From Clostridium sp. (GTDB lineage: Bacteria > Bacillota > Clostridia > Clostridiales > Clostridiaceae), in contig JARLHR010000106.1 in NCBI GenBank assembly GCA_031292145.1, positions 1 to 37,627 of the forward strand: a stretch of 37,627 nt of DNA, written 5' to 3'. Below are positions 1 to 37,627 of this stretch, one piece after another. The notes below the pieces were generated by a model. The model ran no database searches. It saw only the letters and a list, made by a program, of their open reading frames with translations, and was not told where the DNA came from. A program made the position numbers and the translations under genes. Every line of letters begins with the position of its first letter. Position 1 is the first letter of the stretch.

Positions 1-507
1 AATTACTTGAATAAGCTTAAACTCTCCACCACTAAGTTCAGATATCATTGAATCTTTAAGGTTATTTAAATCTGCAAGATTTAATTTCTTATTAAGATCA
101 CTTTCGAAATCATCTCCAAATGTTGCATCAAGTGCATCTAAAGCTTCTTGGTACTTTTCAAGTAAAGTATCCATGTCAGAAGATGTTTCCATCTCAGCAC
201 AAATAGAAGTTATTTCATTTTGCATTCTATTAAAATCTTCACATAGATATTCGAAAACTGTAGTTTCTTTTGCTTTGTCTAGTTTAGGAAATTGACTTAC
301 ATATCCAATCTTACAATTTGGATCTATCTCAAGGCTGCCATCAAACATATAGTCTTCAGGATTCATAATTATATCTATCAGTGTACTTTTTCCACTACCA
401 CTTGAACCTATAAAAGCACAATGTTGATCTTCTTCTAAAGTAAAAGAAATATTATTATAGAGATCTTTTTGTGGGAATGAGTAGGATAAGTTGTTTATTT
501 TTATCAT
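1..507 (-). CDS. ABC-F family ATP-binding protein (5' part, cut by window edge)
   Basis: The first 169 codons of an ABC-F ATPase are visible; the 3' part lies outside the window. ABC-F proteins are soluble twin-NBD ATPases that bind the ribosome, and some confer resistance to ribosome-targeting antibiotics. The first NBD shows a Walker A motif (GSSGSGKST, about residues 34-42), a Q-loop region (YVSQF) and the ABC signature (ELSGGEF) close to the cut. No membrane segment is present, which separates it from ABC exporters. ATG at 505-507 is preceded by a GAGGTAAT ribosome-binding site. The region upstream (508-720) looks like a regulated leader. Whether it is a resistance or housekeeping ABC-F cannot be told from this half. 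Confidence 0.88.
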   Translation of the reverse strand, partial: MIKINNLSYSFPQKDLYNNISFTLEEDQHCAFIGSSGSGKSTLIDIIMNPEDYMFDGSLEIDPNCKIGYVSQFPKLDKAKETTVFEYLCEDFNRMQNEITSICAEMETSSDMDTLLEKYQEALDALDATFGDDFESDLNKKLNLADLNNLKDSMISELSGGEFKLIQVI

Positions 508-511
508 ATTA

Positions 512-643
512 TTACCTCGCTTTATCATTCGAAAATAGCCTATAAAAATAAGCTCTTAAATATATAATCTTCCTAATCGCAATTTTGCAATTGGGAAGAT
601 TAAGTAGTAACGATATTATGTTTTGGTTTACCGTTGATAGCAT
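512..643 (-). CDS. possible 43-codon leader ORF upstream of the ABC-F gene
   Basis: An ATG-initiated frame (MLSTVNQNIIS...) ends with a TAA inside the ABC-F ribosome-binding site, 4 bases before that gene's ATG. The 566-601 hairpin lies within it. Translated leader ORFs with hairpins are established regulators of several antibiotic-responsive ABC-F and erm genes. I infer a similar role here from geometry only. No clear ribosome-binding site precedes this ATG, and a shorter overlapping frame (MLCYQR) starts 5 bases upstream. It may be chance. Confidence 0.25.
   Translation of the reverse strand: MLSTVNQNIISLLLNLPNCKIAIRKIIYLRAYFYRLFSNDKAR
566..601 (-). promoter_or_regulatory. 15-bp stem-loop in the ABC-F leader
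   Basis: AATCTTCCTAATCGC pairs with GCAATTGGGAAGATT around a 6-base loop, with one mismatch and one G-T pair. It lies between the predicted promoter and the ABC-F start codon. The minus-strand 3' flank is A/T-rich but has no clean run of T, so it could be an attenuator or an RBS-sequestering or ribosome-stalling structure rather than a plain terminator. Confidence 0.5.
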
Positions 644-689
644 AACATTTTTTACGACTAATTTCAATCTCGATAATGAATAACATATG

Positions 690-718
690 ATCTTAGGTTA
701 CTCTGATCTTTATGTAAA
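690..718 (-). promoter_or_regulatory. candidate sigma-A promoter for the ABC-F leader
   Basis: On the minus strand TTTACA and TAAGAT are separated by exactly 17 bases. Transcription would start near 683, giving a leader of about 175 nt before the ABC-F start codon. The -10 box is only a moderate match. Confidence 0.35.
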
Positions 719-756
719 GGGCAGTGGAAATATATATATATGAATTGAATAATTTT

Positions 757-2415
757 TTATTCGAATATCACTTTGTTTTTACTCGTCGTCTTCGCATTAT
801 AAAGCCTTTCATCAGCAAGCATTAAAACGTTATTTTTTTCTGTTCCACAATCCTCATCAAATGATGCAAATCCAATACTTACTGTTATATGTACATCTTT
901 GATTTCTTCATTAAATAAAAACTGATGTTTTTCAACTTCTACTCTTATTTTTTCTGCAGTTCTTATTGCTTTTTCTCTTGATATTTTTGTAAATATTATT
1001 ACAAATTCTTCTCCTCCATACCTACATACTATATCTCTTGAGAGTGTTGCAGTTTTAATTATCTGTGCAAATTGTTTTAATACACTATCACCTGCCATAT
1101 GACCGTATTTATCATTTACTTTTTTAAAATTATCTATGTCAAGAATAGCAATACCAAAATTCATTTTATATTTATCGTCTTGTTTAAGGTCACCCTGATT
1201 TAATACTCTTATTATTTCATTTTCATAGTATTCATTAAAGAACCTTCGGTTGTACACACCTGTTAGCACATCTATTTCTGATAATCTTTTTAATTTAATA
1301 TTTAACTCCTGAATTTTTTCATTTTGAACTTGAAGCTCTGCATTTGCATCATCTAATTCCTTGTTTTTTGATTCAAGTGCAACTATATTTTGTTTATGTT
1401 CTGTAATATCTTTAAATAGGATAATCGTACCAATATATTTTTTTCGCGAATACATTGGAGTTAGATCAATGCTAAAGTACTTATCAAAATCATTTACTCT
1501 TATTTTGTTTTCTATTGCAATAGTCCTGTTTTCATTTGCAACTTGTCCCAAAAGGGCTCTAAAATCTTCTTCTAATAAATTAATTTTCTGTGCTATCTTA
1601 AAAATGTTTTCTTTCTTATTTAAAATAAGGATTTTTGAAAACATAGTTTCAGCTGCTGTATTAAAATCTATTAATAAATAGTCTTTGTTTAATACTAAAA
1701 GACCATCTGATATATGATCAACAACGTGTTGCAATGCTATTGGCATTATATTCAAAAAATCGTACTTAATAATAGCTAACCAATAGAAAAATATTGTAAA
1801 AGAAAATGAAATACATAAATCAAATTGTGATACATCTATAAACTTTACAGTACCTAAAATATTAATAACTAACGTAATTGCAGAACCAATCATAATAAGT
1901 ATAGCTTGTTTAGAAAAAAATCCTGAATTTTTAATAGCAAAGCTTATTAAATAGTATATGGCCAAAATTATACACCCGTAAGAATATATGGAATGAATAG
2001 GAAAATAAGGTCCATATTTATTGAACTTTAAAATAAAGGCTTGATTAATCATTAATAAATTATGATTAGTATTTGTAAAGGCTAAAATTAAAGTTAATAA
2101 GGGTACAAAAAATATAACTATTTGATTAAGCCTAAAATATTTATTACTATGAGCAAAAAAATAGGCTGTTAGTAAAAAGAATGGAGGTAATAAACATATG
2201 CCTAGATAAACCATTCCAATATGTTCATTGATCTTATTCTGAAAAAACAAATACACTATTGAAATATTTATATTCCAAATTAAAATACATAAGATAGTAA
2301 ATATAAACATGAAATGTAGTGCTTGTTTATTTTTTATTTGTAAAACATAAATAAATACAATTATGGTAAAAACCATTGAAATGATAGTTAAATAAAAACC
2401 AACTTGAAGACTCAT
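757..2415 (-). CDS. membrane-bound PAS-GGDEF diguanylate cyclase
   Basis: Likely makes the second messenger c-di-GMP from two GTP at the membrane. The first ~220 residues form about seven hydrophobic helices resembling the 7TM sensor module of some histidine kinases. A PAS domain follows (from about HISDGLLVLNKDY), then a short charged coiled linker and a GGDEF domain ending the protein. The active-site loop is RYGGEEF, a functional variant. The inhibitory I-site (RxxD, five residues before GGEEF) reads LSRD, so its arginine is missing and product inhibition is probably absent. An in-frame GTG lies 12 bases upstream (2427), but the AGGTGG ribosome-binding site abuts that GTG and sits 12 bases from this ATG; I prefer the ATG, moderately. 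The ligand sensed is unknown. Confidence 0.9.
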   Translation of the reverse strand: MSLQVGFYLTIISMVFTIIVFIYVLQIKNKQALHFMFIFTILCILIWNINISIVYLFFQNKINEHIGMVYLGICLLPPFFLLTAYFFAHSNKYFRLNQIVIFFVPLLTLILAFTNTNHNLLMINQAFILKFNKYGPYFPIHSIYSYGCIILAIYYLISFAIKNSGFFSKQAILIMIGSAITLVINILGTVKFIDVSQFDLCISFSFTIFFYWLAIIKYDFLNIMPIALQHVVDHISDGLLVLNKDYLLIDFNTAAETMFSKILILNKKENIFKIAQKINLLEEDFRALLGQVANENRTIAIENKIRVNDFDKYFSIDLTPMYSRKKYIGTIILFKDITEHKQNIVALESKNKELDDANAELQVQNEKIQELNIKLKRLSEIDVLTGVYNRRFFNEYYENEIIRVLNQGDLKQDDKYKMNFGIAILDIDNFKKVNDKYGHMAGDSVLKQFAQIIKTATLSRDIVCRYGGEEFVIIFTKISREKAIRTAEKIRVEVEKHQFLFNEEIKDVHITVSIGFASFDEDCGTEKNNVLMLADERLYNAKTTSKNKVIFE

Positions 2416-2482
2416 TTTTCTGCTCACCCACCTATTATTCGGTTATATAAACTACATTTTCCATTTCTGATAATCTTATTCT

Positions 2483-2511
2483 ATTATACCCTGTAAATAG
2501 AGTATATTCAA
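2483..2511 (-). promoter_or_regulatory. sigma-A promoter of the diguanylate cyclase gene
   Basis: Minus strand: TTGAAT, a 17-base spacer, then a perfect TATAAT. Start of transcription would be near 2476, leaving a leader of about 60 nt. Confidence 0.7.
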
Positions 2512-2555
2512 CAATTTTCACCATTAACTCAATAGACTAATTCTATAATAGCATA

Positions 2556-2612
2556 GCCTCAGTCTTTTAGACTTCGGAAACACCTCAGAGGACCAAGAAA
2601 TTACCTCTGATG
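2556..2612. repeat. pair of short inverted repeats in a divergent intergenic region
   Basis: AGTCT/AGACT around TTT (about 2561-2573) is followed by CAGAGG...CCTCTG (about 2585-2610). They lie between the divergent promoters of the cyclase and the sirohaem protein, upstream of both. They could be operator sites or remnants. No riboswitch consensus (GEMM-I, GEMM-II) was recognised here. Confidence 0.35.
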
Positions 2613-2669
2613 AAGAATGATATTTCATTATTAATTATAATTTTTGTAGAGTTAAGAATATAAATGTGA

Positions 2670-2675
2670 TATAAT
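2670..2675 (+). promoter_or_regulatory. -10 box upstream of the sirohaem protein gene
   Basis: Perfect TATAAT about 70 bases before the start codon. The best -35 (TTGTAG) is 20 bases away, so the -35 is weak or the promoter is activator-dependent. Confidence 0.35.
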
Positions 2676-2743
2676 AATTATTATTAATTACTACATAATA
2701 TTAATAATCTGTATTTTGAAATTAAGTTTAGGAGAGATATGTG

Positions 2744-3418
2744 ATGAAAACTGATTTATTAGAAAAAGGAGCAATATTACAAAGGGATAAGGAAACATAT
2801 GCAATTGCTCCACATTTAACTGCTGGAATTGTAACCCCAGATATTTTAAGAAATCTTGCGGATGTAGCTGAAAAATATAGTGCATCAGCTATTAAAGTTA
2901 CAGGAGCTCAAAGAATTGCAATAGTTGGATTAAAAGAAGAAGATTTAGATAATGCTTGGCAGGATCTAGGTATGGATCCAGGTGCCGCAGTAGGTTTATG
3001 TGTAAGAAGCGTAAAAATATGTCCAGGAACTACTTTTTGTAAAAGAGGTCTTCAAGATTCAGTAGCAGTTGGGTCAAAATTGGATGGCTTATATCATGGA
3101 AGGGAATTACCCAATAAATTAAAAATGGGAGTAAGTGGTTGTCCTCATAGTTGCGCAGATAGCGCATTTAAAGATATAGGATTAATAGGAAGTGGAAAAG
3201 GATGGATGTTTTATGTTGGCGGAAAAGGTGGAGCTAGGCCAAGAATAGCAGATAGAATAGCACTTTGTGTATTAGAAGAAAAGATATATGATTTAATAGA
3301 AAAAATTATTGAAATATATGCTGAAAATGCAACTAATAAGGAAAGATTAGGAGATTATATAGATAGAGTAGGATTAGATGAGTTTAAAAAACAAATAGAT
3401 CTTAATAGTTATTTATAG
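2744..3418 (+). CDS. stand-alone nitrite/sulfite reductase-like sirohaem [4Fe-4S] protein
   Basis: Predicted to bind coupled sirohaem and a [4Fe-4S] cluster. A ferredoxin-like half domain (residues ~10-70) precedes a catalytic-type domain with the CPGTTFC motif (Cys93, Cys99) and GCPHSC (Cys133, Cys137), the CX5C...CX3C ligand set of sulfite/nitrite reductases. At 224 residues it is about half the size of assimilatory enzymes and has no flavin or NAD domain, matching the small dissimilatory-sulfite-reductase-like proteins of anaerobes whose substrate is generally unproven. AGGAGAG lies 7 bases before ATG 2744; the GTG at 2741 is too close. It has no partner gene here, so an electron donor must be encoded elsewhere. 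Confidence 0.82.
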   Translation: MKTDLLEKGAILQRDKETYAIAPHLTAGIVTPDILRNLADVAEKYSASAIKVTGAQRIAIVGLKEEDLDNAWQDLGMDPGAAVGLCVRSVKICPGTTFCKRGLQDSVAVGSKLDGLYHGRELPNKLKMGVSGCPHSCADSAFKDIGLIGSGKGWMFYVGGKGGARPRIADRIALCVLEEKIYDLIEKIIEIYAENATNKERLGDYIDRVGLDEFKKQIDLNSYL

Positions 3419-3430
3419 ATATCCAAATGT

Positions 3431-3669
3431 GAACTTAGATTTATGTGGTGTCCTACCGAAATTCCATACATTTTTGTTCCACAGGACTATGAAATTTTCA
3501 CTGGAAGGTTCTAAGCACAAGGTTGTACCCATTTCTGCATGCTCCCAATATAAAATTGTGACAAGCAGTAAATGGTACAACCTTGTACTAAGAACCTTCG
3601 CAGTTCAATTTCAAATGCCTGTTTCACAAAAATGTATGGAATTTCTAGTTGTGATATACACTTAAGTTT
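3431..3669. mobile_element. about 240-bp palindromic MITE-like element
   Basis: The left arm (3431-3534) and right arm (3570-3669) are imperfect reverse complements. Near-perfect blocks include GAAATTCCATACATTTTTGT against its complement at 3627-3644, and AGGTTCTAAGCACAAGGTTG against 3577-3597. The loop is about 36 bases. Transcribed, it would fold into one very long hairpin. A 78-codon frame (3429-3665) spans it but only mirrors itself and has no ribosome-binding site. It looks like a non-autonomous mobile element or a relic of one; no transposase is present. Confidence 0.65.
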
Positions 3670-3673
3670 TAGA

Positions 3674-3697
3674 AAATAAGTAAATAAGTAAATAAGT
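3674..3697. repeat. three tandem copies of AAATAAGT
   Basis: Three exact head-to-tail 8-base units lie immediately right of the palindromic element. Probably slippage in AT-rich sequence. Confidence 0.6.
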
Positions 3698-3714
3698 TTA
3701 TTAATGTTTATATA

Positions 3715-3746
3715 AAGGAATTGCTAATCTTAAGCAATTCCTTTTT
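3715..3746 (+). terminator. rho-independent terminator
   Basis: AAGGAATTGCT pairs with AGCAATTCCTT, followed by TTTTT. It insulates the Wadjet operon from upstream transcription. Confidence 0.85.
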
Positions 3747-3831
3747 GCATCTCAAATACAAGTAAATGTGTTAAAATATAAGAAAGATAGTATGAAGAAT
3801 GCTGATTCATTATTTTTTGATTATACTTTGC

Positions 3832-3837
3832 TATAAT
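3832..3837 (+). promoter_or_regulatory. -10 box of the jetDABC operon
   Basis: Perfect TATAAT 34 bases before the jetD start codon. No good -35 lies at the usual distance (TTGATT is only 9 bases upstream), so basal transcription may be weak or need an activator. Confidence 0.4.
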
Positions 3838-3871
3838 AGGGGAAAGAGTAGTAGTAGAAGGGTAAAAAAAT

Positions 3872-4870
3872 ATGTATGATAAACTTGTTGAATATTTAAA
3901 ATCTTATAAAAAGAAAACAATAAAATTAAGTGAATTGGAAAAATTGCCAGATGGAAGTGTGAGTTATGAGAATTTTGAGGCAAGTATAAAGAGGCTTGTT
4001 GAAGATAGTATATTAATAGAAAAAGGCAGCAAAATAAATTCTTTATCATTAAGTTATGGTGTAAATTATTATAAACTCCAGAAAGATAAAATAGATGAAG
4101 TAAATAATTATATTTTGAAGATTTCTAAAGAAATTGATTTGGGTGAGTATTTTAAATTATCTGAAGAAATATTTCATAAGGAGCTTCCGTTTATACAAGC
4201 AGTTAATGACTATATTTTAAGTAATGGTTTGCCTGAGAGCTATGTTACTTCTCAGGAAAGGTCTTTTAATATTTCAGGGGATGAAAAGTGGATAGATGAA
4301 AAGAATGGCAGAAAGATATTAGAAAGAATTAAGGTATGGGATAAACTTAAAATTGTAAATGATTCAGATCCATTAATGCTGGCTGTGAATCAAAGGGGCT
4401 TTGGGAAGCCTGTACATTATCATCTTATTGTTGAAAATAAGGCAACCTTTTTAGCTCTTATGGATATTTTAAGAGAAACTAATTATACTACATTAATTTA
4501 TGGCTGCGGATGGAAGATAGTTTCTAATTATTATATGATAGATAAACAGCTTAATTTGAATGATAAGAATGAATTTATGTATTTTGGAGATATAGATAAA
4601 GAAGGTATTTCCATATGGAATTCATTAAATGAAAAAATGAAGGTAAATATAGCTGTTGATTTTTATAGAGAGCTGCTTAAAAAAGATTATAGCATGGGAA
4701 AGAAAAATCAAAAGAGGAACGATGAAGCTATAAATAATTTTTTGGAGTTTTTTACAGAGCAAGAAAAAGAGGTTTTAGTGAACATGATAAATAATGGCGG
4801 TTATTTACCACAAGAAGGATTAAATAAAGAAGAGTTAAAAAGGATATGGAGTGGAATGTGTGAAAATTAA
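3872..4870 (+). CDS. jetD: Wadjet nuclease subunit JetD (MksG-like, TOPRIM)
   Basis: JetD is the endonuclease of Wadjet (JetABCD/MksBEFG), which cuts closed circular plasmid DNA after the SMC motor has extruded it. This 332-residue protein has an N-terminal helical/winged-helix arm and a C-terminal TOPRIM domain of the topoisomerase VI/Spo11 type. The visible catalytic set is Glu188 in VENKATF and the DxD pair Asp240/Asp242 in FGDIDKEG, all intact. The ribosome-binding site is AAGGG, 9 bases before ATG. It is the first gene of the operon and overlaps jetA by 11 bases, whereas the name-giving order places jetD last. Family assignment is firm from the motif pair plus context. Confidence 0.88.
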   Translation: MYDKLVEYLKSYKKKTIKLSELEKLPDGSVSYENFEASIKRLVEDSILIEKGSKINSLSLSYGVNYYKLQKDKIDEVNNYILKISKEIDLGEYFKLSEEIFHKELPFIQAVNDYILSNGLPESYVTSQERSFNISGDEKWIDEKNGRKILERIKVWDKLKIVNDSDPLMLAVNQRGFGKPVHYHLIVENKATFLALMDILRETNYTTLIYGCGWKIVSNYYMIDKQLNLNDKNEFMYFGDIDKEGISIWNSLNEKMKVNIAVDFYRELLKKDYSMGKKNQKRNDEAINNFLEFFTEQEKEVLVNMINNGGYLPQEGLNKEELKRIWSGMCEN

Positions 4871-6377
4871 TATAAGTAATGTAGTTGAAAATTATCATGA
4901 GAGAATTCAAAGATTAGCACTATTTGACCCATTATATGCACTTAATGAAAAAAAGCTAAAAGATAGAAGTGATAATAAAGTTGACTACTTTAGTTTCGGA
5001 TTATTAACCCTGCTATTTTTCTTTGAAAATATGCTTATTAGAAATAGAAAAGTTGGTGTTAAGGATGTAGCAGAGTACTTACAGATAGTAAATGAAGGAA
5101 AATTTGATTTGGAAAATGAAGATTTTATGAAAATAGCTAGGACAATTATAGAAACCTTTAGACCACCAACAGGAAAAAGAAATTCCAAGACATTTTATAA
5201 TTATGAGACCAGAAAAGAAGATATTGTACAATATTCTATTTTGAAAGCTGATAAAGCTGATTTAGAAACAAACACTCAATATTATACTTTGGACGAGCAG
5301 GGCTTGGAATTAATATTTGCAACTAAAGAATATTTTAATGAATTTCAATTATCAATTAACCAGCTTATACTAAGAAAACAGCTTGAAAAAGGAGAATTTA
5401 TAGGAGCGCTAAGGCAAATTGATGAGATGAATCTAGATGTTAAAAACCTTTATGACAGGATTTTTAGAATAAAGCATGAAGTTAATAGAAACATAGTTTC
5501 AAGTGAAACGTTTGAAAGATATAAAAATATCATAGGTGATATTAACGATAGATTAACTCATGAGAATGAAGAATTTGAAGAGTTAAGAACTTTTGTAAAA
5601 GACACTAAAGAAAAAATTGCTAATGAAATGAACAAGGATGAAGATAAAAAAGCATTTGAGCTCATTATAAAAATAGATAAAGAATTAGATGAAGTACACT
5701 ATGAGCATAGAAAACTTTTAAAAGAGAGTATTTTACTTAAAACTTCAGCGCTTCAGGCAGCACAGGAATCGTTATATTACATAGGGATAAATACCTTTAA
5801 CTTTAATCAGGAAATCGTAAGCAGAATTTTTTCTTCACCACTTCCATTGAATAGTACCAGAAGATTAATAGAACCATTTTTATATTTAGGAAAAGAAAGA
5901 ACGTGGTCGCCAATATCAGTGTTTTCAAAGCAAAGAATTGAGAATACTGAAAAGGAAGAGAAGAGCGATGAATTTCTAAATGTTTTAAGCAAGGAAAAGC
6001 TAAAAGAGGAAATAGAAATACAGAGTAATAAATATAAACGAGTAACAGAGGTAATATTAAAGGCTTTAAATTATAAAGAAGCTAATAATATTACAATAGA
6101 GGAATTAGTTGAGTTTATAAAGGAAAGTGATGAGGAAGATATTATTAATGAGCGTCCGTTTTATGATTTTTGGATTACTCTTCACCAAAAATCACCAATC
6201 ACAATGAAAATGGAAGATAATGAAGAAGAAGAACTTATGGGAAAAGCTTACGACATATTTTCATCAAAGGGGTACAAGTTATATGTTGAGGAATTAAATA
6301 ATGTCTTGAAGGTTACAAAGAGGTTTACTATAAAAAATATGGTTTTAAAGTTGGAGGATAAAGATGATAACTTATAA
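4860..6377 (+). CDS. jetA: Wadjet kleisin-like subunit JetA (MksF-like)
   Basis: JetA is the kleisin that bridges the two JetC heads and binds JetB. This protein is 505 residues, mostly helical, with a winged-helix-like N terminus, a charged coiled-coil middle (residues ~190-295) and a C-terminal winged-helix-like region (ending ...LYVEELNNVLKVTKRF), as expected of MksF/MukF-type kleisins. I start it at GTG 4860, 8 bases after GGAG; an in-frame GTG at 4851 adds three residues. It overlaps jetD upstream and jetB downstream (14 bases), indicating translational coupling. The sequence resembles the JetA family of Firmicutes (type II) rather than DUF3375 type I proteins; that subtype call rests on memory. 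Confidence 0.82.
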   Translation: MKINISNVVENYHERIQRLALFDPLYALNEKKLKDRSDNKVDYFSFGLLTLLFFFENMLIRNRKVGVKDVAEYLQIVNEGKFDLENEDFMKIARTIIETFRPPTGKRNSKTFYNYETRKEDIVQYSILKADKADLETNTQYYTLDEQGLELIFATKEYFNEFQLSINQLILRKQLEKGEFIGALRQIDEMNLDVKNLYDRIFRIKHEVNRNIVSSETFERYKNIIGDINDRLTHENEEFEELRTFVKDTKEKIANEMNKDEDKKAFELIIKIDKELDEVHYEHRKLLKESILLKTSALQAAQESLYYIGINTFNFNQEIVSRIFSSPLPLNSTRRLIEPFLYLGKERTWSPISVFSKQRIENTEKEEKSDEFLNVLSKEKLKEEIEIQSNKYKRVTEVILKALNYKEANNITIEELVEFIKESDEEDIINERPFYDFWITLHQKSPITMKMEDNEEEELMGKAYDIFSSKGYKLYVEELNNVLKVTKRFTIKNMVLKLEDKDDNL

Positions 6378-7098
6378 CAACGAACAAGTATTGCAGGCAT
6401 TTAAGATATATTCGATATTGGCTAAAAATGGGTATGCAGAAAAGGATGAATTACGTTTATACATATCTGATGACATGATTAGGGGCTTGGTGGATCAGTT
6501 TTCTAAAGAGGTGGATTGCACAATTTTTTTGGCGGGAGAGTTTATATATCTTATTCCTATTTCTAAGGATTCCATATTCCATGTATCTAATGAAGCTATT
6601 AAGAAGGATTATTTGCCAGCAAAATCAGTAAACTTAGATATTTATCTTATGTATGTTTCAATAATAGTGTTGTTTGGAGAATTTTATGATAGTTATCAGA
6701 CAATAGATCCGACAAGGGATTTTATTAATATTTCAGATTGGCTAGAAAGTTTAAATGAAAGAATTTCAAGTTTGAAGGAACACAATAGTGATAAATTAAA
6801 GGAATTAGATAAAGAATATGATTATAATTGGTCTTTAATTATAGAAAAGTGGCTTGATATGGATGAAATTAAAGAAACAGTTAAGGTACAAAATGCTAGG
6901 ACAATTAGCAGAAAGAGTTTTTTAAATAGTGTAAAGAACTTTTTAGAAGCTCAAGAGCTTATTAGGGATATTGGAAATGAAGAACTGGAACTTACGGAAA
7001 AAGCTAAAACAATAATTCAAAGATACTATATGGAATATGACTATAACAGGGGAATTCTTGATTTCATGTACAATCTTGATAAAAAGGAGGTTAAATAA
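6364..7098 (+). CDS. jetB: Wadjet subunit JetB (MksE-like, DUF6063-type)
   Basis: JetB is the small winged-helix KITE/MukE-like partner of the kleisin. The 244-residue protein begins with a helical/winged-helix segment (AFKIYSILAKNGYAEKDEL), has a hydrophobic centre and ends with a second winged-helix-like segment (SFLNSVKNFLEAQELI). Size, position between JetA and JetC, and the N-terminal pattern match the DUF6063 family found in type II Wadjet loci. GGAGG lies 6 bases before the ATG, inside the end of jetA. The stop codon is one base before the jetC start. Confidence 0.8.
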   Translation: MITYNNEQVLQAFKIYSILAKNGYAEKDELRLYISDDMIRGLVDQFSKEVDCTIFLAGEFIYLIPISKDSIFHVSNEAIKKDYLPAKSVNLDIYLMYVSIIVLFGEFYDSYQTIDPTRDFINISDWLESLNERISSLKEHNSDKLKELDKEYDYNWSLIIEKWLDMDEIKETVKVQNARTISRKSFLNSVKNFLEAQELIRDIGNEELELTEKAKTIIQRYYMEYDYNRGILDFMYNLDKKEVK

Positions 7099-7099
7099 A

Positions 7100-10000
7100 A
7101 TGCCAGCTATATCAAAGATAAGATTTACTAATGTAGTATATGAAAATGGACAAAAGAGATATAATGATGATATTTTTCAATTCGATGGAGAAAATGGAGC
7201 TATTCTTTTAGAAAATGGTGGAGGTAAGACCGTATTTATTCAAACAGCAATTCAAGCAGTACTTCCAAATCAGGAGCTTGCAGAGAGAAAAATTAAAAAT
7301 ACATTAATGCTTGAAAATAATTCTGCTCATATTGCAATAGAATGGATTATAAGCGAAAGGCCCAGAAGATATGCATTAACAGCAGTAACCTTGTTTATGA
7401 ATAAAGGTTCAGTAGATTCTTTAAAATATGCTTATGAGTATGAAGAAAATGATGATGAAACAATAGAAAAACTCCCTTTTAAAGTTAAAAATGCAAATGG
7501 AAATTATAGACCAGCTAATAAGGATGAAATGGAAGATTATTATTCTACTATGAATAAAAATAGAATTAATGCTAAAGTCTTCAAAATAAAACGTGATTAT
7601 CATAAATACATAGAAGATAAGTTTAAAATTATTCCAAAGGAATGGTACAGAATTGCAACAATAAATGGTGCAGAAGGTGATGTGGAAAAATTTTTTGATT
7701 CCTGCGCGACAATGGGACAATTAGTAGATAACCTGTTGATTCCAACAGTTGAAGAAGCTTTAGCAGGAGCTGGGACAAAGGAATTTGCTGAAACTTTTGA
7801 AAAACAAAGAGAGCATTTTAAAAAGTATAATCAATTAAAGGCCAGAATAGATGAAAGCAGACAAGTTGAAAATGAAGTTGGAACATATATAGGTCGTTAT
7901 AAAGAATATGATGAGATAAATACTAAAGTAATAGAGACGAAGGAAGAGCTTAAGGCATTATATGAATTAGCTAGGGAAGAACAAGAGTTAAATAGTGAAA
8001 AGCTTTCTAAAATAAGCAGTGAAATATCTGGTGTAAATGCCAGTGATGAATATTTAAAACAAAAGGAAGCTTCTTATAAATTGGCACTTTTAGAAAAAGA
8101 TATGCAGCTTAGGAGTGGGCTTTTTAAAATCAAAGAAGATGAATATAATAAAATTTTAAATAGAAAACTTGAAAAAGATAAAAGATATTCGAATTTGAAG
8201 GTTTTAAAGTATAAAAATGATATAAAGCAGGAAGAAGAATTAGTAAAGCTTAATAAGGTTCAAATTGAAAATTTAGATAAAGATGAAGAAGTCTCTGATA
8301 TTAAAGATGACTTAGAGATGAATGCAGGTGAAATAAGAGGATATTACCTAGAAGAGGGAGATAAACTTAATAAGCAGATTCAGTTTATAGAAAGTCAGAT
8401 AAATACAGAAAATAATGAAATAGTTGAAAAGGAAGAGTTATTGCAGGAAAAAGTAAGGAATGAAAAAACTTTAGAAAGTAGTAAAAGTAATTTGGAAGGT
8501 CAAAGCAAAACTATTGAGGAAGATATTCAAAGGATAAAAAAAGAAATTTTATTTGACGAAAAACAAGAAAATGTTGAAGACAAAAATATTGAATGGAAAA
8601 ATAACTTATCAGAATTAGAGGATAAAATTTTTAATAATAATAAAAAGCAAAGTGAATTAACTAACGAAGAAATTCAAGTGAAAAACTCATTAGATAATAA
8701 ACGTTTAGAATATGAGGGATTTAAAGAGCAAGGCATAGAATTAAATGCAAAATTAGATAAAATAAGAGACGAAGAAGAAGTTTTAATAAGAAGATTAAAG
8801 GAATTTAAAAATAGTTTTTATGGCGTAGAATCTTTGTATGCTAAAGAAGCGAGTATAATAGATCAGTTAGAAAATTCTCTTGAAAAAGCTAGAGAAAGTA
8901 AAGAAAAAGCTATCCTTGAAGAGAGAATTTCATATAGATGGCTTGATGATTATAAGGAAAGTGAATATTATACAGCAGATGCAGCTATAGAAAAATGGCT
9001 CGCCTCTTGGAGAAATCAATTTGATTACATAGAAAGTGGTACTACGTATATTCAAAGAGTAGCAAAAAGCAATCGCGTTTCTGAAGAAGTTTATTTTGAA
9101 AAATTCCCGTATTGGGTAATAACCTTGGTGGTTTCTGGGAAAGAAAAAACAAAGTTAAATGAAAAGATAAGTAAGAGCTTAGATAAACTAATAAATCCCG
9201 TGATAGTTTTAGATGAAAAAGAGGCTAGGGATATATTGACTGATGATAAAGATTTTAATAGAGATAATATTTTTGTTCCATCTCCATGGAAAGATAATAT
9301 TTCACAGAATTTTTTTGAAAGCTATAGAAAAGATATAAGTGAAAAAGCTGAAGAAATAAAAAAACAAAGAATAGAAAAGGAAAATGAATATATAATTACT
9401 GAAGCTTTATTAAAGGATTTGAGAAAATTTTATAAGGAAAATTCATATGAAGATTTCAGTAATATGAAAAAGCAGTTTGAGGAAGTAAATTTAAATAAAA
9501 GTTTAGCTGAAGATGCTATGAAGCAATTTGAAGGAAGATTAGAAGGTATTAAGATAGAATTTAAGAAAATAGATGCAGAACTTTCAAATTGTAAGGAAGG
9601 AAAAGTAGATTTAGAAAAGAAGATTGAAAAAGCTAACGAGTATTTTAATAAAAACAATAAGAACAAAAAGCTTATTATTGAAATTAAAAAGCTAAAAGGT
9701 GAAATCGAAATTTTAAGTATTGAAATTAAAAAAATTCGAAGTGATATTAAATATAAAAATGGACTTAAGGATGAACTAAATGGTGAATTAAGCAGAATTA
9801 AAAATAGCAAAGATAATGTTAAATTAAAAGATTTTTATGAGGAAGTTAAAGGAAGCATACCTAAAAGCTCTAATAAAACTATAGGGACTTTAATTGATAT
9901 CAGAAAAACTTTAAAGGATAAATTGGACAACAAGCAGAAAAATAGAAAGAGTTTAGAAGATGAGTTTAAGGAAAGACAAAAAAGAATAAAGTCACTATAT

Positions 10001-11536
10001 AATGATTTGGAAAACTTTAAAAATGAATTAGATTTTCATATAGATGAGAATTTTAATGATGTAATAAGTGAAGATGAGCTTAAAAGGCTTATTATGGAAA
10101 GAAGCGAACTTAAAAAGATTTTGAAAACTAAGGAAGATGAATATAATGGCGCAAGAGACAATTATAAAGACAGTGAAAAGACCTATGAGGTTAACAGGAA
10201 TATTTTCAACGAAACATTCGAAAATATCATAATATTTAATGAAGCCTTAGAAGAAGTAGAAGAATTGTTAAATAATGAGAAAAAGGTTTTAAGTGAAAAG
10301 ATAAAGAAGCTTAAAGGTGAAGAAAAGAGATTAAGTGAAGAAAAATCTGAATTAGATAAAGTTATAAATAACTTAGAATTATGTAATGCAAGATATTCAT
10401 TTTTAAATGAAGCTATAAAAGATATAGAACTTAAAGATGAAGTGAAAAATAATTTTTCATATAAGAGAAAAGAAATAGTAGATAAAATTTCTAATTACAT
10501 AGCTAAATTTCAAAAACAGTTAGATGAAAAATATAAAGAAACTGAAGAACAAAAGGAAAGATTCTTAAACTTCTGTGAAAATAAAATTTTAGATGTTAAA
10601 TTGAAGAAAATGGCAGTTGATGGTGTTAATTTTAGGAAAAGCTATAAGGACATTATTGAATGGCAGAATATAATGAGTGAACGTATAAATAAAACTATTG
10701 AAATACTAGAGAATGACATGCGTGAACATGATGAAGAGATGAAGCAGTTTATTAATCACCTTCATTCATATTTAGTGATAATGGCCCAAGAATTAAAAGC
10801 AATTCCAAAGAAAACTAAGATTAAAGCTGATGATAATTGGAAGGAAGTTTATTTATTTAATATACCTGAATGGAATGAGAAAGATGGAAAAATAGAGCTT
10901 TATAACCATATAAATTGGATACTTAAAAAGCTTGAAGGCGAAGAATACAGGGATGAAAATGGAGTTGAAAATCAAGAAAAGGTTAAAAAGTCTATTGAAA
11001 AATGGCTTCAATCAAAGCAGCTGCTTCCAATTGTAATGAATCATAAGAAGATAACTGTAAAGTGCAGAAAAGTAACTAATGATGGTAAAATGAGCAGTAT
11101 GCCATTTTCCTGGGAAGAATCTAATTCGTGGTCTGGAGGAGAAAAATGGAGTAAAAACATGGCTTTATTCTTAGGAATACTCAACTATGTTGCTGAAAAA
11201 AGAAAGCAGATAATTCCATTAAAGAGCCATTACAGAACAGTTATTGTTGATAATCCTTTTGGTAAAGCATCAAGTGATCATGTACTCGATCCAGTATTTT
11301 TTATTGCGGAGCAGTTAGGTTTTCAAATTATAGCTCTAACAGCACATGCAGAAGGAAAGTTTATAAGAACATATTTCCCTATTGTATATAGCTGCAGGCT
11401 TAGAAGCAGTGAAAATGGAAATAGTCAGATTATAACCAATGATAGAGAAATTAAAAAAGCATTTTTGAAGGATGCTGATTCAGAAAAGTTAGAAAGACTT
11501 GGACAAGTTAGTCAAATTACGATGTTTGAATCTTAA
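7100..11536 (+). CDS. jetC: Wadjet SMC ATPase subunit JetC (MksB-like)
   Basis: JetC is the SMC-type motor that extrudes DNA loops and brings the circle to JetD. The 1478-residue protein has an N-terminal half-ATPase head with Walker A ENGGGKT (Lys43, Thr44), long Glu/Lys-rich coiled coils (about 225-610 and 735-1270), a globular hinge near 610-735, and a C-terminal half-head with signature WSGGEKWS (residues 1344-1351), Walker B VIVDNPFG (Asp1384) and an H-loop-like TAHAEGKF. The Walker B glutamate position is Asn1385, and the first Gly of the canonical P-loop is Leu. AAGGAGGTT is 7 bases before ATG 7100; an upstream in-frame ATG at 7037 lacks a ribosome-binding site and lies in jetB. Type I JetC proteins are shorter. 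Confidence 0.9.
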   Translation: MPAISKIRFTNVVYENGQKRYNDDIFQFDGENGAILLENGGGKTVFIQTAIQAVLPNQELAERKIKNTLMLENNSAHIAIEWIISERPRRYALTAVTLFMNKGSVDSLKYAYEYEENDDETIEKLPFKVKNANGNYRPANKDEMEDYYSTMNKNRINAKVFKIKRDYHKYIEDKFKIIPKEWYRIATINGAEGDVEKFFDSCATMGQLVDNLLIPTVEEALAGAGTKEFAETFEKQREHFKKYNQLKARIDESRQVENEVGTYIGRYKEYDEINTKVIETKEELKALYELAREEQELNSEKLSKISSEISGVNASDEYLKQKEASYKLALLEKDMQLRSGLFKIKEDEYNKILNRKLEKDKRYSNLKVLKYKNDIKQEEELVKLNKVQIENLDKDEEVSDIKDDLEMNAGEIRGYYLEEGDKLNKQIQFIESQINTENNEIVEKEELLQEKVRNEKTLESSKSNLEGQSKTIEEDIQRIKKEILFDEKQENVEDKNIEWKNNLSELEDKIFNNNKKQSELTNEEIQVKNSLDNKRLEYEGFKEQGIELNAKLDKIRDEEEVLIRRLKEFKNSFYGVESLYAKEASIIDQLENSLEKARESKEKAILEERISYRWLDDYKESEYYTADAAIEKWLASWRNQFDYIESGTTYIQRVAKSNRVSEEVYFEKFPYWVITLVVSGKEKTKLNEKISKSLDKLINPVIVLDEKEARDILTDDKDFNRDNIFVPSPWKDNISQNFFESYRKDISEKAEEIKKQRIEKENEYIITEALLKDLRKFYKENSYEDFSNMKKQFEEVNLNKSLAEDAMKQFEGRLEGIKIEFKKIDAELSNCKEGKVDLEKKIEKANEYFNKNNKNKKLIIEIKKLKGEIEILSIEIKKIRSDIKYKNGLKDELNGELSRIKNSKDNVKLKDFYEEVKGSIPKSSNKTIGTLIDIRKTLKDKLDNKQKNRKSLEDEFKERQKRIKSLYNDLENFKNELDFHIDENFNDVISEDELKRLIMERSELKKILKTKEDEYNGARDNYKDSEKTYEVNRNIFNETFENIIIFNEALEEVEELLNNEKKVLSEKIKKLKGEEKRLSEEKSELDKVINNLELCNARYSFLNEAIKDIELKDEVKNNFSYKRKEIVDKISNYIAKFQKQLDEKYKETEEQKERFLNFCENKILDVKLKKMAVDGVNFRKSYKDIIEWQNIMSERINKTIEILENDMREHDEEMKQFINHLHSYLVIMAQELKAIPKKTKIKADDNWKEVYLFNIPEWNEKDGKIELYNHINWILKKLEGEEYRDENGVENQEKVKKSIEKWLQSKQLLPIVMNHKKITVKCRKVTNDGKMSSMPFSWEESNSWSGGEKWSKNMALFLGILNYVAEKRKQIIPLKSHYRTVIVDNPFGKASSDHVLDPVFFIAEQLGFQIIALTAHAEGKFIRTYFPIVYSCRLRSSENGNSQIITNDREIKKAFLKDADSEKLERLGQVSQITMFES

Positions 11537-11568
11537 GTAATTTTTTTGTACAAGGTTTCAGGAGCTAT

Positions 11569-11751
11569 ATGCATAGATATAGAGATGTGATTATATTATT
11601 AAATGGCATTTTTAAAGGGAATTTTAATAGTGATGAAGTTAAGTTATCAGTTAGCAATAATGAGTTTGTAATGAATATCTTTGATACCTTAAGAGTATAT
11701 ATATTTTTCGATATATTAAATAATGATAGTGAGGAAATAAGTTATATTTAA
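11569..11751 (+). CDS. small ORF of unknown function after jetC
   Basis: A 60-codon frame begins 32 bases after the jetC stop with AGGAG 4 bases before ATG. The product starts MHRYRDVIILLNGIFKGNF, has a mixed hydrophobic/acidic composition, no signal peptide and no motif I know. No terminator separates it from jetC, so it could be co-transcribed. It may be an accessory protein, a gene remnant or a chance ORF. Confidence 0.35.
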   Translation: MHRYRDVIILLNGIFKGNFNSDEVKLSVSNNEFVMNIFDTLRVYIFFDILNNDSEEISYI

Positions 11752-11843
11752 AAATGAAATTACGTGATTTTATATGGCTAATAAATATTATTTATCAAAA
11801 AAGCTGATAATAATCTTATTAAGTGAGAAAGTGAGGAATTAAA

Positions 11844-12887
11844 ATGAGTATGATAAAGAGAATATTAGCTTTTTTTGAGTGTATTGTTATTATGTTTTTT
11901 ATTTTATCAGAATATAGCATTAGAAGAGTTAATGCTCAAACAAATGAATTAAGGCAAAAGCCTGTAATAATTGACGTAGTATTATTTAATTATGAAGATA
12001 AATATATTTCTTTAGTTAAACAAAGCCTAGAGGATATTCAAAAGCAAAATGAAGGAAAAGTTAAATTAAATTTTTATGATAGCAAAGGAAATCAAGCAAT
12101 ACAAGATGAAATACTTGCCAATCTATCAAGGCATAATCAAGATATTCTATTAGTAAATCTAGTTGATATAACCACTGCGCCAAAAGTTATCGAACGGTTT
12201 AGTCAAAAAAGAATGCCTATTATTTTCTTTAATCGAGAGCCGGTTTCATTAGCACCACTTTATGGAAAAGCTTATTATGTTGGTACAAATGCGGGAGAGT
12301 CAGGAGAGTTACAAGGTAAAATTATCATTAATTTATGGAATAATAATAGAGAGGTAATAGACTTAAATGGTGATGGGATTTTAGAATACGCTATACTACG
12401 TGGTCAACAAACTAATAAAGGAGCTCAAGAAATAACTAAATCTGCCATTTCAACTATTGAAGAGGCAGGAATAAAAACTAAACAACTTGAGCCAATTGTC
12501 GCTAATTGGGATAGGAAATTAGCTAGTGAAGATATTAGCACATTATTTTTAAAGTATGGTACAGAAGTTGAAGCAATACTTGCAAATAATGATGAAATGG
12601 CAATAGGTGCTGTTGAGGCATTACAAAATTATGGATATAATTTAGGGGATAAGAAAAAAACAATAGTAGTTGTTGGAATAGATGCAACACCAGAGGCTCA
12701 AGAATTGATAAAAAAGGGATTTATGGCAGGTTCGGTTTTTCAAGACCCTTCTGAAATAGCAAAAGCTATTTATACAATAGGAATGAATTTGTTTGAAGGT
12801 AAGGAGCCACTTTCTGGTACACCATATAAGTTTGATGATACAGGAATAGCAGTTCGCCTACCGTATGGAGGAGAATACATTGGCTAA
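11844..12887 (+). CDS. galactose-type sugar-binding protein (MglB-like), orphan
   Basis: Predicted extracytoplasmic receptor for galactose/glucose-like sugars. The 347-residue protein has an N-terminal hydrophobic segment (residues ~5-22, cleavage plausible after VNA) without a lipobox cysteine, then a periplasmic-binding-protein type 1 fold. Family marks are NREP, YVGTNAGESG, the Ca-binding loop DLNGDG and the hinge-near GIDATPEAQ, all placed as in MglB. GAGGAA precedes ATG 11844. No permease or ATPase gene adjoins, so it either serves a transporter encoded elsewhere or acts as an input subunit for a sensor kinase, as some Clostridium sugar-binding proteins do; the choice is inference. Without lipid anchoring it may remain attached by an uncleaved signal helix. 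Confidence 0.85.
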   Translation: MSMIKRILAFFECIVIMFFILSEYSIRRVNAQTNELRQKPVIIDVVLFNYEDKYISLVKQSLEDIQKQNEGKVKLNFYDSKGNQAIQDEILANLSRHNQDILLVNLVDITTAPKVIERFSQKRMPIIFFNREPVSLAPLYGKAYYVGTNAGESGELQGKIIINLWNNNREVIDLNGDGILEYAILRGQQTNKGAQEITKSAISTIEEAGIKTKQLEPIVANWDRKLASEDISTLFLKYGTEVEAILANNDEMAIGAVEALQNYGYNLGDKKKTIVVVGIDATPEAQELIKKGFMAGSVFQDPSEIAKAIYTIGMNLFEGKEPLSGTPYKFDDTGIAVRLPYGGEYIG

Positions 12888-13006
12888 AATGACTTGGAAA
12901 AAAGCAATTATCTATGGAGAAAAAATGTAAAAATTAAGTCATAAATCCTTCATAAAAATCATAAGATAATGATGAACGTGTGTTTGTATATAATTCAGGA
13001 GGAAGT

Positions 13007-14842
13007 ATGAAAATAAAAAAATCTATTGTTAGTATAGGAAAAACTGAATGTATTGTTATTCAGTTTAATTATACTCCTCCCAAAGATAAGGATATTTCAG
13101 TAAAACAAAGACATTTTATTGAAATATTACAAAGACGTGAATCTATGATTACTTATATTGATGATCTCATAGAAAAAATTAATAAAACAAGCAACTTAAA
13201 AGAATCAAGGAAAGCTGTATATGAGTATTTACCTAAATTTAATGAAAGTTTTAAATCTATAGAAGGTATATCACAAGAAACTATAGATATTAACTGTGAA
13301 GGCAAATCTATAATATACTTAACTAAAAGAAACACTAGGTTAGAAGTTGATAATCTTAATACAAACCTATCTAAATCTATTAATAAGTTCTATATAATAA
13401 ATTCCAAAGATGAAGAATTCCAATTTACAATAAATAATGAGATATATAGCTCCAAAGATATAAAAATGGAGCTTACATCCATTGATGTTAAAAATCTTTT
13501 ATATAATCTAGCCTATGAAGAATATTGTATGGGTAATACTTGTGAGGCATTAGATATTTTAAGTATATCATTGAAAGATAAGTATTTAACCAAATTAGTA
13601 CTAAATGCATTCACAGCAAAGGAACGTGAAAATTGCAAGGAAATGTTGTTAACGGCAGCTCATAATAAGAAGGTAAAGATAAAACTTGGAATATGGACAA
13701 CAGCTAGGTTAATTGATGGGATAATGACAGAAGAAGAAATTTTAGATAATGAACTTTGTTTTATGGACTTGCTAGACGTATTTGAAAAAAACGGAGATAA
13801 ATTTATACCAGTATCTTCACAACTGTATAGAAGAATTGGAAAAAAGGTAGTAGATAACTATAATGTTTTTAAAATTGATAAGGCAGCCAGGATAGCAACA
13901 GACTTTGGAAACTTAGTTTTTTCTAAGGAAAAGATAAATATCTCAATTAGATATGAAATTCCAGGTTTTATAACTATAAATCCTAGACAGGCTAGGGCTG
14001 TAGGATTTAATACAAATATTTTTAATGCTAAGGTTTTTAGAGAGCAGACAATTATTAAGGATGGAGATATAAATATAGAGAAGTTTCAAGCGTTAGTGTC
14101 AAGTGATACTTTAGAATATTTAAAAGGATTAAAGGTAGAAAATCTATTTACATTTCCCGGGAAAAATAATAATGAGCATAATACTTATACTTTGATTGAA
14201 CTTAATGCATCAAAGATACCTGTATTAAACAGAAGCAATGTCTTAAAAAGCGATAGCTTAGATTATATATTAGATATTTGCTATGATCAAAGAGTAGCGG
14301 AATGTAAACAAAAGGTTATAAAGTTTTTTATTCAGAAACAAGTAAAAAATACTGAATCAAAAGACAAAAAATATACAAAAGAACAAGCAGAACTTCTTGA
14401 ATCCTATGGATTAGATTCTAAAGGAGTTTACAGTGGCGTAGATAATAAGGTAGTAAAGGAAGTTTCTAATCAGTATGAGTGTAGATTCTTTGAATTTAGG
14501 ATAAAAGGTTTTAGTGTTTTACCTAAGGTAGAGGATATATTAGTAAGGATGAGTGATAGCAAAAGGAAGTTAAATATCCCGGAAACCATGATGAAAAAAT
14601 ATATAGAGTATTTAAGAGAAAATCATATTGAATCTTCTCTAGAGCAATTAAATAAACTCTTAGAAGAACAAAAATCACTTATTAAGAAAAATACAAGAAT
14701 TTTGGCACAGATAAAATTAGCAAAAGCAATAACCGGTGACTTGTGGAAAGGGCTAAAGTTAGATTACAAGGGAAACTATTTATATGTAAGAGAGAATAAG
14801 ACATTAGTAATTAAATTAGTTAGGAAAGCTATACAGATGTAA
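13007..14842 (+). CDS. unrecognised 611-residue protein
   Basis: I do not recognise a family. The protein is soluble-looking, Lys/Glu-rich, with no signal peptide, membrane helix, Walker motif or zinc-binding cluster. The N-terminal third (KIKKSIVSIGKTECIVIQFN...) looks like beta strands followed by a helical arm. The middle (~165-280) is helical. Residues ~325-400 look like another beta-rich section (RYEIPGFITINPRQARAVGF). The C terminus is a helical, basic segment with a coiled-coil stretch near 525-565. AGGAGG is 4 bases before ATG 13007. It stands alone between the sugar-binding protein and a terminator, and codon use matches its neighbours. The basic C terminus could bind nucleic acid, but this is only a guess. 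Confidence 0.8.
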   Translation: MKIKKSIVSIGKTECIVIQFNYTPPKDKDISVKQRHFIEILQRRESMITYIDDLIEKINKTSNLKESRKAVYEYLPKFNESFKSIEGISQETIDINCEGKSIIYLTKRNTRLEVDNLNTNLSKSINKFYIINSKDEEFQFTINNEIYSSKDIKMELTSIDVKNLLYNLAYEEYCMGNTCEALDILSISLKDKYLTKLVLNAFTAKERENCKEMLLTAAHNKKVKIKLGIWTTARLIDGIMTEEEILDNELCFMDLLDVFEKNGDKFIPVSSQLYRRIGKKVVDNYNVFKIDKAARIATDFGNLVFSKEKINISIRYEIPGFITINPRQARAVGFNTNIFNAKVFREQTIIKDGDINIEKFQALVSSDTLEYLKGLKVENLFTFPGKNNNEHNTYTLIELNASKIPVLNRSNVLKSDSLDYILDICYDQRVAECKQKVIKFFIQKQVKNTESKDKKYTKEQAELLESYGLDSKGVYSGVDNKVVKEVSNQYECRFFEFRIKGFSVLPKVEDILVRMSDSKRKLNIPETMMKKYIEYLRENHIESSLEQLNKLLEEQKSLIKKNTRILAQIKLAKAITGDLWKGLKLDYKGNYLYVRENKTLVIKLVRKAIQM

Positions 14843-14859
14843 AATTTTACTCCAAATTA

Positions 14860-14898
14860 AGCTGAGATTTTCTTATATTTAGAAAGTCCCAGCTTTTA
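14860..14898 (+). terminator. rho-independent terminator
   Basis: AAGCTGAGATTTTCT pairs imperfectly with AGAAAGTCCCAGCTT, followed by TT and an A/T-rich tail. It ends the 611-residue gene. Confidence 0.7.
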
Positions 14899-14980
14899 TT
14901 AGCTTTATGTTATACTAGAGATAGTCTGCCACAAGATAAAGGCTTAAATATTTTACAATAGATAATCTTTTTTTAACCTC

Positions 14981-15012
14981 TTGACTTTACCCCTAACTGG
15001 AAGGTTTATACT
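14981..15012 (+). promoter_or_regulatory. MerR-type promoter with 20-bp spacer
   Basis: TTGACT and TATACT are separated by 20 bases, longer than the sigma-A optimum of 17. The spacer carries an imperfect dyad around ACC...GGT. MerR regulators classically bind such overlong spacers and untwist them to activate. It lies 30 bases before the merR-type gene, so autoregulation is likely. Confidence 0.65.
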
Positions 15013-15041
15013 ATGATTGTCGACGGAAAGGAGAATGAATT

Positions 15042-15860
15042 GTGTACACTATTGGGCAGTTTTCTAAAATTGGGAGAGTTTCAACTAAGACACTCCGTTA
15101 TTATGATGAGATTAATCTGTTAAAGCCTGTGCATGTGGATAAAGATACTCAGTATAGATATTATTCATATGAACAAGTTTTAAAACTTCTTTCTATATCT
15201 GAATTAAAAGAATATGGCTTAAAATTAGAAGAAATTAAAGCTATTATGGATGAGCAAGATGTTGACTTACTTAAAAAGTTTCTAAAGAACAAAATTGTTG
15301 AAATTGATAAGGAAGTTGAAAACAGTTTGAAACTCAAAGATTCTATTGAAGAGAAAATTAAGAAAATTGAGTCAGGAGGTAATATTATGGAAGGTAAAAA
15401 GGATTTAAAAGTTGAATTGAAGGAAAGACAGCCATTAGTTGTTATTAGCAGGAGAACAATCACAAGTATGAGTAATATAAGTAGTGTTATTGGAAAGGTA
15501 TTTGAGGATATTTTTAGAATGAATCTTAAGCCAGTAGGACCTGTAATGACAATTTATCATGATAAACAAGAATTTGATGTTGAAAATGCAGATTGTGAGA
15601 TTTGTATTCCAGTGAATAGTAAGGTAAATACGGAAAAAAACGAAAAGATAAAGGAATTGGCAGGAGGACTAGTTGCATCTACAACTTTTGTGGGGCCTTA
15701 TTCAAAGCTTGGAGAAGCTTATGCTAAAGTCATGCAATGGATTGAGGACAATGGGTATAAATGTTCTGGGGCACCTTTTGATATTTATTTGAATGGACCT
15801 CAAAGTGTTAAAAGTCCAGAAGAATTTGTAACAGAGGTTTGCTTTCCAATTAGTAAATAG
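15042..15860 (+). CDS. MerR family regulator with GyrI-like effector-binding domain
   Basis: Predicted drug- or small-molecule-sensing transcription factor of the BmrR/BltR kind. Residues 1-70 are a MerR winged helix (YTIGQFSKIGRVSTKTLRYY), followed by a dimerising coiled coil (~75-110) and a GyrI-like domain (~120-272) with the closing CFPISK. Start is GTG 15042, 8-9 bases after AAAGGAG; the MYTIGQ opening fits the family. No efflux gene adjoins in the same direction, so its target beyond its own promoter is not visible. The neighbouring helD relic may mark loss of a former partner gene. Confidence 0.9.
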   Translation: MYTIGQFSKIGRVSTKTLRYYDEINLLKPVHVDKDTQYRYYSYEQVLKLLSISELKEYGLKLEEIKAIMDEQDVDLLKKFLKNKIVEIDKEVENSLKLKDSIEEKIKKIESGGNIMEGKKDLKVELKERQPLVVISRRTITSMSNISSVIGKVFEDIFRMNLKPVGPVMTIYHDKQEFDVENADCEICIPVNSKVNTEKNEKIKELAGGLVASTTFVGPYSKLGEAYAKVMQWIEDNGYKCSGAPFDIYLNGPQSVKSPEEFVTEVCFPISK

Positions 15861-15877
15861 TATATTGATGTGCAAGA

Positions 15878-15938
15878 AAGAATTTAATATTTGTTGCTAA
15901 GCAATTATGTGCTTATATGATGGGCAATGTGTTCAATT
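15878..15938. repeat. 60-bp dispersed repeat, copy 1
   Basis: Nearly identical to 26208-26268 (one difference seen in the AGAATTTAATATTTG / AGAATTTAAGATTTG part; core GTGCTTATATGATGGGCAAT). It is intergenic at both sites. What follows it here (terminator plus CATATGAAAAGAATAATTTA) recurs at 28780. Confidence 0.75.
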
Positions 15939-15941
15939 TTT

Positions 15942-15972
15942 AAGGGTTAAGGGGTTTTCCTTAGCCTTTTTT
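15942..15972 (+). terminator. rho-independent terminator after the merR-type gene
   Basis: AAGGGTTAAGG pairs with CCTTAGCCTT, followed by TTTTTT. Confidence 0.7.
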
Positions 15973-16135
15973 GGCATATGAAAAGAATAATTTATTTTTT
16001 ATTTAAACATAAAGAGACGAAGTAGGATCGGCTTAAGCACGACATGTCTTAAAAGCACACTTGGTCTTTATAAGGGAAGAATGACTGAACTTGCTAAAGA
16101 AAAAATACAATTTGGATCTGATGGGGTGAATAAAT

Positions 16136-16485
16136 ATGAATATTGAACTGCAAAGGGAGCTATGGGAGGATGTAGGCTCTGTTTCTATAGCAAATGGATT
16201 AGAACAGATTGTAGATTTTATGCAGTCTATTAATGCCATGAAAATACAAAAAGAAGCCATGAGTTCACCGGAAAGCTTGAGAAAAAATACGAAAGAGTAC
16301 TTTTGTCGCCTTATTTTGCAAGAATGGATTTTCTTGAAAAAGGGGAGGAAAGGGCTGAAAAGTGCTATATAGGAATATCTAATCTTATTAATGATAATTT
16401 TGACTTTCTAGTATATGATTGGAGAGCACCGATTTCCAGCATGTTTTATGATTACGAAATTGGAGAAGCAGAGTTTAAATTATAG
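16136..16485 (+). pseudogene. HelD (UvrD-like helicase) N-terminal relic, frameshifted
   Basis: HelD is an SF1-helicase-like motor that recycles RNA polymerase. Only about 115 residues of a family that usually exceeds 680 remain. Frame 1 (from 16136) gives QRELWEDVG and the following helix. The frame then shifts by one base near 16271-16285, where the downstream frame continues KKYERVLLSPYFARMDFLEKG and reads through the diagnostic YIGISNLI and VYDWRAPISSMFYDYEIG to a stop at 16483. The N-terminal coiled coil and all ATPase motifs are absent. This is a dead fragment. Confidence 0.85.
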
Positions 16486-16664
16486 TTACTGAGATTGAAG
16501 CTATTATTAATTATGTACATTCAACAACAGGAAATTCAAAGGAAGTTTTAGTTGGTGAAAATCTAAAGAATTTTAAAAAGTTTGTTGAAAATGAGATGAA
16601 AGCAACTGGAAGTATTTTTATCACAAAGGAAACAGGTTTGTTTAAGGCATATTCAAAAAAATAA
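16479..16664 (+). pseudogene. unidentified gene fragment
   Basis: An open frame without a start codon encodes about 60 residues (core TEIEAIINYVHS and ending GLFKAYSKK). It abuts the HelD relic in another frame. It looks coding by composition but is not recognised; probably the tail of a deleted gene. Confidence 0.4.
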
Positions 16665-16728
16665 TAAGTCAGTATGATTAAAGTTAAAAATACTAATAAA
16701 TATAATAAATATTGAAGGGATGGTTATA

Positions 16729-17739
16729 ATGAAGGTCTTAGTTACAGGTGGCGCAGGTTATATTGGCAGTACAGTATGTTCTGCATTAGAGGACAATGGA
16801 CATACTCCAATAATTCTTGACTCTCTAGCTCGAGGTAGAGAGGAATTTACTAAAGGAAAGATATTCTATAAAGGTGATATTGCTGATAAGAGTTTACTAG
16901 AAAAAATATTTAAAGAAAATCCAGAAATTCAGTTCACTATTCACCTGGCTGCACTGATTGTAGTGCCGGAATCAGTTGAAAAACCTTATGAGTATTATTA
17001 TGAGAATGTTACAAAATCTATAGAGTTGTTTAAAAATTTAAATAATTTAGGGTGTAAGAATATAGTATTCAGTTCTTCTGCTTCAATATATGATGATGTT
17101 GAAGGTTTTATGGTATCGGAAAATTCACCTCTTAGTCCTAGAAGTCCATATGCTCGTACAAAGTATATGATGGAAATGGTTTTAGAAGATTTTTGTGAAG
17201 CTTATGGAATGAGAGGAATATCCTTAAGATATTTTAATTTAATAGGAGCGGATCCAAAGCTTAGATCTGGTGCTCACATAAAGAATCCAAGCCATGTACT
17301 AGGAACGTTACTTAATGCAGCATCTGAGGAAGGAAATATTTTTAAAATAACTGGTACAAATTGGCCAACAAGGGATGGTTCTGCAATAAAAGACTATATT
17401 CATGTGTGGGATCTTGCCCTTGCTCATGTTAAAGCTATTGAACATTTTGATAGAGCTTTCAATTTATCTGGAAGTTCAAAAGCTTCCTATCTGGTAATAA
17501 ATCTTGGAACTGGTACTGGAGTAACCGTTAAAGAACTTGTTGCTTCATTTGAAAAGGTAATTGGAAAACCAGTTAATAAAGAAAATGCTAAACCTAGATT
17601 AGGGGATGTACCAGGGGCATTTGCAAATGTTTCTAGGGCTAAAGAGCTTATTAAGTGGGAGGTTAGTTATTCTCTTGAAGATGGTATTCGCGATGCTCTG
17701 AAATGGGATGAAATAAGAGAAAATATAATTAGTTTCTAG
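16729..17739 (+). CDS. galE: UDP-glucose 4-epimerase (GalE)
   Basis: Interconverts UDP-glucose and UDP-galactose using tightly bound NAD, in galactose catabolism and in supply of galactosyl units for the envelope. This 336-residue extended SDR has the N-terminal NAD motif TGGAGYIGS (residues ~7-15), the catalytic Ser in FSSSASIYD and the YxxxK motif YARTK, and family marks SLRYFNLIGADP and RDGSAIKDYIHVWDLA. AAGGGA lies 8 bases before ATG 16729; an ATG at 16720 overlaps that site. It stands alone, and the MglB-like sugar-binding protein upstream at 11844 is not adjacent. Related epimerases with other UDP-sugar substrates cannot be excluded. Confidence 0.9.
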   Translation: MKVLVTGGAGYIGSTVCSALEDNGHTPIILDSLARGREEFTKGKIFYKGDIADKSLLEKIFKENPEIQFTIHLAALIVVPESVEKPYEYYYENVTKSIELFKNLNNLGCKNIVFSSSASIYDDVEGFMVSENSPLSPRSPYARTKYMMEMVLEDFCEAYGMRGISLRYFNLIGADPKLRSGAHIKNPSHVLGTLLNAASEEGNIFKITGTNWPTRDGSAIKDYIHVWDLALAHVKAIEHFDRAFNLSGSSKASYLVINLGTGTGVTVKELVASFEKVIGKPVNKENAKPRLGDVPGAFANVSRAKELIKWEVSYSLEDGIRDALKWDEIRENIISF

Positions 17740-17746
17740 AAAATCA

Positions 17747-17839
17747 ATTTCTTTTTCTAATTCAAATAAAAGATTAGCAGAAGAAATATCAAAACAAACA
17801 GGAGGAGATATTAGAATATATGTATTAATAGGATTTTAG
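17747..17839 (+). pseudogene. flavodoxin fragment
   Basis: A 30-residue open stretch reads SNSNKRLAEEISKQTGGDI, matching the first helix and following strand of long-chain flavodoxins (pattern SN-S-GNT-K-AEEIAKQTGGD). The start and everything after it are missing. Too short for certainty. Confidence 0.45.
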
Positions 17840-17911
17840 TACATAAATGTTATTTTTATAATTTTCTTTCTTGTGTTAGAATAATCCTAAACAAATTTGG
17901 AGGTGGAAAAA

Positions 17912-18607
17912 ATGAGAAAATTAAATAAAAAGCTAGGTTTAGTTATTTCAATAGCTTTATGTTTAATTATTATAACAGGGTGCTCAAATTCAAATAAATC
18001 TTCTAATGACACATCGAATAATACAAAGGCTGATAATGAAACATCAAATACACCTGATCAATCTAAATCAGAAGAAAATAAAACTGCAGAATCCGAAAAA
18101 AATAAAACTATTGATAATAGTGAAAAAGAAAATAATCAAGATTCCATATTAAAGAATATTAAGACTTTAGCAGAAGAAGGAAAAATTATTAATTCAAACT
18201 TTGCAGATAATACTTCCAACATATCGGAGGTAGAGGATAAATTAGGGAAAGCGGATAAGTCAGAATGGGTAACTGATGCCAAAGGAAACTATTCAACTTA
18301 TTCGAAATATAATGTGGTTTTTGGTTCTAATAAGGGAGGAAGAATTTATGAAATCAGATCCTTTGACATTAGTTTAAATAATATATCTCTTTCAAAGGTT
18401 GAAAAATATTTTGGAACCCCTGATCATAATGCATCATTCAATGGTGAAAAAATCCTAGGTTATGTAGCAGGAGCAGACTATAAAATTTTATTTGTATTTA
18501 AAGCAGGATCAGATAGTAATGATGATCCTAAGTTAGATCATTATTCAGTCTTATACCCAAAAGGAACTGTTAATTCAATGGCAGGAGATCCAGGAAGAGA
18601 ATGGTAA
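17912..18607 (+). CDS. YjgB-type (DUF4309) lipoprotein
   Basis: Predicted membrane-anchored extracellular lipoprotein of unknown function. Residues 1-27 are a signal peptide ending in the lipobox ITGC. A Ser/Asn/Lys/Glu-rich linker follows (about 28-85), then a DUF4309/YjgB-like domain (about 85-231) with SEVEDKLGKADKSEWV and VEKYFGTPDHN. GGAGGTGG sits 5 bases before ATG 17912. Its own terminator follows, so it is monocistronic. Confidence 0.82.
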   Translation: MRKLNKKLGLVISIALCLIIITGCSNSNKSSNDTSNNTKADNETSNTPDQSKSEENKTAESEKNKTIDNSEKENNQDSILKNIKTLAEEGKIINSNFADNTSNISEVEDKLGKADKSEWVTDAKGNYSTYSKYNVVFGSNKGGRIYEIRSFDISLNNISLSKVEKYFGTPDHNASFNGEKILGYVAGADYKILFVFKAGSDSNDDPKLDHYSVLYPKGTVNSMAGDPGREW

Positions 18608-18646
18608 TCAAGTCGATAACTATATAATTGAGTTCTATATACTTTT

Positions 18647-18857
18647 TAATATATTTGAATAGTGTAATTAATTTTCATAAATAGAATTAATTATACTATT
18701 CAAATTTTTTTGCAACATTTTTCTAAGTTGGATTGTATTACTAATATAAAAGGAAAAATTAATATGTAAGGCACATGGCTTTGTTATTTTTTTGATTGTG
18801 TCTAACTTTGAAGGAGAAGATAATATTATGAAAAAATTAATGATAGGTCTATTAACT
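18647..18857. repeat. duplicated terminator-leader segment, copy A
   Basis: About 210 bp closely match 33044-33255: terminator, spacer with ATATAAAAGGAAAAATTAA, an AGGCACA/TGTGTCT inverted repeat, the ribosome-binding site AAGGAGAAG and the first ten codons of the surface-protein gene. Confidence 0.85.
18653..18711 (+). terminator. long AT-rich terminator (copy A of a repeat)
   Basis: ATTTGAATAGTGTAATTAAT pairs with ATTAATTATACTATTCAAAT, followed by seven T. An almost identical hairpin sits at 33050-33109 after the HEAT-like gene. Confidence 0.8.
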
Positions 18858-18920
18858 ATTTCAGTAAATGATGGTATGAAGCAGGAGGATATTATTAATA
18901 TAATAAAAAGTACTTTTTAA
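18828..18920 (+). pseudogene. internally deleted copy of the 33226 surface-protein gene
   Basis: A 30-codon frame joins the first ten codons of the gene at 33226 (MKKLMIGLLT) in frame to its last twenty (ISVNDGMKQEDIINIIKSTF). Leader and ribosome-binding site are kept. The junction sits at short matching sequence (CAGTAA occurs at both break points in the intact copy), consistent with a roughly 1.07-kb deletion between direct repeats. It could still be translated but has lost nearly the whole protein. Confidence 0.85.
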
Positions 18921-19062
18921 GCCAATTTTTATAAAGGAATATCAACGGGAATCACTATTAATGGTATTAAAGATTATTTATAAATATTATTCAATTTTTA
19001 CATGGGGATTTAAATTGTAAGTGTAAAAAGTAATAAATGACTTTTGAAAGTATTTAAATAAT

Positions 19063-19110
19063 GAAGGATAACTGACTTTAGAATGAGAAGGTTATCCTTC
19101 TTCTTTTGTT
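19063..19110 (+). terminator. rho-independent terminator before the lactate operon
   Basis: GAAGGATAAC pairs perfectly with GTTATCCTTC across an 18-base loop, followed by TTCTTTTGTT. Confidence 0.75.
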
Positions 19111-19161
19111 ATAAAAAAATATTAACTTAAAATATATTAATTAAAAAAATTATTTATGTTA

Positions 19162-19190
19162 TTGAAATATTTAGGATTATATGGTAATAT
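19162..19190 (+). promoter_or_regulatory. sigma-A promoter of the lactate operon
   Basis: TTGAAA, a 17-base spacer, then TAATAT. Transcription would start near 19197, leaving a 130-base leader before etfB. Confidence 0.7.
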
Positions 19191-19197
19191 TTATTTG

Positions 19198-19218
19198 TAA
19201 ATTGGTAAGACCAATTTA
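19198..19218. promoter_or_regulatory. LldR/PdhR-type operator of the lactate operon
   Basis: TAAATTGGT and ACCAATTTA are perfect reverse complements around AAG. The TTGGT-N3-ACCAA core is the established site type of FadR-subfamily GntR regulators PdhR and LldR. It begins at the predicted transcription start, a repressing position, so lactate or a related acid would relieve repression. No GntR gene is in the window. Confidence 0.75.
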
Positions 19219-19329
19219 CGACGCTTTGTGTATAGATTAAATTGAAATAATATTTTTTAGAATTAAAATACACAATGGTTTGATTAAAAAACAGTTTAAT
19301 AATATAAAAGTATAAAGGAGAGGAAAAGC

Positions 19330-20115
19330 ATGCAGATTCTATTATGTGTAAAACAGGTTCCAGATGATTCTATTGAAATCCATTTGGATAATGAAAAGAA
19401 AAAACCTAAACTGAATGGAGTCAGTTTGGTAGCAAATGCATTTGATACATATGCATTAGAGTTAGCAGTTCGTTTTATGGAGGTTCATGGAGGAACGGTT
19501 AGTGTGTTGACTGTTGGAGCAGATGATTCTTTAAACACATTAAAAAATTGTCTTGCTGTAGGAGCTAAAGAAGCATTTTTTGTAAAAGATGATTTATATG
19601 CAGATTTAGATGCTATGGGAACAGCTAATGTTTTGGCAGATGCTATTCATAAAATTGAAAAAGACAAAGGAGAAAAATTTGATTTAATTCTTTGTGGTAA
19701 GGAATCTACAGATGAAATTACTGGTCAAGTGGGAGCAATGCTTGCTGAAATATTAAGGACAAGCTATATTAGCAGCGCAATTGAAATCGATTTAAAAGAT
19801 AATGCTATGGATATTCATCAAGAAACTGAAGAAGGTTATAATTTAGTTTCTTTAGAATGCCAAGCAGTAGTAACAGTAAGCAAACCAGATTATGATCCAC
19901 GTTATCCTACTATTAAAAGTAAGATGGCAAGCCGTAAGGCAGTCATTCCAACTTATTCAGCAGCAGAAATTGGAGAGGTAAAACAAGCAAAGGTACGCTT
20001 AATTGAATATGTTGAACCTCCTAAGAAAGAGGCTGGTATCAAGATTCAAGAGAAAGATGCTACATTAGCAGTAAGTACTGCAATGGAGCAGATGAAAAAA
20101 GATAAAGCAATCTAA
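19330..20115 (+). CDS. etfB: electron transfer flavoprotein beta subunit (lactate operon)
   Basis: EtfB of a heterodimeric flavoprotein passing electrons between the lactate dehydrogenase encoded downstream, NAD and ferredoxin. The 261-residue protein opens LLCVKQVPDD, the family start, and has the nucleotide-binding stretch ILCGKESTDEITGQVG and the signature-like VTVSKPDYDPRYP near residue 185. The start follows AAAGGAGAGG. It is first in the operon, 20 bases before etfA. In Acetobacterium woodii an EtfAB-LDH complex oxidises lactate by electron confurcation; assigning the same role here is inference from gene order. Confidence 0.92.
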   Translation: MQILLCVKQVPDDSIEIHLDNEKKKPKLNGVSLVANAFDTYALELAVRFMEVHGGTVSVLTVGADDSLNTLKNCLAVGAKEAFFVKDDLYADLDAMGTANVLADAIHKIEKDKGEKFDLILCGKESTDEITGQVGAMLAEILRTSYISSAIEIDLKDNAMDIHQETEEGYNLVSLECQAVVTVSKPDYDPRYPTIKSKMASRKAVIPTYSAAEIGEVKQAKVRLIEYVEPPKKEAGIKIQEKDATLAVSTAMEQMKKDKAI

Positions 20116-20135
20116 TTAAGGGGGAAAACGAAAGT

Positions 20136-21074
20136 ATGAAAGCATTATTGTTCATTGAAACAGATGGAGAAAAAGCATTAGGTGGAAGTCTTGAACTTAT
20201 TAGTGCATTAAAAGCATTAGATGCAGAAGGGATAGCTCTTCTAGCAGGTAATAGAGCTATAGCAGATACAGTAGCTGATTTTGGTATTCCAATTCTTTTT
20301 ACAGATACTGCTACAGACTGTGATACTTTGACAGAAGTATTATCACAAACTGTTAAGGAACAAAATCCAGATATAGTTCTATTAGCTAATACAACGTTGG
20401 CTAAAGATGTTGCACCACGTATTGCAGGACGTATGTCTTTAGGATGTGTAAGTGACGTAATAGGAATAAGTAAAACTGATGGTAAAGTTATATATACCAG
20501 ACCAGCTTATGGCGGTACAATTTTAGAACATATTGAAGCAGATGGTACAGCAGTAATTACAGTTAGAAATGGAAGCTTTTCAAAGCCAGAGGCTGCTTCA
20601 AATGCAGGTGTTACAGAAAAAAAGATAGAAATTCCAGCAGATGCTGTTAAGGCCAAAATTATTGATACAGTAAAAGAAATTTCTGAAGCTGTTAATTTAG
20701 AAGAAGCACAAGTTATCGTCTCTGGCGGACGTGGAATGGGAAATGCAGAAAATTTCAAACTTGTTGAAGAATTAGCACGTGTACTTGGTGGTGTAGTAGG
20801 TGCAACAAGACCAGCAATTGAAGGTGGATGGATTTCTCGTGCACACCAAGTTGGACAATCCGGAAAAATCGTAGCACCAAAACTTTATATTGCATGCGGT
20901 ATCTCTGGAGCAACACAACATACATCTGGAATGTCAGGTTCTAATTATATTGTGGCAATTAATAAAGATGAGGATGCTCCGATTTTTGAAATCGCTAATG
21001 TAGGTATCGTTGGAAATGTAGCTGAGATTCTTCCTGTTATGATTGAAGAAATGAAGAAAGTAAAAGCAGAATAA
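20136..21074 (+). CDS. etfA: electron transfer flavoprotein alpha subunit (lactate operon)
   Basis: EtfA partner of the preceding gene; its C-terminal domain binds FAD. The 312-residue protein has the FAD-domain marks GGRGMGNAENF, GATRPAIEGGW, HQVGQSGKIVAPKLY and SGATQHTSGM. Only three cysteines occur, none in a ferredoxin pattern, so there is no N-terminal [4Fe-4S] extension of the kind seen in some EtfA proteins. An AAGGGGG ribosome-binding site precedes ATG 20136. The 214 bases to lctP hold no terminator I could see, but a duplicated GTAAAAGGTAGT motif lies near 21225-21255. Confidence 0.92.
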   Translation: MKALLFIETDGEKALGGSLELISALKALDAEGIALLAGNRAIADTVADFGIPILFTDTATDCDTLTEVLSQTVKEQNPDIVLLANTTLAKDVAPRIAGRMSLGCVSDVIGISKTDGKVIYTRPAYGGTILEHIEADGTAVITVRNGSFSKPEAASNAGVTEKKIEIPADAVKAKIIDTVKEISEAVNLEEAQVIVSGGRGMGNAENFKLVEELARVLGGVVGATRPAIEGGWISRAHQVGQSGKIVAPKLYIACGISGATQHTSGMSGSNYIVAINKDEDAPIFEIANVGIVGNVAEILPVMIEEMKKVKAE

Positions 21075-21288
21075 ATAAAAATTTACAATTGAAAACTATT
21101 GAAAAGCATGAGTCAGCAATAGACATAGAATATAGAAAAAGAACTAAATCCAGATATATGTAAGAATGGTAGGATTAACAAGTGAAGAACTATATATTCA
21201 CAATATGAATGGTATTACTAATCAGTAAAAGGTAGTACCAAGAGGTAAAAGGTAGTGTCATTTAAAAATTGAATAGGGAGGAAAAGGA

Positions 21289-22824
21289 ATGTTAGTTTTT
21301 AAATTCTTAATGGCGATATTACCTATCATTTGGCTTATAATTGCACTCAGTGGGTTAAAAATGCCAGGTTATAAAGCTTGCTCAATTGCACTTGTTCTTA
21401 CAATGGTTTTAGCTATTTTTTTCTGGAAATTAGATGTAGTTTATACTGCAACAGGGGTATTGGAAGGAATACTTAACGCATTATGGCCAATTTGTCTAGT
21501 TATTGTTGCAGCTTTGTTTACGTATAATTTGATTTTACGTACAGGTGCAATGGATTCCATAAAAAAAATGCTGGCTGGAGTTTCTGTTGATAAAAGAGTT
21601 TTAATATTAATTATTGGATGGGGATTCGGTAATTTCATGGAAGGAATGGCTGGCTTTGGTACAGCAGTTGCCATTCCGGCATCTATGCTCGCTGGTCTTG
21701 GATTAAATCCATTTTCAGCAGTTATAGCATGTTTGGTTGCGAATACTACACCAACTGCTTTTGGATCAGTAGGAATACCTTTGGTAACGCTTTCAGCAGT
21801 GGCCAAAATTGGAGATAACACATTAGCAGCAAATACAGCAATAATTGAAGGAATCCTTTGTTTTATCAGTCCATTTATTATGGTATGCATTGTAGGTGGC
21901 GGAATAAAGGCCTTGAAGGGAGCATTTCTTGTTACATTAGTTGCAGCATTATCATTCACTGTACCTGCTTATATCACAGCAACAGTGCTTGGAGCAGAAT
22001 TGCCAGATATAGTAGGATCTATTAGTTGTATGATATGTACTGTTGTTGCAGCGAAAATTTTTAATAAAAAGCCTCAAGATGAATATTGTATTGAAGTTAA
22101 TAGTAAAAAAGAAGAAACTGTTTTATCATTTGGTAAAGCAGTACAAGCGTGGTGCCCATTTATTTTAATATTCATAATGTTAATGTTTACATCAACATTA
22201 TGTGCACCAATTCATGATGCAATTGCAGTATTTAAAACTAGTACAAGTGTATATGCTGGTAAAGGCGGAAACACCTTGACTTTTAGTTGGATTAATACAC
22301 CTGGTATTATTATTTTTGTTGCTGCAGTAATTGGTGCTCTTGTTCAAGGCGCAAAAGTGTCAACAATATTTGATGTTTTACGTAGTACATTAAAAGCAAA
22401 CTGGAAAACAATAGTTACAATCTGTGCGGTTATGTCAACAGCGAAAGTAATGGGGTACAGTGGAATGATTTCTGATATTGCAAGTCTTTTAGTTGTAGTT
22501 ACTGGAGGAGCATATCCGTTAATTTCTCCATTAATTGGATCCATTGGAGGATTTGTCACAGGTTCAGGTACATCAACCAGTGTTTTATTCGGAGGATTAC
22601 AAACACAAACAGCGCAAAATATTGGTCTTTCCGCAGCATGGATGGGAGCGGCAAATACCCTTGGTGCAGGTATAGGAAAGATGATTTGTCCTCAAAGTAT
22701 TGCAATTGGTGCAAGTGCAATTCATCAATCTGGTTCAGAAAGTAAAATATTAAGAAGTGTATTTAAATATTATTTGTGCTATATAGTTATCGCTGGAATC
22801 GTATGTTTTGTTGGAACACTTTAA
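21289..22824 (+). CDS. lctP: L-lactate permease (LctP family)
   Basis: Lactate:proton symporter in the cytoplasmic membrane that feeds the operon's dehydrogenase. The 511-residue length and about 12-14 hydrophobic helices match the LctP/LldP family, and conserved stretches GFGNFMEGMAGFGTAVAIPA and PTAFGSVGIP (first half) and GSGTSTSVLFGGLQ (second half) are present. A GGGAGG ribosome-binding site precedes ATG 21289. Glycolate could also be a substrate, as for some LctP relatives. Confidence 0.93.
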   Translation: MLVFKFLMAILPIIWLIIALSGLKMPGYKACSIALVLTMVLAIFFWKLDVVYTATGVLEGILNALWPICLVIVAALFTYNLILRTGAMDSIKKMLAGVSVDKRVLILIIGWGFGNFMEGMAGFGTAVAIPASMLAGLGLNPFSAVIACLVANTTPTAFGSVGIPLVTLSAVAKIGDNTLAANTAIIEGILCFISPFIMVCIVGGGIKALKGAFLVTLVAALSFTVPAYITATVLGAELPDIVGSISCMICTVVAAKIFNKKPQDEYCIEVNSKKEETVLSFGKAVQAWCPFILIFIMLMFTSTLCAPIHDAIAVFKTSTSVYAGKGGNTLTFSWINTPGIIIFVAAVIGALVQGAKVSTIFDVLRSTLKANWKTIVTICAVMSTAKVMGYSGMISDIASLLVVVTGGAYPLISPLIGSIGGFVTGSGTSTSVLFGGLQTQTAQNIGLSAAWMGAANTLGAGIGKMICPQSIAIGASAIHQSGSESKILRSVFKYYLCYIVIAGIVCFVGTL

Positions 22825-23037
22825 GGCAGTTGATATTTTACAGGTGACCATTTTAAAGTTGACCAGGAAAAATCTCAGTGGTTTTTAAAAAATTAAAGAA
22901 TCTTATTCAAAAGTCTACATTGTCCACGGGATATCCTAAAGGGCATAAAGCATAAACTGAATTCGTTCGGTGTAGTAATTTGCTAATGAAAGATAAAGTG
23001 AAATTTACACCTAATATGTTAGAAAGGAATGAATATT

Positions 23038-24471
23038 ATGGCTGAGTATAATCAATTGACAGAAGAATTAATCTCAAGATTACAGGAGGCAGCTCCAGGA
23101 CATATTTTAACAGGTGATGATATTAATGAAGATTATTGTCACGATGAAATGCCTATTTACGGGAAAGCAGCTCCACAAGTTGTATTTATGGCACATTCTA
23201 CAGAAGAAGTTGCTGCAGTAGTGAAAATATGTAATGAAAATAAGATACCAGTAACTCCAAGAGGAGCAGGAACGGGGCTTGTAGGAGGAGCAGTTCCGAT
23301 TTTAGGAGGAGTTTTAATTGATATTACAAAGATGAATAAAATACTTTCTTATGACTTGGAAAATTTTGTTGTCCATGTAGAGGCTGGTGTTTTGTTAAAT
23401 GATCTTGCAGAGGATTGTGCAAAACAAGGATTATTATATGCTCCAGATCCTGGTGAAAAATTCGCCTGCTTAGGTGGAAATGTTGCGACAAATGCTGGTG
23501 GAATGAGAGCTGTTAAATATGGTGCAACACGTGATTACGTACGTGCAATGACAGTTGTTCTTCCAACAGGAGAAATTACGACTTTTGGAGCTACAGTATC
23601 AAAAACAAGTTCAGGTTACAGCCTTTTGAATTTAATGATTGGTTCAGAAGGTACCCTTGGAATTATTACAGAACTTACTTTGAAAATCATGCCAGCACCA
23701 AAGGTAGTTGCAAGCTTGATTATTCCTTTTGATAATTTAGACGATTGTATTTCTACAGTTCCTAAATTTAAAATGGAGCATATGAATCCACAAGCAATAG
23801 AATTTATGGAAAGAGAAATTGTTTTATCTAGTGAAAGATATATTGGAAAGAGCGTATTCCCACAAGTAATTGGTGGATTAACAGCAAATGCTTATTTACT
23901 TGTTACTATTGATGCAGGTAATGAAGATGAATTAAATAACCTTATTGAACAAGCAAGTGAAATAGTATTAGACTCTGGAGCAATTGATGTTCTTGTAGCT
24001 GATACCCCTGCAAAGATAAAAGATGCATGGGATGCACGTTCTAGTTTCTTAGAAGCAATTATGGCAGAAACAAAATTATTAGACGAATGTGATGTTGTAG
24101 TTCCAGTAAATAAGATTGCTTCTTATCTCGCTTTTGTAAAGAAAGCTGGTGAGGAGTGTGGAATAACTATTAAGAGTTTTGGACATGCAGGAGATGGAAA
24201 TCTTCACATATACCAATGCAGCAATGACTTAGAAGAATCAGAATTTAAAGCAAGAGTTGATAAATTCTTTAAGGTCATTTACGAAGAAGCAATAAAATGC
24301 GGTGGACTTGTTTCAGGAGAACATGGAATTGGTAGTGGAAAGATGAGTTATTTAGCAGATAGCGTTGGAGAAATAAACATGGAATTAATGAAAGGTATTA
24401 AAAAAGTGTTTGATCCAAATTCTATTATGAATCCAGGTAAAGTATGTTGCCAATTAGATGGTTTAAGTTAA
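23038..24471 (+). CDS. FAD-dependent lactate dehydrogenase (GlcD/LctD type)
   Basis: Oxidises lactate (or glycolate) to pyruvate, passing electrons to EtfAB. This 477-residue cytoplasmic VAO-family flavoprotein has the N-terminal FAD-binding domain with PRGAGTGLVGGAV and GGNVATNAGGMRAVKYG, and the C-terminal FAD-oxidase domain with SFGHAGDGNLH and GEHGIGSGK. AAAGGA is 9 bases before ATG 23038; the in-frame ATG at 23029 abuts it. Coupling with etfBA and lctP matches the bifurcating LDH clusters of acetogens and butyrate producers. Stereospecificity cannot be read from sequence; a D-specific enzyme needing a racemase (none in the window) is possible. Confidence 0.9.
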   Translation: MAEYNQLTEELISRLQEAAPGHILTGDDINEDYCHDEMPIYGKAAPQVVFMAHSTEEVAAVVKICNENKIPVTPRGAGTGLVGGAVPILGGVLIDITKMNKILSYDLENFVVHVEAGVLLNDLAEDCAKQGLLYAPDPGEKFACLGGNVATNAGGMRAVKYGATRDYVRAMTVVLPTGEITTFGATVSKTSSGYSLLNLMIGSEGTLGIITELTLKIMPAPKVVASLIIPFDNLDDCISTVPKFKMEHMNPQAIEFMEREIVLSSERYIGKSVFPQVIGGLTANAYLLVTIDAGNEDELNNLIEQASEIVLDSGAIDVLVADTPAKIKDAWDARSSFLEAIMAETKLLDECDVVVPVNKIASYLAFVKKAGEECGITIKSFGHAGDGNLHIYQCSNDLEESEFKARVDKFFKVIYEEAIKCGGLVSGEHGIGSGKMSYLADSVGEINMELMKGIKKVFDPNSIMNPGKVCCQLDGLS

Positions 24472-24587
24472 TAAAGTACAATCGAAATTGATATCTCATA
24501 AAAGATAAAAAGGAAAAAAGGAAATAAAAAAAATCAAGTAGTGTACAAGCGAATACACTAGATATAAAAGAAAGGCAGGAAATTAAT

Positions 24588-25727
24588 ATGGATTTTAAAC
24601 AAGATGAAAATCATCAACAATTACTAGAAATGTATCGTGAATTTGCAGAAAATGAGGTAAAACCAATTGCAAAAGAAATTGATGAAAGCATGCGCTTTCC
24701 AGAAGAGAATGTAGCAAAAATGGCTGAAATGGGCTTGCTTGGAATTCCATTTCCTGAAGAATACGGCGGAGCTGGAATGGACACATTAAGTTATATACAA
24801 TGTGTAGAGGAATTATCTAAATGTTGTGCAACAACAGGTGTTATTGTTTCAGCACATACAAGTCTTTGTGTAACACCAATTTACACATTTGGTACAGAGC
24901 AGCAAAAAGAGAAATATGTAAAACCACTTGCTTCAGGTGAAAAATTAGGTGCCTTTGGATTAACAGAACCTGCTGCTGGAACTGATGCTTCTTTGCAAAA
25001 GACAACAGCAGTACTTGAAGGAGACCATTATGTATTAAATGGAAGCAAAATTTTTATTACTAATGCAGGATATGCAGACATATATATTGTTTTTGCTATG
25101 ACAGATAAGAGTAAGGGAACAAAAGGTATTTCAGCATTTATCGTTGAAAAAGATTTCCCTGGTTTTTCTGTTGGAAGTCATGAATTAAAGATGGGAATCC
25201 GTGCATCTTCTACCTGTGAATTATTCTTTGATAACTGTATAGTTCCAAAGGAAAATCTTTTAGGAGAAGAAGGCAGAGGATTTAACATTGCAATGGCAAC
25301 TCTTGATGGAGGCCGTATTGGTGTTGCAGCACAGGCTCTTGGTATTGCAGAAGGTGCAATAGAGGAAACTGTAAAATATGTGAAGGAACGTGTTCAATTT
25401 GGAAAACCTATTGCAAAATTCCAAAATACACAATTTGAACTTGCACAAATGCGTGCAAATACAGAAGCTGCAAAACTTTTAGTATATCAAGCTGCATGCG
25501 CAAAAGATGATCATGTAAAATTTACACAGCTAGCTGCTATGGCAAAATTAGTTTCTGCTAGAAATGCTTCTGATGTAACAAATCGCTGCTTACAATTATT
25601 TGGTGGCTATGGATATACAAGTGATTATCCAATTGAAAGAATGATGCGTGATGCTAAGATAACAGAAATCTATGAAGGAACATCAGAAGTTCAAATGATG
25701 GTAATTTCAGGAGCAATGCTTAGCTAA
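24588..25727 (+). CDS. short-chain acyl-CoA dehydrogenase (butyryl-CoA dehydrogenase-like)
   Basis: FAD enzyme of the acyl-CoA dehydrogenase family, likely reducing crotonyl-CoA (or a similar enoyl-CoA) with EtfAB as partner. The 379 residues include [12 protein letters not shown] (FAD/substrate loop), [49 protein letters not shown] and the catalytic base Glu in [11 protein letters not shown] ribosome-binding site AAAGGCAGG precedes ATG 24588. It is last in the lactate operon with 116 bases after the dehydrogenase and no terminator between. Such a gene in lactate clusters of gut butyrate producers is known; it could join lactate oxidation to butyrate formation. The real acyl chain length is open. 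Confidence 0.9.
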
Positions 25728-25754
25728 TGTATAAACAATTAATTTGCCCTCAAG

Positions 25755-25986
25755 TTAGGCACATGAAAAGATAATAGGCCAATATGCAAAGGATATTAGT
25801 TTATTATTTTGGATTGTGACTTAAGGCAAAATCAAATAAATAACAAGTCCATTTGCCAGCCTATTTTCCATCATCCTTCGTCGGTAAAATGTCATAATAG
25901 GCCCGCTATGATGGCACTTTACCTCCTTGCCTGATGAAAAATATTCATGGCAACTTTGGACTTGTTATTTATTTTCATGTGCCTAA
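25755..25986. mobile_element. palindromic MITE-like element with AGGCACATG ends
   Basis: The ends TTAGGCACATGAAAA (25755-25769) and TTTTCATGTGCCTAA (25972-25986) are perfect inverted repeats. Inside, AAATAAATAACAAGTCCA (25834-25851) pairs with 25957-25974, and the centre GGTAAAATGTCATAATAG (25883-25900) pairs with CTATGATGGCACTTTACC (25905-25922). The left arm carries an extra ~65 bases that look like a second, diverged end (CTTAAGGCAAAATC). It looks like a hairpin-forming non-autonomous element. It may also end transcription of the lactate operon. Confidence 0.7.
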
Positions 25987-26012
25987 ACCTATTTAAATAA
26001 ACTATAAAAAAA

Positions 26013-26053
26013 TGACAAGTTCAACTACATTTGTAGTGAACTTGTTATTTTTT
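26013..26053 (+). terminator. rho-independent terminator
   Basis: ACAAGTTCAACTAC pairs with GTAGTGAACTTGT (one bulged A, loop ATTT), followed by a T-rich tail. It is the most likely end of the lactate operon transcript. Confidence 0.8.
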
Positions 26054-26207
26054 ATGTTTATAGATATCTTTTGAAACTAAAACTTTAGTGACAGGCAACA
26101 AAAATTTGACATATGTTTATTTTGCAGGAACACGTAAATATCGATATGAGGTTCTAGAAACCAAGTTCCTCTCCAATTAATATAACTTTTATCTTATTTG
26201 CTGGTCG

Positions 26208-26268
26208 AAGAATTTAAGATTTGTTGCTAAGCAATTATGTGCTTATATGATGGGCAATGTGTTCAATT
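26208..26268. repeat. 60-bp dispersed repeat, copy 2
   Basis: Nearly identical to 15878-15938. Lies about 135 bases before the YjbR gene; no gene explains it. Confidence 0.75.
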
Positions 26269-26404
26269 ATTAAAAGTATTGATACTAGTCTATCATTTGA
26301 TATATCGAAAGGTATGGTATAATTGATGCGTGATAGTAGATTTATGTGCAACAAAAATTATTTGTATAACAGAAAAGTAAACAGGAATTTCGGGAGGAAT
26401 TTGT

Positions 26405-26761
26405 ATGATAGAAAGAGAAGAAATTTTTGCTTATGTAAAGGAAAGATTTTATACAGAGCCAGACTATCCTTGGTTTAAATATCCAGATTATGCGGTACTT
26501 AGACATGAGGGTGGTGGCAAATGGTACGGACTAATTATGAATGTACCAAGAATTAAATTAGGCTTAACCGGAAAAGGAAATGCTGAGATATTAGACTTAA
26601 AGTGTGACCCAGCATTAAATAGCTTATTAAGAGGCCAACAGGGGATTTTACCTGCATACCACATGAATAAAGAACACTGGATTACAATTGTTTTGAATAG
26701 CCCTTTTCCTAAAGAAGAAATCTACAATTTAATTAATTTGAGTTATGATTTAACAAAATAG
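26405..26761 (+). CDS. MmcQ/YjbR family protein
   Basis: Small cytoplasmic protein of 118 residues with the YjbR (CyaY-like) fold; family members are proposed to bind DNA, but the role is unproven. Visible marks are FKYPDYAVLRHEGGGKWYGL near residues 20-40, the DLKCDP turn, and MNKEHWITIVL near residue 90. GGGAGGA lies 6 bases before ATG 26405. It is monocistronic, ending at a shared bidirectional terminator. Confidence 0.88.
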   Translation: MIEREEIFAYVKERFYTEPDYPWFKYPDYAVLRHEGGGKWYGLIMNVPRIKLGLTGKGNAEILDLKCDPALNSLLRGQQGILPAYHMNKEHWITIVLNSPFPKEEIYNLINLSYDLTK

Positions 26762-26877
26762 AAATTAATGAGCAAAAATAAAATTCATAAATCAAGTATA
26801 AAAACTCAATCTTCCTAAAATAGGGACTCGCGTGATAAGAGACTATTGAGAACAGTTAAATTTGCACCAAAAAGTAA

Positions 26878-26924
26878 AAACAACCGATAACCTTAGAGTA
26901 AACGAAACCGGCTGTTTTCTTCTT
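26878..26924. terminator. bidirectional terminator between convergent genes
   Basis: AACAACCG pairs with CGGCTGTT (one mismatch). T-rich sequence follows on the plus side (TTTTCTTCTT) and on the minus side (TTTTTACTTTTT), serving YjbR and the convergent NTF2-like gene. Confidence 0.65.
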
Positions 26925-26949
26925 ACAATGTTCCTAGCGTATATTTTCA

Positions 26950-27390
26950 CTAAGATGTTGGTGCTCCCCCTATAATCGCCGGATGACGCGTAAACGACCA
27001 GTGCGAATTCACTATGCGCCATTTGCTGTCGATCAAACGGTAAACTTCAGTGGAATTCCAGGAACAAATTAACTTCTCGCCTTCTTTTTCGTCTGCGACG
27101 AAATTGCGTAAATTATAGCTCAGTACCGCAAGGTCGCCAGCATCGCTAACGGCAACCTTGGGATTGAGATATTCGCTGCGCACAATATGAAGATTTTTGT
27201 ATATCTTCAGGATATGCTCTTCCACAGCCTTGTGTCCAACAAGGAGTTTTTCGGTCCTGTGATCGAAGTAGGTTATGTCATCGCTGTAAGTGTCGAGGTA
27301 ACCGTAGCAGTCTCCCTTATTCCAGCGCTCGTTGGCAGAACGCTCTATATGGAGGATGGTTTCGGTAATCGTATTGATATCAGGTTTCAT
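26950..27390 (-). CDS. NTF2-like (SnoaL/DUF4440-type) protein
   Basis: A 146-residue cytoplasmic protein with the NTF2-like cone fold, used by enzymes (isomerases, dehydratases) and ligand-binding proteins. Marks: helical start, then RWNKGDCYGYLDTYSDDITYF, a central VGHKAVEEHI helix and the closing strands TEVYRLIDSKWRIVNSHWSF. AAGGAG precedes ATG at 27388-27390. It is divergent from the AraC regulator at 27526, the typical layout of a regulator and its target. Base composition is far above the neighbours (34 G/C in the 60 bases 27121-27180), as is its codon use, so recent transfer is likely. Substrate unknown. Confidence 0.82.
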   Translation of the reverse strand: MKPDINTITETILHIERSANERWNKGDCYGYLDTYSDDITYFDHRTEKLLVGHKAVEEHILKIYKNLHIVRSEYLNPKVAVSDAGDLAVLSYNLRNFVADEKEGEKLICSWNSTEVYRLIDSKWRIVNSHWSFTRHPAIIGGAPTS

Positions 27391-27425
27391 TTTTTTGCTC
27401 CTTTCATAAGTGAGATGATATGATC

Positions 27426-27454
27426 ATTATAGGTAATTATTAATAATAAGTAAA
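27426..27454 (-). promoter_or_regulatory. candidate promoter of the NTF2-like gene
   Basis: Minus strand TTTACT, 17-base spacer, perfect TATAAT; start near 27419, about 30 bases before the start codon. The palindrome TGATCA overlaps the region just downstream. Confidence 0.55.
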
Positions 27455-27525
27455 GGTGGAATACGGACTATGAATGACATATTTCGGACATCCTCATTGA
27501 CCTTGTGGAAACGGAGGATGTTATA

Positions 27526-28467
27526 ATGATGCACACGTCTAATAAAAGGGGAGATATCGAGCGCCTCAACTACCGACCTACAGTGCACTACCCATACGAT
27601 CTGGAGATCTTTCGGGTGTCTGACCTTAAGCGGCGAACCCGAGAAGAGAAAATGCGCGTGACTTACAGGTATGAATTCCATATGCTCATATGTGTCACTC
27701 ATGGCAGGTGCGTGCAATGGGTAGATTTCGAGCCTGTTTCCTGTAACCCAGGGGCTTTACTTGCACTGCGACCTGGGCAGGCTCACAATTTCGGATGTGA
27801 TGAAAATTGGGACGGCTGGATTGTTCTGTTTCGGCCGGAGTTTCTTCTGCCCACCATATCTCCATCCAGTGACCTTAAACCCGCTTTCGATTTTGAAAGA
27901 CTGCCAAACTTTCTAAATCTAGATAGTGATGAGTTGCGCCGTGCGGTCGATTCAATTGTACAGATGAGAGAAGATTCTCTGATTGATGCTCCATCAAAAG
28001 ACGTCCACACGCTGTTGCGCTATCAGCTCTATGTGCTCGTGACGTGGCTTGGCGTTATCCATGACCAGCGACAGGCGCATGATATGTTGCATTCTCACGC
28101 ATTGATGCGCTTTACGCACTTTCAGAAACTCATTGAAGAGCACTTTGCTGAGTGGAGCCATGTCAGCGAATATGCCATCCACCTCGGTTGTACGGAAAGG
28201 AGTCTGACGCGTGCAACCACGGCAGCGGTCGGAGTGAGTGCAAAAGCTTTCATTGCCGCACGCATCAATCTTGAAGCGAAGCGTTTGCTGGTACATACTG
28301 ACTTCCCAATCGGCGTCATTGCGGGGAAGCTTGGTTTTGAGGAAGCCACTCACTTCAGTAAATTCTTCAAGCGCGAAACGGGCTGTACACCGACGGAGTT
28401 TCGACAGCGGCAAGTTACCGAAACTCTTGCCACAGATCGGGATCTTGAGTTGCATGAATCTCATTAA
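27526..28467 (+). CDS. AraC family transcriptional regulator
   Basis: A 313-residue regulator with an N-terminal cupin-like sensing domain (about 25-130, with PGALLALRPGQAHNFG) and a C-terminal double helix-turn-helix (about 205-300). The first HTH reads VSEYAIHLGCTERSLTRATT, and the second has IGVIAGKLGFEEATHFSKFF with the TGCTPTEFRQ end. GGAGG is 8 bases before ATG 27526; the in-frame GTG at 27505 has no site. It faces away from the NTF2-like gene, which it probably controls. Composition is GC-rich (33 G/C in the 60 bases 28021-28080), unlike the flanks. Confidence 0.9.
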   Translation: MMHTSNKRGDIERLNYRPTVHYPYDLEIFRVSDLKRRTREEKMRVTYRYEFHMLICVTHGRCVQWVDFEPVSCNPGALLALRPGQAHNFGCDENWDGWIVLFRPEFLLPTISPSSDLKPAFDFERLPNFLNLDSDELRRAVDSIVQMREDSLIDAPSKDVHTLLRYQLYVLVTWLGVIHDQRQAHDMLHSHALMRFTHFQKLIEEHFAEWSHVSEYAIHLGCTERSLTRATTAAVGVSAKAFIAARINLEAKRLLVHTDFPIGVIAGKLGFEEATHFSKFFKRETGCTPTEFRQRQVTETLATDRDLELHESH

Positions 28468-28716
28468 TTAGCTAATGGGGTTGAGTTCACAAAGCCAGAG
28501 GTAGCTGCTCTTAATCCAATTCCATCATGTGGCTGGTTTTCATGTAGGCTGTACTCATATTTCACTGATAATAAATGCCTTTAGCTTAGAATTAGTAGGC
28601 TAATTCGGAATATTCATTTATTAGGAATCAATAGAAATAAACAATAAATTGTAAAATCGTATTATTTAAGAGTGAATTTATGATTTTGTTAATGCATAAT
28701 TTTCTTGTGTATTAAC
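28468..28716. other. gene-free stretch after the GC-rich island
   Basis: Composition returns to AT-rich here. An open stretch without start (NGVEFTKPEVAALNPIPS...) runs about 35 codons from the AraC stop to 28583; it could be a gene scrap, but I recognise nothing. No other signal seen. Confidence 0.4.
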
Positions 28717-28752
28717 AAAAGAAGTATTTAAATTAGGATACTTCTTTTTTAT
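28717..28752 (+). terminator. rho-independent terminator
   Basis: GAAGTAT pairs with ATACTTC (flanked by AAAA and TTTT extending the stem), followed by T6. Serves AraC or older transcription across the island edge. Confidence 0.65.
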
Positions 28753-28779
28753 TTGAAAATACAATTAGGTATTATAAAT

Positions 28780-28824
28780 CAAGGGTTAAGGGTATTCCTT
28801 AACATATGAAAAGAATAATTTAAT
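28780..28824. repeat. partial third copy of a dispersed intergenic repeat
   Basis: AAGGGTTAAGGG, ATTCCTTAA and CATATGAAAAGAATAATTTA match 15942-15993 with a short internal gap. The 60-bp part found at 15878 and 26208 is absent here. Confidence 0.6.
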
Positions 28825-28949
28825 ATAAAAAATGTATTTGTAATAAGCAAACAAGTTATAGTAAAATATACCTATAAATGGAGAAACAATAACTTTGAAT
28901 AATAAAAGTTGATAATGGAAGATTTTTAGAATTAAATGTAAAGTGTATA

Positions 28950-28971
28950 ACAATTTTATTATGAAAATTGT
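28950..28971. promoter_or_regulatory. perfect inverted repeat upstream of the PfpI-like gene
   Basis: ACAATTTT and AAAATTGT flank ATTATG, 27 bases before the start codon of the DJ-1/PfpI gene. A repressor could bind here; the AT-rich context makes chance possible. Confidence 0.4.
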
Positions 28972-28998
28972 ATAGTAATAGGAATATGGAGGGCATAA

Positions 28999-29580
28999 AT
29001 GAAAATATTACTTTTTTTAGCTAAAGGATTTGAAACAATGGAGTTCAGTGTGTTTGTAGATGTTATGGGTTGGGCTAGAAATGATTATCAATGTGATGTT
29101 TCAGTAGTAACTTGTGGATTTAAAAAACAAGTTATGAGCACATTTAATATTCCTGTAATAGTAGATAAAACAATTGATGAAATTAATGTTGATGATTATG
29201 ATGCGCTTGCAATTCCAGGTGGATTTGAAGAATTTGGATTTTATGAAGAAGCTTATGATGAGCGTTTTTTGAGATTGATAAGAGAATTTGATTTAAAGGA
29301 GAAAATTATTGCTACTATTTGTGTTGCAGCTTTACCAGTAGGTAAAAGCGGAGTATTAAAGAATCGTAAAGCGACTACATATCATTTAGGGGATGCATAT
29401 AGACAAAAACAGTTAAAAGAATTTGATGTTAATGTAGTAAATGAACCCATTGTAGTTGATAAAAATATTATTACCTCATATTGCCCTGAAACAGCACCTT
29501 ATGTAGCATTCAAACTTTTGGAAATGCTGACATCTAGGCCACAAATGGAAATTGTTAAAATTGCGATGGGATTTAAGTAA
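28999..29580 (+). CDS. DJ-1/PfpI family protein
   Basis: A 193-residue class-I glutamine-amidotransferase-like protein. The family includes chaperones, glyoxalase/deglycase-type enzymes and proteases. Visible marks are the start KILLFLAKGFETMEF with its conserved Glu, the AIPGGFEEFGF loop, and the nucleophile elbow ATICVAALPVGKSG, whose Cys is the reactive residue. The C-terminal ITSYCPETAPYVAFKLLE matches family pattern. ATGGAGGGC precedes the start. It lies 65 bases before the HEAT-like gene with no terminator between, so the two may form an operon. Specific substrate unknown. Confidence 0.88.
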   Translation: MKILLFLAKGFETMEFSVFVDVMGWARNDYQCDVSVVTCGFKKQVMSTFNIPVIVDKTIDEINVDDYDALAIPGGFEEFGFYEEAYDERFLRLIREFDLKEKIIATICVAALPVGKSGVLKNRKATTYHLGDAYRQKQLKEFDVNVVNEPIVVDKNIITSYCPETAPYVAFKLLEMLTSRPQMEIVKIAMGFK

Positions 29581-29645
29581 TGGTTGGAGCATAATTTATA
29601 AAACAAAAAATAAATTGTGATTTAAAGAATTGGGAGAGGTAACTT

Positions 29646-32600
29646 ATGTTTTTTAGTAAGGTGATTATGGATAAAAAGAATTTACTTGAAGAATTAGATT
29701 CACTAGGATATTCAGATAGAGCAAATAGAATGGCAATATTAGGCCGGGATAATGAATCAAAACAATATTCAAAATTGCTTTCTTCATTATTAGAAGGAGG
29801 TGCTTATGAAGCCAGTCTTGCATTAGTTGGAGCAGGTGTAACAAAGGAATCTAAGATTATATTATCGGCATTAAAGCATCCAGCACCTAGCATCAGAAAT
29901 AAGGCGGCAGGGCTTTTAGCAAAAGTGGCATCAGATAGTGATATTGAAGGTGAAATTGTAAATTTATCTTATGATTGCCGCCGTAAATTATTGCATAGTA
30001 TTGCAACTATAAATCGTCAGGAGGTGGCGGATAAATTATTACCTTTTGTGTATTCAAAATGGGGAGCCAAAGAAGCGGTTATTTTATTACCAGCGTGTTC
30101 TAAAGAAAATGTTACAAAGTGGATTTCAGATATAGGACATGCAATAATTAATTGGTGTAAATTAGCGGTTCGTCATTCTGATATAGTTTTAGAATATTTT
30201 AAGACATCTTTAGAGAAAGCACCAATGGGGAAAAGGATTTATGTTTGGTATAGATTTTCATCTGCAATTGAAACATTATGTATATCAAAAGCAGATTTTA
30301 TATTAGATTATGCAATAAACTTAGGGCCAACGAATGTAATATGTTTAGGATTAAAAAGAGAGTTGGGTACGCTAGTTCGTATAAGTCCTGATAAGGTATA
30401 TATATTACTGACTACAAATGAAACGAGAAAAGAACTGCTTTCCCATGGTGTACCAGATAGTATTTTGAAAAGAAGAAATTATTTATCAAAAGACCAATGG
30501 ATTGGAATTGCAAAATTGCTAGCTGATAGTCCTTCACATATAGCAAAATTACTTCACCATATGGAACCTTCAAATAGGGAAGAGATTTTTGAAGCTGTAT
30601 ATGAAGAAGATAAACGCAAAGTACGAATTTTTTCAGAAGCTGCATTATATGAATTACCAAATAAATTACGTGATAAGGAAGCCGCTAGAATGCTTGGACT
30701 TCGAGGAATATATGATAACAAGGAAAAGACTATTATGATTACTGCATGTCGTCATATTGATAATTCAAGGGAAATTCTTCAAAAAGCAGTACAAGCATCA
30801 AATGCAGATGAACGTGCAAGGGCACTTGTGCAGCTAATCAAGAGTACAGCATTATCAAGACAAGGTGTACATGATACATTAATGTTTTTGGGCCGTATCA
30901 AAAATGATCAAGATCCTGTGCGAAATGCTGTTTTTAATGAACTTTCTAATTGTCCTCCTTCTATTTTTACAGATGATAATATAAAAGAATTTACTTTGCT
31001 CGTTGATAGTATCATTGAAGCCAGAGATACTTCCTATGGAACACTTTCAACAGCTCAAAAATTAGCATTTAACCTTATGAGAAATAATGCATCAAATTCT
31101 CAAAGTGAGATTTTTAAATTCTCTATAAGTACAATTCTAAAGATCGCTAAAAAGACAGGACAGCTTACACTGCCAGCACTTGATAAAAATTTACCTAAAG
31201 GTGTAGAAAAGATACTTTTTGAAGAATTTTATAAGCTAGCTGTTGAAGCCAATAAAAGAGAAAATTACAGCTTTGTGATTTCTTTAGCAGCTTCATTAGG
31301 GAAAATGGGGTACAACATAGTAAAACTCCAAGATTTGTTAAAGGAAGCAATAATGGCAAAACCAGGGTCTATAGCAGTACAAGCAGTAAGACATTGGCTC
31401 GCAGATAAAAGAACACGTGATGAAAGAGTTAAAGAATTGCTAACTTTGGATAAATCAGCTATTACAATAAGTGAAGTATTTTTACATTTACACTATAGAC
31501 GTCAGGAATGGCTAGATCCATTTATTTCTGGAAGTGTTATTAAAGGCAAGTTTTTAACTGGTAAAACAATTTATGTTATACCAGCTGAAAATGGATTTAA
31601 TAGATGGCTTCCTCGTCAACAAAATGCTTTAGGAATTATGCTAGAAAAAATTGCACTTGATTCTAAACGCAGTATATGGGAACGTTCTAGAGCTATAAGA
31701 ATAATTGCAGGGATACCTGATTTTACTTCAAATAAAATAGCTGAACTTTTAAATGATAAAGAAGTGGCAATAGTAGAAGCTGCACTTCATGGATTATCAC
31801 TAACACAAGAGCCTGAAAAGGCACTTTCAGTTCTATTGGAAAATTTAGATGGAGATAGAGCTCGTGTAGCAATGTATTCTATACCTAGATGCATTCGTAA
31901 AATGAATCCAGAATTAGTAACTTCAATGCTTAAGGAACTTTTAAAAAGAGATAAACTTAAAATTACTGTTAGAAAAGAAGCTATTAGGTTACTTGGGACT
32001 TGTAAAACCAATGAGAGTATTTTACTACTTATAAATGAGTTTGAAAAAACAAATTTGCATAAGGATGTGATAATTGCTATAGGACATGCAGCGAGAGAAT
32101 TTTTAGATGATGAACGTGGATGGAATATTTTAAAAACAATGGCATCTTCATCTCAAGGTGATGTTGTAAAAAGTCTGTTATATCAAGGGCCTTATGAACT
32201 TCCAGAAGAATATAGGTCTCGATATTTAGAGTTAATAATTAAAATTGCGAATCATATAGATGCAGAGGTTGGAAAAGAAGCTTTTAGTGCTATGAGACAA
32301 TGGACAGACGGAAATGAAGATATAATTGCTGTTACTGCTGCAAAGGCTATTACTAATCTTGAGGATACTATCAGATGGAAGGCAGCAATGAATGTTTTGA
32401 TAGAAACATGTCGTGATGGTAAGGTTAATAAATATGTTATAAGCATCTTTAAAGAGTTATCTAGTGCAATAATAAGGGATGATTGGAATGCTGGTAACGA
32501 AAGAGATTTACCTCACAGGCAGCGTTTAATAAAATTAGCGGATAGACTTATAGCGTTACCAAACCTTGCACGCTTAAAGCTTACTGATTTATATATGGAA

Positions 32601-33008
32601 ATTATCGATTGCCTTGCATTAAATGAAACACTAAAATATGTTTTGGCAAGATTTTATCTAGCAGCAGTTGATTGGAATAATGTAGAGGAATCTATTAGTT
32701 ATATAAGCAATATTGCAAGTTGTATTAAGGATCAACCATATTTTATGAATAAAGTATATAAAGACATTTCAAAAAATTTAAAAGATGCTAAAGGGTATTG
32801 GAATCCTGAGACAATGTTACAAATTGTAGATGCAATATGGTCTAAAGACTGCTATGAAGCTCAATTTATTACTCTTTCTTTACTTGAAGATGCTGGAAGC
32901 GCTTTATTGTGGAGCGATGATTGTGCACATCGTTTAAGATTATACAGAGATCATACTAATATTAATATTCGTTCACTTGCGTTAGATATTTGGACAGCAA
33001 TAGACTAA
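29646..33008 (+). CDS. very large HEAT-repeat-like protein of unknown function
   Basis: A 1120-residue soluble protein made almost wholly of helical pairs. Several segments have the HEAT pattern of proline or charged residue, hydrophobic helix and invariant R/K, such as [15 protein letters not shown] (~80), [12 protein letters not shown] (~405), [14 protein letters not shown] (~710), [13 protein letters not shown] (~740) and [12 protein letters not shown] (~775). There is no signal peptide, membrane helix or catalytic motif that I can see. Such solenoids act as protein-protein scaffolds. GGGAGAGG precedes ATG 29646. It probably follows the PfpI-like gene in one transcript and ends at a strong terminator. 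Not recognised as a named family. Confidence 0.82.
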
Positions 33009-33043
33009 TTTGCGTATGCATTTATAGCGATAGATTCTATTTC

Positions 33044-33255
33044 TAATATATTTGAATAGTATAATTAATTTTCATAAATAAAATTAATTATATTATTCAA
33101 ATTTTTTTTGCAACATTTTTATAAGTTGGATTGTATTACTAATATAAAAGGAAAAATTAAGATGTAAGGCACATGGATTTGTTGCTTTTTTGATTGTGCC
33201 TAACTTAGAAGGAGAAGATAATATTATGAAAAAATTAATGATAAGCGTATTAACT
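33044..33255. repeat. duplicated terminator-leader segment, copy B
   Basis: Matches 18647-18857 almost throughout. It includes AGGCACA (33167-33173) paired with TGTGCCT (33195-33201) just before the ribosome-binding site, a possible 5'-UTR stem. Confidence 0.85.
33050..33109 (+). terminator. long AT-rich terminator after the HEAT-like gene
   Basis: ATTTGAATAGTATAATTAAT pairs with ATTAATTATATTATTCAAAT, followed by eight T. Confidence 0.8.
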
Positions 33256-34389
33256 GCAGTAACAATTATGGGAATGTCAGCTCAAGTATTTGCAGCAGAT
33301 TTATATACTCATAAATCTAATCCAGCGGATATTATTGAAGATGCTGTTCCAATATCAAACTATGCACCAAAAGATATAGATATTAACAAGGTTGCAATAT
33401 GCGGGAAAAATATTGAGCTTGGAAGAAATGGTGTTTTAATATATAAAGGCAAAATCATGGTCCCACTTAAAATTACGGCAGAAAGTCTTGGTTTTAAGGT
33501 TGAGTCAGATAAGGATAATAAAATTATTAGTTTAGATAATGGTGAAATTAAAACTAACGTTTATGTGGGAGAGGATAGTTATTATTATTCAAGCAGTAAG
33601 GCTATAGGATTAACTATGATGCATGAATTAGGTGCAGAGCCTATAGTAGATGATAATACTATATATGTTCCAATTAATTTTTATAATTTTCTATTCAATG
33701 ATCAAAAAACAGTAGGAAGTTTTTTTGTAAGAAATAAAGATGGGCAATGGATTTACTCACTTAATGGAGAGTTATCAGCAGGATGGAAGTTAATAAATAA
33801 TAATTGGTATTTCATGAATAGCAATGGCATTATGCAAAGAGGCTGGGTTCAAACCAATGGAAATTGGTACTACTTATCAAATAGTGGAGAAATGGCCGTA
33901 AGCACAGTAACTCCAGATGGCTATAAAGTTGATGAAAACGGAAAATGGGATGGCATGCCTGCATCTAATTTAGTGACTAAAACTGCAGATGTAGAAGATA
34001 TAATAAATCCCATTGAAGAATTTGACACTATAGAAGATGCTCAAAAAGCACTAAAATTTAAAGTTACAGTACCTAAGGAATTATTAGGTAAATATAATAT
34101 AAAATATATCAGCACTATATCAAGAGATTTATTTCAAATATGCTATATAAATAAACAAAATGACATTTTATTTAGAATGGGACAAGGAATCGGTGATGTA
34201 AGTGGTGATTATAATAACTATAAGATTAATACTATTGTTAATATAAATGGCAGCAATGTTCAATTAAAAGGAGATGATAAGCTTATTAAAGTTGCTGCTT
34301 GGAGTGCAAATGGTATGTCATACTCTATTTCAGTAAATGATGGTATGAAGCAGGATGATATTATTAATATAATAAAAAGTACTTTTTAA
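33226..34389 (+). CDS. secreted surface protein with copper-amine-oxidase-like stalk and cell-wall-binding repeats
   Basis: A 387-residue exported protein. Residues 1-25 are a signal peptide (cleavage near VFAAD). Residues ~55-165 resemble the copper-amine-oxidase N-terminal-like stalk common on Clostridium surfaces (MVPLKITAESLGFKVE, NTIYVPINFYNFLF); this domain is not an oxidase. Residues ~185-255 hold two or three choline/glucan-type wall-binding repeats (GWKLINNNWYFMNSNG, GWVQTNGNWYYLSNSG). The C-terminal ~120 residues look like a DUF4367-type beta domain. AAGGAGAAG is 8 bases before ATG 33226; no site supports an upstream start. An internally deleted copy lies at 18828. Wall attachment is expected; function unknown. 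Confidence 0.82.
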   Translation: MKKLMISVLTAVTIMGMSAQVFAADLYTHKSNPADIIEDAVPISNYAPKDIDINKVAICGKNIELGRNGVLIYKGKIMVPLKITAESLGFKVESDKDNKIISLDNGEIKTNVYVGEDSYYYSSSKAIGLTMMHELGAEPIVDDNTIYVPINFYNFLFNDQKTVGSFFVRNKDGQWIYSLNGELSAGWKLINNNWYFMNSNGIMQRGWVQTNGNWYYLSNSGEMAVSTVTPDGYKVDENGKWDGMPASNLVTKTADVEDIINPIEEFDTIEDAQKALKFKVTVPKELLGKYNIKYISTISRDLFQICYINKQNDILFRMGQGIGDVSGDYNNYKINTIVNINGSNVQLKGDDKLIKVAAWSANGMSYSISVNDGMKQDDIINIIKSTF

Positions 34390-34435
34390 GCTAACCTTTC
34401 TAAAGCAATATTAACAATAAATCCTGTGAATATAA

Positions 34436-34678
34436 AAAGATGTAGGAATTCCATTAATTGATACGACAACATACAAAATTAAAGATAGTAAATATGCATT
34501 TGAGATAGCAAGAGAAATACAGCCACAAGAAAGTCTTAATAATTTAAAAGATAAAATAGAGAACGATATTCCAAGTATTAAAGAAACTGAATTTATAGTT
34601 ATTTATAATCAAATGCAAGCTTTGCTAAATTTGGATAGTTGTTTGGGCTTAAAAAAGCTTATATCATTAAATGAATAG
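34436..34678 (+). pseudogene. C-terminal fragment of an unknown gene
   Basis: An 80-codon open frame with no start codon (KDVGIPLIDTTTYKIKD... ending LKKLISLNE) is bounded upstream by a stop and downstream by a strong terminator overlapping its 3' end. Composition looks coding. The 5' part is missing and the family is not recognised. Confidence 0.5.
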
Positions 34679-34694
34679 TGATATAAGCTTTTTT
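34651..34694 (+). terminator. strong rho-independent terminator
   Basis: AAAAAAGCTTATATCA pairs perfectly (16 bp) with TGATATAAGCTTTTTT across a 12-base loop. It overlaps the end of the preceding gene fragment. Confidence 0.9.
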
Positions 34695-34877
34695 ACGTGG
34701 ACTAATTTTATCCTTATATATAGTGTATGCTATTTTGTATAAAGGTCGGAGATAACAATTTATGAATTAAGATGATAAGAAAAGAGATGGTAGATCAAAG
34801 CCATATTGAATCAATAGAACTTGATATAAATGATAATCTATTAACAATTTTTCTAATACAAAACATAATTACAATAG

Positions 34878-34906
34878 TTGACAGACTTGAAAATGAATGA
34901 TAATAT
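34878..34906 (+). promoter_or_regulatory. sigma-A promoter of the merR-type gene
   Basis: Perfect TTGACA, 17-base spacer, TAATAT. The spacer is normal length, unlike classic MerR-activated promoters. Confidence 0.8.
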
Positions 34907-34910
34907 ACAG

Positions 34911-34926
34911 TTAACGTTAACGTTAA
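34911..34926. promoter_or_regulatory. MerR operator, copy 1 (TTAACGTTAACGTTAA)
   Basis: A perfect 16-bp palindrome directly after the -10 box, overlapping the expected start of transcription. A near-identical site (one base different) precedes the MFS gene at 35377. Position suggests repression. Confidence 0.7.
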
Positions 34927-34944
34927 ATAATGGAGGCAAATCAT

Positions 34945-35340
34945 ATGAGCTATAAAATTGGTGAAATTGCTAAGCTTACAAATTTGACAACTAGAACAAT
35001 CAGATACTATGAAGAACTTGGATTATTAGGAGATAAAAATAATAGAGTGATAGGACAACTTCGAGTATTTGAAAATGACGATATTACGCGTTTGAAAAAG
35101 ATTCAGCTACTTAAAGACTTAGGACTTACTTTAGATGAGATTGGTCAAGTTATAGATTTGTATTTTACAGACGGACGACTTTTAGATGGAAAACGTCAGG
35201 TAATACAAATTCTAAAGAGTCATATTGCAAGAGCTGAAGAGAAAATAAATGAGCTAAATACGTTTAAAATGGACTGTCAGAAAAATATTTGTAGGATAGA
35301 AGCAATAATCAAAAACAATGAAAATAAATTTGAAAAATAA
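34945..35340 (+). CDS. MerR family transcriptional regulator
   Basis: A 131-residue regulator: N-terminal winged helix (YKIGEIAKLTNLTTRTIRYY, then the LGLLGDKNNRVIGQLRVF wing), central LKKIQLLKDLGLTLDEIGQVI and a C-terminal coiled coil (~85-125) for dimerisation. No effector domain and no conserved cysteine cluster that would mark a metal sensor (only Cys near the C terminus). GGAGG lies 7 bases before ATG 34945, which I prefer to the in-frame ATG at 34930. It shares an operator motif with the MFS exporter downstream, so the pair is probably an autoregulated drug-efflux module. Confidence 0.9.
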   Translation: MSYKIGEIAKLTNLTTRTIRYYEELGLLGDKNNRVIGQLRVFENDDITRLKKIQLLKDLGLTLDEIGQVIDLYFTDGRLLDGKRQVIQILKSHIARAEEKINELNTFKMDCQKNICRIEAIIKNNENKFEK

Positions 35341-35341
35341 G

Positions 35342-35367
35342 TAACAGGTATAGGCCTGTACTTTTTT
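35342..35367 (+). terminator. weak terminator after the merR-type gene
   Basis: ACAGG pairs with CCTGT around a 6-base loop, then AC and TTTTTT. Short stem, so partial read-through into the MFS gene is likely. Confidence 0.5.
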
Positions 35368-35376
35368 GCTCGGAAC

Positions 35377-35392
35377 TTAACGTTTACGTTAA
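35377..35392. promoter_or_regulatory. MerR operator, copy 2 (TTAACGTTTACGTTAA)
   Basis: Differs by one central base from the copy at 34911. It sits between the merR terminator and the MFS ribosome-binding site. I could not place a convincing -35/-10 pair around it. Confidence 0.65.
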
Positions 35393-35426
35393 AGTAATGT
35401 AATTAAGAATTGGAGGAATAGTATTT

Positions 35427-36620
35427 ATGTATCAAAACACAGATATAATTATAAAAAAAGAATTTGAATTAAGTAATTTTCTAATTGTACTAATGTCAAT
35501 TGCTTGTGCGGCCAGTGCTGCTAATCTATATTATTCTCAACCTTTGCTGGAACAGATTTCTAGATTCTTCAATGTATCATCATCTATAATTGGAATTGCA
35601 GCTATGTTGATTCAAATTGGTTATGCAATAGGATTAATTTTTTTAGTTCCATTGGGAGATATTAAGGAACGTAGGAACTTGATAATGACAATGTTATTTT
35701 GTTCTACTATATCTTTGATTTCTCTATCAATTTCTTTTAATATATGGTGGCTATTATTAAGTTCTCTCATAGTTGGACTGACTTCTATTACTCCGATGTT
35801 GATTGTACCATTAGCTGCACACATAGCAAAACCAGCAGAAAGAGGCAAGGTAATTGGGAGCATAATGAGTGGATTACTAATTGGCATATTATTATCACGT
35901 GTATTTAGTGGAATTATAGGGTCAATTCTAGGATGGCAAATTGTTTATCGTATAGCGGCTGGAATGATGGTTTTACTAATTTTAGTATTCAAGTTATGGC
36001 TTCCAAAATCTGTTCCAGATTCTTCAATGAGTTATAAAGAATTACTTAAATCACTGATAGGATTATTAAAAAATCAACCAATTTTACTTGAATCTTCGTT
36101 AATTGGTGCAATGATGTTTGGAACATTCAGTATATTTTGGACATCACTATCTTTTTTACTTAAGTCACCAGCTTACAACTTAGGAGCTCAGGCTGCAGGA
36201 ATGTTTGGGTTGGCAGGAATTGTGGGAGCTTTGGCGGCTTCTATGGTAGGACGAATTGCAGACAAAAGTAGTCCTAGATTCACTTTAACAATAGCTATCA
36301 TAATTTCATTCTTGTCATATATTTGTTTTTTAATTTTTGGATATCAAATGTGGGGACTTATTATTGGAGTAATACTATTGGACTTAGGAATTCAATCAGC
36401 TCAAATTTCAAATCAAGCTCGTATAAATACATTGGATGCCACAGCTCGTAGTCGCAACAATGCTGTATATATGACGTTTTACTTTTGTGGTGGTGCATTA
36501 GGTTCATGGTTAGGAACATTTTGCTGGGGAATATTTGGATGGATTGGAGTATGTGGTGTTGGAATAATTTTTCAGATAATCGCAGCAACAATTCATATTT
36601 TTGCTATAAAACGAAGATAA
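35427..36620 (+). CDS. MFS transporter, probable drug efflux
   Basis: A 397-residue inner-membrane protein with about 12 hydrophobic helices, of the major facilitator superfamily (YnfM/AraJ-like drug:proton antiporter group). The motif-A-like loop between helices 2 and 3 reads LVPLGDIKERRNLI. LYYSQPLLEQI in helix 1 and the LGIQSAQISNQARI stretch in helix 10 are typical of this branch. TTGGAGGAA precedes ATG 35427. It follows the MerR regulator with a shared operator. Substrate unknown. Confidence 0.9.
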   Translation: MYQNTDIIIKKEFELSNFLIVLMSIACAASAANLYYSQPLLEQISRFFNVSSSIIGIAAMLIQIGYAIGLIFLVPLGDIKERRNLIMTMLFCSTISLISLSISFNIWWLLLSSLIVGLTSITPMLIVPLAAHIAKPAERGKVIGSIMSGLLIGILLSRVFSGIIGSILGWQIVYRIAAGMMVLLILVFKLWLPKSVPDSSMSYKELLKSLIGLLKNQPILLESSLIGAMMFGTFSIFWTSLSFLLKSPAYNLGAQAAGMFGLAGIVGALAASMVGRIADKSSPRFTLTIAIIISFLSYICFLIFGYQMWGLIIGVILLDLGIQSAQISNQARINTLDATARSRNNAVYMTFYFCGGALGSWLGTFCWGIFGWIGVCGVGIIFQIIAATIHIFAIKRR

Positions 36621-36735
36621 GAATATACTTTTTAAAATGTGCCTTAAGCTAAATTAAGTATTTAAAATTTATTTTGAGGCTTAATTATGATAACGCAAGA
36701 GTGAATAAATAATATTTGAAGAATGATATTAAGAT

Positions 36736-36778
36736 GCTGGGATTTTATATTTGTGTAAAGTCTCAGCTTTATTTTTAT
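36736..36778 (+). terminator. rho-independent terminator after the MFS gene
   Basis: GCTGGGATTTTA pairs imperfectly with AAAGTCTCAGC, followed by TTTATTTTTAT. It resembles the terminator at 14860. Confidence 0.65.
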
Positions 36779-37157
36779 ACAATGGTTTAAATGCTAGGGG
36801 ACGTGAAAGTCAATGTAGCATTACTATACGTGATTCTGTTAAGGAAGAAAGAATCTTAGAAGCTTTAACTAACCTTAATTTTCATTATAAGGGCAATATA
36901 TTTAAATATATTGGAGATGAATATGATTTATACTTAAAGGAATATAAGAATATTATTCACAGTTTACGTCTGTTCTTAATAATATTTCTGAAGAATTATC
37001 CAAAAATAAAATTGAGCCTATGTATCTAGATTGCAGTACAAAAGCAGATAAGAGGCTGGAACTTGTAGATCAATTTAATAGTAGCGATAAGTATAAGGTA
37101 TTTATAGTAGATAGGAAAAATAATAATGCAAATAGAAAAAAGAGTATAGAAACATAA
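36775..37157 (+). pseudogene. SNF2-family helicase relic (deleted and frameshifted)
   Basis: Two pieces of a bacterial SWI2/SNF2 helicase are joined. The first (36775-36967) resembles the N-terminal SNF2-associated region, with ITIRDSVKEERILEAL and IFKYIGDEYDLY. A frame change near 36968 leads into a piece of the C-terminal helicase lobe (36969-37157) with NISEELSKNKIEPMYLD, STKADKRLELVDQFN and SSDKYKVF, where intact proteins continue with a SLKAGGTGLNL-type motif. The whole ATP-binding lobe is missing. The motif STKA is preceded by Cys where Gly is usual. Dead fragment. Confidence 0.8.
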
Positions 37158-37318
37158 AGGAAAATGGCGATATACAATCAAAAAAAATCAAAACCAATAT
37201 ATAATTTTAAGTAAATTCAAAAAAAATAATTTTTTACGAAAGAAAATGATTTTTTTTGAAAGAAAGTGATTGAAATTTGTTGAAGTATAGGTTATTATAA
37301 TTATAAAGAGTGGTGATA

Positions 37319-37448
37319 ATGTTTACGAAAGAAAGATTTAATATCATCCTTATGTTTTAGCAGATACATCTAAACTAGAAAAATTAGTTTTGTGGCTTTC
37401 GGAGTAATTACAGATTCTACTCTAATAACTATTGAAAATAGATGGTAA
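37319..37448 (+). pseudogene. DeoR/FruR-type regulator relic
   Basis: ATG 37319 begins MFTKERFNIIL, the usual start of DeoR-family sugar regulators. It is followed within a few codons by the family's C-terminal part (LADTSKLEK, then SFVAFGVITDSTLIT after a frame change near 37384). The HTH and sugar-binding core are deleted. It stands where a fruR gene would, just before the phosphofructokinase gene. Confidence 0.7.
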
Positions 37449-37489
37449 AAATATTATTTATGATACTAATGTAATAGAGGTGAAAGAAA

Positions 37490-37627
37490 ATGATTCATAC
37501 AATAACTCTTAATCCTTCTTTAGATTATATTGTAAAGGTAAATTCTTTTAAAGTTGATTCCTTAAATAGAACTGAAGAAGAACAAATTTATGCAGGTGGA
37601 AAGGGAATTAATGTTTCCATAGTATTA
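37490..37627 (+). CDS. fruK: 1-phosphofructokinase / PfkB-family kinase (5' part, cut by window edge)
   Basis: The first 46 codons read MIHTITLNPSLDYIVKV and end in AGGKGINVSIVL, the N-terminal signature of FruK/LacC-type PfkB kinases that phosphorylate fructose 1-phosphate (or tagatose 6-phosphate). GAGGTG lies 7 bases before ATG 37490. The DeoR relic upstream supports a fruRKA-type locus, suggesting FruK, but the visible part does not separate FruK from LacC. Confidence 0.85.
   Translation, partial: MIHTITLNPSLDYIVKVNSFKVDSLNRTEEEQIYAGGKGINVSIVL

Follow-up and report, generated by a model that had tools for sequence, protein, structure and literature searches.

A type III Wadjet operon in Clostridium, probably gained by horizontal transfer, and the altered ATPase site of type III JetC

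Three types of Wadjet were reportedly defined by Doron et al. in 2018, who are also said to have tested type III against plasmid transformation. The type II Wadjet has four subunits, and its structure has reportedly been studied using the system of Neobacillus vireti. In SMC motors the Walker B glutamate serves ATP hydrolysis. Lamassu is a further defence system with an SMC-like ATPase, and we know of no kleisin in it.

In Wadjets of types I and II plasmid DNA is extruded and JetD is then activated (PMC12647877). Wadjet cleavage requires ATP and a functional JetC ATPase, and according to a 2023 review research has mostly concerned type I, with types II and III still to be characterised (PMC10586767). 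Lamassu LmuB also has its Walker B Glu replaced, in this case by Gln, and this is taken as suggesting that hydrolysis is low or absent; it differs from JetC in its length of ~650 residues and in its partners LmuA and LmuC (PMC10586767). In Clostridium cellulovorans the influence of a Wadjet on plasmid transfer by conjugation has been measured, and deletion of the native jetABCD increased conjugation by about five orders of magnitude; that operon has the order jetA-B-C-D and was compared by its authors with the system of B. cereus Q1, and it is not established as type III (PMC12287153). We found no description of how type III systems work in the literature accessible to us.

The window analysed here is the whole stretch of 37,627 nucleotides from a Clostridium sp., the genome assembly of which comprises 6.34 Mb in 282 contigs. 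At positions 3872-11536 of the forward strand there are four intact, close-packed genes in the order jetD-jetA-jetB-jetC, with no internal stops (Table 1). A sequence-only reading had described a nuclease, kleisin, small subunit and SMC operon at this position, with a JetC of 1478 residues, and we find the same. Its gene junctions are likewise correct. The start of jetA is ambiguous, and could be the GTG at 4860 or that at 4851; provided that it is the former, jetD and jetA overlap by 11 bases. The jetA and jetB genes overlap by 14 bases, and a single base separates jetB from jetC. The sequence AGGAGG lies immediately 5′ to the jetC start at 7100, where the PADLOC profile match also begins. 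A longer frame starting at 7037 was rejected, since the profile and the ribosome site both favour 7100.

Table 1. Positions of the operon, its conserved motifs and its limits in the window.
Feature	Position	Strand	Evidence
jetD, 332-aa TOPRIM nuclease, leading the operon	3872..4870	+	PADLOC JetD3 PDLC00592, 4.9e-98; Pfam JetD_C, 45.1 bits (cut-off 22)
JetD Glu188 codon, conserved TOPRIM Glu	4433..4435	+	alignment
JetD Asp240-x-Asp242 codons, conserved TOPRIM Asp-x-Asp	4589..4597	+	alignment
JetD Gln314-Glu315 codons, C-terminal QE motif common to types I, II and III	4811..4816	+	34/34 sequences
jetA, kleisin by profile, 505 aa from GTG 4860 (GTG 4851 possible)	4860..6377	+	PADLOC JetA3 PDLC00566, 6.2e-222
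jetB, small subunit, 244 aa	6364..7098	+	PADLOC JetB3 PDLC00575, 2.3e-121; Pfam DUF6063, 2.5e-96
jetC, SMC-like ATPase, 1478 aa	7100..11536	+	PADLOC JetC3 PDLC00582, 1753.2 bits
JetC Walker A, residues 37-44; Leu37 replaces the first Gly of the motif, Lys43 kept	7208..7231	+	alignment
JetC ABC signature, residues 1344-1350, SGGE core	11129..11149	+	alignment
JetC Walker B Asp1384-Asn1385; Asn at the Glu position of types I and II	11249..11254	+	alignment; end of strand 191-196 in the C-lobe model
Stretch outside which DNA homology to the three nearest relatives (L002, L003, L022) ceases	3740..11563	+	DNA comparison
Interspersed palindromic repeat adjoining the operon; a neighbour, probably outside it	3414..3671	.	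sequence

Judged by its sequence the locus is an intact Wadjet of type III, ordinary for its type and one further copy of a known system. The best PADLOC profiles are those of type III for every subunit (JetD3 326.6, JetA3 735.9, JetB3 402.1 and JetC3 1753.2 bits), with E-values from 4.9e-98 down to 0, which exceeds chance. JetD scored no higher than 35.9 bits with JetD1 models and 32.4 bits with JetD2, and no type I or II model was matched by JetA, JetB or JetC at E <= 0.01. The locus had been labelled type II from the sequence alone; this has to be replaced by type III, which all four subunits match best by a wide margin. Pfam domains above cut-off among the four proteins are JetD_C, DUF2399 and DUF6063, with none in JetA or JetC, and no NCBIfam model was matched above cut-off by any of the four. 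The operon is like other type III systems in its four best profiles, its protein lengths and the gene order of its lineage, and we found nothing that distinguishes the present copy. JetC is indeed long, as had been remarked, but this does not set it apart; the type III profiles have 1451-1494 positions, and type II JetC is long too.

The nuclease site is conserved across the three types. Glu188, Asp240, Asp242, Gln314 and Glu315 are all retained in 34 of 34 JetD sequences (7 of type III, 15 of type II and 12 of type I). The first three of these, placed correctly by the sequence-only reading, are identical in 53 of 53 aligned JetD proteins including that of the window. No usable match to JetD was found among solved structures by sequence. 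An AlphaFold2 model built from 26 of the 53 sequences (pLDDT 90.7, pTM 0.57) matched seven solved structures at E <= 0.001. The best of these is the Corynebacterium glutamicum nuclease (8b7f, E 1.1e-7), and topoisomerase VI entries make up the remaining six, one of them titled merely 'intact type II DNA topoisomerase'. The Foldseek TM-scores of these seven best matches are low (0.33-0.40, query-normalised), so that the fold match rests on the E-values; domain movement would account for the low scores. JetD thus has a predicted TOPRIM/Topo VI A-like fold together with the aligned Glu, Asp-x-Asp and QE motifs, as expected of a Wadjet nuclease.

The ATPase site of JetC was compared over a wider set of loci. 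Type III was represented by 105 sources, i.e. the window, 55 loci retrieved by JetB, the 30 best from the 103 of 398 searched genomes that gave a match (many of these matches spanning the coiled coil only) and 19 chosen stretches (together L002-L086 and L136-L154). Walker B was unreadable in five of the 105 (L032, L040, L042, L044 and L050), owing to contig ends or the absence of jetC. The 100 readable loci correspond to 98 distinct C-lobes, and some duplicate one genome (e.g. L139 and L039, L140 and L037). The type I and II controls were the best-scoring matches to one JetD1 and one JetD2 model, and so are assigned to type by JetD alone; they are the 12 best type I loci from 65 of 199 searched genomes with a match, and the 15 best type II loci from 83 of 299. 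An initial alignment of JetC used loci with a single JetC frame (excluding L033 and L048), and three of its 51 rows were gapped at Walker B. For the comparison of Walker A 12 loci of types I and II were taken, of which three had no Walker A frame and were excluded.

JetC has the Walker A Lys, signature Ser and Walker B Asp of an SMC head, and a C-lobe that is JetC-like in its modelled fold. The canonical Walker B Glu is absent, with Asn1385 at its position. Of the 100 readable type III loci, 99 have Asp-Asn as their Walker B residues and the remaining one has Asp-Ala; Asp-Glu, which none of them has, is found in 12/12 type I and 15/15 type II loci. Asn1385 is present in 48 of 48 aligned type III JetC sequences. 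The D-loop Asp, seven residues past Walker B, is found in all 27 type I and II loci; at this position the 98 distinct type III sequences have Ser in 89 and another residue in eight, with one unread, so that Asp occurs in 0/97. The first Gly of Walker A is present in the aligned sequences of type II (5/5) and type I (4/4), and is Leu, Ile or Met in each of the 47 type III sequences that could be read at this position. By contrast Lys43 is kept in 47 of 47 readable type III sequences and signature Ser1345 in 48 of 48, and for this reason ATP binding looks to be under selection in type III JetC. The signature Gly residues vary across the wider type III set (Gly1346 in 41/48, Gly1347 in 45/48).

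Since Walker B, the D-loop and Walker A are altered throughout the type while the nuclease residues are kept, the change would appear to be confined to the motor and to be old within type III, and the Asn itself looks selected. The single Asp-Ala locus (L056) indicates that Asn is not strictly required. All 27 of the loci compared from types I and II have the Walker B Glu, and we found no literature that makes it a defining feature of Wadjet. Nor did we find a published account of the type III substitution, which is weak evidence as coverage of subscription papers was incomplete.

Comparison of JetC with solved structures by sequence gave no usable match, and a C-lobe profile gave just a weak SMC match (E 0.86). 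An AlphaFold2 model of the C-lobe (residues 1189-1478; pLDDT 82.1, pTM 0.69) was built from 45 of 71 sequences. All seven of its matches at E <= 0.001 are JetC or JetABC entries (8dk3, 9qxx, 9qxu, 8as8, 8dk2 and 8q72), with MukB next. The TM-scores of the seven best are low (0.33-0.47, query-normalised), and here too the fold match rests on the E-values. In the model the strand ends at Asp1384 and Asn1385 follows, as expected for Walker B. The identification of the operon as Wadjet is thus upheld by the four profile matches and by the modelled folds of JetD and the JetC C-lobe.

We have considerable confidence in an overall interpretation of the locus as an intact type III Wadjet that was probably gained horizontally by a Clostridium, in which JetABC would hand small circles to JetD and the ATP cycle probably differs from that of the other types. 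If types I and II are a guide, the JetC, JetA and JetB proteins would assemble into an SMC complex able to recognise small DNA circles. The complex would pass the circle to JetD, which would cut it. Restriction of plasmids by the type III locus is, on the same analogy, probably like that of other Wadjets. It might hinder plasmid establishment in the host strain, as the sequence-only reading suggested. The ATP cycle is probably unlike that of types I and II because type III JetC is without the Walker B Glu, the D-loop Asp and the first Walker A Gly. These changes would therefore mean either that the general base has moved, or that fast hydrolysis is not needed. We lean towards type III still hydrolysing ATP, either at a slow rate or by means of a general base that lies elsewhere, and continuing to move DNA. 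The alternative of a latch operated by ATP binding, with little or no turnover, is a substantial possibility, though not the one we favour.

In a related proposal the complex would be a hydrolysis-poor sensor, in which binding of ATP closes the SMC heads on DNA and the complex, once closed, activates JetD; loops would be extruded little or not at all, along the lines suggested for Lamassu. This would fit a JetC in which Walker B has lost its Glu, the D-loop its Asp and Walker A its first Gly, alongside retention of the ATP-binding residues and the nuclease site. There are also parallels in LmuB, where the Glu-to-Gln change is putatively hydrolysis-defective (PMC10586767), and in MksB, where E1042Q impaired ATPase activity (PMC10123090). 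However, type III has the same four subunits as the Wadjets that extrude, and sizing circles by extrusion would take many ATP cycles. Moreover the general base may have moved, as Glu181 (47/48) and Glu192 (48/48) are conserved in type III. On balance we consider the proposal possible but rather doubtful. We note that equivalents of Glu181 and Glu192 were not seen in nine aligned type I and II sequences, where the alignment is weak; as candidates for a relocated general base the two residues are a lead only.

Returning to the reading as an acquired type III Wadjet, the distribution of the operon suggests mobility. DNA homology to the three nearest relatives ends at 3740 and 11563, inside the available flanks, and the flanks are unrelated beyond these points. 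A close jetB (>=93% identity, i.e. at least 93%) is present in four of 68 genomes of the genus including the host, with a distant jetB in 11 more. By jetB the closest named relatives, at 93-95% identity, are Clostridium sp. LS, Clostridium sp. C2-6-12 and C. puniceum, which would point to a Clostridium host. Because homology ends at the operon edges and close jetB is found in so few genomes, the operon is a patchy and probably mobile cassette in Clostridium. This distribution, together with flanks that differ among the three nearest relatives and a nuclease with a conserved site, makes it very unlikely that the operon is a condensin of the MukBEF or MksBEF kind that organises the chromosome and is not for defence, even though MukB is also matched by the JetC C-lobe model and one relative (L014, C. 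zeae) retains jetABC with an unrelated frame in the place of jetD, so that the SMC part may act alone there. The sequence-only reading had itself allowed for a condensin lacking a nuclease, or for a 332-residue protein with a non-TOPRIM fold; neither is the case here, as the nuclease gene is present and the JetD model is TOPRIM/Topo VI A-like.

The neighbours of the operon look ordinary, comprising a GGDEF protein, a siroheme-type reductase domain and a sugar-binding protein, with metabolic genes further on. In nine congeners the siroheme-protein gene that lies upstream shows 88-92% conservation, and the downstream gene is conserved at 78% at best; no junction marking an empty insertion site was found in congeners. 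Ten neighbouring proteins gave no convincing defence match in PADLOC. A MerR-type regulator (15042-15860) resembles mad1 over 50 residues (38.6 bits), and there was a marginal match to KwaB; we rejected a role in defence, reading the likeness as a shared helix-turn-helix. Rfam gave no match at gathering scores. The Rep3_N profile had no match in the host genome and its control was positive; the genome may nonetheless include plasmids. Positions 1-25000 of the window matched one plasmid record at the DNA level, under the siroheme gene. At E 1e-5 the type III JetC C-lobe was found in one of 72,556 plasmid records (a Pontibacillus plasmid of 898 kb, matched over 28% of the query) and in none of 50,697 phage records, in a search of limited reach to distant members.

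Gene order was also compared. Among the 55 loci retrieved by JetB protein (L002-L056) 51 have all four genes, and in 51 of 51 the order is D-A-B-C; the other four are L014, with its unrelated frame in place of jetD, L028 and L031, the sequences of which begin inside the operon, and L050, which ends before jetC. The 19 further type III stretches include four fragments. Eight of the remaining 15 begin with jetD and three have it after jetC (L141, L143 and L144); it was not seen in four (L138, L142, L146 and L147), where profiles from close relatives may miss a distant jetD. Nuclease-first is therefore the usual order of the lineage, and is not absolute across type III; it had been correctly observed for this locus, but is not a trait that distinguishes it. 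In types I and II jetC immediately precedes jetD, in the same orientation, at each of the 27 loci examined.

The type I systems (E. coli, P. aeruginosa and C. glutamicum MksBEFG) resemble the present one in their four subunits, nuclease residues and JetC C-lobe fold, and differ in having jetC before jetD with Walker B Asp-Glu (12/12), the first Walker A Gly (4/4 aligned) and JetD frames of greater length (403-460 codons among the 12 best). Type II is alike in its nuclease residues and in a long JetC (1357-1420 codons stop to stop in six loci), and JetD weakly matches a JetD2 model, but since every subunit scores best with type III, and jetC precedes jetD with Walker B Asp-Glu in 15/15 type II loci (and the first Walker A Gly is kept in 5/5 aligned), assignment to type II is extremely improbable. 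Lamassu was rejected on the 1478 residues of JetC against ~650 for LmuB, with no Lamassu model among the PADLOC matches.

The comparison prompted by this locus matters more than the locus itself. A whole defence type has replaced the Walker B Glu, yet has kept the ATP-binding residues and the nuclease site. If the operon works as a Wadjet, then type III could, tentatively, be a whole branch of SMC complexes without the textbook ATPase site, a sensor that binds ATP, clamps DNA and licenses JetD without sustained extrusion driven by hydrolysis. Were this true, type III would be nature's equivalent of the Glu-to-Gln mutants made in the laboratory, and recognition of plasmids would be separable from ATP-driven extrusion. 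The ability of type III to extrude DNA thus bears on the role of ATP hydrolysis in DNA-measuring SMC defences.

The Walker B motif of JetC departs from Asp-Asn at only one of the 100 type III loci in which it was readable. This is L056 (5545-13390), where it reads Asp-Ala; the locus holds a distant type III-like operon, the second in Clostridium yunnanense besides that of L009. The jetC gene is spread across more than one frame in L033, L048, L086 and L150, reflecting either decay of these copies or sequencing errors.

In the Clostridium zeae locus L014 (6500-9000) jetABC of the window's lineage is present while jetD is absent, its position being occupied by an unrelated frame. This could possibly result from decay, or from reuse of the SMC part. 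In the C. puniceum locus L003 (9720-9916) jetB is separated from jetC by about 180 additional bases that appear hairpin-like by eye.

Two further features of the window are listed in the table. The repeat has three further copies in the same genome (94-97% identical), with copies also carried by congeners; an Rfam search gave no match to it at gathering scores. HEAT repeats are the only Pfam match of the 1120-residue protein at E ≤ 1e-5, and scanning with the PADLOC defence-system profiles gave no match.

Additional features of the window
Feature	Position	Location	Score
Interspersed palindromic repeat	3414-3671	a short way upstream of the operon	single-strand fold z -10.9
1120-residue protein	29646-33008		Pfam HEAT repeats, 36.0 bits (cut-off 27.7)

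In the type III-like loci L141, L143 and L144 jetD lies downstream of jetC, and thus the order of the genes is not strictly diagnostic of type III.
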